41,450 nucleotides of DNA from contig JAPPLK010000033.1 in assembly GCA_028819435.1 (NCBI GenBank), positions 1-41,450 on the forward strand. Direction: 5' to 3'. Positions 1 through 41,450 of this stretch are shown here, in pieces; within the stretch, counting starts at the first letter, position 1, and every line of letters begins with the position of its first letter. The translations under genes and the position numbers were made by a program. Source of the DNA: Nitrospira sp. Its GTDB lineage: Bacteria; Nitrospirota; Nitrospiria; Nitrospirales; UBA8639. The notes beneath the pieces were generated by a model. That model saw only the letters and a list, made by a program, of their open reading frames with translations, was not told where the DNA came from and did no database searches.

Positions 1-54
1 TCGCTCCGGGACGCCTTGCCCTGCATCCCGCTATCACAATAAATCAGAGGTTCC
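1..54 (-). mobile_element. 142-bp MITE-like element, partial copy at window edge
   Basis: These 54 bases are the reverse complement of the first 54 bases of the complete element at 10196-10337 and match it exactly. The outer end is the inverted terminal repeat beginning GGAACCTCTGA. The element supplies the last codons and the TGA stop of the minus-strand gene at 44-532. The bases immediately outside are CCTG, the expected position of a 4-bp target duplication whose partner lies outside the window. This copy is inverted relative to the other three, so it and the 10196 copy flank the thi-proteasome block as inverted repeats. Confidence 0.85.
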
Positions 55-532
55 CCTGAAATTGCTTATCTCGTAAACGTTGAATGGCCGCCAGCAATTC
101 GTCTGCAGTGACGCCGACTCCCGGTCGTGTTCTCAACATATGAGAGCGGGCCATGGTCTCCAGGTCATCCAGCGTCCGGATCCCGAGCCGATAGTACAGG
201 TCATGCACGAGAGGGTCGGAAAGGCCGGGCAGGGTGCTCCATTGTCGAATGGCGGGCGGCAGGGGTGCCTTCAGCTCCTCATAGGTCCGGATGGTGCCGG
301 TTTCCACGTATTCCTGGATCTTGGCCGCAAGGTCTTTCCCGATGCCGGACAGGCTTCGGAGATTTCCGGTCCGTACCAGTTCTTCGACGGGCGATCCAAG
401 GTTAGCGATCGTGTCGGCTGCTCGTTGATAGGCTCGAATGCGGTAAGGGTTTTCTTCGTGTTTCTTCAACAATTCCGCCATGGACAGAAAGAGATTGGCG
501 AGGGTGTGGTTCGAGTCGTGACCGGTCGGCAT
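44..532 (-). CDS. PolX-like N-terminal helix-hairpin-helix protein
   Basis: The 162-residue product resembles the N-terminal part of family X DNA polymerases (PolX). An 8-kDa-like helical domain comes first, with the motif ENPYRIRAYQRAADTI near residues 27-42. It is followed by helix-hairpin-helix units around SGIGKDLAAKI (residues 62-72) and LPGLSDPLVHDLYYRLGI (about 101-118). Such domains bind DNA without sequence specificity. The polymerase palm and PHP nuclease domains of full PolX are absent. The last codons (GNL and the stop) come from the end of the repeat element at 1-54, so this may be a polymerase gene cut short by the insertion, or a small stand-alone HhH protein that gained a new C-terminus. 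The start is the ATG at 530-532. The next gene, thiS, is divergent. Confidence 0.7.
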   Translation of the reverse strand: MPTGHDSNHTLANLFLSMAELLKKHEENPYRIRAYQRAADTIANLGSPVEELVRTGNLRSLSGIGKDLAAKIQEYVETGTIRTYEELKAPLPPAIRQWSTLPGLSDPLVHDLYYRLGIRTLDDLETMARSHMLRTRPGVGVTADELLAAIQRLRDKQFQGNL

Positions 533-626
533 ACCGTGAGTCCATAAGAAACGATGAAGTGAGGATATTGTAAAAGATTGTGCCGGGCGATGATAGGGTC
601 ATCGCCCTGAAGCCCGCGTTCCCAAA

Positions 627-656
627 TTGACAAGGCTTGAAAGGCTCTCGTAGGAT
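627..656 (+). promoter_or_regulatory. sigma70-type promoter of the thi genes
   Basis: TTGACA at 627-632 and TAGGAT at 651-656 are separated by 18 bases, placing a transcription start near 663. A GGAGGG ribosome site follows at 670-675. I found no TPP riboswitch signature (no CTGAGA or conserved ACCTGAT-type motifs) between here and thiS, so these genes are apparently not controlled by the usual thiamine riboswitch. Confidence 0.5.
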
Positions 657-688
657 GCCGGTTAGTGACGGAGGGTTGTCGATCACGC

Positions 689-889
689 ATGCACATCCAG
701 GTCAATGGGGAGTCGCGGCAGGTTCATGAGGAGATGAACGTGACGGACCTGCTCCGGGATTTACAACTGAACGTCGAACGGGTGGCCGTGGAAGTCAATC
801 TGGAAATCCTCGATAGACGGGACTTCGATGCCAAAACGTTACAGGAAGGCGACCGGATAGAAATTCTAAGCTTCATCGGAGGAGGGTAA
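689..889 (+). CDS. thiS: Sulfur carrier protein ThiS
   Basis: This 66-residue beta-grasp protein carries sulfur as a C-terminal thiocarboxylate for building the thiazole ring of thiamine. The C-terminus ends in SFIGGG, giving the Gly-Gly tail that is adenylated. The typical N-terminal MHIQVNGE strand supports starting at the ATG at 689, with GGAGGG at 670-675 upstream. A GTG at 665 would add eight residues with no family match. thiG follows after 84 bp and thiE is third. The adenylating enzyme ThiF and sulfur donors are not in the window. Confidence 0.9.
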   Translation: MHIQVNGESRQVHEEMNVTDLLRDLQLNVERVAVEVNLEILDRRDFDAKTLQEGDRIEILSFIGGG

Positions 890-973
890 CGTTTTGATTG
901 CTGATTGTGGATTTCCGATTACACAATCCATCATTCGCAATGCACAATCCAAGATGTTTTCTGGGGAGTGGCC

Positions 974-1747
974 ATGAATGACGATCGTTTGACCATAGCC
1001 GGGCGAGAGTTTCGATCCCGTTTGTGGGTCGGAACGGGCAAGTACAAGGACTTTGTCGAGACGAAGAAAGCCATTGAAACGTCGGGTGCGGACGTGGTCA
1101 CCGTGGCTGTACGCCGGGTCAACGTCACGGACAGAAATTCCGAGAATCTCCTGGATTATCTTGATCCCAAACAATACACCATCCTGCCCAATACCGCGGG
1201 TTGCTACACGGTGGAAGACGCGGTCCGTTACGCCCGGTTGGCCCGCGCGGCCGGGGTATCGGACCTGGTGAAGCTCGAGGTGATCGGCGATGAGCGGACC
1301 TTGTTTCCCGACACCGCCGGGCTCATCGAAGCCGCCAGGATTTTGATCAAGGAGGGATTCGTGGTGTTACCGTATACCAACGACGATCCCATCGTGGCCC
1401 AAAAACTGGTCGATATCGGATGCCCGGCGGTCATGCCCTTGGCGGCCCCCATCGGTTCCGGATTGGGCATCCGCAATCCCTACAATTTGAAGATCATCCT
1501 CGAAACCGTAAACGTCCCCGTCATTGTGGACGCGGGCGTGGGCACTGCTTCCGATGCCGCGTTGGCCATGGAATACGGAGCGGACGCGGTGTTGATGAAT
1601 ACTGCGATCGCGGGGGCCAAGGAACCTATTGCCATGGCCGAAGCCATGAAGTACGCGGTCGAAGCCGGCCGGTTGGCGTACAAAGCCGGGCGCATCCCCC
1701 GAAAACTCTATGCTACCGCAAGCAGTCCAATCGAAGGCATGTTGTAG
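974..1747 (+). CDS. thiG: Thiazole synthase ThiG
   Basis: ThiG condenses 1-deoxyxylulose-5-phosphate, dehydroglycine and ThiS-thiocarboxylate into thiazole phosphate. The 257-residue TIM barrel shows the Schiff-base lysine in LVKLEVIGD (Lys100) and the phosphate-binding end of the barrel around [20 protein letters not shown] and [10 protein letters not shown]. The start is the ATG at 974, preceded by GGGGAG at about 963-968. An in-frame GTG at 905 lies in a low-information spacer and gives a tail unlike the family. Length is normal. It lies between thiS and thiE on the same strand. Confidence 0.95.
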
Positions 1748-1906
1748 CCTCACTCTAAACGAGCTCTTCAATGCGCCATTCTCGCTCCGCAACTCCCTCT
1801 CCCCTCTCTTCGTTTCCTCTCCCTCGATGGGAGAGGATTAAGGTGAGGGTGGTTTAAGTGGCGAGGGAGTAGATGAAATTTCCTCTCCCTTGCAGGAAAG
1901 GTGACA
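1748..1906 (+). repeat. thiG-thiE spacer with dispersed hairpin repeat
   Basis: The spacer carries the palindromic family based on CCTCTCCC-loop-GGGAGAGG (arms 1816-1823 and 1829-1836), followed by the typical tail TTAAGGTGAGGG. The same family recurs near 7800, 10960, 20360 and 33800. A second half-copy (CCTCTCCCTTGCAGG) leads into the AGGAAAGG ribosome site of thiE at about 1894-1901. The hairpin has no T-run, so I do not call it a terminator. Confidence 0.6.
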
Positions 1907-2542
1907 ATGAGCCCCCTCCCGCCATTGTACGTGGTCACCGACCGGCTCCAGACCGGAGAAGATCGATTTTTGCAGGTTCTCGAAAATATCATTCCCGAAC
2001 AGGGGATGATGATCCAAATCCGGGAAAAAGACCTCGGTACCCGTGAGCTTCTACGGTTTGTGGAAGCGGTTCACCAATTGGCGCGCCCCTTTCGTGTCCC
2101 GTGTTTAATCAATGACCGCGTGGACCTGGTTCTTGCGACCAGGGCGGCAGGCGTGCATCTTCGCGCGGACAGCATGCCGACCAAAGAGGCCCGGAAATCT
2201 CTGGGCAACGGCTATCTCATCGGTAAGTCGGTCCATTCCGCGGAAGAGGCCCTGCAAAGCGAGCAGGATGGCGCGGATTTCGTGGCGCTCGGACCGGTGT
2301 ATGAGACGCCGTCCAAACAATACTATGGTCCCCCGTTGGGTATTGACGTGATTCGTGAAGCCGTCCGGCATTGTACCATTCCCGTGTATGCGATCGGCGG
2401 GCTGACGCCGGTTCGCGTGGAGCACGTGATGGCGGCCGGTGCCGTGGGCGTCGCCGTCATTTCTTCCATTTTTCAGGCGGCGTCTTCACGTGAGGCCGTA
2501 ACGAAGTATGCCACGCAACTGCGCAAATGGCGACCGCAGTAG
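1907..2542 (+). CDS. thiE: Thiamine-phosphate synthase ThiE
   Basis: ThiE joins HMP diphosphate and thiazole phosphate into thiamine phosphate. The 211-residue TIM barrel has the family signatures LYVVTD at the N-terminus, IQIREKDL, INDRVDLVLATRAAGVHL, the pyrophosphate-binding GPVYETPSK segment and YAIGGLTP. The start is the ATG at 1907 with AGGAAAGG six bases upstream. A GTG two codons earlier would sit on top of that ribosome site. It is the last gene of the thiS-thiG-thiE run. The proteasome promoter begins 18 bp after its stop. Confidence 0.93.
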   Translation: MSPLPPLYVVTDRLQTGEDRFLQVLENIIPEQGMMIQIREKDLGTRELLRFVEAVHQLARPFRVPCLINDRVDLVLATRAAGVHLRADSMPTKEARKSLGNGYLIGKSVHSAEEALQSEQDGADFVALGPVYETPSKQYYGPPLGIDVIREAVRHCTIPVYAIGGLTPVRVEHVMAAGAVGVAVISSIFQAASSREAVTKYATQLRKWRPQ

Positions 2543-2560
2543 AACGGTCCCGTATATATA

Positions 2561-2590
2561 TTGACCCTTTCTGAAAACCAGTGCTAGAAT
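2561..2590 (+). promoter_or_regulatory. Promoter of the proteasome operon
   Basis: TTGACC at 2561-2566 and TAGAAT at 2585-2590 with an 18-base spacer make a strong sigma70-type promoter. It lies between the thiE stop and the ATPase start, giving a leader of roughly 110 bases. A G-rich tract falls right at the start of that leader. Confidence 0.6.
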
Positions 2591-2604
2591 CTGCCCCCCG
2601 GCGT

Positions 2605-2623
2605 GGGGCGGGTGGGGTTTGGG
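2605..2623 (+). promoter_or_regulatory. Predicted G-quadruplex in the proteasome mRNA leader
   Basis: Four G-runs (4, 3, 4 and 3 bases) separated by loops of 1, 1 and 3 bases lie on the coding strand. They sit about 8-26 bases downstream of the inferred transcription start. This fits the classical G3+N1-7 quadruplex pattern, so the RNA itself could fold. No role is shown by sequence alone. Confidence 0.45.
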
Positions 2624-2705
2624 TTTAGCCCTGTCAATACAAGGGTTTCAGCGATAGGGTAAAACAGGGCGTTCTTGTTTTCGTGATCGAGCAGGGGAAG
2701 CTTCC

Positions 2706-4385
2706 ATGGGCTTGAGAAAACACGAAGACTATAACCGGGAAATAGAAAAACTACGTGGAGAACTCCAGTCCCTGGAAACCGAAATGCGCCACTTGTATGA
2801 GACGCGCATGAAACTCCAACAATCGGAAAAACAGAATAAACGGCTCGCGGCCAGTCTCCAGGAAGCGAAAACCCAGATTGAAACCCTCCGCACGGAGATC
2901 GCTAAACTCACGGCTCCGCCGTCGTCGTATGCGCTCTTCTGCAGTTTGAATGACGATGCTAGCGCCAACGTCTACGTTTCGGGCAGAAAAATGCGCGTCA
3001 GCGTACACAATTCGGTGGCGAGCGCGTCTCTGCGAAAAGGTCAGGAAGTGATCTTGAATGAAGCTTTGAACATCATCGAGGCGCGGGCTTTCGATCCCCA
3101 GGGACAAGTCGTGAAGTTGAAAGATCAACTGGATGGCACGCGGGCGCTGATTCAATTGCACCACGACGAAGAACGCATCGTCGAGTTGGGAGAGCCGTTA
3201 CTCCACGAATCGCTGAGAGTGGGAGACCACCTGCTCTATGACCCCCGGTCCGGCTACGTCATCGAAAAAATTCCCAAGGCTGAAATCGAAGAGTTGGTGA
3301 TCGAAGAAGTGCCGGACGTGCAATATGAAGACGTCGGGGGGTTGACCAAAGAAGTTGAGCAGGTGACGGATGCCGTGGAATTGCCTTTTTTGTATCCTGA
3401 ACTGTTCAAGGAACATCGCCTGACTCCGCCCAAGGGCATCCTGTTGTACGGGCCTCCGGGGTGCGGAAAGACGATGATCGCCAAAGCCGTGGCGAATTCC
3501 ATTTCCAGGAAAATGCGGCATTTGTCCGGCAAGGACGTGCGTAGTTACTTCCTGCACGTGAAGGGACCCGAACTCTTGAACAAATACGTGGGTGAATCCG
3601 AACGGTACATCCGCGAGGTCTTCGCCAAAGCGCGGGACAAGGCGGCCACCGGCAATCCGGTCGTGGTGTTTTTCGATGAAATGGACGCGTTGTTCCGCAC
3701 GCGGGGGTCCGGGATCTCCTCCGATATCGAGTCCACCATCGTCCCTCAGTTTTTGGCGGAAATCGACGGGGTCGAAAAGCTCAAGAACGTGATTGTCATC
3801 GGGGCGAGCAACCGGCAGGACCTCATTGATCCCGCGGTGTTGCGAACGGGGCGGTTGGACGTGAAAGTCAAAATCCCCAGGCCGAACAAACAAGGTGCGC
3901 GGGATATTTTCGCCAAGTACCTCACCGATGACCTGCCGTTCGCCAAAGAGGAACTCGACCGTCACGCCCAGGACCGGCAGGCCGTGGTCTCACGCCTGCT
4001 CGACCTGGCGGTGGAAGCGATGTATGCCGCGACGGAAGACAACAAGTTCCTGGAAGTCACCTATGCCAACGGCGAAAAAGAACTTCTCTACTTCAAAGAC
4101 TTTTCCAGTGGCGCCCTGATCGAAGGCGTGGTCTCACGGGCGAAAAAAATCGCGGTGAAACGGGCCATCGGCACGGGAGAAAAAGGCCTGAAGGAAGAAG
4201 ACCTCTTGTGCGCCATTCGGGATGAATTCAAGGCGCATGAGGACCTGCCCAATACGACCAATCCCGATGACTGGGCCCGCATCGCCGGGAAAAAAGGCGA
4301 AAAAATCATCCACGTGCGGACCCTGACCCCCGGCCCGGAAGGAACACGCGAGATAGAAACCGTGAGTGCCGGGCATTACTTGTAG
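2706..4385 (+). CDS. mpa: Proteasome-activating AAA+ ATPase (Mpa/ARC)
   Basis: This hexameric ring unfoldase recognises tagged proteins and threads them into the 20S core. The 559 residues show an N-terminal coiled coil (about 3-65) that in actinobacteria binds Pup. OB-type domains (about 75-190) follow, then one AAA+ module. Walker A is GPPGCGKT (249-256) and Walker B is VVVFFDEMDA (Glu325). An arginine-finger region follows around LRTGRLDVKVKIPRP. The protein ends in GHYL, comparable to the GQYL tail of mycobacterial Mpa, whose penultimate Tyr docks into the 20S alpha ring. The ATG at 2706 follows AGGGGAAG. The stop TAG overlaps the first base of the downstream GTG, indicating translational coupling to dop. 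Confidence 0.95.
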   Translation: MGLRKHEDYNREIEKLRGELQSLETEMRHLYETRMKLQQSEKQNKRLAASLQEAKTQIETLRTEIAKLTAPPSSYALFCSLNDDASANVYVSGRKMRVSVHNSVASASLRKGQEVILNEALNIIEARAFDPQGQVVKLKDQLDGTRALIQLHHDEERIVELGEPLLHESLRVGDHLLYDPRSGYVIEKIPKAEIEELVIEEVPDVQYEDVGGLTKEVEQVTDAVELPFLYPELFKEHRLTPPKGILLYGPPGCGKTMIAKAVANSISRKMRHLSGKDVRSYFLHVKGPELLNKYVGESERYIREVFAKARDKAATGNPVVVFFDEMDALFRTRGSGISSDIESTIVPQFLAEIDGVEKLKNVIVIGASNRQDLIDPAVLRTGRLDVKVKIPRPNKQGARDIFAKYLTDDLPFAKEELDRHAQDRQAVVSRLLDLAVEAMYAATEDNKFLEVTYANGEKELLYFKDFSSGALIEGVVSRAKKIAVKRAIGTGEKGLKEEDLLCAIRDEFKAHEDLPNTTNPDDWARIAGKKGEKIIHVRTLTPGPEGTREIETVSAGHYL

Positions 4386-5878
4386 TGCTCTTGCTCAATG
4401 GGGAGCCCTTGCAGCGCATTATCGGCACAGAAACGGAATTTGGTGTCGCCTCGCGTCACGTCCACACGTCCGATCCCGTTGAGAATTCCCTCCACCTGAT
4501 CAGTCAGTACCCGTCGCTCATCGCCCCACAAGCCATTTGGGATTACGAAAACGAAAACCCCCTGCGTGACGCGCGCGGGTTTGAAGTCGAAGGCGAACGC
4601 GAACGTCCGGGTCCCGAGTATAACCGGGCGTTCAACAAACTCTTGGCGAACGGCGGTCGCCTGTACGTGGACGGGGCGCATCCCGAGTATTCAACGCCGG
4701 AGTGCAGTACCGCTCGAGAACTGGTCGCGTATGAACGAGCGGGAGAACTCGTGGCCGCCAAGTGCCTGGAGGCCATGAACCGGATGACGGAAGGGTACGT
4801 GCTGTACAAGAACAACTCCGACGGGAAGGGGAACAGCTACGGGTACCATGAAAATTATCTGATGAACCGCTCGGTGCCGTTCGACGTGATTCTTCAGGGC
4901 TTGCTGCCGTTTTTCGTGTCGCGTCCCATTGTTGCGGGAGCCGGGAAAGTCGGAGCGGAAAATGGAGCCGCGCCCGCGACGTACCAGATCTCTCAACGCG
5001 CGGACTTTTTTGAATGCGTGGCGGACCTCAATACCATGGTCAAACGGCCCCTGATCAACACCCGTGACGAGCCTCATGCGGACCCCGCGCGGTTTCGCCG
5101 GTTACACGTGATCGTCGGCGACGCCAACATGGCGGAACTCTCCACGTACCTGAAGGTGGGCACCACGGCGATCGTCACGCACATGCTGGACGAAGGCCAC
5201 GACGTCCCTGCGTTTGAGCTGGAGAACCCCGTGGACGCCGTCAAGATCGTCTCACGTGATCTCACCGTCAAGGCCGACCTGAAATTGGTCCGGGGTGGCG
5301 TGACCAACGCGTTGGCCATCCAACGTGCCTACCTCCGGGCCGCGCATGAGTTTTATGCCTGTCGCGAGTTATCGCCCGCGACCAAGGACGTGTTGGTGAG
5401 ATGGGAACACGTCCTGGATACACTCGAACGCGATCCCAGGCAATTGACAGCGGAACTCGATTGGGTGGCCAAACGGCAAATGATCGAGTCGTACGTGGAC
5501 CGAAAAGGCTGCGGATGGAATGATCCGCGCGTGGCCTTGATGGACCTCCAATACCACGACGTGCGGCCGGACAAGGGCCTGTATTATACGCTTGAACGGA
5601 GCCGTCGGATTGAACGCTTGCTGGATGACGAGGAAATCGTCGTCGCGGAATTACAGGCCCCGAGAGGGACGCGCGCCTATTTTCGCGGCGCCTGTCTCCG
5701 GAAATTTCCCCACCAGATCTACGGAGCCAGTTGGACCTCGGTGCTCTTCGACGTCGGAGACGTTGCGGTCAAACGGGTGCCGTTGATGGACCCCATGAGG
5801 GGAACGCAGGACCTGACCAATGAATTGTTGGAAGGCGTGGAAACCGCGCAACAACTCCTGGAACGGCTGTCGTCTTGA
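4385..5878 (+). CDS. dop: Depupylase/deamidase Dop
   Basis: Dop belongs to the glutamine-synthetase-like Pup ligase fold. It deamidates a C-terminal Gln of Pup and removes Pup from substrates. Visible family features are QRIIGTETEFG (metal-binding Glu residues), the catalytic Asp in YVDGAHPEYSTPEC, KNNSDGKGNSYGYHENYL, INTRDEPHAD, GDANMAELSTYLK, and the C-terminal RAYFRGACLRKFP and ASWTSVLFD segments typical of Dop rather than PafA. At 497 residues it is longer than the pafA product. The start is uncertain: GTG 4385 overlaps the mpa stop, while TTG 4409 would give MQRIIGTE, exactly the start of mycobacterial Dop, with GGGGAG just upstream. Confidence 0.93.
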   Translation: MLLLNGEPLQRIIGTETEFGVASRHVHTSDPVENSLHLISQYPSLIAPQAIWDYENENPLRDARGFEVEGERERPGPEYNRAFNKLLANGGRLYVDGAHPEYSTPECSTARELVAYERAGELVAAKCLEAMNRMTEGYVLYKNNSDGKGNSYGYHENYLMNRSVPFDVILQGLLPFFVSRPIVAGAGKVGAENGAAPATYQISQRADFFECVADLNTMVKRPLINTRDEPHADPARFRRLHVIVGDANMAELSTYLKVGTTAIVTHMLDEGHDVPAFELENPVDAVKIVSRDLTVKADLKLVRGGVTNALAIQRAYLRAAHEFYACRELSPATKDVLVRWEHVLDTLERDPRQLTAELDWVAKRQMIESYVDRKGCGWNDPRVALMDLQYHDVRPDKGLYYTLERSRRIERLLDDEEIVVAELQAPRGTRAYFRGACLRKFPHQIYGASWTSVLFDVGDVAVKRVPLMDPMRGTQDLTNELLEGVETAQQLLERLSS

Positions 5879-6132
5879 TCTACCTCCCCTCACCCCTCCT
5901 TACAAAGGAGGGGAAGGATTTGGGGGCTTTATCCCTCCCCTTTGTAAGGGGAGGAAAGGTGGGGTAGAGTGTTTGGACTTGTGACGTGTGTGCGGAAATT
6001 GTCAATGTCTGTCCCGACCCTTCGACTTCAGGCGCGGGGCGCCTTACGCTCAGGGCGAACGGGGGAGTGAAGGCGAAGTGAATCAGTGAACCCACACAGA
6101 AACGACAAAGTATGAGGTAACTTCTGGTCACC
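5879..6132 (+). repeat. dop-prcB spacer filled with three dispersed repeats; no pup
   Basis: The spacer holds two 21-bp palindromes (5893-5913, centred on TACAAAGGAG, and 5934-5954, centred on TTTGTAAGG). A third repeat at about 6018-6062 is of the type CCCTTCGACTT...CTCAGGGCGAACGG. The same 21-bp palindromes recur at 35363-35383 and 35457-35477, and the third type recurs around 13200-13330. In most pup-proteasome operons the pup gene lies in this gap. No forward frame here encodes a Pup- or UBact-like protein. Confidence 0.75.
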
Positions 6133-6969
6133 ATGAAACCTATCCTGTCGCAAATGCCCGTGAGTCAATGTTCCAGTTTTTTTGATTTTATCCATCAGAC
6201 CCGGCCCGAACTGACACCCGCTGCACGGTGGGGGAGCGAGGGCCACGTCTCGGCGTCGGTGGACGAGATTCAACGGCACGTCCTGTCGCAACTTGCTCAC
6301 GGGACGACCGTGTTGGCCGTGAAATACGAGAAAGGCGTGGTGATCGTCGGGGACCGCCGCGCCATAGAAGGTTACCAGGTGGCATCGCGTCGTATGGAGA
6401 AGGTCTTCAAGACCGACAGCCATTCAGCCATCGCCATTGCCGGGGCCGCGGGACCGTGCATGGAAATGGCCAAGTTGTTCGGCATCGAACTGGAACATTA
6501 TGAAAAACTGGATGGTGTGCCGTTGTCCTGCGAAGGGAAGGCCAACAGGTTGGGGCAGATGGTGAAAGCCAATTTGCCCATGGTCATCCAAGGGTTGGTC
6601 GTAATCCCGCTGTTCGTGGGGTTTGACCTGAAGCAACGGGAGGGCCGGATTTTCAAATATGACGTCACCGGCGGAAAATACGAAGAAACGGAATATCACG
6701 CGGTCGGGTCCGGGGGAAAAGACGCCCGGGTGACCATCAAGGAACGGTTTCGCAAAAATCTCTCCCAGCCCGAAGCGATTTCCCTGGGGCTCCAGGCGAT
6801 CCTGAGCGCGGCGGAAGAGGACCTGGGAACCGGCGGACCTGATTCGTTCAGGGGCATTTATCCCACGATCAAAATCGTCGATGCCCAAGGCGTGCGGGAC
6901 GTGGAAGAATCTGCGGTGGCGTCCCAATGCGACCAGTTGGCTCAATCACGACCCGGGGGTGAATCCTGA
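6133..6969 (+). CDS. prcB: 20S proteasome beta subunit PrcB
   Basis: PrcB is the N-terminal nucleophile (Thr) hydrolase subunit of the 20S core. The 278-residue precursor has a propeptide of about 57 residues. Autocleavage before the catalytic threonine is expected at HG|TTVLAVKYEKGVV (Thr58). The region GDRRAIEGY, the segment LFGIELEHYEKLDGVPLS and the motif TGGPDSFRGIYPT closely follow actinobacterial PrcB. The ATG at 6133 lacks a strong ribosome site, and the ATG at 6154 is an alternative that shortens only the propeptide. The stop overlaps the prcA start in TGATG, so the two subunits are translationally coupled. Confidence 0.96.
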   Translation: MKPILSQMPVSQCSSFFDFIHQTRPELTPAARWGSEGHVSASVDEIQRHVLSQLAHGTTVLAVKYEKGVVIVGDRRAIEGYQVASRRMEKVFKTDSHSAIAIAGAAGPCMEMAKLFGIELEHYEKLDGVPLSCEGKANRLGQMVKANLPMVIQGLVVIPLFVGFDLKQREGRIFKYDVTGGKYEETEYHAVGSGGKDARVTIKERFRKNLSQPEAISLGLQAILSAAEEDLGTGGPDSFRGIYPTIKIVDAQGVRDVEESAVASQCDQLAQSRPGGES

Positions 6970-7652
6970 TGACGCTGCCGTTTTACGTGTCCCCCGAACA
7001 ATTGATGCAGGACAAGGCGGAGTATGCCAAAAAAGGCATTGCCAAGGGCCGGTCGATCGTGGCCATCGAGTACCGGGACGGCGTGCTGTTCGTTGCGGAT
7101 AATCCCAGCAGTTCATTGTTCAAGATCTCCGAAATTTACGACAACATCGCCTTTTCAGGAGCAGGGAGATACAGCGAATTCGAAAGCCTGCGAAAAGCGG
7201 GCATTCAACACGCCGACTTGAAGGGGTTCATGTACAGTCGTGAAGACGTCACGGCCCGTTCCCTGGCCAACGGGTATTCGCAGACCCTGGGCACGATATT
7301 CAGCCAGGAACTGAAACCCTTCGAAGTGGAAATTCTTTTGGCCCAAATCGGAGAACAACCCGAACAGACGGAATTGTACCGCATCGCGTTCGATGGGACG
7401 ATCATTCATGAAAAGGAATTCGTCGCCATCGGAGGCCGAGCGGACGCCGTGGTATCCGCCCTGCGCTCGCTGGGGTCAGGAGACGTCCTGGACCTGACAA
7501 CCGCCCTCACCCGGTGCATGAACGCTCTCGAAACCGCCACGGGCCAAAACGTGTCTCTCCAATCGCTCGAAGTCGCCCTCCTCGACCGCACCCGCACCGG
7601 CCGCAAATTCCGCCGTGTCGGCGCAGAAGAAGCCAGCAGTCTTCTTTCATAA
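6969..7652 (+). CDS. prcA: 20S proteasome alpha subunit PrcA
   Basis: PrcA forms the outer gating rings of the 20S particle and the docking sites for the ATPase. The 227-residue product begins MTLPFYVSPEQLMQDKAEYA, the gate-forming N-terminus and first alpha-subunit helix, followed by KGRSIVAIEYRDGVLFVADN. It lacks the catalytic Thr, as expected for an alpha subunit. It starts at the ATG overlapping the prcB stop by one base. The C-terminus is short and serine-rich. A 224-bp repeat-filled gap follows before pafA. Confidence 0.94.
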   Translation: MTLPFYVSPEQLMQDKAEYAKKGIAKGRSIVAIEYRDGVLFVADNPSSSLFKISEIYDNIAFSGAGRYSEFESLRKAGIQHADLKGFMYSREDVTARSLANGYSQTLGTIFSQELKPFEVEILLAQIGEQPEQTELYRIAFDGTIIHEKEFVAIGGRADAVVSALRSLGSGDVLDLTTALTRCMNALETATGQNVSLQSLEVALLDRTRTGRKFRRVGAEEASSLLS

Positions 7653-7876
7653 TCTCACGTCATTTAGGAAAAAAGAAAATCCCCTGGATCCCCGATCTGG
7701 TCGGGAATGACAGATGGTAGGGGCAGGCCCCTGTGCCTGCCCTCCCCATAAAGGACAACCACAGGGGGTTGTCCCTACGATGACAGGCCTTCCCCTCACC
7801 CTACCCTCTCCCAGTGGGAGAGGGTGATCCCGGATGGTCTGTTCCGTCTGTGTCGCGTCTATGCTAACATGAGTTT
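7653..7876 (+). repeat. prcA-pafA spacer with four dispersed repeats
   Basis: Four different short palindromic families lie side by side: CCTGGATCCCCGAT...TCGGGAATGACAG (7684-7713), GGGGCAGGCCCCTGTGCCTGCC (7720-7742), GACAACCACAGGGGGTTGTC (7754-7773) and the CCTCACCCTACCCTCTCCC-GGGAGAGGG family (7793-7825). I see no pup gene and no strong promoter. TATGCT at about 7859-7864 could be a weak -10. Confidence 0.65.
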
Positions 7877-9250
7877 ATGAAACGCATTTTCGGACTGGAG
7901 TGTGAATACGGTCTCACCTTCTCGCCCAATGGCCGGGTGTATCTGCCCATTGAAAAAATCCTGGGATACATCTTCGAAGGGTTGATCCCGAACAGTTGGC
8001 CTTCCAACGCGTTTCTCACGAACGGGGCCAGGTTTTATCAGGACACGGGGTGTCATCCCGAATATGCCACACCGGAATGTGATGACATTTTCGAGTTGGT
8101 GGTGCATGAAAAAGCCGGCGAGCGGATACTCGAATCATGCCTGCCGGCGGCTGAAGAACGTCTCCGGGAAGAAGGCCTTGCCGGCGACATCTACATTTTC
8201 AAGAACAACACGGATTCCCTGGGGAATACCTACGGGTGCCATGAAAACTTCCTGATGCAGCGTGACGTGGATTTTTGGAAAGTGGCCGAACAGCTCATCC
8301 CGTTTTTCGTGACGCGACAGATTTATTCAGGCGCGGGGAAAGTGCTCAAGGTCTCGGGTAAACCGCACTACTTCCTGTCCCAGCGGGCCCAGCACATTCA
8401 TGAAAAAACCTCGTCTTCCACCACCTCGTCCCGCAGCATCATCAACACGCGGGATGAACCACATGCCGACGCCGAAAAGTATCGACGTCTCCATATCATT
8501 CTTGGAGATTCGAATATGTCGGAGTTTGCCACGTACCTGAAGATCGGCACCGCGGACTTGGTGTTGTCCATGATCGAGGCCGGGTATTTTATCAGGAGCA
8601 TTGAATTGGAAGATCCCGTCAAGGCCATCAGGGAAATTTCCCGGGACCCCACGTTGAAGAAAAAGGTGAAGCTGGATGACGGGCGGGAGTTTTCCGCGCT
8701 GGAGATCCAGCGCATCTACCTGGAAAAGGCCTCGGAATTTCTCCATGCCCGGCCCTATGACAAGGTGCTGGCCGACGTCCTGACTGAATGGGAACGCGTG
8801 TTGAATGCGTTGGAGGATGATCCCGTGCAGTTGGTGCGGGAGATCGATTGGGTGACAAAACGCTGGCTCATCCAGTCATACATTGAGAGAAAAGGGTGTG
8901 GGTGGGATGACCCGCGGGTGGCGATGATGGACCTGCAATATCACGACGTGAACCGGAAGCGCGGGCTTTATTACATTTTGGAGGCGCACGAAAAGACGGT
9001 GAAGATGGTGGATGAGGAAGCCGTGGAACGCGCCACGTCCATGCCACCTCAATCCACCCGCGCCAAGGTGCGAGGCGACTTTATCCGGTTCGCCCGGGCC
9101 AAGAACCGATCCTACACGGTCGACTGGACGTACTTGAAATTAAACGGCTATTGGGAAGAAACGATCTTGTGCATGGATCCCTTTTGTGCGTTCAACCGGC
9201 GGGTGGATGAACTGTTGGCCCAGGTGTCTCCCGCTTCCCTCCGGATGTGA
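7877..9250 (+). CDS. pafA: Pup/UBact--protein ligase PafA
   Basis: PafA attaches the C-terminal glutamate of Pup (or a UBact-type modifier) to substrate lysines using ATP. The 457-residue product starts MKRIFGLECEYG, the canonical PafA N-terminus. It keeps the catalytic Asp in FYQDTGCHPEYATPEC and has KNNTDSLGNTYGCHENF, INTRDEPHAD and GDSNMSEFATYLK. Its segment FIRFARAKNRSYTVDWTYLK is the C-terminal substrate/Pup-binding domain found in PafA. It is clearly distinct from the dop paralogue upstream. The ATG at 7877 follows ACATGAGTTT without a clear ribosome site. The M23 peptidase start is one base past its stop. Confidence 0.94.
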   Translation: MKRIFGLECEYGLTFSPNGRVYLPIEKILGYIFEGLIPNSWPSNAFLTNGARFYQDTGCHPEYATPECDDIFELVVHEKAGERILESCLPAAEERLREEGLAGDIYIFKNNTDSLGNTYGCHENFLMQRDVDFWKVAEQLIPFFVTRQIYSGAGKVLKVSGKPHYFLSQRAQHIHEKTSSSTTSSRSIINTRDEPHADAEKYRRLHIILGDSNMSEFATYLKIGTADLVLSMIEAGYFIRSIELEDPVKAIREISRDPTLKKKVKLDDGREFSALEIQRIYLEKASEFLHARPYDKVLADVLTEWERVLNALEDDPVQLVREIDWVTKRWLIQSYIERKGCGWDDPRVAMMDLQYHDVNRKRGLYYILEAHEKTVKMVDEEAVERATSMPPQSTRAKVRGDFIRFARAKNRSYTVDWTYLKLNGYWEETILCMDPFCAFNRRVDELLAQVSPASLRM

Positions 9251-9251
9251 C

Positions 9252-10169
9252 ATGAATTTTCCTGTTTTTTCGTCCCGTGCGACCGTTCGTCCGTGGCTTG
9301 TGGTACTGGTGTTGGTGCTGGCGAGCGTGTTCCCGATCAGCCTGTTGTTCAAGGAAGGGCCGCAGTACTCCGTGGGAGCCGACGGACAAGTCAGCGGCAA
9401 ACAAGGGAAAGTGGTGCTGGTGACGATCTCCGTCAAGGACCGGCCGGACCGGGTCAAAGGGCAATTTTTACAACGCACGCTGACTTTTTTCCCGGTCCAG
9501 GACCACACGTATGCCGGACTGTTGGGATTGGATATGCAGGACCGCCCCGGCCGGTATGAACTCACAATCGACGTCGTCTATCCCCAGCGGACGGAACGCC
9601 GTAGCCTGACGGTGTTGGTCATGAAAGAAGAGTATCCCGAGCAACGGTTGACGTTGCCCTCCAAAATGGTAGATCTCGACAAGAAAACCCTGGCGCGGGT
9701 CAAAACCGAATCCAAAGCCGTTCACGAGGCTTTTGCGGGTTTCGTGCCGCATCCCCTGTGGAAGGGCCAGTTTGTGGAGCCGGTCCGGGGTAAAATCTCC
9801 GGGCGATTCGGCAGTCGCCGGGTCATCAATGGCCAACCCAGAAAACCCCATAGCGGTGAAGACATCGCGGCACCCAAAGGAACGCCCGTCGTCGCCATGA
9901 ACGATGGAATCGTGCGCCTCACCGCGGATCAATTCTTTTCGGGAAAAGGGGTGATCGTGGATCATGGGGTCGGTCTCTTTTCGATGTATTTTCACCTATC
10001 CAGCGTGGACGTCGAGCATGGCCAGGTCGTGAAAAAAGGGCAGGTGATCGGGAAGGTCGGCTCCACGGGACGGGCGACCGGCCCGCATCTCCATTGGGGC
10101 GTGCGCCTGAACGGAGCACGGGTTGATCCTTATTCGTTGCTTGCTGTGAGCGTTGACGCCCAATCGTAA
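9252..10169 (+). CDS. Membrane-anchored M23 metallopeptidase
   Basis: This LysM-less M23 (LytM/NlpD-type) peptidase of 305 residues is predicted to cut peptidoglycan cross-bridges in the periplasm. It starts with a single hydrophobic anchor (WLVVLVLVLASVFPISLLF, about 14-32), continues with a beta-rich region and ends in an M23 domain. The zinc ligands are intact: HSGED (His200, Asp204) and HLHWG (His279 and His281). The ATG lies one base after the pafA stop, which indicates a shared transcript and translational coupling to the modifier ligase. The in-frame region upstream that overlaps pafA is not needed. Confidence 0.88.
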   Translation: MNFPVFSSRATVRPWLVVLVLVLASVFPISLLFKEGPQYSVGADGQVSGKQGKVVLVTISVKDRPDRVKGQFLQRTLTFFPVQDHTYAGLLGLDMQDRPGRYELTIDVVYPQRTERRSLTVLVMKEEYPEQRLTLPSKMVDLDKKTLARVKTESKAVHEAFAGFVPHPLWKGQFVEPVRGKISGRFGSRRVINGQPRKPHSGEDIAAPKGTPVVAMNDGIVRLTADQFFSGKGVIVDHGVGLFSMYFHLSSVDVEHGQVVKKGQVIGKVGSTGRATGPHLHWGVRLNGARVDPYSLLAVSVDAQS

Positions 10170-10195
10170 CCGGTTCTTCGACGTGTATCCATGAA

Positions 10196-10337
10196 GGAAC
10201 CTCTGATTTATTGTGATAGCGGGATGCAGGGCAAGGCGTCCCGGAGCGAAACCCGAGGCTTATCATCGAGATAGGTGAGGGTTGAGTGAGGACACAACGC
10301 AGCCATGCGCCCGATAGTGCAGTAAATCAGAGGTTCC
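10196..10337 (+). mobile_element. 142-bp MITE-like element inserted in a start codon
   Basis: This is a complete element with 15-bp perfect terminal inverted repeats (GGAACCTCTGATTTA) extending imperfectly to about 30 bp. It is flanked by the direct repeat TGAA (10192-10195 and 10338-10341), the mark of a transposition event. It encodes no transposase, so it must be mobilised in trans; the 4-bp duplication fits IS5-type elements but the family is not identified. Removing the element and one TGAA restores ATGAACAACGTC, the expected start of the downstream LOG gene. The element itself carries AGGTGAGGG (10273-10281) and a GTG (10286) in frame with that gene. Confidence 0.9.
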
Positions 10338-10876
10338 TGAACAACGTCTGTGTGTTTTGTGGCTCCAGTCCCGGCTCGAACATTCGGTACGCCGAGATCG
10401 CTGGGCTGCTGGGCAAAGAACTGGCGGCACGCGGGATGGGCTTGGTCTATGGGGGTGGCAACATCGGGCTCATGGAGGTGCTGGCGAACGCCTGTCGAGC
10501 CGGGAACGGCCGGGTGACCGGCGTCATTCCGGAATTCATGGTACACAAACAATGGGCCCGGCACGACGTGTCAGCGCTTCACGTAGTCGGATCAATGCAT
10601 GAACGCAAGGCCCTCATGGCGGATCTGGCCGACGCCTTTATCGCGTTGCCCGGCGGCTACGGGACCCTGGAGGAATTTTGTGAGATGATTACCTGGCGCC
10701 AACTCGAGTTGCATCGGAAACCCTGTGGCCTGTTGAACGTGGACGGATTTTACGATCTCTTCCTGGCGTTTCTGGATCATCAGACCCGCGAAGGATTCTT
10801 GGCTCCGGACAATCGAGCGTTGATCCGCGTCGCCGCCGATCCGGCAACGTTGCTGGATCTTTTGAATGACGCCTGA
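10286..10876 (+). CDS. LOG-family protein (cytokinin riboside monophosphate phosphoribohydrolase-like)
   Basis: This Rossmann-fold protein of the TIGR00730/LOG group hydrolyses nucleoside 5'-monophosphates to base and ribose phosphate. It has VCVFCGSSPGS, the GGGNIGLM loop, and the signature PGGYGTLEEFCEMITW. The family normally begins a few residues before VCVFCG. Here the ancestral ATG (10191) is separated from its gene by the 142-bp element, and reading from it runs into a TAG inside the element. The best current start is GTG 10286 inside the element, with AGGTGAGGG four bases upstream, adding 18 foreign residues. The product would be 196 residues. Confidence 0.88.
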   Translation: MRTQRSHAPDSAVNQRFLNNVCVFCGSSPGSNIRYAEIAGLLGKELAARGMGLVYGGGNIGLMEVLANACRAGNGRVTGVIPEFMVHKQWARHDVSALHVVGSMHERKALMADLADAFIALPGGYGTLEEFCEMITWRQLELHRKPCGLLNVDGFYDLFLAFLDHQTREGFLAPDNRALIRVAADPATLLDLLNDA

Positions 10877-11201
10877 ACCAGATATTGCTCTACCGACCAA
10901 CGGACAGGCACAGGGGCCTGTCCCTACGTTAAAAGAGAGGAACTGAAGAGACACCCTCTCCCCATTGTGGGAGAGGGTTGGGGTGAGGGGGGCTTTCCGA
11001 AGAGGGAAAAGTCGGGAGGGCAGACCGTATTTGTAGCTGCCGCATCTTATGCGGCCAAGAAGAAGCGCCATAAGATGGCGCGGCTACAAAGATTACAACT
11101 CTACCCCTCCTATCCTCCCCTTACAAAGAGGAGGAAAAAAGAATGAGGGCCATGCGGGGTAGGTAAAGGGCAGGAATGAAATAGCCCGGTTCAGGGGTTC
11201 C
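10877..11201. repeat. Convergent intergenic region with four repeat families
   Basis: Between two convergent genes lie, in order: GGACAGGCACAGGGGCCTGTCC (10902-10923), the CCCTCTCCCC-loop-GGGAGAGGG palindrome (10954-10978), and a long imperfect palindrome with TTTGTAGC/GCTACAAA ends (11030-11090). The last is the CCTCCCCTTACAAAGAGGAGG type (11114-11134). No coding sequence is visible. They could act together as two-way transcription barriers, but none has a convincing U-run. Confidence 0.6.
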
Positions 11202-12026
11202 CTAGTAGGCCGGTGGTCGCGAGAGCGGCTCGCTCGTCACCAATTCCACGACTCGTAGATTGTCGAAAGCGAATTTCCCGTCCCCGGTGGTCATGATTCC
11301 GATCCGGCCCGTCCGCAACTTGGAGTCATACACGGAAAGGAAGAATTGGTTGTCAAATGAAATCTCGAAAAAATCCTTGCTGACGATCGTATTTCTCTGG
11401 ACCCGCAGGAAATGCCACGGGGTTCGTTTTTTCGGCAGGACTTCGTGCTCCTTGATCAGGACGGGTTTCCCGTCGTCAAAACGATAGGCCTTGAGCATGT
11501 TGCTGGCCGGATACACGATGACGGCATAGAAATTGTCGAGATCCTGGAAGTTCAGTATCAGTCCGGCTGCAGCAGTCGGTGTCCCGAGTTGTGAAAGCAT
11601 GCCCACCGAAAGGTCGAGGTATTCCACGTGAATCGTGTCGTTGACGAGCAGTTGATAACAGCCGGGTTTTGAACAGGAGGTCGGTTGAAGCAGCGCGTGA
11701 GTACGGCTGGGAGCGCCGTCATCCGTTATAATTGTCCATTCCCCCGGGTATCCGTCTCCCAGGGTATGGGAGGAAAACCCCGGTGGGAGTGCCGCATCAA
11801 GGTGTTTTTCAAAAGTCCATTCCTCAAAAATCGGAGGAGTGTGCCGCAAGACGGCGCGGGGCAGTTCCTTCAAGGGCTCGGCGTCTTCAGCGAAAAGATC
11901 GGAAACGCCCGCACACAGGGTAAGGGCCGCGGCTGCGAAACCGAGCATGAGGCTGCGAGAAAGAAGTTTCCCGGAAGGTTGCCGGGAAAGAATACGAGAA
12001 GGCTGAAATGAGACTCTGTTATACAT
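11202..12026 (-). CDS. Secreted lectin-like (LamG/concanavalin-fold) protein
   Basis: The protein of about 274 residues has an N-terminal signal peptide (hydrophobic LMLGFAAAALTLCAGVSDLF ahead of AEDAEP). The remainder looks like one beta-jelly-roll domain: FEEWTFEKHLDAALPPGF, GLILNFQDLDNFYAVIVYP, FEISFDNQFFLSVYDSKL and RIGIMTTGDGKFAFDNLRV. This pattern is typical of LamG/DUF1080-like carbohydrate-binding folds, in which the DNFYAV and GRIG...FDNLRV segments are conserved. No catalytic motif is seen, so binding or a structural role in the periplasm is more likely than hydrolysis. Start choice between ATG 12026 and GTG 12038 is open. The gene stands alone. Confidence 0.6.
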   Translation of the reverse strand: MYNRVSFQPSRILSRQPSGKLLSRSLMLGFAAAALTLCAGVSDLFAEDAEPLKELPRAVLRHTPPIFEEWTFEKHLDAALPPGFSSHTLGDGYPGEWTIITDDGAPSRTHALLQPTSCSKPGCYQLLVNDTIHVEYLDLSVGMLSQLGTPTAAAGLILNFQDLDNFYAVIVYPASNMLKAYRFDDGKPVLIKEHEVLPKKRTPWHFLRVQRNTIVSKDFFEISFDNQFFLSVYDSKLRTGRIGIMTTGDGKFAFDNLRVVELVTSEPLSRPPAY

Positions 12027-12324
12027 AAATTTCACCACACGAAAAAAGATTTGCCAATAGGTTTGCTGGTGGGATCATACGAAGAACAAGCCTCTTGCTG
12101 CAAGGTGACAAAAGGAGGTGGGAAATCTTCTTGCGGACTTGCCGCCTCTACCCCAAGGGATGAAAAGGGAGTATTGGCGGACGGCGGGGCGGAGGGCAGG
12201 CACAGGGGCCTGCCCCTACAAATAATACACGGGCTCTCCTCAGCCCGTAGGGGACGGCCCCCGTGCCGTCCCGAATGGGTGGTGCCGCTACACTAGAGGG
12301 AACCGGGCATTCATTTTCGTATCA
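12027..12324. repeat. Repeat-bearing spacer between divergent genes
   Basis: The region holds two tandem members of the GGGGCAGGCCCCTGTGCC family in different versions: GGGCAGGCACAGGGGCCTGC (12197-12216) and CCCGTAGGGGACGGCCCCCG (about 12243-12262, continuing into TGCCGTCCCG). No open frame with a family match is seen. Promoters for both divergent neighbours must lie here, but I could not pick one with confidence. Confidence 0.5.
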
Positions 12325-13092
12325 ATGACAGACGCGGGTATCGTTGGCTATTTCCATATTCATACGCCTGTGCCGCAGATGAGACCAAAACAGTGGCCAA
12401 GTGTCATGCCAACAGGTGAACGGGTGGCGTGGCTGGCGTTGGTGCCGATTGGTCTGACAATAGGCTTTTATTTTCTTCCGGCTTCGACGCAACAGAACCT
12501 GTTCCTGCAATTCTTGCCGCAGTTCGCCGCATATGGGGTGCTGTTCATTTGGTGGAAAGCCAATACCGACGTACTGCCGGCCTTGGGACTTTCTCGGGAT
12601 AGATCGACCCTCGGCGTGGGGTGGGGAATCGGTACGGGGTGTCTCCTGGGAGTCGTCAACTCGACCGTCATCCTGTGGGTGGTGCCGGCTCTCGGTGGCG
12701 ACGTGTTGTTTCTGGCCGGCACGCCTCATGCACGGATGCCCCTGTTCGTGATGATCCCCTGGTTCACGGTCCTGGTCGCGGTCGCTGTTGAATTGAATTT
12801 CCGAGGATTTCTCCTGGGCCGGTTGGAGTATTGCTGTTGCCGGTGGCTGCCGGTAACGAGTGCACGCGGCCTTCGCCTTGGTTCGATCGTAGCGATGGTG
12901 GTGTCGGCCTTGGTATTTGCATTCGATCCATTCATGGTGATGACGTTTCGGCATCTTCACTGGATTGCCGTCTGGGACGGACTCATTTGGGCGGGACTCT
13001 TTTTGCGGTGGAGAAATCTGGCAACCGTGATTGCAGCTCATGCCATCGAGGTGATGATCCTGTATCTCAGCGTGAAAACGGCACTCGCGTGA
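12325..13092 (+). CDS. CPBP-like (CAAX/bacteriocin-processing) membrane protein
   Basis: The 255-residue product has about seven hydrophobic helices. The segment VAVELNFRGFLLGRL resembles motif 1 of CPBP intramembrane proteases (EExxxR), but only one of the two glutamates is present. Candidates for the later motifs are FRHLH and HAIEV near the C-terminus. CPBP proteins cleave prenylated or membrane-bound substrates, but with an incomplete motif 1 the activity here is uncertain. The ATG at 12325 has no strong ribosome site; ATG 12406 (MPTGERVAW) would start directly before the first helix. It is followed by a long repeat-filled gap. Confidence 0.55.
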   Translation: MTDAGIVGYFHIHTPVPQMRPKQWPSVMPTGERVAWLALVPIGLTIGFYFLPASTQQNLFLQFLPQFAAYGVLFIWWKANTDVLPALGLSRDRSTLGVGWGIGTGCLLGVVNSTVILWVVPALGGDVLFLAGTPHARMPLFVMIPWFTVLVAVAVELNFRGFLLGRLEYCCCRWLPVTSARGLRLGSIVAMVVSALVFAFDPFMVMTFRHLHWIAVWDGLIWAGLFLRWRNLATVIAAHAIEVMILYLSVKTALA

Positions 13093-13431
13093 TCTTCCCG
13101 GCGTCGTTGACGGATGGGACAGGAAATTTGCACTTGGGCGAGTCCTGGTGTCAGAGTAGGTCGGATCAGCCCTTCGACTACCCTCAAGACCGATGGCTTC
13201 TCCCCCCCGTTAGTCCTGAGCGTAGCGTTAGCGAAGTCGAAGGACGCGAAGGACGAACGGGTGCCTCTCCGATCACCCTGAGCGTAAGGCGCCACGCGCC
13301 TGGAGTCGAAGGGCGCTCAGGACAGGCATCGCGTAATCCGGCATGTTCTGGCTTCGTCAAACGACGATGATGTCAGGTTACGCTTCGCTAACCTGACCTA
13401 CGGGGTTAAAAATTATATAAGGACCCACGCC
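13093..13431. repeat. Intergenic repeat cluster
   Basis: This non-coding stretch contains two members of the repeat built on CCTGAGCG...GAAGTCGAAGGAC (about 13208-13260 and 13275-13322, one with the variant GGCGCCACGCGCCTGGAGTC) and a hairpin CAGGTTA-CGCTTCGC-TAACCTG (13375-13396). A fragment of the first type also occurs upstream of prcB. The last 30 bases (AATTATATAAGGACC) carry a TATATA-like -10 and the AAGGA ribosome site of the next gene. Confidence 0.6.
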
Positions 13432-13857
13432 ATGGAAGAACTTGTCAAACCGATCGTACAGGCCTTTTTGGTGTGCGATTCCGTGATCCTGGACAGTTTT
13501 ACCAGGAAGAAGAGCATCATCGGCACGTTCACGCACTTGTGGGCGCCACGATTTCCCTGCCAGCATCCCCAGATGGGCGTCTATTTCTGTTTGACGGACG
13601 CGGAAGGGCAGTATGAATTCGAACTCCGTCTCGTGTATTTGGATCAGGATCAACTCATCGGGACCGCGTCATTGCCGCCGGTTGAAATCAAGGACCGGCT
13701 GCAGATTCACGATTTTGGCGTAAATCTTCCTGCCTTAGTCTTTCCGGCACCGGGCCGGTATGAGTTCCGATTGTTTGCGAATGGGTATTTCGTGACCCAA
13801 AAAGACTTCAACGTGATTCAACAAACCCCTCAGCAACCCAACCCCGACTCTCCGTAG
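13432..13857 (+). CDS. DUF6941-type conserved protein
   Basis: This 141-residue protein appears to be all-beta: AFLVCDSVILDSFTRKKSII, FPCQHPQMGVYFCLTDAEG, FELRLVYLDQDQLIG, LPALVFPAPGRYEFRLFANG and FVTQKDFNVIQ. The pattern is that of the DUF6941 family of immunoglobulin-like small proteins found mainly in environmental bacteria; function is unknown. There is no signal peptide or membrane segment, so it is probably cytosolic. The ATG follows AAGGACCCACGCC. Repeats on both sides suggest it is transcribed alone. Confidence 0.6.
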   Translation: MEELVKPIVQAFLVCDSVILDSFTRKKSIIGTFTHLWAPRFPCQHPQMGVYFCLTDAEGQYEFELRLVYLDQDQLIGTASLPPVEIKDRLQIHDFGVNLPALVFPAPGRYEFRLFANGYFVTQKDFNVIQQTPQQPNPDSP

Positions 13858-14001
13858 GCGTGCCAACGTGACAGAAGACGTCCCCTACCGTTCCCATTGA
13901 TGTCTCCAGCCATGTAGGCCCCCCCGTGGTTGTCCATCGCGGAATAGCCCATCCCTTCGGGACGGCACAGGGGCCGTCCCCTACATAAGCAAACGCGGGC
14001 C

Positions 14002-14028
14002 TTGACTTTCAACGGCCGGGATTTATCT
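14002..14028 (+). promoter_or_regulatory. Possible promoter of hsp20
   Basis: TTGACT at 14002-14007 and TTATCT at 14023-14028 are 15 bases apart, which is short for sigma70. The upstream CCTTGACTTTC also loosely resembles the sigma32 -35 element (CTTGAAA), but no CCCCATnT -10 follows. No CIRCE operator is visible. This is a tentative call. Confidence 0.3.
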
Positions 14029-14085
14029 GGAACATAGAAGCGCTTCAAGAGAAACAGGATAAGACAACGAAAGAGGAGGTGCGAT

Positions 14086-14526
14086 ATGTTGGTCAAATGG
14101 AATCCGTTTCAAGAACTCGAACGAACCATGGGTTGGTGGAACACGCAACCGTTTCGGCGTCCTCAATGGGATGATCCGCAAGAGTCGGAGAATAATTGGG
14201 TTCCGCCGGTGAACGTCTATGAAGACAAAGAACACTTATTCATCGAAGCCCAATTGCCGGGTATCGACATGCAGGACGTGAAGATCTCCGTAACCGACCA
14301 CACGTTACAGCTTCACGGAGAACGAAAAGAGGAACGCACGGAAAATCAGGACAGCTATCATTTCCGTGAAGCCCGGTATGGAACGTTTGCCCGGAGTTTC
14401 CGTCTTCCCGACTACGTGAACCCGAATCAGGCCACGGCGCGTTACGAGAAAGGTGTGCTGACCATCCAGGTTCCCAAACGGGAAGAAACCAAGCCCAAAT
14501 CAATCGTGATCGACGTCAAGGGCTAA
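14086..14526 (+). CDS. hsp20: Hsp20/alpha-crystallin small heat-shock protein
   Basis: This ATP-independent holdase of 146 residues binds unfolding proteins under heat or stress. The N-terminal arm MLVKWNPFQELERTMGWW precedes the alpha-crystallin domain (about 45-140), with PGIDMQDVKISVTDHTLQLH and the conserved end YEKGVLTIQVPK. The ribosome site GAGGAGGTGCGAT is very strong, suggesting high expression. A terminator follows directly, so the gene is monocistronic. Confidence 0.92.
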   Translation: MLVKWNPFQELERTMGWWNTQPFRRPQWDDPQESENNWVPPVNVYEDKEHLFIEAQLPGIDMQDVKISVTDHTLQLHGERKEERTENQDSYHFREARYGTFARSFRLPDYVNPNQATARYEKGVLTIQVPKREETKPKSIVIDVKG

Positions 14527-14555
14527 AGAGCGTCTGCGCTGAACGTGCCGGTGCC

Positions 14556-14601
14556 GCTTCCCCCACTCCCCCCTTGCGGGGGAGTCGGGGAGCCTCTTTT
14601 T
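14556..14601 (+). terminator. Rho-independent terminator of hsp20
   Basis: The arms GCTTCCCCCACTCCCCC and GGGGGAGTCGGGGAGCC form a long GC-rich stem around CTTGC. CTCTTTTT follows on the + strand. It lies about 30 bp after the hsp20 stop. Confidence 0.7.
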
Positions 14602-14694
14602 CCCCTCAGGGTTTCTTGTGAAAAATGTCCTGCTCGTTTAATCTGCCCCTCCTGATTGAGGTTGTCCCGTTCGGTCAATACCAGGAGGAAACGA

Positions 14695-15120
14695 GTGATT
14701 GTTGTCACGCCCCAGCTAGTGATTCCTGAACAGGAACTCCGCTTTCGCGCGTCCCGCAGTAGTGGGCCGGGCGGGCAAAACGTCAACAAGGTGAATACGC
14801 GCGTGACGTTGCATTTTGACGTCCGGCGTTCACCGTCGTTGACCGCTTCGCAAAAGTCCGTGATCAGCAGAAAGCTCCAAACCCGGATCAACAAAGAGGG
14901 AGTGTTGTATCTGCACGCCCAACGGGCTGCAAGCCAAGCCCTGAATCGAGCCGACTTGGTCGACAAACTCCGTCGTCTCTTGCGCGAAGCTTTGGCTCCT
15001 CAAAAGGTTCGAAAAGAAACCCGCGTCTCCCAACGTTCGATTGAAGAACGACTGGATCAGAAAAAACAGCGAGGACGGGTCAAGCAATTGCGTCATCAAC
15101 CCATCCGGGTGGACGATTGA
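14695..15120 (+). CDS. arfB: Peptidyl-tRNA hydrolase ArfB (YaeJ/ICT1 type)
   Basis: ArfB rescues ribosomes stalled without a stop codon by hydrolysing peptidyl-tRNA. The class I release-factor core carries GGQ (residues 26-28) within SRSSGPGGQNVNKVNTRVTL. The C-terminal tail is basic (KKQRGRVKQLRHQPIR) and would enter the empty mRNA channel. No stop-codon recognition domain is present. The product is 141 residues, the usual size. I chose GTG 14695 because AGGAGGAA lies four bases upstream; the upstream ATG at 14656 has no such site. Confidence 0.92.
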   Translation: MIVVTPQLVIPEQELRFRASRSSGPGGQNVNKVNTRVTLHFDVRRSPSLTASQKSVISRKLQTRINKEGVLYLHAQRAASQALNRADLVDKLRRLLREALAPQKVRKETRVSQRSIEERLDQKKQRGRVKQLRHQPIRVDD

Positions 15121-15312
15121 CCATGCACAAGAATCTCCCATGCGGGTTTACCCACTGCACCTCCAAGAGATGCAAATGACCAGGTTGTCATCCTGAGCGA
15201 AGCGAAAGGATCTGCTTTTCGAGGCGTTCGGTTGTTGGGCGAGAGATTCTTCGCCTTCGGCTCAGAATGACAGATACGTGTTATTTCCATACCACCTGAC
15301 AAGGAGCATTGC
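15121..15312. repeat. Dispersed inverted repeat between arfB and the peptidase gene
   Basis: About 85 bases (15187-15271) form the widespread dispersed repeat with ends GTCATCCTGAGCGAAGCG and CTTCGGCTCAGAATGAC, which fold back on each other. The ribosome site AAGGAG of the next gene follows at 15301-15306. Confidence 0.6.
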
Positions 15313-17391
15313 ATGCCAGATGACCCGAATAGGCCCTCCGAAGCGTTGAATCCTCCCAGGGCCCAAACGATTCCCACGACCCTGGAAGAACATGGCCGGT
15401 CACGGGTAGATCCGTACTATTGGTTGGCCGAGCGCGACAACCCCGACGTGCTGGCCTATCTCGAGGAAGAGAATGCCTATGCCCGGGGAGTCATGGCCCA
15501 CCACGCGACGTTCGAGGACGCCCTGTTTGAAGAGATCAAGGGTCGGATCAAACAGACTGATTTGTCCGTCCCGTACAAACTCGATGACTACTACTATTAC
15601 ACGCGATACGAGGAGGGAAAGGAATATCCCCTGTACTGCCGGAAGCGGGAAACGTTGGATGCGCAGGAAGAGCTGATGCTGGACGTGAACACATTGGCCG
15701 AAGGTCATGAATATTTTGCCATCGGCGGGATGGCCGTGAGTTTTGCCCAGGACCTGCTTGCGTATGCGTTCGATACGCAGGGGAGGCGTATCTACACGGT
15801 GTGCTTCAAGAACCTGGAAACCGGCGAGTCGTTGGACGACGTGTTGGAAAACGTGACGGGCAACCTCGCTTGGGCCAATGACAACGCAACGCTGTTCTAC
15901 GGCAAACGGGACCCGGATACCCTGCGCGCGTTTCAGGTGTTTCGACATCGGCTGGGTCATGATCCGTCCTCCGACGTCCTGGTATTCGAAGAAGAGGACG
16001 AGACGTTTTCCACGACCGTCTTCAAGACCAAGTCGAAGCAGTACCTGATGATTGCGTCGCATCAAACCGTGAGCACGGAATATCGCTATCTGTCGGCGGA
16101 TGATCCTGACGGCGAATTTTCGGTGTTTCTGCCTCGCGAGCGGTTTCATGAGTACGACGTGGACCATGACCGGGACGCGTTTTATATTCGGACCAACTGG
16201 CAGGCGAAGAACTTCCGTCTCATGAAGACGCCGCTTCTGCAGACGGACCGGTCGTCGTGGCAGGAGGTCCTTCCCCATCGTGACGACGTTTTACTGGAAT
16301 CCTTTGAACTCTTCCGGGATTTCCTGGTGACGGAAGAACGGCACCAGGGGTTGGTGCGGTTCCGCGTCATACCGGCGAAAGGAGACGGCGAACACTACGT
16401 GGATTTTGGAGAACCCGCGTATGCGGCGGCGTTGGGGGACAATCATGATTTCAATGCATCCGCCTTGCGGTACGAATATACCTCCATGACTACGCCGGAG
16501 TCGGTTTACGACTATGACGTGAACACCCGTGAGAAGGTCCTGCTGAAGCGGGAAGAAGTCCTGGGCGGGTTCGAGATCTCGCATTACGCCACCGAACGAA
16601 CGTGGGCCCCGGCGCCGGATGGACAACGGATTCCGATTTCGTTGGTGTACCGGAAAACGCTCCGGAAACGCGAAGCGAACCCGCTCCTGCTGTACGGATA
16701 CGGGTCCTACGGCATCAGCATGGACGCGGACTTTCGTTCTCCGCGTTTAAGCCTGCTCGACAGGGGATTCGTGTTTGCGATTGCGCACGTGCGGGGCGGG
16801 GAGGAGTTGGGTCGCGACTGGTATGAGTCAGGGAAACTCTTTCACAAGAAAAACACGTTTACGGATTTTATCGCCTGCGCCGAACACTTGGTGCAACAAG
16901 GCTATGCCACAAAAGAGCACGTGTATGCCATGGGTGGCAGCGCCGGCGGGTTACTCATGGGGGCGGTGATCAACGTGCGGCCTGACCTGTTTCACGGGGT
17001 GGTGGCGCAAGTCCCGTTTGTCGACGTCATAACTACGATGTTGGATACGTCAATTCCCCTGACCACGGGAGAATACGATGAATGGGGGGATCCCAACCGG
17101 AAAGAAGATTACGAGTACATGCTGTCCTATTCGCCGTATGACAACGTCACGGAACAGGCCTATCCGCATCTCCTCGTGACCACGGGACTCCATGATTCCC
17201 AAGTGCAATATTGGGAACCCGCGAAATGGGTGGCCAAATTACGCCGCGTGAAAACCGACCGGAACCTGTTGCTCCTCAAAACCAACATGGACGCGGGCCA
17301 CGGAGGAGCGTCCGGACGGTTCCAGCGATACAAAGAACTGGCCTTCATCTATGCCTTCCTCCTGGACTTGGCAGGTTTGGCGGAATCATGA
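15313..17391 (+). CDS. ptrB: Oligopeptidase B (S9A prolyl-oligopeptidase family)
   Basis: This cytosolic serine peptidase of 692 residues cuts short peptides after Arg or Lys. The first 400 residues are the seven-bladed beta-propeller that excludes large substrates, with typical segments RVDPYYWLAERDNPDVLAYL near the N-terminus. The hydrolase domain carries the triad Ser543 in GGSAGG, Asp628 in LHDSQVQYWEP and His663 in DAGHGG. The ATG follows AAGGAG. The length fits the family, and the gene is probably alone, since a repeat cluster and a convergent gene follow. Confidence 0.94.
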   Translation: MPDDPNRPSEALNPPRAQTIPTTLEEHGRSRVDPYYWLAERDNPDVLAYLEEENAYARGVMAHHATFEDALFEEIKGRIKQTDLSVPYKLDDYYYYTRYEEGKEYPLYCRKRETLDAQEELMLDVNTLAEGHEYFAIGGMAVSFAQDLLAYAFDTQGRRIYTVCFKNLETGESLDDVLENVTGNLAWANDNATLFYGKRDPDTLRAFQVFRHRLGHDPSSDVLVFEEEDETFSTTVFKTKSKQYLMIASHQTVSTEYRYLSADDPDGEFSVFLPRERFHEYDVDHDRDAFYIRTNWQAKNFRLMKTPLLQTDRSSWQEVLPHRDDVLLESFELFRDFLVTEERHQGLVRFRVIPAKGDGEHYVDFGEPAYAAALGDNHDFNASALRYEYTSMTTPESVYDYDVNTREKVLLKREEVLGGFEISHYATERTWAPAPDGQRIPISLVYRKTLRKREANPLLLYGYGSYGISMDADFRSPRLSLLDRGFVFAIAHVRGGEELGRDWYESGKLFHKKNTFTDFIACAEHLVQQGYATKEHVYAMGGSAGGLLMGAVINVRPDLFHGVVAQVPFVDVITTMLDTSIPLTTGEYDEWGDPNRKEDYEYMLSYSPYDNVTEQAYPHLLVTTGLHDSQVQYWEPAKWVAKLRRVKTDRNLLLLKTNMDAGHGGASGRFQRYKELAFIYAFLLDLAGLAES

Positions 17392-17489
17392 ACCGCATTG
17401 TAGCTTGACGGACAACCACAGGGGCTTGTCCCTACATCATAGTTTTTGTAGGGGACGGCCCCTGTGCCGTCCCGAAAACATACTATGGG
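17392..17489. repeat. Two hairpin repeats between convergent genes
   Basis: GACAACCACAGGGGCTTGTC (17410-17429) and GGGGACGGCCCCTGTGCCGTCC (17451-17472) lie back to back between ptrB and the sigma factor gene. Both can form hairpins on either strand and are likely to block convergent transcription. Confidence 0.55.
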
Positions 17490-18626
17490 TCAACACATTG
17501 CCGCCAGTTGTCCCTTCATGACCGGTTCACGAAGTTTTTTCAGGGCCAGCACTTCGATTTGTCGGATCCGTTCGCGCGTCACGTTCAGGAGTTTCCCCAC
17601 TTCTTCGAGCGTACGGGATTTTTCGTTGCCGATGCCGAAACGTAACCGGATCACCTGTTCTTCTCGTGGCGTCAGGAACCCAAGCAAACGATGAAGTTGA
17701 GATCGCACCTGTTCTTCCTGAACATTGGTATCAGGGGCCGGAGCATTGTCATCCGGGAGACAATCTTCCAGGAACGTTTCCCCGTCGGCATTGGGTTGAT
17801 CAAAAGAAATCGGTTCCAGGAACGCCTGCATCACCTGCTGCACCCGTTCGGGATTGGTGGCCAAAGCCAAGGCAATTTCCTCGTGACTGGGCTCGCGTCC
17901 CAGCTTTTGTGCCAGACGATGGGAAACCTTGATCATGCGTTGCCACGCTTCGGTTGTATGAACCGGAACCCTGATGGTCCGGGACTGGTCGGCCACGGCG
18001 CGTAAAATACCCTGGCGGATCCACCACGTGGCATACGTGCTGAATTTGAACCCCTTCCGGTATTGAAACCGTTCGGCCGCCCGCATCAATCCGATGTTTC
18101 CCTCCTGGACGAGATCGAGAAACGCCAGCCCGCGTCCCGTAAATCGTTTGGCAATATCGACGACAAGACGAAGGTTGCGTTGAACCAACTCTTCCTTGGC
18201 CTGTTCCAATTGGGCGCGGTTATCAGCCAACTCGCGTTGAAGTTCTCGCAGGCGTTTCCCGAGCATGCGGCCTTTCAATCCGCGACCGGGCAAGGCGTTG
18301 CTGAGTCCGGACAAGCGTTTCTTTGCTTCGTTCAGGGCAGGGGCCGACAAGCCGCTCAGTTCCCGAATCTCGGTCAGGGAGTGCAACGCTTCATGAAACT
18401 CAGGCCCGTTGCCGAGGGCGCTGACGTCTCGAACGGCTTGGGCGAGCACGTCCCGGATGTTTTGGCTGCTCTCGTCAATCCGTTTGGCCAGATCCAACTC
18501 ATCCTGTTTGTTCAGGAGTGGGTGTGACCGGAAGGTACGAAAATAGATCGGTTCCAGCACGGTGTCCTGAGTTTTCTTCTCTTCATGTTTCTTGTCATTC
18601 GGAAAATTCTCGATCATGGCATCCAC
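17490..18626 (-). CDS. Group 2 sigma-70 family sigma factor (RpoD/RpoS-like)
   Basis: This 378-residue sigma factor directs RNA polymerase to promoters. Region 1.2 is at [21 protein letters not shown] spacer helix segment of about 90 residues follows, then region 2 ([52 protein letters not shown]). Region 3 begins at TIRVPVH, and region 4 ends with the helix-turn-helix [20 protein letters not shown]. There is no acidic region 1.1, which points to a non-essential group 2 factor. It lies 47 bp downstream of the HtrA/DegP gene on the same strand and may be co-transcribed, suggesting a stress role. Confidence 0.88.
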
Positions 18627-18673
18627 CGTCCTTTCTCCTCTCTCGTTACAAAAGGATCCGATTCCTTCCCCGG

Positions 18674-20218
18674 TTATACCTTGACGGTCAGGAACAGCGA
18701 CGTTCCTTGACGGTTGATAAACAGGAGAATCGTTTGCTCCTTTGACAAGGCGTTCACCGCTTGTCGAAAGTCTTGCGACGATTCCACCGGCGTATGGTTG
18801 ATCTCACGTATCACGTCGCCTTGAACGAGTCCGGCCTGTTCAGCCTGGCTGCCAGCGCGAACGTCCGTCACGACGACGCCAGCGACGTGACCGTCAATGC
18901 CGAGTTGTTTAGCCGTGCGGGGAGTGAGATCCTCCACGGTCAGTCCGGCCAGGCGAGACCCCGCATCGGGTTGCTGCGAAGCGGCGACCCGATGCCCCAT
19001 CGGATGTTCAACGATCGTCGTCCGCAGGGTTTGCTTGGCTCCGTCACGCATGACCGTGATGGTGACCTTGGTTCCGACCGTGGTGGTGGTCACCGCCCGT
19101 TGCAACTCCCTGGGGTCGGCAATGGGTTGATCCTGGTATCCGGTGATGGTATCGCCTCGCCGGAGTCCGGCTTGGTCAGCCGGGCTCGCGTCACGGACCT
19201 CCGTCACAATGGCGCCGTCCGGACGGTCCAGGTGAAACGACTTGGCCAGTTCAGGCGTCACGGCTTGGATCCCGACGCCCAAAAACCCACGAGTGACTTT
19301 TCCCGTCGACACCAGGCTGGCATAGACGTGTTGGCCGATGCTGGCAGGAATAGCCAATCCGACGCCCTGGTAGCCGCCCGTCCGCGAGAGAATAGCGGTG
19401 TTGATACCCACCAATTCGCCGTGCATGTTGACCAGGGCGCCGCCGGAGTTACCGGGATTGATCGCGGCATCGGTTTGGATGAAGTCTTCATATTGCGTGA
19501 TGCCGACGCCGCGACCCTTGGCGCTCACGATGCCCTGTGTGACCGTGGAGCGCAGCCCGAATGGACTTCCGATTGCGAGGACGTAGTCCCCGACCTCGAG
19601 TTTGGACGAATTGCCCCAGGCGATGAACGGCAGGTTGTCTCCTTGAATTTTAATCACGGCCAAATCCGTTTGCGGGTCGCTGCCTACGATCGAGCCGGTG
19701 AACTCCCGTTTGTCGAGCAAGGCAACCGTGACCGTCTTTGCGCCATCGACGACGTGGTGGTTGGTGACCACGTATCCCTCGGGACTCACGATGACCCCGG
19801 ACCCCATTCCCTTGCCGCGAGGTTCTTGCCAGGGGTTGGAGAAGGGCGGCGTCCCATGGGAATGTTTGTCTCGCGGGTCGAACTTGAACCAATCGGGGAG
19901 ACTGGGGAGATCCGGCGCGTCAGGGAGTCCCGTGCCCATAACCTTGGAGGCGGTGATATTGACGACGGCCGGCCTGACGGCTTTGACAATGTGTGCGAAC
20001 CCGCGTCCGACCCCGGTATCGGACGGGCCGGCTTGCGTCATGGAAGGAGCCGGAGTCGGAACTGCGGAAGGGTCCGGCGATCCCACCGCGCCGGTCGAAA
20101 ACGCGGCGACCAGCATTCCCGTAAACAATACGCTCATCGTGAGAACGACCAGGAAATTCTTCCTGCCCTGCGTCCCGGTGAGCGACGTGGACAATGAACT
20201 ATACGGTGATTGTTTCAT
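18674..20218 (-). CDS. degP: HtrA/DegP-type periplasmic serine protease with two PDZ domains
   Basis: This envelope protease/chaperone of 514 residues has an N-terminal signal anchor (NFLVVLTMSVLFTGMLVAAF, 21-40) followed by a Pro/Ser-rich linker. The trypsin-like domain has its triad intact: His155 in VTNHHVVDGA, Asp185 in TDLAVIKI and Ser258 in NPGNSGGALV. Two PDZ domains end the protein (around LGVGIQAVTPEL and GLTVEDLTPRTAKQLGI). The start is the ATG at 20218 with GGAGGAACCC upstream; the TTG/ATG-less extension to 20266 is not needed. It precedes a sigma factor gene and lies downstream of a two-component system. Confidence 0.93.
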   Translation of the reverse strand: MKQSPYSSLSTSLTGTQGRKNFLVVLTMSVLFTGMLVAAFSTGAVGSPDPSAVPTPAPSMTQAGPSDTGVGRGFAHIVKAVRPAVVNITASKVMGTGLPDAPDLPSLPDWFKFDPRDKHSHGTPPFSNPWQEPRGKGMGSGVIVSPEGYVVTNHHVVDGAKTVTVALLDKREFTGSIVGSDPQTDLAVIKIQGDNLPFIAWGNSSKLEVGDYVLAIGSPFGLRSTVTQGIVSAKGRGVGITQYEDFIQTDAAINPGNSGGALVNMHGELVGINTAILSRTGGYQGVGLAIPASIGQHVYASLVSTGKVTRGFLGVGIQAVTPELAKSFHLDRPDGAIVTEVRDASPADQAGLRRGDTITGYQDQPIADPRELQRAVTTTTVGTKVTITVMRDGAKQTLRTTIVEHPMGHRVAASQQPDAGSRLAGLTVEDLTPRTAKQLGIDGHVAGVVVTDVRAGSQAEQAGLVQGDVIREINHTPVESSQDFRQAVNALSKEQTILLFINRQGTSLFLTVKV

Positions 20219-20524
20219 GGGTTCCTCCTTGATGTAGGGGTGAAGTTGTGTATTCGCCCTGTTCAATCATGCGTTGAAACAGTTGTAGCACTGGAACATG
20301 AAAGGAAAATTAATCGTGGATTAAAAACTTCTAATTTGGAGCGAGGAGAAACTTCCCAACTCCCTCGCCCCTTGAGGGAGAGGGCTGGGGTGAGGGGACA
20401 AAAGACCCTGGATCCCCGATCAAGTCGGGGATGACAGCAGGCAGTCGAGTAGGCTGGATGAGCGAAGCATACCCAGACAGAGAGAAGCGTCAGTCAGGAG
20501 GGGACAAAGGGCGGGCAAAAATCG
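20219..20524. repeat. Regulatory gap upstream of degP with repeats
   Basis: About 306 bp separate the sensor kinase stop from the degP start. Near degP the DNA is AT-rich (around 20300-20340) and must hold its promoter. Farther away are the CCCTCGCCCC-GGGAGAGGGCTGGGGTGAGGGG palindrome family (20360-20399), the CCTGGATCCCCGATC...TCGGGGATGACAG family (20407-20436), and a short AGGCTGGATGAGCGAAGC unit. No coding sequence is seen. Confidence 0.5.
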
Positions 20525-21952
20525 TCAAGAAACAGGGGTGCAGGGAAGCAGTGGGAGAGATAGTGTAAAACAGGAGCCTTGCCCGAAGGTGCTGGCAACC
20601 TCAATGTCGCCGTGGTGCGCTTCGGCAATCCATTTGCAGATCGACAACCCAAGGCCGGTCCCTTTTTGTGCATGCGCGCGTGCGGCATCAGTTCGGTAAA
20701 ATCGGTCGAAGACGAGACGTTGTTCTTCCGGAGTCATACCGATCCCATGATCTCGAACGGTCACCCTGGCCATTCCGCGGTATTGCGTCAACCCGAGTTC
20801 CACGGTGCCGCGGGGCAAGGAATATTTGACGGCGTTGTCGACCAGGTTCAGGATCAGTTCCCGAAGCCGCCATTCATCTCCCGATACTCGGAGCGGTTCG
20901 ACTTGCCCCAAGGTCGTTGAGATTTGTTGCTCTTTGCCCAGGACCATGGCTTGCATGTAAATTTCCTGCACCAACGTATCGAGTTGTACGGGGTCTGATG
21001 CGACGTGCACTTCCCCGAGATCGGCGCGTGAGAGAAACATCAGTTCTTCCACAATGCGGCTCATCCGGTCGATTTCTTCCAGGTTACTTTCCAGGGCTTC
21101 CCGGTACACTTCCGGCGAACGGGGTTTTCGTAACGCCAGTTCGGTTTCACCCTTCGTGATTGTCAGCGGGGTGCGTAATTCGTGCGAGGCGTCGGCGCTG
21201 AATTGACGGATCTGTCGAATCGAGGTCTCAAGCCTGGCGATCATATCGTTAAACGTGGAAGCCAAGCGACCGATTTCGTCTTTCGACGTGGTTTCGATCC
21301 GTTGTGTGAGATCGCCTCCGGCAATCCGTTGAGCGGTCAGAGTGATATCGTCCACGGGTCGCAACGCCCGCCCAGCCAGGAACCAGCCCCCCAACATACT
21401 GACCATCACGGCTAACGGAGAGCCGATGAGCAAGACGAACACGAGGCGATCCAGCATTTCTTTCTTGGGCTGGAGAGATGTCCCGACCCGCAAAATATTG
21501 ACGAGGGTCTGTCCATGTCGAACCGGATACGAAAGCAAGCGTATGGGGATTTCGTCATGGAACCGGATGGTTTCGAAGACGGCCTGGCCTTGCAGGCTCG
21601 ATTGAAGGGCGGTTTGGCTGAGGGGAATGTTGCGGGTCTTGATGTTCGCGGACTGGAGGGTGACTTGTCCCTGCGGGCCGAAAATTTGGAAGAACTTGTC
21701 GATAAGGGCCAACTCGGGAAAGGCTTGCGCCAAGTCGTCCAACAACAGGAATGGCCCAAAGCGATGTTCTTCAAGCGACCGGGAGGCTGCCACGGCCGCT
21801 TCCTCCAGCGAACGGTCAATCTGGTCTTCCAACGCGCGGGCCACGACGACGTACAGCGCGGTCGCGAAGAGGAGCATGATCAAGGCCAAGCCCCCGCCAT
21901 ACCAGATGGTCAACCGGACGCGGATGGACGTGTTGGCCCGCGGGCTAGGCAT
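20525..21952 (-). CDS. HAMP-domain sensor histidine kinase (heavy-metal/CusS-like)
   Basis: This inner-membrane kinase of 475 residues has two membrane helices (about 15-37 and 170-194) bounding a periplasmic sensor domain. A HAMP linker, the dimerisation/phosphoacceptor helix with FSADASHELRTPLT (His257) and an ATPase domain follow, with the N-box ELILNLVDNAVKYS and G-boxes VRDHGIGM and GTGLGLSI. The layout fits the IrlB/CusS/CzcS group, but no metal efflux genes are nearby, so the signal cannot be inferred from homology. It overlaps the upstream response regulator by 8 bases and lies upstream of degP on the same strand. Confidence 0.9.
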   Translation of the reverse strand: MPSPRANTSIRVRLTIWYGGGLALIMLLFATALYVVVARALEDQIDRSLEEAAVAASRSLEEHRFGPFLLLDDLAQAFPELALIDKFFQIFGPQGQVTLQSANIKTRNIPLSQTALQSSLQGQAVFETIRFHDEIPIRLLSYPVRHGQTLVNILRVGTSLQPKKEMLDRLVFVLLIGSPLAVMVSMLGGWFLAGRALRPVDDITLTAQRIAGGDLTQRIETTSKDEIGRLASTFNDMIARLETSIRQIRQFSADASHELRTPLTITKGETELALRKPRSPEVYREALESNLEEIDRMSRIVEELMFLSRADLGEVHVASDPVQLDTLVQEIYMQAMVLGKEQQISTTLGQVEPLRVSGDEWRLRELILNLVDNAVKYSLPRGTVELGLTQYRGMARVTVRDHGIGMTPEEQRLVFDRFYRTDAARAHAQKGTGLGLSICKWIAEAHHGDIEVASTFGQGSCFTLSLPLLPCTPVS

Positions 21953-22628
21953 CGGTCAACTTCAGGGTATAGCCGCTGCCGCGGACGGTGTGGATGAGCT
22001 CCCGGTCATAGCCGCGATCGATTTTGTTTCGGAGATAACTGATATAGACGTCGATGACGTTCGTGAAGGTGTCAAAATCCAGGTCCCACACGTGCTCGGC
22101 AATCATCGGGCGCGTGAGGACGCGTCCCGAATTGCGCATCATGTATTCCAGCAACGCGTATTCCTTCGAGGTCAGGTCAATCCGTTGCCCGCCGCGCGTG
22201 ACTTCATGGTTGGTGGGATTAAGGATAAGATCGTCAACCTGCAACAGGCCAGCCGAGTCTCCACTGGCTCGACGCAACAATGCCCGGGCCCTGGCGAGCA
22301 GCTCCTCAATGGCAAAGGGTTTGGTCAGGTAGTCGTCCGCGCCGGCGTCCAACCCTTTCACGCGCTGGTCCACTTTCGAACGCGCGGTCAGGATGAGAAT
22401 CGGAGTGGTGACCTTGGCGTCCCGGACGGCTTTCAGCACGTCGATTCCGGGCAGGCCGGGCAGCATGAGATCCAGGATGATCAGGTCATAGTCGACTTCC
22501 GATGCCAGGTCTCGACCTTGAATGCCGTCGGAACACACGTCCACCGCGTAACTCTCTTCTTCCAATGCGCGGCGAATAAAGGAAGCGACCTTGGGTTCGT
22601 CTTCGACGATCAGAATACGCATGGCCAC
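21945..22628 (-). CDS. OmpR-family response regulator
   Basis: This DNA-binding regulator of 227 residues pairs with the overlapping sensor kinase gene. The receiver domain has the acidic pocket VEDE, the phosphoacceptor Asp53 in LIILDLMLPG and the Lys in LTKPF. The C-terminal winged helix has SKEYALLEYMMRNSGRVLTR, the recognition region DTFTNVIDVYISYLRNKID and the final HTVRGSGYTLK. It is most like CusR/CzcR-type regulators. The start could be ATG 22628 or 22622 (MRILIVEDEP). It follows a small membrane protein gene by 21 bp. Confidence 0.93.
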   Translation of the reverse strand: MAMRILIVEDEPKVASFIRRALEEESYAVDVCSDGIQGRDLASEVDYDLIILDLMLPGLPGIDVLKAVRDAKVTTPILILTARSKVDQRVKGLDAGADDYLTKPFAIEELLARARALLRRASGDSAGLLQVDDLILNPTNHEVTRGGQRIDLTSKEYALLEYMMRNSGRVLTRPMIAEHVWDLDFDTFTNVIDVYISYLRNKIDRGYDRELIHTVRGSGYTLKLTDA

Positions 22629-22649
22629 TCATATTATAGCATTATTGAT

Positions 22650-23051
22650 CTATTCGGCCTCTTTCAAGCGGAATCCGTATTCCCGGCTGGTCAAGGCGAC
22701 GATGGCGCCGGTTGCGTTGTCATAATAGGCGGCTTGCCACGTGGGACGTCCCCGGTCGTCAAGCGTGGTTGCGGCACAGCGGACGACTTTATCCAGCGAT
22801 TGTTTCTCGGCAAGCGGCAGCGCGTGCCATCGAGATCCGACGTGGACCCAGAGCAGGTTGGACAGGCTGGGTGGGTGGCTCGTGCCCCGGATGCCCCGGT
22901 CGGCATACGTGGACAGTGTGGCTTCGGCCGCTTGCGGTTCACATTGCGGAACCCTCGACCAGTATACCACAATAGCCGTGAGCACGAGACCCGCGGCCAC
23001 CAGGCTGAGCGGCAGGATTTTGTTGGCGGTTCGGAAAGATGATCCGGTCAT
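22650..23051 (-). CDS. Uncharacterised membrane-anchored protein upstream of the two-component genes
   Basis: The 133-residue product has one N-terminal hydrophobic segment (ILPLSLVAAGLVLTAIVVYW, 12-31), so it is probably a periplasmic domain tethered to the inner membrane. The remainder is soluble, with two cysteines (in VPQCEPQ and VVRCAAT) and no motif I recognise. It lies 21 bp before the response regulator gene on the same strand and is likely co-transcribed with it. This suggests, but does not show, a role as an accessory to signal sensing. The divergent neighbour is sthA. Confidence 0.55.
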   Translation of the reverse strand: MTGSSFRTANKILPLSLVAAGLVLTAIVVYWSRVPQCEPQAAEATLSTYADRGIRGTSHPPSLSNLLWVHVGSRWHALPLAEKQSLDKVVRCAATTLDDRGRPTWQAAYYDNATGAIVALTSREYGFRLKEAE

Positions 23052-23219
23052 CGTGCCTTCAGGCTCAGGAGCAAAAAAACGTGATGAGACAATTTTTTAG
23101 TGGAATCATGATGTCCCGATGGATAATATTATCAAAATTACAAAAATCGGTCCGCAACTTTCTGATATCCTCAACGACCACCAACAAATCAATGGGTCAC
23201 AAGCCCTGGGGTAGCTGAC

Positions 23220-24632
23220 ATGCCAAAAGCGATACGTGACATGATAGACGCCGATCTTTTGTGTATCGGCAGCGGGCCGGCTGGCCAGCGGGCCGCTGTG
23301 CAAGCGGCGAAGCTGGGCAAGCGCGTGGTCGTCATTGAAAAACAACGGGTGGTCGGGGGCGTCTGTCTGGATACGGGAACTATTCCCAGTAAGACCTTTC
23401 GTGAAGCCGTGCTGGCGTTTGGCCGGCAAGCCGAACAATTTGGCAAACGTCATGGATTTGCCGTGCCCTCCCGCCCAAGTGTTGATCAGTTATTTGCGAG
23501 AGTAAACGAGGTAGTAGAACGGGAAGGGGAGGTGGTGCAACGGCAACTGGAACGCAACGACATTACGGTGGTCCGGGGCGAAGCGTCGTTCATTGACGAA
23601 CGCACCGTCCAAGTCTTTGCAGAAGAGGCCCTGCAATGGGTACAGGCAGAACACGTCGTGATTGCCGTGGGTACCGTGCCCGCCCCGCCGCTTGGCGTGA
23701 AGGGCGAGCATCCGCAGATCATCACCAGTGATCAAGTGATGAACTTGGAGTGCCTGCCCCGGTCCATGGCCGTCGTGGGCGCAGGGGTAATCGGTTTGGA
23801 ATATGCTTCGATGTTTGGCTCCCTCGGCGTCGATGTGACGCTGGTGGACAGCCGTCATCGGCCCTTGGAATTTTTGGATGCCGAAATTGTGGATGAACTC
23901 ATTCATCAAATGCGGAATTACGGCGTGACCTTTCGACTTGGGGAAACGGTCAAACTGATGGAATGTTCCGAAGGGAAACCGACGAAGGCCGTGATTTACC
24001 TGGAGTCGGGGAAAAAGCTCGTGTCCGATCTGGTGTTGTTTGCAGTCGGCCGCATCGGGGCGACTGGGTCGTTAGAATTGGAACGCGCGGGCCTCGAGGC
24101 CGACGAGCGTGGCCGGTTGAAGGTCAACGAACGATTTCAGACCGCCGTGCCTCATATCTTTGCCGCCGGTGACGTGATCGGGTATCCCAGTTTAGCCGCC
24201 ACGTCATCCGAGCAAGGTCGTCTGGCGGCCTGTCACGCCTTTGGGATGAAGGCGGAGCCCATGTCGGCGAATTTTCCCATCGGGATTTACGCCGTGCCGG
24301 AAATTTCCATGGTGGGCGAGAATGAGCAGGACCTCACCAGGAAGAAAGTGCCCTATGAAATCGGGATGGCCCGCTATCGGGAAATCGCGCGCGGGCACAT
24401 CATGGGCGATGACAGCGGACTCCTCAAACTGCTGTTCCATCGCAAGAATCGCCAACTGCTGGGCGTGCATGCCATCGGATTGGGCGCCACGGAGTTGGTG
24501 CACGTCGGCCAAGCCGTATTGGGCTTGGGCGGCGGGTTAGACTACTTTTTAAACACCGTCTTCAATTATCCCACCATGGCTGAATGTTACAAAGTTGCCT
24601 CGCTGGATGCCTTCAATAAGTTGGCGCAGTAA
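23220..24632 (+). CDS. sthA: Soluble pyridine nucleotide transhydrogenase (SthA-type)
   Basis: This FAD-dependent flavoprotein of the disulfide reductase superfamily moves hydride between NADPH and NAD+. The 470 residues contain the FAD-binding GSGPAGQRAAVQAAKLG, the NAD(P) site VVGAGVIGLEYASMFGSLG, the FAD-binding AAGDVIGYPSLA and a C-terminal dimerisation domain. At the redox-active position the sequence reads VCLDTGTIPSK: Cys49 is present but the second Cys is Thr54. That replacement is characteristic of SthA and excludes lipoamide dehydrogenase or mercuric reductase activity. The start is ATG 23220; ATG 23241 (MIDADLL) is possible. Confidence 0.88.
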   Translation: MPKAIRDMIDADLLCIGSGPAGQRAAVQAAKLGKRVVVIEKQRVVGGVCLDTGTIPSKTFREAVLAFGRQAEQFGKRHGFAVPSRPSVDQLFARVNEVVEREGEVVQRQLERNDITVVRGEASFIDERTVQVFAEEALQWVQAEHVVIAVGTVPAPPLGVKGEHPQIITSDQVMNLECLPRSMAVVGAGVIGLEYASMFGSLGVDVTLVDSRHRPLEFLDAEIVDELIHQMRNYGVTFRLGETVKLMECSEGKPTKAVIYLESGKKLVSDLVLFAVGRIGATGSLELERAGLEADERGRLKVNERFQTAVPHIFAAGDVIGYPSLAATSSEQGRLAACHAFGMKAEPMSANFPIGIYAVPEISMVGENEQDLTRKKVPYEIGMARYREIARGHIMGDDSGLLKLLFHRKNRQLLGVHAIGLGATELVHVGQAVLGLGGGLDYFLNTVFNYPTMAECYKVASLDAFNKLAQ

Positions 24633-24690
24633 CCTGCCTGCAGCGTCATCGTTCGATCGTGGCACCATCCTTCTTTCTCCCTCTCTGCGC

Positions 24691-24779
24691 AAAAGTTTAC
24701 AGAATGTACAAAACTTTACAAAGTTTACAAAATGTACAAAAATTATTTTTTGTCAAAAAGTTTACAATTGTAAACTTTT
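24691..24779 (+). promoter_or_regulatory. AT-rich block with direct repeats and a 24-bp perfect palindrome
   Basis: Two direct repeats of AAAGTTTACARAATGTACAAA (the R being G, then A) start at 24692 and 24720, 28 bp apart. They are followed by a perfect 24-bp palindrome at 24756-24779, with arms AAAAGTTTACAA and TTGTAAACTTTT. TTTACA/TGTAAA words occur in all of them. The block lies between sthA and the Tsx-like gene, both on the plus strand. It could be an operator array for a dimeric regulator of the downstream porin gene, or the palindrome could act as a bidirectional terminator. The surrounding DNA is far more GC-rich. Confidence 0.5.
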
Positions 24780-24892
24780 CTCTCTTTTCGTCATTCCCGC
24801 AATTTTTTAGCGGGAATCCAGCGTCTTTGATTTTTGTAAGAGGCTGAAGTCTTTAATGTAGGCATAATTGCCACGACGCACGGAATTCCCAA

Positions 24893-25675
24893 ATGAAAGC
24901 TCTCAATTATTTCCGTTTTGGGCCGGTGTTGGCCCTGTTGTCATTCGTCTTGTTGCAACCGGCCTACGCTCTCGATTGGAGCCGGACTGAACTGCACCTG
25001 CAATACGGCAACCTGGCCGTGCCGACGTTTGCCGGCGGCGGGGACGCGTACCACTTGATTTATACGGTGCAACATGCCAGCGGCTGGCAATACGGGGACA
25101 ACTATTTTTTTGTCGACACGCTTGACGCCCAGAATTCGGAGTTTCAGGATTTTGACGTCTATGGCGAATGGTACGCGAACCTGAGCCTGGGCAAGATTAC
25201 GGGCCTGAAGATCGGGGCCGGAATCGTGTCGGACGTTGGCGTCATTCTCGGCTTCAATTGGGCTCGTAAGCCCGGCATCAAAAAGTACCTGCCCGGCCTG
25301 CGGCTGTCCCTGGATCTTGGCGGATTCACGTTCGCCAACCTGGATTTTACGGCTTATATTGACGATAGCGAAGGCGTCTCCTCTGGTGGTGCGCCGAGTG
25401 AAGGGGACTCATTCATGATTGACTTCAATTTCATGCGGCCCTTCAAGATTGGCGGAGCCAGTTTCAGCCTCGAAGGGCACGCGGAATATATCGGCGGACG
25501 GAAGAACGAGTTCGGCGGCACCGTCGAGCCATGGATTCTGGCTCAGCCCCAATTGCGATGGAACGCGCACGAACGCTTTGCCCTAGGCATTGAATATCAG
25601 TTTTGGATGAACAAGCTTGGCGACGGAGCCACTGATGAGAGCGTGGTGCAGACGTTGTTTGTCTGGAAGTTCTAG
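24893..25675 (+). CDS. Tsx/OmpK-like outer-membrane channel
   Basis: This predicted outer-membrane beta-barrel of 260 residues has a signal peptide (FGPVLALLSFVLLQPAYA) and processing near LDW. The remainder has alternating beta strands rich in aromatic girdle residues (ELHLQYGNLAVPTFAGG, YGDNYFFVDTLD, FDVYGEWYANLSLGK, PQLRWNAHERFALGIEYQFW). It ends in VWKF, a C-terminal Phe typical of proteins inserted by BAM. The YGDNYFFVD segment and overall length match the Tsx/OmpK nucleoside-specific channel family (also annotated DUF5020). Substrate is not deducible. An unusual AT-rich palindromic block lies upstream. Confidence 0.75.
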   Translation: MKALNYFRFGPVLALLSFVLLQPAYALDWSRTELHLQYGNLAVPTFAGGGDAYHLIYTVQHASGWQYGDNYFFVDTLDAQNSEFQDFDVYGEWYANLSLGKITGLKIGAGIVSDVGVILGFNWARKPGIKKYLPGLRLSLDLGGFTFANLDFTAYIDDSEGVSSGGAPSEGDSFMIDFNFMRPFKIGGASFSLEGHAEYIGGRKNEFGGTVEPWILAQPQLRWNAHERFALGIEYQFWMNKLGDGATDESVVQTLFVWKF

Positions 25676-25744
25676 CGCCGGTGCCGTGGGCTGTGATGGG
25701 ATGACCTACCCGAAGTCGTTCGTCGTCGTGAAGGTGAATGCTGA

Positions 25745-26149
25745 CTAATCTTCTGAGGAATTCTTGAAACACAAGGAAAGGGAATTGATGCAGAACCGTT
25801 GGCCCGTGGGTGCGGGGCCGTCGTCAAAGACGTGCCCCAGGTGGGCATCGCAGCGTCTGCACGTGACTTCCACGCGCGTCATTCCGTAGCTGTGGTCAGT
25901 TTTTGTCCCCACGGCTGCTTCATTCACGGGTTGCGTGAAACTCGGCCAGCCCGTCCCGGATTCGAACTTGTGGTTCGACCGGAACAGGGGGTTCTCACAA
26001 CAGATGCAATGATACGTCCCGTCGGCTTTATGGTGAGAGTAGAGGCCACTGAACGCCGGTTCGGTTCCGGCTTGGCGGGTGACGTAATATTGTTCCGGGG
26101 TGAGTTGTTGCTTCCATTCGTCCTCGGACTTGTGAATTTTATCGGTCAC
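25745..26149 (-). CDS. msrB: Peptide methionine-R-sulfoxide reductase MsrB
   Basis: MsrB reduces the R-epimer of methionine sulfoxide in proteins. The 134 residues show [10 protein letters not shown], the two zinc-binding CxxC pairs (Cys48/Cys51 and Cys97/Cys100) and the catalytic Cys120 in [11 protein letters not shown], where most family members have RYCINS. It has no signal peptide, so it should be cytosolic. It is the last gene of a minus-strand run (secreted protein, DUF5069, MsrB) with gaps of about 40 bp. Confidence 0.94.
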
Positions 26150-26188
26150 GTTTCCTCACTATGACTCCTGGATCAAATCCTGGGAGTT

Positions 26189-26752
26189 CTATATCTGGCA
26201 GGAGAGGCCAGACGTTGGGGGCGACGTGGCTTTTTTCTGCACGGCGTCCAGGATCGCACGATCATCCGTGCCGGCGTCCCACACGGTCTGCAAGAACTCG
26301 GCCGGTTCCATGTTTACGCTTCGTAAAAACGGCCGGTCGGCACCACAGCCGAACATGATATCCGGCGCGAGTTCGCCGCGGAGTTTGGCGCGGGCTTTAG
26401 CGATAATGCGGGGTAGCCATCGGTACCCTCCCAAATTGGCATAGCCGGATGGTAGAGTAGCTGACGGAGTCACCACGTTCGAGGACTTTCCCTCTTGTAC
26501 CGTCAGAAAGTACGCGCGGCGGACGTTGGTCATGGCCGCAACGGTCTCGAAGTCGGGCTCACCGTCTTCAACCCAATCTTCCACGAAATCGTACAGTTCT
26601 TGGGCGGAGGTACCGATCGAATCAAGAAACGCCAGGGCCTCATGGCCCACGACCCGTTCAGGACCCCGCCGGCCTTGCTCAAAACGGTGGACGGCTTGTT
26701 CATAAACGTCGCGCAGTTGGGAAAGCCAGTCTTGAGCACGTTCTATTGTCAT
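26189..26752 (-). CDS. DUF5069-family protein
   Basis: The 187-residue product ends with the DUF5069 signature: YANLGGYRWLPRIIAKARAK, GELAPDIMFGCGADRPFL and VWDAGTDDRAILDAV. The function of this family is not established. The N-terminal third is helical (ERAQDWLSQLRDVYEQAVHR). I start at the ATG at 26752 because the longer frame to 26920 overlaps the end of the upstream gene and shows no conserved sequence. It lies 39 bp before msrB and 43 bp after the 457-residue secreted protein gene. Confidence 0.7.
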   Translation of the reverse strand: MTIERAQDWLSQLRDVYEQAVHRFEQGRRGPERVVGHEALAFLDSIGTSAQELYDFVEDWVEDGEPDFETVAAMTNVRRAYFLTVQEGKSSNVVTPSATLPSGYANLGGYRWLPRIIAKARAKLRGELAPDIMFGCGADRPFLRSVNMEPAEFLQTVWDAGTDDRAILDAVQKKATSPPTSGLSCQI

Positions 26753-26795
26753 GACTGTATTGTCAGGGGAAAATGGGAGTATCGTCAAGTTCCCT

Positions 26796-28169
26796 TCAAG
26801 GGAGTGATTGGGGAAGGGGGTCAGAGAGGTCGGATGCGTTTGCAAGCCGATGAAACGCGAGGTAGTCCATGGCTGCCCCTCGCACAGTAATTCCTTTTGC
26901 GAGGAGTTCGCGGTGCGCACGTGGCGTGGGTTTGCCCGTCATCCACAATTCGACTTTTTTGAGTCCTTTGGAGGACGTCCATGTTGCAACGGTTTCTGCG
27001 GATTCGGCAAGTTCGGATCGCCAAGGAAGAAACTCGACGGGCAACATGCCGATCAACGTGTGATCGCGCGTCAATCCCATCAACAGCCTGTCGTCAATCG
27101 CCACGAATTCCTCAAGCGGTTTCACGTTTTGGTGGTATGAGAGCAACATTTCAGCTATTCGTTGAAAGAACAAGGCTTCCTCTTCGAACCGGGCCGACGT
27201 GGCGACTTTAAAAAACGTTTTTCGATTCTTGACGATATTCATTTCGAACAGCGCCTGGACTAGCACCGTCTCATGACGAGGAGAGTACCAGGGATGTTGG
27301 AGGAAAGTTTCGATGAGCGAGTCGTCAAGCCCCATAATTTCCAGTTTGTCACGGTTCAGGTGTCGCAGTTCTTCAGGCGTATGATCTCGTAAAAGTTCGC
27401 CGACGGTTGTACTGAACGACGTTCCGGTGAGCACGGCTCCGGCCGGACCTCCGATGGGTAGCGTTGCGAGTCGAACGGCTGCGTCCCCGGCGTATCCTGC
27501 CCAACTCAAGCTATTAAGTTTTTCCTGCAAGATCCGGTTGGAGGAATAGACGTCCACACCAAAATGATTGGCCACTTGTCGTTTCACTGTTGAAAAACCC
27601 AGCAATTCTGCGTTCTCGGGGTCTTCAAGGCTTCCTCGTTTGCCGACCGCCATTTCGCCGATGCGTGTCGCCATGTGCCACATGCCCTTAGGTATGGCCA
27701 AAAGAGTTTTCTTGGGTTCGTTAACCAGGCCCAACATAAATTTAAAGGGGCTCAGGATTGCATGCTTTGCCCCCGCTGCCACACTTTGAATGTGATTCAC
27801 TTCTTCGTCCATGGTAGCGATCGTCTGAATCTCCTGAATGCGGATTTTCAGCATCTCACCCCCGTAGGCCTCGAATTGGCCATACGGCGAGGTGATTCTG
27901 TAACGGTGAGTATGGCGAAAAGGGACAACCTCATCCAAAACGGTATGGTGCGGCCCTTTCCGAACGTCAGACGGGAGGATGGCCCTGGCGTCGAGAGTGG
28001 ACGGAGCTTCATAGTCGGTGGTTGTCGAAGAATGAGGCAAAAATGAAACGGCTGTGGCGAAATTTGCACACAGAAGTGCGCAAGAAATGGTGGTCACAAG
28101 GGTCAGGGACCATGGACGGCCACCATGCCCCTTTAGCGTATGGGATGAGATATCCACGTGTTTTTGCAT
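26796..28169 (-). CDS. Large secreted protein of unknown function
   Basis: About 457 residues starting at the ATG at 28169 (MQKHVDISS), preceded by GAGAGCAAGG. A hydrophobic stretch, SLTLVTTISCALLCANFATA, at about 20-40 looks like a signal peptide with a long N-region. The mature part begins with a beta-rich section (RYRITSPYGQFEAYGGEML). A helical region follows, including LRHLNRDKLEIMGLDDSLIE and WYSPRHETVLVQALFEM, and near the end is WMTGKPTPRAHRELLAKGIT. I do not recognise the family. No catalytic motif or lipobox is obvious. It heads a three-gene run with DUF5069 and MsrB. Confidence 0.6.
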   Translation of the reverse strand: MQKHVDISSHTLKGHGGRPWSLTLVTTISCALLCANFATAVSFLPHSSTTTDYEAPSTLDARAILPSDVRKGPHHTVLDEVVPFRHTHRYRITSPYGQFEAYGGEMLKIRIQEIQTIATMDEEVNHIQSVAAGAKHAILSPFKFMLGLVNEPKKTLLAIPKGMWHMATRIGEMAVGKRGSLEDPENAELLGFSTVKRQVANHFGVDVYSSNRILQEKLNSLSWAGYAGDAAVRLATLPIGGPAGAVLTGTSFSTTVGELLRDHTPEELRHLNRDKLEIMGLDDSLIETFLQHPWYSPRHETVLVQALFEMNIVKNRKTFFKVATSARFEEEALFFQRIAEMLLSYHQNVKPLEEFVAIDDRLLMGLTRDHTLIGMLPVEFLPWRSELAESAETVATWTSSKGLKKVELWMTGKPTPRAHRELLAKGITVRGAAMDYLAFHRLANASDLSDPLPQSLP

Positions 28170-28375
28170 AGCCTTGCTCTCAACTATTGGCCAATGCACA
28201 TTGGACAGCAAGCGCTACCTTAGCAATAACTACTAAATTAAGCAAATTTCGTTCCAGATTGGATCTTGTGGGAATCTTTTCGGATTGAATATGGTGTTCC
28301 ATTAGGTAATTCCCGTCTCTTGTCCCTTGTCGGGGGTACTCGCTAAGCTCTCTGGATTATCCGGAAATACTCCAT
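28170..28375. other. Gap upstream of the second complete MITE copy
   Basis: About 200 bp of moderately AT-rich DNA between divergent genes. I see no coding sequence and none of the hairpin repeats common elsewhere. It presumably contains promoters for the minus-strand operon and, through the element, for endonuclease Q. No pair of promoter boxes is convincing. Confidence 0.3.
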
Positions 28376-28517
28376 GGAACCTCTGAGTTATTGTGATAGC
28401 GGGATGCAGGGCAAGGCGTCCCGGAGCGAAACCCGAAGCTTATCATGGAGATAGGTGAGGGTTGAGCGAGGACACAACGCAGCCATGCGCCCGATAGTGC
28501 AATAAATCAGAGGTTCC
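28376..28517 (+). mobile_element. 142-bp MITE-like element directly before the endonuclease Q start
   Basis: This second complete copy has the same length and orientation as the copy at 10196-10337 and differs at five positions. One change turns the GTG used by the LOG gene into GCG. The right-hand terminal repeat CAGAGGTTCC ends 3 bp before the ATG of the next gene, so its AGAGG falls at ribosome-site distance. The flanks (CCAT and TTCA) show no clear target duplication. Confidence 0.88.
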
Positions 28518-28520
28518 TTC

Positions 28521-29807
28521 ATGTCATTCATCGCCGATCTCCACATTCATTCCCGCTATTCCCGCGCCGTCAGCAGGGACATGGTCCCGGAGAGTCTCTA
28601 TCGCTGGGCGCAGCTTAAGGGGATTACCGTTGTCGGAACGGGAGATTTCACGCATCCTGCCTGGTTCACCGAACTTCAGGAGAAACTCGAACCGGCCGAG
28701 CCGGGTCTCTATCGCCTGAAGCCGGAACTGGCGGCTCCAGTGGACGCCGAAATTCCCGCAGCCTGCCAAGCCGAAGTCCGGTTCATGCTGACGTCCGAGA
28801 TCAGTAGTATCTATAAGCGCCATGAACGTACGCGCAAAGTACATAACCTGATCTTTGCGCCGAGTTTCAGCGCCGTGGCGAACATGACGGATAAATTGGC
28901 GCGTATCGGTAACCTTCATTCCGATGGACGGCCTATCCTGGGGTTGGACAGTGAGGAATTGTTGCGCATCATGCTGGAGCGCGCTCCGGAGGCCTTGTTT
29001 GTCCCGGCCCATGCCTGGACCCCGCATTTTTCGGTGTTCGGGGCCAACTCGGGATTTGATTCGCTGGAAGAATGTTTCGGGGATTTGAGTCCCCATATCC
29101 AAGTGATTGAGACCGGACTGTCATCGGATCCCCCTATGAATTGGCGCCTGAGTCAACTCGACGGTATTACCCTGATCTCGAACTCCGATGCCCATTCGCC
29201 GAGCAAACTTGGCCGTGAAGCCAACGTGTTGAACGGCGACTTGTCGTTCGACGGCATCAAGGCGGCCTTTACGAGTGGGGAGCCCGCGCTTTTTTGGGGG
29301 ACGATCGAGTTTTTTCCGGAAGAAGGCAAGTACCATTTCGACGGACACCGAAACTGTCAGGTCCGCATGTCTCCGGAGGAAGCCAGGGCCCACGATGATG
29401 CGTGTCCCGAATGCGGGAAGCCCGTGACGCGCGGGGTCATGCACCGCGTCGAAATATTGGCCGACCAGCCTGCAGGTCATCGCGCTCAGAGGGCGTTGCC
29501 TTACCGGAGTTTGGTCCCGTTGGTCGAGTTGATTTCGGAGGTTCGTGGCGCCGGAGTGAATACCAAAGGGGTCACCGAAGTCTATAAACAGTTGTTGGCG
29601 AGTCTGGGCAATGAGTTCGAGATTTTGATGAACGTGCCCATTGCGGCCATCGAAGAGAATGGAGGAATGCTCCTGGCCCTGGCGATCCAACGCATGCGCG
29701 AGGGCAACGTGACTATCGCCCCTGGCTACGACGGGGAGTACGGAACCGTTCGCCTGCTGTCTCAAGAGGATCGGCAATCCCATGCCTCGCAAACGTCATT
29801 GTTCTGA
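28521..29807 (+). CDS. Endonuclease Q (PHP-domain repair endonuclease)
   Basis: EndoQ nicks DNA 5' of deaminated bases such as uracil and hypoxanthine; it is best known from Thermococcales and some bacteria. The 428 residues begin with the PHP metal-site motif ADLHIHSRYSR. TGDFTHPAW, LTSEISSIYKRHERTRKVHN, PAHAWTPHFSVFGANSGFDS and NSDAHSPSKLGREAN follow. A zinc-binding segment includes CPECGKPVTRGVMHRVE. The last five residues are QTSLF, matching the bacterial sliding-clamp motif QxS/DLF. The UvrD-type helicase begins 44 bp downstream; in some bacteria these two activities are fused in one protein. The ribosome site comes from the repeat element. Confidence 0.87.
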   Translation: MSFIADLHIHSRYSRAVSRDMVPESLYRWAQLKGITVVGTGDFTHPAWFTELQEKLEPAEPGLYRLKPELAAPVDAEIPAACQAEVRFMLTSEISSIYKRHERTRKVHNLIFAPSFSAVANMTDKLARIGNLHSDGRPILGLDSEELLRIMLERAPEALFVPAHAWTPHFSVFGANSGFDSLEECFGDLSPHIQVIETGLSSDPPMNWRLSQLDGITLISNSDAHSPSKLGREANVLNGDLSFDGIKAAFTSGEPALFWGTIEFFPEEGKYHFDGHRNCQVRMSPEEARAHDDACPECGKPVTRGVMHRVEILADQPAGHRAQRALPYRSLVPLVELISEVRGAGVNTKGVTEVYKQLLASLGNEFEILMNVPIAAIEENGGMLLALAIQRMREGNVTIAPGYDGEYGTVRLLSQEDRQSHASQTSLF

Positions 29808-29851
29808 CGTGTTTCGTTTGTTGCGGGCTTCCTTGGCAAAGTGATGCGTCC

Positions 29852-31852
29852 ATGAACGTCGAGACCAACCGTTGGCTCGAGGGCCTCAATGACCGGCAGC
29901 GGGAAGCCGTGCTTGCTGGTGACGGTCCGGTACTTGTTGTCGCAGGGCCTGGGACCGGAAAGACCAAAACGTTGACAGTTCGTCTCGCGTACCTGCTGGC
30001 TGAGCGGCACGTCGCGCCTGAGGCGCTGCTGGCCGTGACCTTTACGACGCGGGCGGCGCGAGAAATGCGTGAACGGTTAGCCCGGCTCATCGGGTCACAG
30101 GCGGACAGGGCGTTCCTGGGAACCTTCCATAGCTTTTGTTTTCAGTTGCTGAAAGCGGAAGGACATCGACTCGACCTGCCACCCGACTTCGGCGTGGCTG
30201 ATCGCCGTGATCAAATCACGATTATGCAACGGGCCTTGCGGCGATTGGGCCAGCCGGATACGCGAACCGCCACCCAACGAAAGCTGCACGAGGTGATCGC
30301 GTTCCGCCATCGGCAGGCCACGATCGAGCCGCCAGTGGATGACGCGGGTCTGGCTGAAATTGCCGAAGCCTATCAACGACAATTGCGTCAATGCGGTTTG
30401 CTGGATTTCGATGAATTGTTGTTCCTCCTTGTCCGGCTGCTTGAAGGTTATGCCGACGTTAGGGAAAGCCTGCGACAACGATATGCGCACGTGTTGGTCG
30501 ATGAATATCAGGACGTCGATCCGGTGCAACAGCAACTGTTGCGGTTCCTGGCCGGCGACCGAAACCGCCTTTGGGCCGTGGGAGACTGTGACCAGGCGAT
30601 CTACGCGTTTCGGGGCGCGGAGTCCGAACACCTGTTACGGTTTGAGCAGTATTTTCCGAATGGGCGAGTCATCACGTTGGAACAGAGTTATCGCTTCACC
30701 ACGCAGATTGCGGCCGTGGCCTCCCAGGTTATCCGGCGGAACGCGTCACGCCGGCCCTTGACCTTGAATGCAGCGAATGCGTCCGGGGTGCCGGTTCACG
30801 TCGTGAGCTTTCCCGACGAACGGGCCGAAGCCGCGTGGATCGTCGGGCAGATCGAGGAAAGCGTGGGTGGCACCAGTCATTATCAACAGTACAAGGGAAA
30901 AGTGACCGATACCGTGAGCCAACGAGAGCAAAGCTTCCGGGACGTGGCCGTGTTGAGTCGTCTTCACGCCCTGACGAAGCCGCTTCAAGAGGCCTTGAAA
31001 AACTCGGGCATTCCGCATCGGGTCGTGGGCGAAGCCCGGTTCTTTGACAAGAGCATCGTCAAGGACGTGCTGGCGTACCTGCGGGTTATCCACAATCCGC
31101 ACGACGACAGTAGTTTTGCACGCGTGCTCAATTGTCCGTCTCGGGGAATCGGTAATCAGACGCAAGCGGCCCTTGAAGCCAAGGCTGAACAACGTGGTCT
31201 TTCGCTGTATGCCGTCTTGGGTCAATCCTCGGTTCTTTCGTCGTCTCAAATGAAAGCGGTCAAGTTGCTGATGACGCTCATGGAAGACGTCCAAAGGAAC
31301 AAGGCGGAGCAATCTCTTGCACAGTTCATTGCGCACGTGGCCGACGTCACGGGTCTCAGGCAGTGGAGGATTGACCATGACCCGCGTCATGAAGATGACC
31401 TGTTGCTGCTGCGCTCAATCGCCGCAAAATATGATGGGGTGCCCACGGGAACGGCGCTTGAGCAATTTCTGGAAGAAGCGTCGTTGGCCGTCGAGGTCGA
31501 TGACTATGATGCCTCCATCGACGCGGTGAGCCTGATGACCATCCATGCCGCAAAGGGATTGGAGTTCCCCGAAGTGATGCTCTGTGGGGTCGAAGAAGGG
31601 AACTTGCCGCGTGAAAAAGCAGACCTTGAGGAAGAACGTCGTCTGTTCTACGTCGGGTTGACGCGCGCCAAAGAACGGGTGTGGCTCCTCAATTGCCGCA
31701 ACCGGTTTTTGTTCGGGGAACGCAGAGACCGCGAACCGTCGCGATTTCTTCAGGAATTCGACGACAGTCTCAAAGAAACCACCATTATGCCCGACCGACC
31801 GCGACGGTCCAAACCGGAACCTGAACCGGGACAACTGTCTCTATTGGGGTAG
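29852..31852 (+). CDS. UvrD/PcrA-type superfamily 1 DNA helicase
   Basis: This 3'-5' DNA helicase of 666 residues has all SF1 motifs visible: the Q-motif LNDRQREAV, Walker A AGPGTGKTKTL, TFTTRAAREM (Ia), VDEYQDVDPVQ (II), WAVGDCDQAIYAFRGA (III), LEQSYRF (IV), LMTIHAAKGLEFPEV (V) and FYVGLTRAKERV (VI). The disordered tail ends PGQLSLLG, a near-consensus beta-clamp binding peptide. It follows endonuclease Q by 44 bp, pointing to a repair pathway in which the nick made by EndoQ is opened by the helicase. No exonuclease domain is present. Confidence 0.92.
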   Translation: MNVETNRWLEGLNDRQREAVLAGDGPVLVVAGPGTGKTKTLTVRLAYLLAERHVAPEALLAVTFTTRAAREMRERLARLIGSQADRAFLGTFHSFCFQLLKAEGHRLDLPPDFGVADRRDQITIMQRALRRLGQPDTRTATQRKLHEVIAFRHRQATIEPPVDDAGLAEIAEAYQRQLRQCGLLDFDELLFLLVRLLEGYADVRESLRQRYAHVLVDEYQDVDPVQQQLLRFLAGDRNRLWAVGDCDQAIYAFRGAESEHLLRFEQYFPNGRVITLEQSYRFTTQIAAVASQVIRRNASRRPLTLNAANASGVPVHVVSFPDERAEAAWIVGQIEESVGGTSHYQQYKGKVTDTVSQREQSFRDVAVLSRLHALTKPLQEALKNSGIPHRVVGEARFFDKSIVKDVLAYLRVIHNPHDDSSFARVLNCPSRGIGNQTQAALEAKAEQRGLSLYAVLGQSSVLSSSQMKAVKLLMTLMEDVQRNKAEQSLAQFIAHVADVTGLRQWRIDHDPRHEDDLLLLRSIAAKYDGVPTGTALEQFLEEASLAVEVDDYDASIDAVSLMTIHAAKGLEFPEVMLCGVEEGNLPREKADLEEERRLFYVGLTRAKERVWLLNCRNRFLFGERRDREPSRFLQEFDDSLKETTIMPDRPRRSKPEPEPGQLSLLG

Positions 31853-31919
31853 GAGTTTCCCTCTTTTTGCCTGGAATCCTCTCCCCATCACAACTACCTC
31901 TTAGCCCCGTTCGATATGA

Positions 31920-31949
31920 TTGACTTAATTTTATCTCGTACCTGATATT
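31920..31949 (+). promoter_or_regulatory. Possible promoter entering the accessory island
   Basis: TTGACT at 31920-31925 and GATATT at 31944-31949, 18 bases apart, precede the DUF2442 gene. The area is AT-rich, which raises the chance of false matches. Confidence 0.3.
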
Positions 31950-31987
31950 TGTTGCGCTTTTCGAAAAGTTAATCGAGGAACATTACC

Positions 31988-32257
31988 ATGAGATCATCAA
32001 CGCCTGGGAACGACACTTCGACGACTGAAATTACGCATATCTCTTCATATGGGATATGGCTGCTTGCAGACAACGAGGAATTTTTCATGTCGTATGATGA
32101 CTTCCCTTGGTTTAAGGATCAGCCTGTCAGGGCAATATTAAATGTGGAACAGCCAGTTCAAGGCCACTTTTACTGGCCGGAAATCGATGTGGATTTATCC
32201 AAAGAGATTATTAATAACCCTGACAGGTTCCCGCTCAAGGCAAAAACCACGTCATGA
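31988..32257 (+). CDS. DUF2442 protein
   Basis: The 89-residue product matches the DUF2442 pattern: ITHISSYGIWLLADNEEFF, FPWFKDQPVRAILNV and FYWPEIDVDLSKEII with a PLKAK end. DUF2442 genes often travel in pairs with DUF4160 genes in a toxin-antitoxin-like layout, but no DUF4160 gene is next to it here. The ATG is preceded by CGAGGAACATTACC. Codon pairing (GAT-GTG, AAT-GTG) differs from the core genes of the window, consistent with transfer. Its TGA overlaps the ATG of a cas1 fragment. Confidence 0.75.
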   Translation: MRSSTPGNDTSTTEITHISSYGIWLLADNEEFFMSYDDFPWFKDQPVRAILNVEQPVQGHFYWPEIDVDLSKEIINNPDRFPLKAKTTS

Positions 32258-32418
32258 AGCATCTCGTCATCTCTGACTACGGTGCCTTTTGGGGCTGGAG
32301 AGTCACCGTTTGGCAGTCAGACAGGATGACGAAACCCGATATTACCCGCTTAATCGTCTTTGCACAGGTTTTTCAACCATAAAAAGTGAGAGTCGGCCAC
32401 ATAAAAAAGGGCACTAAG
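32254..32418 (+). pseudogene. cas1: Truncated, frameshifted 5' end of a CRISPR cas1 gene
   Basis: From the ATG at 32254 the frame reads MKHLVISDYGAF, the start of Cas1 integrases. After a T4 run at 32287-32290 the Cas1-like sequence continues in a shifted frame: LGLESHRLAVRQDDETRYYP followed by LNRL. Restoring a fifth T would join the two parts. The similarity ends near 32355, and the rest of the roughly 300-residue protein is missing. From there the DNA is shared with the 3' end of the opposite-strand RelA/SpoT gene. No cas2, effector genes or CRISPR array remain. The recognition is by eye from the conserved Cas1 N-terminus. Confidence 0.6.
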
Positions 32419-32944
32419 AGCCTGAAAATCTTTTTCCTGGTCCTGAGGTATTTCGTCGGATTGTTTGTAAAAAAGATGTTGGGAAATGGATGCCCAAGCA
32501 TGCTGGGCGATTGTTCTGATCTGTATTTCAAAAGGCAAATCATGCAGATTGGTGGAAGAGTTCTGTTCGGTGCTTAACTTGGCGATGACGTGGGCGGACA
32601 AATAACCAAAACGGTCGGACTCTTTGCTTTCAATTTTGTCTTCATCACTGATGACTTCAAAAGTTTCACGAACAACGTCTTTGATCTTTGCTACATCGTC
32701 TCGATAAAGGCAGATGACTCGTATTCCTACGATGTCGTTGATTTCCTGAAAAGGGTTTTGAAGGTTTTTTCTCCGACTTTTCTCCATGAATGAATCGAAT
32801 TCTTTGACTCTGCCGTTAACCGTGTCGAAAGGTATTTTTTTTGTGAGAAATACTCTGCTGGAGGCTAATGGCAACTCTGTCCTTCATATTTTTAAGGTCA
32901 AGGTATCTCCGTGCAAACTCTTGCCTGAGTTCTTCGCCATTCAT
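32350..32944 (-). CDS. RelA/SpoT-domain nucleotide pyrophosphotransferase, split by an A8 run
   Basis: The RelA/SpoT synthetase domain transfers pyrophosphate from ATP. Conserved elements are NGRVKEFDSFMEKSRRK, NDIVGIRVICLYRDDV (catalytic Asp region), RFGYLSAHVI (guanine-stacking Tyr) and FEIQIRTIAQHAWASISQHL, so the active site looks intact. No hydrolase domain is present. The first 37 codons, from ATG 32944 (MNGEELRQEFARRYLDL...), are in a different frame. The frames meet at eight A's on the coding strand (32835-32842); seven would give one 197-residue protein. A GrlR-like gene ends 5 bp upstream on the same strand. It may be a phase-switched small alarmone synthetase, a toxin of the toxSAS kind, a decayed gene, or a sequencing error. 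Confidence 0.75.
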
Positions 32945-32949
32945 ACTTG

Positions 32950-33282
32950 TTACAATTCTTCCTTTTTTGTGCCTATGATCCGTAGCGTACGGTCAGGGGC
33001 ACTTGCCATCATAGCCGTTCCTTCAATTTGATAGTCTTGCACCTTGCCTTCGAGTTTCAAGGTGTATTGTCCGATATCTCCAAAAACGGAAAGGCTTTTC
33101 GAGTTATAACGGGTGACGTCAATGGTTCCGGAAAACTGACCGTTCTCTGTGTCGTAATGACCGCTATAATAGTACCCTTCATCTCCTCCAAGGAGCCGTT
33201 TGTCGTTTAGAACGACAACTCCGGATCCTACAAGGTGTAAGGTTGAAATGAACTCGATAGTCCATAAACCGTCAATCTTCAT
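32950..33282 (-). CDS. GrlR-like small regulatory protein
   Basis: The 110-residue product matches the GrlR family, a small lipocalin-like beta-barrel first described as an anti-activator of type III secretion genes and since seen widely in environmental bacteria. Characteristic segments are GLWTIEFIS, GSGVVVLNDKRLLGGDEGYY, YSGHYDTENGQFSG and SLSVFGDIGQYTLKLEGKV. Family members act by protein binding. The ATG at 33282 follows AAGGAGGAG, a strong ribosome site. The stop is 5 bp before the ATG of the RelA/SpoT-domain gene, so the two form one translational unit; the natural hypothesis is that it controls or neutralises that partner. Confidence 0.72.
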   Translation of the reverse strand: MKIDGLWTIEFISTLHLVGSGVVVLNDKRLLGGDEGYYYSGHYDTENGQFSGTIDVTRYNSKSLSVFGDIGQYTLKLEGKVQDYQIEGTAMMASAPDRTLRIIGTKKEEL

Positions 33283-33349
33283 AACTCCTCCTTTTCTGCC
33301 GCTTCAGGCTTCGTACAGTTTTTGGTTTGTCAGTTAGGATACCATGATA

Positions 33350-33525
33350 TCAGAGAAGGTGTGAAGGTGAACTCTGCTCTTTGCAAACGGGGCCGGTGGG
33401 GTAGTAATGTACGTCGCTCGCCAAATGGTTGAAGAACGGCACGTTGCCCTGAGCGTCGCCAACCGGTTGCAACACTCCGCCGTTTTGTTCTGAAAACAGA
33501 TAGAGGAATCCATCGTGCGTTCGAG
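33350..33525 (-). pseudogene. Possible C-terminal gene remnant
   Basis: An open minus-strand frame here reads RTHDGFLYLFSEQNGGVLQ, then PVGDAQGNVPFFNHLASDV and HYYPTGPVCKE, ending at TGA 33350-33352. It uses GAC-GTA and AAC-GTG codon pairs like the core genes, and its composition looks protein-like, but I do not recognise a family. Upstream, it runs without a start into the 5' region of the plus-strand gene at 33539. It may be the tail of a gene lost when the island formed, or chance. Confidence 0.25.
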
Positions 33526-33538
33526 AAAAGGAACGGTC

Positions 33539-33760
33539 ATGCAGTATGCGGGGTGGTTGGTCATGGCGTTGGGGATCCTGTTTCAGGTGCTGGTTCCGCT
33601 CGGTGTCCCGGGGCGTCCCACGGGACGCTGGTTGGGCATGCCTGCAGAAATTGCCGCCTTGTTTATGGCTACGGCTACGGTGATTGTCGGGATGGTGATC
33701 GTCTATCTCACCTGGTTGAAGCCATACGCGGCAGGTCTCGACCGGGATAGCAAACAATAG
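33539..33760 (+). CDS. Small membrane protein, probable partner of the symporter
   Basis: The 73-residue product has two predicted membrane helices (GWLVMALGILFQVLVPLGV and AEIAALFMATATVIVGMVIV) joined by a GRPTGRWLGM loop. It lies upstream of a sodium:solute symporter gene on the same strand. Several members of that family have a short two-helix partner subunit (DUF485 or DUF3311 types), so a similar role is likely, although the sequence does not match either convincingly. I start at ATG 33539 with AAAGGAA upstream rather than the GTG at 33515. Confidence 0.55.
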   Translation: MQYAGWLVMALGILFQVLVPLGVPGRPTGRWLGMPAEIAALFMATATVIVGMVIVYLTWLKPYAAGLDRDSKQ

Positions 33761-33899
33761 TCACGGCATTGTCACTTATGCGTGTGTATGAATGCCCCCT
33801 CACCCCAGCCCTCTCCCTCCAGGGGAGAGGGAGATTTGAGAGGCCAACCTTCTCTCTCCAGGGAGAGGGAAGGTTGAGAGTCGGCGGGAAGCGGTGATC
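33761..33899 (+). repeat. Two copies of the GGGAGAGGG palindrome family
   Basis: CCCCTCACCCCAGCCCTCTC...GGGGAGAGGGAGATTTGAGA (33793-33839) is followed by a second half-length copy, CTTCTCTCTCCAGGGAGAGG (33849-33868). They fill the space between the small membrane protein and the symporter gene. Confidence 0.6.
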
Positions 33900-35387
33900 A
33901 TGAGCGTGGCGCAATTCACCATTCTTCTGTTGTTGGTCTACCTGGTAGGGATTAAGTGCATTTCGTATTTTGCCTATCGGATCTCCAAAAGCGATTCTGA
34001 GGATTATTTTCTGGCCGGTCGCAATATCGGCATGCTCGCCCTGACCGGGACGATCATGGCAAGTATTTTTTCGACCGGGACGATCGTGGCCGCGCCGTCC
34101 GAGTTTTTCAGGCAGGGAACGGGCTATTTCTGGTTCTTCTTTTTTGCGCCCATGCCCGTAATCTATTTTTTCCTCGCGACCAGGATGTGGAAGCTCGGGA
34201 AAGTGAAGGGCTACGTCACCCCCGGGGAAATGCTCGGCGACTTTTTTCAAAGTCGCTGGGTCACGTTTTGGGCGGGAGCGGTCGGTCTCCTGGCGTTGTT
34301 ACCGTATTCGGTGGCGCAACTCGTGGCCATTGGCAAAACCTTTGAGGCGTTGACCGACGGCCACGTTACCTATTTCTGGGGGGTGACGATTGCCTCGGCG
34401 TCGATTGCCGCGTACCTGTATTTTGGCGGCGCGCGTGCGGTGGTCTGGACGGATATGGCCCAAGGGTTTCTGTTGGCTCTCCTGCTGATACTCGCCGCCC
34501 TGTTGTCGATGAAGTGGGCCGGTGGATGGAACGCGATGGTCGATGCCCTGGTGGCCCGTGCTCCCGAGAACGTGACGTTTGAGGGAAAAGTGTCATGGGC
34601 CAGGTATTACGAATACGGGTTACTGACGCTGTCGTTTCCGTTTTTACCCTATATCTGGCAGCGGATGTATATGGCACGCTCGGCGTCGGCCGTGGCCTTC
34701 AGCCTCTGCTCTTATCCCGTCATCTTCATCATTCTGTTTTTTTCCGCCTGGGTGATCGGGACATCGGCTTTTTCCCTCTTTCCGGACGGGTTACAGGATG
34801 CCGATACGGTCGTGGGAGCGATTTTTCGAGAAAACGCGCCCTATTTTGGGGCGATGGTCCTCGTCGCGGCCTTTGCCGCCGGCATGTCTACGGTCGATAG
34901 CCAGATGCTCTCGGCCGGGTCGTTGTTCGTCCGCGATCTCGTCCCGCTCGTGGTCACCGGGATTGATCAGCGTCGTAATTTTTTGATCGGTCGTTGGGCC
35001 ACCATGGGCCTGTTGCTTCTCCTGTACCTCTGGAGTCTGGCCCTGCAATCGGAGCCGGTCCTGGCGTTGATCGTGTTTGGCATGAGCCTGACGGTCATCT
35101 TCATTCCGTGCGTCTTCGGTATGTTCTACTGGAAACGGGCCACGTCCCAGGGGGCGGCCTGGTCCATGGGTCTGGGACTGCTGGCGTTCGTGGTGAAGCA
35201 GTTCCATCTGGTCGGGTTGGATGCGTACCTGCCCGTCATGGGTCCCATTACCTGGGCCTTGATGACGGCGGTGCTCACGTTTGTGGGAGTCAGCCTGTTG
35301 ACCAGCTCCAATGGAATGGCGGCCAAGCGACGGGAGTATGACCGATTGCTGTCTTCTCTTTTCCTCCCCTTTGTAAGGGGAGGTTAG
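33900..35387 (+). CDS. Sodium:solute symporter family protein
   Basis: This inner-membrane transporter of about 495 residues has around 13 hydrophobic helices. SSS-family features include the first-helix segment, SEDYFLAGRNIGMLALTGT, GYVTPGEMLGDFF, YFGGARAVVWTDMAQGFLL, and AGMSTVDSQMLSAGSLFVRD near the sodium site. Substrate cannot be assigned. The start is ATG 33900 or GTG 33894. The last eight codons (LFLPFVRGG to the stop) are read from a copy of a dispersed palindrome at 35363-35383, so the natural C-terminus has been replaced by repeat-derived sequence. Confidence 0.88.
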   Translation: MSVAQFTILLLLVYLVGIKCISYFAYRISKSDSEDYFLAGRNIGMLALTGTIMASIFSTGTIVAAPSEFFRQGTGYFWFFFFAPMPVIYFFLATRMWKLGKVKGYVTPGEMLGDFFQSRWVTFWAGAVGLLALLPYSVAQLVAIGKTFEALTDGHVTYFWGVTIASASIAAYLYFGGARAVVWTDMAQGFLLALLLILAALLSMKWAGGWNAMVDALVARAPENVTFEGKVSWARYYEYGLLTLSFPFLPYIWQRMYMARSASAVAFSLCSYPVIFIILFFSAWVIGTSAFSLFPDGLQDADTVVGAIFRENAPYFGAMVLVAAFAAGMSTVDSQMLSAGSLFVRDLVPLVVTGIDQRRNFLIGRWATMGLLLLLYLWSLALQSEPVLALIVFGMSLTVIFIPCVFGMFYWKRATSQGAAWSMGLGLLAFVVKQFHLVGLDAYLPVMGPITWALMTAVLTFVGVSLLTSSNGMAAKRREYDRLLSSLFLPFVRGG

Positions 35388-35480
35388 GTGGGGTAGAGTT
35401 GAACGTCCATAGAGCACGTGGGTTCACTTCCTGGCCGCCGGCTCTACCTCCCCTCACCCCTCCTTACAAAGGAGGGGAAT
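35363..35480. repeat. Pair of 21-bp dispersed palindromes
   Basis: The palindrome at 35363-35383 (centred on TTTGTAAGG) is identical to the one at 5934-5954, and the palindrome at 35457-35477 (centred on TACAAAGGAG) is identical to 5893-5913. At both loci they are accompanied by TAGGTGGGGTAGAG-like or CTACCTCCCCTCAC-like arms. Here the first copy lies inside the 3' end of the symporter gene. Confidence 0.65.
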
Positions 35481-35530
35481 GATCAACGAATAAATGAATA
35501 CCGACACACAAGGATAACTCCAACTCCCTA

Positions 35531-38500
35531 GTGGATCATCTGGTGAGCAACGACGAACGTCACTCCCCCCTTCGTGGATTACTGATTGCCCAGTTCTTTG
35601 GGGCGTTCAACGACAACGCGTGGAAGTTGATGGTCGCGTTGCTGGCCATCAAGCAGTTAGCCTCGCAGGTAGGCGCCGGCCCGGAATTCGAAGCCGCGTC
35701 CCAAGCCCAAACGACTCTCACGTTCGTCGTGTTCACCCTGCCGCTGATGCTCGTGTCCATCTTTGCCGGCGTCTTTTCAGATCGATTCAGCAAGCGATCC
35801 GTGATCGTGGTCATGAAGGTCGTTGAAGTGGCGTTGATGGCCTTGGGGACTTGGGCCCTTTACCATAATCCTTCCGGCGGCATCCTGCCGCTCATCGTGT
35901 TGGGTGGGATGGCCGTCCAAAGTGCGCTGTTCAGTCCGGCAAAGTACGGCATCCTGCCGGAGTTGCTTCCTCATGAACGATTGGCCGCAGGGAACGGGCA
36001 ACTGGAATTGTGGACCTTCCTGGCCATTATCGGAGGGACGGGGGCAGGGGGTGTTTTATTGCAAATGTCGGGCTCATCCCCGTGGCTGGGGGGAGCGGTG
36101 CTGCTGGTGTTTTCGGTCGCGGGGTGTGCCGCGTCCCTGATGGTCCCTGCCGTCCCGCGTGCGCGCGACAAAGGCGGGTTGGCCTCAACGCTTCAAGGGG
36201 CTTGGCAAGCCGTCCAAGCGGATCGCACGTTGCGATTGGGTATTTCCGGCAACGTCGGCTATTGGACCATCGCCAGTTTGGTGGGCCAGGACGTTCTCGT
36301 CTATGCCAAGGCCGTGTTGGGCCTGTCTGATTCCTTGTCGGGGCTGCCCTTGGCGACGTTCGGAATCGGGATTGGTCTCGGGTCGGTGTTGGCCGGGAAA
36401 CTTTCACATGCCAAAGTCGAAGTCGGGCAGATTCCATTGGGCGCGGTCGGGCTGATGCTGGGGTTGCTTCTGCTGGGCACGCTGTCTCCGGGATTGACGG
36501 GGACCTTGCTGGGTATGGGATGGCTGGGGTTTGCCAGCGGATTTATTCTGGTTCCGATCAACGCCTTAATCCAATGGCGTGCGCCGCAGGACCGACGAGG
36601 CGCCGTGATCGCGTTCGGAAATATTTTTGTATTCAGCGGCGTGGTGGTCGGGTCACTGGGGGCTTGGACGTTGTCCTCCGTTGGCCTTAACGCCGCCGGG
36701 ATCCTGAACGTCGCCGGGATTGCTGCAATAGCATTGACGGCGTGGGTCATTTGGCTCATGCCTGAGTCTTGCATTCGGATGACGTTGTTCCTTGTCACCC
36801 ACACCTTCTATCGGCTCCGGGTCGTCGGCCTGGAGCACGTGCCTGAACGAGGCGGTGCGTTGTTGCTGCCGAACCACGTGTCGTTTGTCGATGGATTGTT
36901 TCTGATCGCAAGCATCGATCGTCCGATCCGGTTTCTCGTTGACCGGCGTTACTACGAGATGCCTTTCCTGCACTGGGCGGCACGTATCATGGGAGTGATT
37001 CCCATTTCCGCCGGAGGATCGCCGCGGGAGATTCTCCATACTCTCCGTGAAGCCGGTCGCCGGCTGGATGAAGGTGAAGTCGTCTGCGTGTTTCCCGAAG
37101 GGCAGATTACTCGTACCGGCGGGCTCCTGTCGTTTCGCCAGGGGTTCGAACGGATCGTCAAGGGCCGGGAGACCCCCGTGATTCCCGTGCATCTTGATCG
37201 AGTATGGGGGAGCCTCTTCAGTTTTATCGGCGGAAAATTTCTGACGAAATGGCCTGACCGCGTACCTTATCCCGTCACGGTTTCATATGGTGCGCCCATG
37301 CCGTCGACCGTCACGGCGAGCGAAGTCCGGCAGCGAGTCCAGGAATTGGGCGAGGAAGCCTGGCGTTCTCGCAAGTCCGATAGGCGGCTGCTTCAGCATT
37401 CCTTTATTCGTGCGGCTCGCCGCCATCCCTTGCGTTTTGCCTTTGCCGATGCAACCCGTTCCAGGGTTTCAAGCCTGGAATCGCTTGTCGGCGCCGTGGC
37501 GTTGGCCCGGGCGCTCCGCCCGCACTGGATAAACCAGTACACCGTGGGCATTATGTTGCCTCCCAGTGTCGGAGGGGCCTTGGTCAATCTTGCCGCCACC
37601 CTGTCGGGACGCACCGTTGTCAATCTCAATTACACGGTCGGGCGAAACGGGATTGAGTCGATGGCCGGACAAGCCGGGCTCGAAACGATTGTGACGAGCC
37701 GCGTGTTTCTCGAAAAGGCCAACCTTGAAATGCCCGAAGGCATCAAGATCGTTTGGATCGAAGAGGTTCGCAAAACCATCGGGACATCAGAACGGATGAA
37801 AGCCTTGGCCATGGCCTTGGCTGCGCCCATTGGCATGCTGGAGAAAGGCATCGGTGCGATCCATCGTCCGCAACCGGACGATCTCGCGACGATCATTTTC
37901 AGCAGCGGCAGTACGGGAGAGCCGAAGGGGGTCATGCTGAGCCATTTCAACGTCGATGCCAACATTGAGGGAGTCGTACAGGTTTTTCACGTGGGTTCCG
38001 GCGACCGGGTGATGGGGATCCTGCCGTTCTTTCATTCCTTTGGTTACCTCGCGACGTTGTGGTTGGCCGTCAATCATGGCGTGGGCGTAGTGTATCATCC
38101 CACGCCGTTGGACCCGGTGGGCATCGGCGAACTCATGGAAAAACACCGGGTCACGATCCTGATCGCGACGCCGACCTTTCTGCAACTGTATTGGCGGCGG
38201 TGCATGCCGGAGCAATTCGGGTCGGTGCGCATCGTGTTGACCGGTGCCGAAAAATTATCGGAACGCCTGGCTGCCGCGTTTGAAGACAAATTCGGAATCC
38301 GGCCCTTCGAAGGATACGGGATAACGGAATGTGCTCCCGTGATTTCCGTGAATTGTCCGGACTTTCGTGCGGCGGGGTTTCATCAGCCGGCCTCGCGCCG
38401 TGGGACGGTCGGCCAGCCCTTGCCCGGTGTGTCCCTGCGTATCGTCGATCCCGATTCGTTTGAACCCCTTCCGGTGGGAACGGCCGGTATGTTGCTCGTC

Positions 38501-38956
38501 AAGGGGCCCAACGTCATGCAAGGGTACCTGAATCGTCCCGACCTGACGGACCAGGTCATGCACGATGGGTGGTACGTAACCGGCGACGTTGCCGTCCTGG
38601 ATGAAGACGGCTTCCTGACGATTACGGACCGGCTGTCTCGTTTTGCCAAAATCGGCGGGGAGATGGTACCTCATGGAAAGGTCGAAGAAGCACTACAGCA
38701 GGCCGTCGAATCCGACGAGCAGGTATTTGCCGTGACGTCCATCCCCGATGAAAAAAAGGGGGAACAATTGGCCGTGCTCCATACACTCGATGAATCCGTT
38801 ATCCCCGGCGTGTTGGAAAAAATCGCGGCGAGCGGGTTGCCGAATTTATTCATTCCCCGAAAAGACGCCTTCATCAAAGTCGATCAGCTTCCGGTGCTGG
38901 GGACGGGGAAGTTGGATCTCCGTGCCCTGAAGCAAGTCGCATTGGAGCGGCTCTAA
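35531..38956 (+). CDS. aas: LplT-PlsC-acyl-ACP synthetase fusion (Aas-type)
   Basis: This 1141-residue inner-membrane protein combines three functions. Residues 10-415 form an MFS lysophospholipid flippase domain like LplT (AQFFGAFNDNAWKLMVALLA, FSPAKYGILPELLPHERLAA). Residues 425-620 are a PlsC acyltransferase with NHVSFVDG (HX4D) and FPEGQITRTG. The rest is an acyl-AMP ligase with IIFSSGSTGEPKGVMLS, EGYGITECAPVIS, YVTGDVAVLDEDGF and the C-terminal Lys in LGTGKLD. Together they bring lysophospholipids inward and re-acylate them with fatty acid loaded on ACP. In E. coli LplT and Aas are separate genes. The start is GTG 35531; GTG 35543 is possible. Confidence 0.92.
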   Translation: MDHLVSNDERHSPLRGLLIAQFFGAFNDNAWKLMVALLAIKQLASQVGAGPEFEAASQAQTTLTFVVFTLPLMLVSIFAGVFSDRFSKRSVIVVMKVVEVALMALGTWALYHNPSGGILPLIVLGGMAVQSALFSPAKYGILPELLPHERLAAGNGQLELWTFLAIIGGTGAGGVLLQMSGSSPWLGGAVLLVFSVAGCAASLMVPAVPRARDKGGLASTLQGAWQAVQADRTLRLGISGNVGYWTIASLVGQDVLVYAKAVLGLSDSLSGLPLATFGIGIGLGSVLAGKLSHAKVEVGQIPLGAVGLMLGLLLLGTLSPGLTGTLLGMGWLGFASGFILVPINALIQWRAPQDRRGAVIAFGNIFVFSGVVVGSLGAWTLSSVGLNAAGILNVAGIAAIALTAWVIWLMPESCIRMTLFLVTHTFYRLRVVGLEHVPERGGALLLPNHVSFVDGLFLIASIDRPIRFLVDRRYYEMPFLHWAARIMGVIPISAGGSPREILHTLREAGRRLDEGEVVCVFPEGQITRTGGLLSFRQGFERIVKGRETPVIPVHLDRVWGSLFSFIGGKFLTKWPDRVPYPVTVSYGAPMPSTVTASEVRQRVQELGEEAWRSRKSDRRLLQHSFIRAARRHPLRFAFADATRSRVSSLESLVGAVALARALRPHWINQYTVGIMLPPSVGGALVNLAATLSGRTVVNLNYTVGRNGIESMAGQAGLETIVTSRVFLEKANLEMPEGIKIVWIEEVRKTIGTSERMKALAMALAAPIGMLEKGIGAIHRPQPDDLATIIFSSGSTGEPKGVMLSHFNVDANIEGVVQVFHVGSGDRVMGILPFFHSFGYLATLWLAVNHGVGVVYHPTPLDPVGIGELMEKHRVTILIATPTFLQLYWRRCMPEQFGSVRIVLTGAEKLSERLAAAFEDKFGIRPFEGYGITECAPVISVNCPDFRAAGFHQPASRRGTVGQPLPGVSLRIVDPDSFEPLPVGTAGMLLVKGPNVMQGYLNRPDLTDQVMHDGWYVTGDVAVLDEDGFLTITDRLSRFAKIGGEMVPHGKVEEALQQAVESDEQVFAVTSIPDEKKGEQLAVLHTLDESVIPGVLEKIAASGLPNLFIPRKDAFIKVDQLPVLGTGKLDLRALKQVALERL

Positions 38957-38986
38957 TCCCCTCTCTGCCGTCGCGTCTTCTGCGAA

Positions 38987-39307
38987 TCAGGCCAGCATCG
39001 GGCGATCGCATCCGCAATTCCAGCACGAGGTGAAATCTTTCGCGTGCGATTCTCCGCAACGGGAACAGGTCCAGGCCGTGGATTCATAAGGGCCGGCGGC
39101 GCGCCAATTTTCCAGAAATTGTTGAGCTGCAGCATAGTCGGCGTCATGCAACACCCAGAGTTCGGGAAAGACTTCGGCAAACGGGACTTCACCGGCCAAG
39201 GAAGAACCTCGTTGGTTCTTGATCCAGGATTCGATACCGGCTTGATCAAGGATGTCTTTCAGTGACTCGACTTCGACCAAATTCGAGGAGACAAATAATT
39301 TCTGCAT
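38987..39307 (-). CDS. DUF2007 protein with C-terminal zinc ribbon
   Basis: The 106-residue product begins with a DUF2007 ferredoxin-like domain (KLFVSSNLVEVESLKDILDQ, then AGIESWIKNQ, and FPELWVLHDADYAAAQQFL). It ends in a rubredoxin-like zinc ribbon with two CxxC pairs (WTCSRCGE and SCWNCGCDRP). DUF2007 proteins are small putative signalling or PII-like domains; no target is known. It is convergent with aas and stands alone. Confidence 0.8.
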   Translation of the reverse strand: MQKLFVSSNLVEVESLKDILDQAGIESWIKNQRGSSLAGEVPFAEVFPELWVLHDADYAAAQQFLENWRAAGPYESTAWTCSRCGESHAKDFTSCWNCGCDRPMLA

Positions 39308-39455
39308 TGTCGGGGTTGGACTCTACCTTACGCGCATTCCCTCTTCGGAAGTGCGCCCATTTACAAAGGGACTTATGCCTTTAACTTGACGGCACGTGAT
39401 GGGGAGCAGATCCGGCGTCACGTCGAGCGTGTGGACGGTGTACTCGGGCGGATAT
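39308..39455. other. Gap with a possible decayed frame
   Basis: The 148 bp hold no recognised gene. On the minus strand an open stretch reads WNEYPPEYTVHTLDVTPDLL, then PITCRQVKG, which looks protein-like but is short and has no start. It could be a relic of a gene downstream of the lipoprotein. No hairpin repeat of the common families is seen. Confidence 0.25.
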
Positions 39456-40500
39456 TCATTCCATAGAGGCCCCGTTGCCACCAGGAGGCGTGATCGTGGC
39501 GGGCGTCAGCGCGTCGAAGATGCCCGTAAACCGCCCCTGTGAGCCGTCGTCTTCGGCGAAATGGACATCCGTGGTGCCGATCACGCGACGGGGGTTGCCG
39601 TCGACATCCGGCACGTTCGAGAACTGTCCCTGCCACGTTCCCGCACTGGTCGTGATGGCGCGGTCGGGATGTGTCACGGTAATGGCGGTATCCGCAAAGG
39701 CCCCATTGACACCAAACGAGGCTTCAAAGTGCAGATCGTAGTCGGTCGGTAACGCCTCAGGATCGTCTCCCTGCCACGGCACGGCTGGAAAGAGGTGGCG
39801 ACCGGGTGCGGTCTCGATCTGGCCGACACACCCGATGCACCCAGTGAGGCGGTTTTGGTCGAAGTCGGCGGTCAACGAGACCTGTCCCGCAAATTCCGTG
39901 TACTCGGAGGAATCGGCCAACTCGCCCCACGCGCGGCCGTATTGGTACGTGTACAAGCCGCCAGCCCCTCCGACGTAGGTGGCCGTACCCGTGAGAGGCA
40001 GGTCTGGCGGTCTCGCGGGGTTGAGTTCCGGGCCATCAAGAAAGACACCGCGCGTGGCGGACTGGAACGCCCAATAGGGAACATCAGGTGGATAGATCAG
40101 CCACCATCCCGCCGCGAGGTAGTCGGTCGCGTCGTCGTCATTCCACGAAGCAAGGGCGTAGAGTAAAACCCTGCCGTCATAGTGGTTGTCCACGAGTAAC
40201 CATTCGCGGTTGGAATGATTGGGTTGCACGGGGCGGGGAAGATACAGCCCCCACGACCGTTCCAGGTGTCGGACTGTATCGAGAGTGCGGGTCTGGCCGT
40301 CAGGGTAGCGCACGTCGATACTGAGGATGCCATCGGCGAAGGTCGTCCCCGTCCGAAACGGTTGGGGGGGGGGTGGGCGTGAGGGTGGGGATTGGGATTG
40401 GAGGAAGCAACTCGGTACTCCTGAGCGAACAGCCCACCGTCAGCGAAAGGAAAAAGAGGGTCATCAGGGTTGCGAGTCTCACGGAGAGCACTTGTAACAA
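39456..40500 (-). CDS. TbpB-like surface lipoprotein, out of frame at a C10 tract
   Basis: The N-terminal frame (start TTG 40500, or GTG 40491 or 40482) encodes a lipoprotein signal, RLATLMTLFFLSLTVGC, with lipobox LTVGC, then a Pro/Thr-rich linker PIPIPTLTPTPPP. At ten C's on the coding strand (G10 at 40364-40373) the frame is lost. Nine or twelve C's would continue into QPFRTGTTFADGILSIDVRY and the long downstream frame ending at 39456. That part has the TbpB beta-barrel pattern: LPLTGTATYVGGAGGLYTYQ, FAGQVSLTADFDQNRLTGCI, GTWQGQF, GTTDVHFAEDDGSQGRFTGI. Such lipoproteins bind ligands at the cell surface. The tract suggests phase variation, or a homopolymer sequencing error. Confidence 0.72.
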
Positions 40501-40532
40501 ATGGGCCGGGAGATGTCAAAGCTGGGACTTTT

Positions 40533-41381
40533 TTAACCTTGTTTGGTCAGTCGATGAACCAAGTGGCGCTCGTCGGCTTCGGTCTCCACTTCTCCGTTCA
40601 ACCGTGCATCCAAGAGCCGGTCCAGCCCGGAAGTCCATTTCAGTCGCGGGTGAATGAATTGAAGCAGGTTGAAGTCCGCAAGCCTGGCGAGGGTTTTGGT
40701 GGGCCTGCGTTCCGACAATACGCGATGGAGTTCGGTCGAGAGTCGGTTTGCTAACAGACGGTGACAGATTTTCATGCTCACGGCCTCTTTCATCAAGACG
40801 ACCGTATCTTGATCCAGTTGAAAGTTCAGGCGTTGTTCAAATCGAATTGCGCGGAACAGGCGAGTCGGATCATCAATAAAGCTGAGACTGTGCAGTACGC
40901 GAATGGTTTTGTTCTGCAAGTCCCGTAGACCGCCGTGGAGATCCACCAATTCGCCGAAATGATCGGGATTGAGCCGGATGGCCAGGGTGTTGATCGTGAA
41001 ATCCCGTCGGCGAAGGTCTTCCTTGATGGAACTCCGTTGCACCGTTGGGAGTGCGCCCGGAGCTTCATAGGATTCGATTCGAGCCGTGGCCACGTCGAGG
41101 GTCTGTCCGTCCGCCAACGTCACGGTCGCTGTCCCGAATCGGGCATGCGTGGTGACGCGGGCCCGGTATCGTTGGGCAAGGGCCTTCGCAAAACGAATTC
41201 CATCGCCTTCGACAACCAGGTCCAGGTCAAGGTTCGGGACGCCCAGGAGAAGATCTCTGACGAACCCGCCGACGGCATACACGCGGACGCGACGTTGCTC
41301 AGCGAGTTCACCCGTCTTTTGCAGGAGCGAAAAAAGCGGAGCGGGCACACGGTCTTTCATGGAGGAGTAAACCGAGTCCAT
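40533..41381 (-). CDS. tRNA nucleotidyltransferase/poly(A) polymerase domain, probably truncated
   Basis: This class II nucleotidyltransferase adds CCA or A to tRNA 3' ends. The 282 residues show VYAVGGFVRDLLLG, PNLDLDLVVEGDG, RFGTATVTLADG, the RRDFTINTLA motif, DLHGGLRDLQNKTIRVLH and DDPTRLFRAIRFE. Many homologues are about 850-900 residues with DHH and CBS domains in front. Here the same frame stays open upstream of the ATG (reading RGITEM, like the end of a CBS domain) until it meets the repeat element at 41403. The C-terminus is also shorter than usual. The gene may therefore be the 3' half of a disrupted larger gene. Confidence 0.8.
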   Translation of the reverse strand: MDSVYSSMKDRVPAPLFSLLQKTGELAEQRRVRVYAVGGFVRDLLLGVPNLDLDLVVEGDGIRFAKALAQRYRARVTTHARFGTATVTLADGQTLDVATARIESYEAPGALPTVQRSSIKEDLRRRDFTINTLAIRLNPDHFGELVDLHGGLRDLQNKTIRVLHSLSFIDDPTRLFRAIRFEQRLNFQLDQDTVVLMKEAVSMKICHRLLANRLSTELHRVLSERRPTKTLARLADFNLLQFIHPRLKWTSGLDRLLDARLNGEVETEADERHLVHRLTKQG

Positions 41382-41402
41382 CTCTGTTATGCCACGTGTC
41401 TG

Positions 41403-41450
41403 GGAACCTCTGAGTTATTGTGATAGCGGGATGCAGGGCAAGGCGTCCCG
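41403..41450 (+). mobile_element. 142-bp MITE-like element, partial copy at window end
   Basis: The first 48 bases of the element are present and identical to the copy at 28376. The outer terminal repeat begins at 41403. The four bases outside it are TCTG, the expected target duplication. It lies 21 bp upstream of the annotated start of the tRNA nucleotidyltransferase gene, on the N-terminal side of that gene. Confidence 0.85.

Follow-up and report, generated by a model that had tools for sequence, protein, structure and literature searches.

Where the proteasome gene cluster of this Nitrospirales bacterium finds its modifier is the question raised by the DNA analysed here, a stretch of 41,450 nucleotides (hereafter, the window). 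The cluster has the gene order ARC/Mpa, dop, prcB, prcA and pafA, spans positions 2706-9250 with all genes on the plus strand, and does not have pup between dop and prcB, a usual but non-essential feature of Pup systems:

2706-4385, plus strand: ARC/Mpa, the proteasomal AAA ATPase (TIGR03689, 736 bits, cut-off 505; Pfam OB and AAA domains)
4385-5878, plus strand: dop, depupylase/deamidase, with a GTG start (TIGR03688, 543 bits, cut-off 492)
5879-6132, strand not applicable: gap between dop and prcB, with dispersed repeats and without a modifier gene (inverted repeat, genomic copies, six-frame Pup search)
6133-6969, plus strand: prcB, proteasome beta subunit (TIGR03690, 282 bits, over the cut-off)
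6969-7652, plus strand: prcA, proteasome alpha subunit (TIGR03691, 305 bits, over the cut-off)
7877-9250, plus strand: pafA, Pup ligase (TIGR03686, 568 bits, cut-off 551)

A preliminary description of the window had called these five genes intact and linked, and both the open reading frames and the curated cut-offs of the NCBIfam equivalog models, which all five proteins passed, support this. The same is true of its statement that the ATPase keeps its coiled coil and GHYL tail, as the N terminus of the protein contains a heptad-like coiled-coil stretch and the C terminus reads AGHYL.

The gap is exactly 254 bp long, with dop ending at 5878 and prcB starting at 6133, and we found that it is occupied by repeats rather than by a modifier gene, as the preliminary description had proposed. 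It contains one 35-nt inverted repeat, at 5879-5968, which is imperfect (77% complementarity). Two stretches of the gap (approximately 5879-5970 and 5994-6092) have copies at tens of other sites in the 2.62-Mb draft genome; genome-wide matches to these parts numbered 62 in total, a figure that includes the window itself and some duplicates counted on both strands. When all six frames of the entire window were searched with a Pup hidden Markov model (HMM) derived from 32 Nitrospirales Pup reads, there was no match. Two open reading frames in the gap were considered as hidden modifiers and rejected. The only long one, which encodes 84 aa on the minus strand (5880-6134), matched no NCBIfam, PHROGs or Pfam family; a 54-aa frame on the plus strand likewise had no family match, and neither product has a Pup-like end.

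The preliminary description had implied that the modifier gene was absent and had offered three explanations: that it is encoded elsewhere, that repeats invading the gap displaced it, or that the modifier is of an unrecognised kind. Searching the rest of the genome with a Pup profile, as it had suggested, settled the matter in favour of the first. The Pfam Pup model gave a single strong match, at 1749-1937 on the minus strand of contig C14 (E = 9.4e-20), and the corresponding pup gene occupies G000:C14:1746-1943 on the minus strand (L001:1498-1695:-), outside the window but in the same genome. Its product of 65 aa, MEKQERKSEAARNSSQAQEVKSNPQVIESGKKLQEDIDQLVEEIDEVLEENAAEFVKNYVQKGGE, ends in FVKNYVQKGGE and scored above the cut-offs of both Pfam PF05639 (72.5 bits, E = 5.6e-20, cut-off 27) and NCBIfam TIGR03687 (54.6 bits, cut-off 41). 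The C-terminal 38-39 residues, including the terminal GGE, can be aligned directly with Pup chains of solved structures (3m91_B and 3m9d_G); 3m91 is the complex of Pup with the Mpa coiled coil. The genome that carries the cluster therefore also encodes a Pup with one of the two expected ends, GGE or GGQ (here, QKGGE). Among the 32 Nitrospirales Pup reads, which count the window genome's own pup twice (L001 and L033), 27 end in GGE and 5 in GGQ. The C14 gene is flanked by hppA, which encodes a membrane pyrophosphatase, on one side and by recJ on the other. A second match to Pup, on contig C83, lay within a 511-aa frame and scored 13.9 bits; it is below the cut-off and was taken as chance. We are nearly certain from the sequence comparisons that the cluster forms, together with this gene, a complete Pup-proteasome system of the ordinary kind, in a Nitrospirales bacterium that keeps pup apart at a conserved locus of its own; the order there is hppA - pup - recJ, and in relatives relA/spoT follows recJ.

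As C14 measures 5.9 kb and the draft assembly has an estimated contamination of 2.9%, we examined its membership through relatives. One pup match each was present in 58 of 60 related genomes, 57 of these matches being over the cut-off, and all 19 genera were represented. Such a conserved second locus is what the preliminary description had itself named as evidence against its reading. The sub-threshold match (G053) contains an internal stop. The two genomes that gave no pup match (G036 and G043) are both drafts in 130-280 contigs, in which either gene loss or missing sequence is possible. Congeners keep the same neighbours of pup as C14, and their proteins at this locus are close to those of C14 (approximately 85-95% identity for Pup, 80-93% for RecJ and 97-99% for HppA), the most divergent congener, G010, having 64%, 69% and 91% identity, respectively. 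In congeners assembled as a single contig, pup lies approximately 88 kb (G011) or 115 kb (G010) from dop. With the neighbours shared and the three proteins this similar, C14 fits the genus; it is synteny in relatives, and not the assembly, that ties this contig to the chromosome of the window. It could be argued from the small contig, the draft state of the genome and the estimated contamination that this pup came from another organism and that the organism of the window has none. This is very improbable, given that the same locus with similar Pup, RecJ and HppA recurs in congeners, two of them single-contig, and that the assembly contains only one copy of pup.

We then compared the organization of pup across the order. 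Flanks of up to 3 kb around pup contain neither dop nor prcB at any of 38 named Nitrospirales loci (L064-L101). Downstream of pup lies recJ in 21 of the 38 and relA/spoT in another 14, and hppA is often found upstream. Of the three others, two are short contigs, and the third lacks these neighbours. The neighbourhood hppA - pup - recJ - relA/spoT is conserved across these loci, and in some genera recJ is missing between pup and relA/spoT. In a control set from outside Nitrospirales, which consisted of Actinobacteria (including one Acidimicrobiia genome) and Myxococcota/Deltaproteobacteria, prcB directly followed pup in all 42 loci, mostly with dop before pup.

The gap between dop and prcB, which the preliminary description had proposed to compare with that of relatives, is mostly shorter than 90 bp in other genera and likewise lacks pup; searching the dop-prcB regions of approximately 30 relatives in all frames yielded no credible Pup. 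The gap is also enlarged in some congeners (approximately 159-275 bp), and long, repeat-bearing gaps occur mainly in the genus of the window. Detachment of pup at the Nitrospirales loci, together with short gaps that hold no pup in other genera, indicates that the detachment is older than the genus, and these comparisons would most simply make it as old as the order. On the same sequence evidence, the repeats in the gap are a later feature, unrelated to the detachment. This bears on the second explanation, according to which invading repeats pushed pup out of an original position between dop and prcB in this genus. Although the 254-bp gap here, the enlarged gaps of some congeners and the mobile-looking repeats would fit such an event, it is exceedingly improbable, because congeners and other genera whose gaps are under 90 bp also have no pup there and keep it at the same second locus.

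With a textbook Pup encoded on C14, there is no need for the third explanation, that of an unrecognised modifier. That the cluster works with such a modifier or with one of the UBact type has next to no probability: sister genera do possess a second cluster with a UBact modifier, but the UBact model NF033388, a profile of the kind that the preliminary description had also suggested applying to the genome, had no match in the window genome at E values up to 10 or in 13 congeners at E values up to 0.01, the Dop and PafA of the window pass Pup-system equivalog cut-offs that their UBact-cluster paralogues fail, and the genome encodes a canonical Pup. Among the 60 relatives, 34 gave a UBact match, which exceeded the cut-off in 33; all 34 lie outside the genus of the window. 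Most genomes that bear UBact have four matches to PF03136 instead of two. One such genome, G016, carries beside its Pup system a divergent second cluster (L144, G016:C2:3566500-3579500) composed of an ATPase gene, a Dop-like gene, UBact, prcB, prcA and a PafA-like gene. The UBact protein of L144 is 80 aa long, ends in RTGE and is encoded between the Dop-like gene and prcB. The ATPase, Dop-like and PafA-like proteins of L144 fall below the Pup-system cut-offs, whereas the window proteins lie above them.

Gene locations and family memberships were read from the genomes directly; for the biochemistry of this Pup system, we infer from the characterised actinobacterial system a conventional cycle. 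PafA would ligate the terminal glutamate of Pup to lysines of target proteins, and, because the C14 Pup ends in GGE, prior deamidation would not be required. ARC would then bind the helical C-terminal half of Pup through its coiled coil and, docked by its GHYL tail, would thread the target into the PrcA/PrcB 20S core, while Dop would take Pup off for reuse. In relatives with a Pup that ends in GGQ, Dop would deamidate Pup as well.

This Pup system shares all of its protein families, and the order of the five genes in the cluster, with the actinobacterial system (mpa/arc - dop - pup - prcB - prcA - pafA), and Nitrospirales Pup resembles actinobacterial Pup in its C-terminal helix and GGE/GGQ end; what differs is the position of pup, which in Nitrospirales lies at the hppA-recJ-relA/spoT locus and not between dop and prcB. 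According to a 2012 review, the gene order is rigidly conserved among organisms that pupylate (PMC3511204), and the detached Nitrospirales pup is a small correction to this textbook order. Reports of Pup in Nitrospirae go back to 2007-2008 (PMC2588565, PMC3511204), and Leptospirillum, described in 2007-2012 (PMC2588565, PMC3511204), provides another Pup system from Gram-negative Nitrospirae. The detached pup is therefore a variation in gene organization and not a new kind of system. Leptospirillum ferrooxidans is reported to have two complete copies of the system with identical genetic surroundings, the second of them with a Pup that has no GGE (PMC3511204), whereas the genus of the window has a single cluster and keeps pup apart from it. 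The UBact system (NF033388) has ATPase, Dop-like, PafA-like and proteasome genes homologous to those of the window, but differs in the position of its small modifier, which is encoded after the Dop-like gene and before prcB, and, in L144, in the RTGE end. These results remove a false lead, that of an unknown modifier in this organism, and leave a well-defined group of genomes in which a Pup and a UBact system occur together and can be compared. It is conceivable, though unlikely, that the position of pup beside recJ and relA/spoT in Nitrospirales could couple the supply of Pup to stringent-response or DNA-repair regulation, and that the parallel UBact proteasome of many relatives was lost or never gained in the genus of the window.

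An 18-bp motif, CAATAAATCAGAGGTTCC, also recurs in the window, with six occurrences at two or fewer mismatches compared with 0.01 expected (37-54, 10196-10213, 10320-10337, 28376-28393, 28500-28517 and 41403-41420). Four of these sites form two inverted pairs approximately 140 bp across (10196-10337 and 28376-28517), and the recurrence of the motif suggests a small dispersed repeat element.

Follow-up and report, generated by a model that had tools for sequence, protein, structure and literature searches.

A run of ten cytosines in the proline-rich linker of a putative surface lipoprotein gene stands exactly at the point where the gene changes reading frame. The best single reading of this arrangement, to which we give about an even chance, is homopolymer phase variation at a contingency locus of the HpuA type. 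The 41,450-nucleotide stretch of DNA analysed, henceforth referred to as the window, corresponds to contig 29 in a draft assembly (G000) of 2.62 Mb and 114 contigs. The host, an uncultured nitrite oxidiser, belongs to GTDB genus 'bin75' (Ca. Nitrosymbion), whose genomes include 'Nitrospira sp. bin75' (G006), CO36405bin_1 (G001), SB0662_bin_26 (G003) and jk18x22bins.71 (G012).

The tract (40364..40373) reads G10 on the forward strand and C10 on the coding (-) strand. It is the only C/G run of at least 8 in the window, where 0.25 runs of at least 10 are expected under a first-order model. A likely promoter, recognised by consensus reading, lies upstream at 40491..40519 (-), with TTGACA at 40519-40514, a 17-nt spacer and TACAAG at 40496-40491; the -35 stretch, TTGACATCTCCCGGC, is also present upstream of homologues L036 and L039. 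The lipoprotein start was placed at GTG 40482 by comparison with L036, the closest homologue by signal peptide, which shares both the signal peptide and the promoter stretch and starts with ATG. Read from this GTG, the C10 allele encodes a frame of 60 codons (40300..40482, -), VRLATLMTLFFLSLTVGC-SLRSTELLPPIPIPTLTPTPPP, which ends in a stop at 40300. The frame contains the lipoprotein signal peptide VRLATLMTLFFLSLTVGC (40432..40482, -; 17 residues before the lipobox cysteine, assigned by eye), the lipobox LTVGC with its Cys at residue 18, and the Pro-rich linker, leaving 43 residues after cleavage. The tract lies 36.3 codons from the start codon. The barrel part (39456..40313, -; 285 aa counted from 40313, where the first in-frame start codon lies) is read in another frame, open through the C10 tract and without internal stops to its end at 39456.

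The sequence thus bears out the preliminary description, which had placed the signal peptide and Pro-rich linker in one frame and the barrel in another, with the junction at C10. Scripted frame arithmetic agrees with its further statement that nine or twelve C's restore the full protein: C9 and C12 join the two frames, and C8, C10 and C11 do not. Both features expected of a contingency gene at the DNA level are present, since the run is long enough to slip (at least 8 for a C/G run) and is sited such that a change in its length toggles the product.

In the phase-variation reading, DNA polymerase slippage on the linker poly-C run would add or remove C's in vivo. Frame-keeping lengths (9 or 12) would give the complete lipoprotein, and one of the genome's two Slam proteins would presumably bring it to the outer surface, while other lengths, the consensus C10 included, would give the 43-residue secreted stub (OFF). 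The linker would accept any number of prolines, so that slippage would otherwise be harmless. Switching would presumably be reversible and beneficial, through escape from antigenic, phage or host recognition.

The barrel was compared at the level of fold because a sequence-profile search of the PDB gave no match up to E 1. With an alignment of 23 family members as input, AlphaFold2 modelled the barrel ORF at a mean pLDDT of 80 and a pTM of 0.80. Meningococcal fHbp ranked first by VIA-align (Z 14.2, 162 residues, 2.7 Å), followed by NHBA (Z 13.5) and by hemophilins and TbpB lobes (Z about 12); Foldseek E-values were modest (3.6e-4 for NHBA). The protein scored under the cut-offs of both Pfam PF01298 (TbpB_B_D; E=0.076, 14 of 26 bits) and NCBIfam slam_lipo (NF041636; E=0.0019, 18.5 of 80 bits) and is therefore named Slam-cargo-like and kept out of both models. 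The earlier label 'TbpB-like' holds for the fold, to which the sequence models give weak agreement. The accompanying description of a surface lipoprotein with this fold is supported by the model, the structural matches and the presence of Slam in the genome, with surface display as a prediction; the lipobox Cys seen in the window gene was also found by eye in its homologues.

Two Slam genes (PF04575) are present in the genome, on contigs C7 and C22, neither of them beside the gene in the window; on C7, a TbpB-like lipoprotein gene lies directly 5' of the Slam gene. Across the genus, Slam was detected in 10/14 genomes, including both single-contig ones (L186-L195), and in 0/14 controls. PF01298 matches were obtained in 12 of the 14 genus genomes, above the cut-off in 11, again with 0/14 controls. 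Altogether, TbpB-like genes occupy 81 gene places in the genus, counted from three merged searches plus one extra found near a tract. The available excerpts of three Slam surveys (PMC5449769, PMC8406197, PMC12282271), which discuss Proteobacteria, do not contain the string 'Nitrospir', and a title and abstract search of the open-access literature combining 'Nitrospir' and Slam under its full name returned no paper on the subject.

The C10 tract was absent from all 12 homologues compared (nine loci plus C19, G003:C49:3189 and G004:C30; the region is missing from L041, a 13th locus), and the longest C run at the site was C5. The homologues have LTPVPQPFRT at this position, coded by GTCCCCCAACCG or similar, where the window gene has ACCCCCCCCCCAACCG, so that growth of the run from C4-C5 in an ancestor is the simplest account. 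Inheritance of the tract from an ancestor was rejected for the sampled species. Retention of a tract in related species, which would lend support to a contingency gene, was seen in none of these 12 homologues, and the tract thus does not appear to be a conserved device. The proposal of an on/off switch therefore fared unevenly: the anatomy fits and the barrel is under selection, but the relatives carry short C runs in 12/12 cases, in line with the refuting condition named in the preliminary description. These relatives are other species or paralogues, not isolates of the same species.

Over the barrel, dN/dS was 0.17-0.34 at a dS of 0.43-1.19 (NG86, window gene against 10 homologues), inside the range of the intact copies (0.14-0.42 among the other homologues). 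Selection on the ON form, as expected of a contingency gene, was thus found over all 10 pairs. Together with the lack of internal stops, these values indicate that the barrel was translated until very recently; it was selected as a protein through almost all its history, the frame break being recent or intermittent. An old pseudogene was rejected on the same dN/dS values.

A fresh, unselected loss is unlikely but carries some weight. Here, chance lengthening of a short C run would have destroyed the frame, and a pseudogene would now be under way with no consequential switching back. The tract occurs in one species only, the GTG start is weaker, and the window copy could be dispensable given that G000:C19 holds an intact paralogue with 76% identity. 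Decay is also common in the family: the G004:C30 orthologue is broken at G5, and others (G006:C71, G006:C86 and G000:C67) are broken at non-repeat sites. By locus, lipoprotein genes broken without a run comprise L017, L129, L113 and L132, as well as L133 and L102 with several breaks each, and L131 is broken by an in-frame stop; such breaks also speak against a switch. A loss of this kind is, however, at odds with 285 codons free of any other lesion at a normal dN/dS, and chance does not account for the placement of three of the eight long runs in the genome at the TbpB-like lipoprotein family, as detailed below.

The window gene is flanked by a DUF2007 gene and a gene of the poly(A) polymerase/CCA-adding type. 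None of these, nor the MFS/acyltransferase gene, was found at the homologue loci examined, which indicates that the gene is sited differently in different genomes; a conserved operon context was rejected on this basis. In the window, a single frame of 1141 aa (35531-38956) contains an MFS domain together with an acyltransferase and an AMP-binding enzyme. Lipoprotein relatives with 66-74% identity (L037-L040) were also observed in bins that carry the labels Nitrospinota, Silicimonas and 'bacterium', and TTGACATCTCCCGGC of the promoter recurs in the Nitrospinae bin (L039); these relatives reflect either horizontal transfer between symbionts or misbinning.

The host genome contains 8 internal C/G runs of at least 10 and about 22 of at least 9 (the latter hand-compiled, with three contig-end runs left out and one counted run 108 nt from a contig end), and runs of this kind occur in 14/14 genus genomes. 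A C10 run as such is not rare in the genome; its place is what is unusual. Three of the 8 runs are associated with TbpB-like lipoprotein genes, two inside such genes and one 96 nt upstream (expected 0.07, P 4e-5, with 14 such genes at 1.65 kb each). The same holds for 3/22 of the runs of at least 9 (expected 0.19, P 9e-4) and for 4/84 runs across the genus (0.33 expected, P 4e-4), in tests that are post hoc, chosen once cases were known, and for a class of lipoproteins whose Gly/Pro-rich segments favour C/G runs. A contig-end locus (G012:C41) and two runs further upstream of TbpB-like genes (G011, G013) were left out of the enrichment count.

Both coding tracts of at least 9 in lipoprotein genes of the host genome are out of frame, while 6/6 others examined are in frame (Fisher P=0.036 within this genome). 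Across the genus, out-of-frame coding tracts were found in the window gene, in a second lipoprotein gene (C74), in dxs of G006 and in a repeat-rich G010 gene (L235), and 10 others are in frame (L124 by open frame only). With the two lipoproteins only, the genus comparison gives a Fisher P of about 0.07 by hand calculation. A value of P=0.011, obtained by treating L235 as a surface protein, was discarded as unjustified, L235 being without any Pfam match. Long coding runs remain in frame in FtsZ, RpiA, YicC, aminotransferase, VTT, MPAB and permease genes.

The frame comparison also bears on sequencing or assembly error in the metagenome bin, with a true length of C9 or shorter and an intact gene, which we regard as quite unlikely. 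Support for an error comes from the draft state of the assembly (114 contigs), from C23 and C18 runs at one contig end of the same genome, and from dxs of the sister MAG G006 (G006:C84:33393, L173), which is interrupted at G13 with garbled flanking codons although both halves match DXP synthase. Since dxs is normally essential, this break is probably an assembly error in the bin75 record, and it illustrates that such breaks in MAGs can be artefacts. The clean window flanks, by contrast, can be aligned with homologues on either side, and coding runs of 9-11 leave six non-lipoprotein reading frames of this genome intact.

Programmed or tolerated slippage, in which RNA polymerase or the ribosome would slip on C10 such that some full-length lipoprotein is always made, is very improbable. 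Transcription can slip on runs of 10, and the available excerpt of PMC2831843 cites such slippage for Buchnera poly-A runs. Slippage of this type would explain the intact barrel behind the frame break. The tract is not conserved, however, and transcriptional slippage is lower on G/C runs than on A/T runs.

Long runs were found at several further TbpB-like lipoprotein genes. The second such gene of the host genome (G000:C74, position 11042) is out of frame at a G10 tract, which stands in place of about 19 codons present in orthologues L143 and L144; the break may therefore be a deletion or a misassembly. A third (G000:C89, position 83758) has a C11 run 96 nt before its start, which shows no fit between promoter hexamers and is absent from the upstream region of relative L140. 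In the sister species, a C13 run (G004:C31:6583, in locus L208, 6573-6600) lies exactly between TTGACT (-35) and TAAAAT (-10). A TbpB-like lipoprotein of 348 aa starts 53 nt further on, and this gene is a candidate for promoter-type phase variation. In the contig-end locus G012:C41, the signal peptide is followed directly by G10 and C18 runs, and the body is read in a different frame.

A promoter-spacer scan gave 4/188 strand tests with at most 2 mismatches against 0.16 expected, the scan having been run after one case was known and one of the four (L240) lying in an inverted-repeat-like stretch. The tract-in-promoter pattern occurred at 3 places in the 14 genomes and the reversed pattern at 0. 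One of the three is a C8 run before a gene that we take to be ilvE-like, possibly a chance match. A C9 run was also observed, at position 21525 of G000:C4, between TTGACA and TTTAAA before a RiPP precursor (G000:C4:21201-21543, -; L257/L072) of 89 aa, with an NHLP leader (TIGR03793, 63.5 bits) and the ending GRCCC; by eye, an ABC-transporter-like frame lies upstream. This run is absent from the 89%-identical orthologue L264 in G001. In several genomes of the genus (L276, L277, L279, L281, L283), NHLP-leader-like stretches were additionally noted inside open frames 454-595 aa long.

Tentatively, and with a good deal of doubt, these loci could belong to a set of recent, fast-turnover poly-C/G switches in sponge symbionts of the Ca. 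Nitrosymbion type. The set would comprise coding switches (the window gene, G000:C74 and perhaps G012:C41) and promoter switches (G004:C31 and perhaps G000:C89) on Slam-type lipoproteins, together with the RiPP precursor promoter at G000:C4. If so, a vertically inherited nitrifier would gain surface diversity of the kind known in mucosal pathogens.

The preliminary description had considered a switch of this kind unexpected in an environmental nitrifier, and this was its weak part. In the available excerpt of PMC11812461, GTDB genus bin75 is named Ca. Nitrosymbion and comprises 12 MAGs, most from sponges, one from a coral and two from cold seeps, with vertical transmission indicated for one species; the sponge Aplysina aerophoba is the source of bin75 itself (PMC5649159, available excerpt). 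Because the genus consists mostly of sponge symbionts, host contact would be as natural a driver of switching as the phage or predator escape put forward there. Confirmation of mixed tract lengths would extend phase variation of Slam-type lipoproteins to a nitrite-oxidising animal symbiont and to the Nitrospirota, and would make surface variation of sponge symbionts against phagocytosis, phage or rivals testable. By title and abstract in the open-access literature, no paper was found on phase variation in Nitrospirota or on sponges with phase variation or repeats. The mechanism is known; the taxon and the gene are new.

Among known systems, the Slam/T11SS cargo proteins fHbp, NHBA and TbpB resemble the window protein in fold (Z 14.2, 13.5 and about 12) and in their lipobox signal peptide, but differ in sequence (12-20% identity), the window protein lying under the PF01298 and NF041636 cut-offs. 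Neisseria PorA, for which the available excerpt of PMC3639595 describes promoter poly-G phase variation, is similar to the sister-species gene with C13 between -35 and -10 (G004:C31) and not to the window gene, whose tract lies within the coding frame. HpuA of Neisseria is a lipoprotein carried by Slam2 (PMC7857515), and a poly-G run within the ORF switches it, ON at 4, 7, 10 and 13 and otherwise OFF (PMC3786947), as given in the available excerpts. The window gene differs from hpuA in belonging to a Nitrospirota symbiont, in having poly-C within a Pro-rich linker, in being a putative switch, and in adjoining the DUF2007 and poly(A) polymerase/CCA-adding type genes rather than an hpuB-like partner. 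It resembles HpuA in being a lipoprotein of the Slam cargo type with a homopolymer run inside its reading frame.
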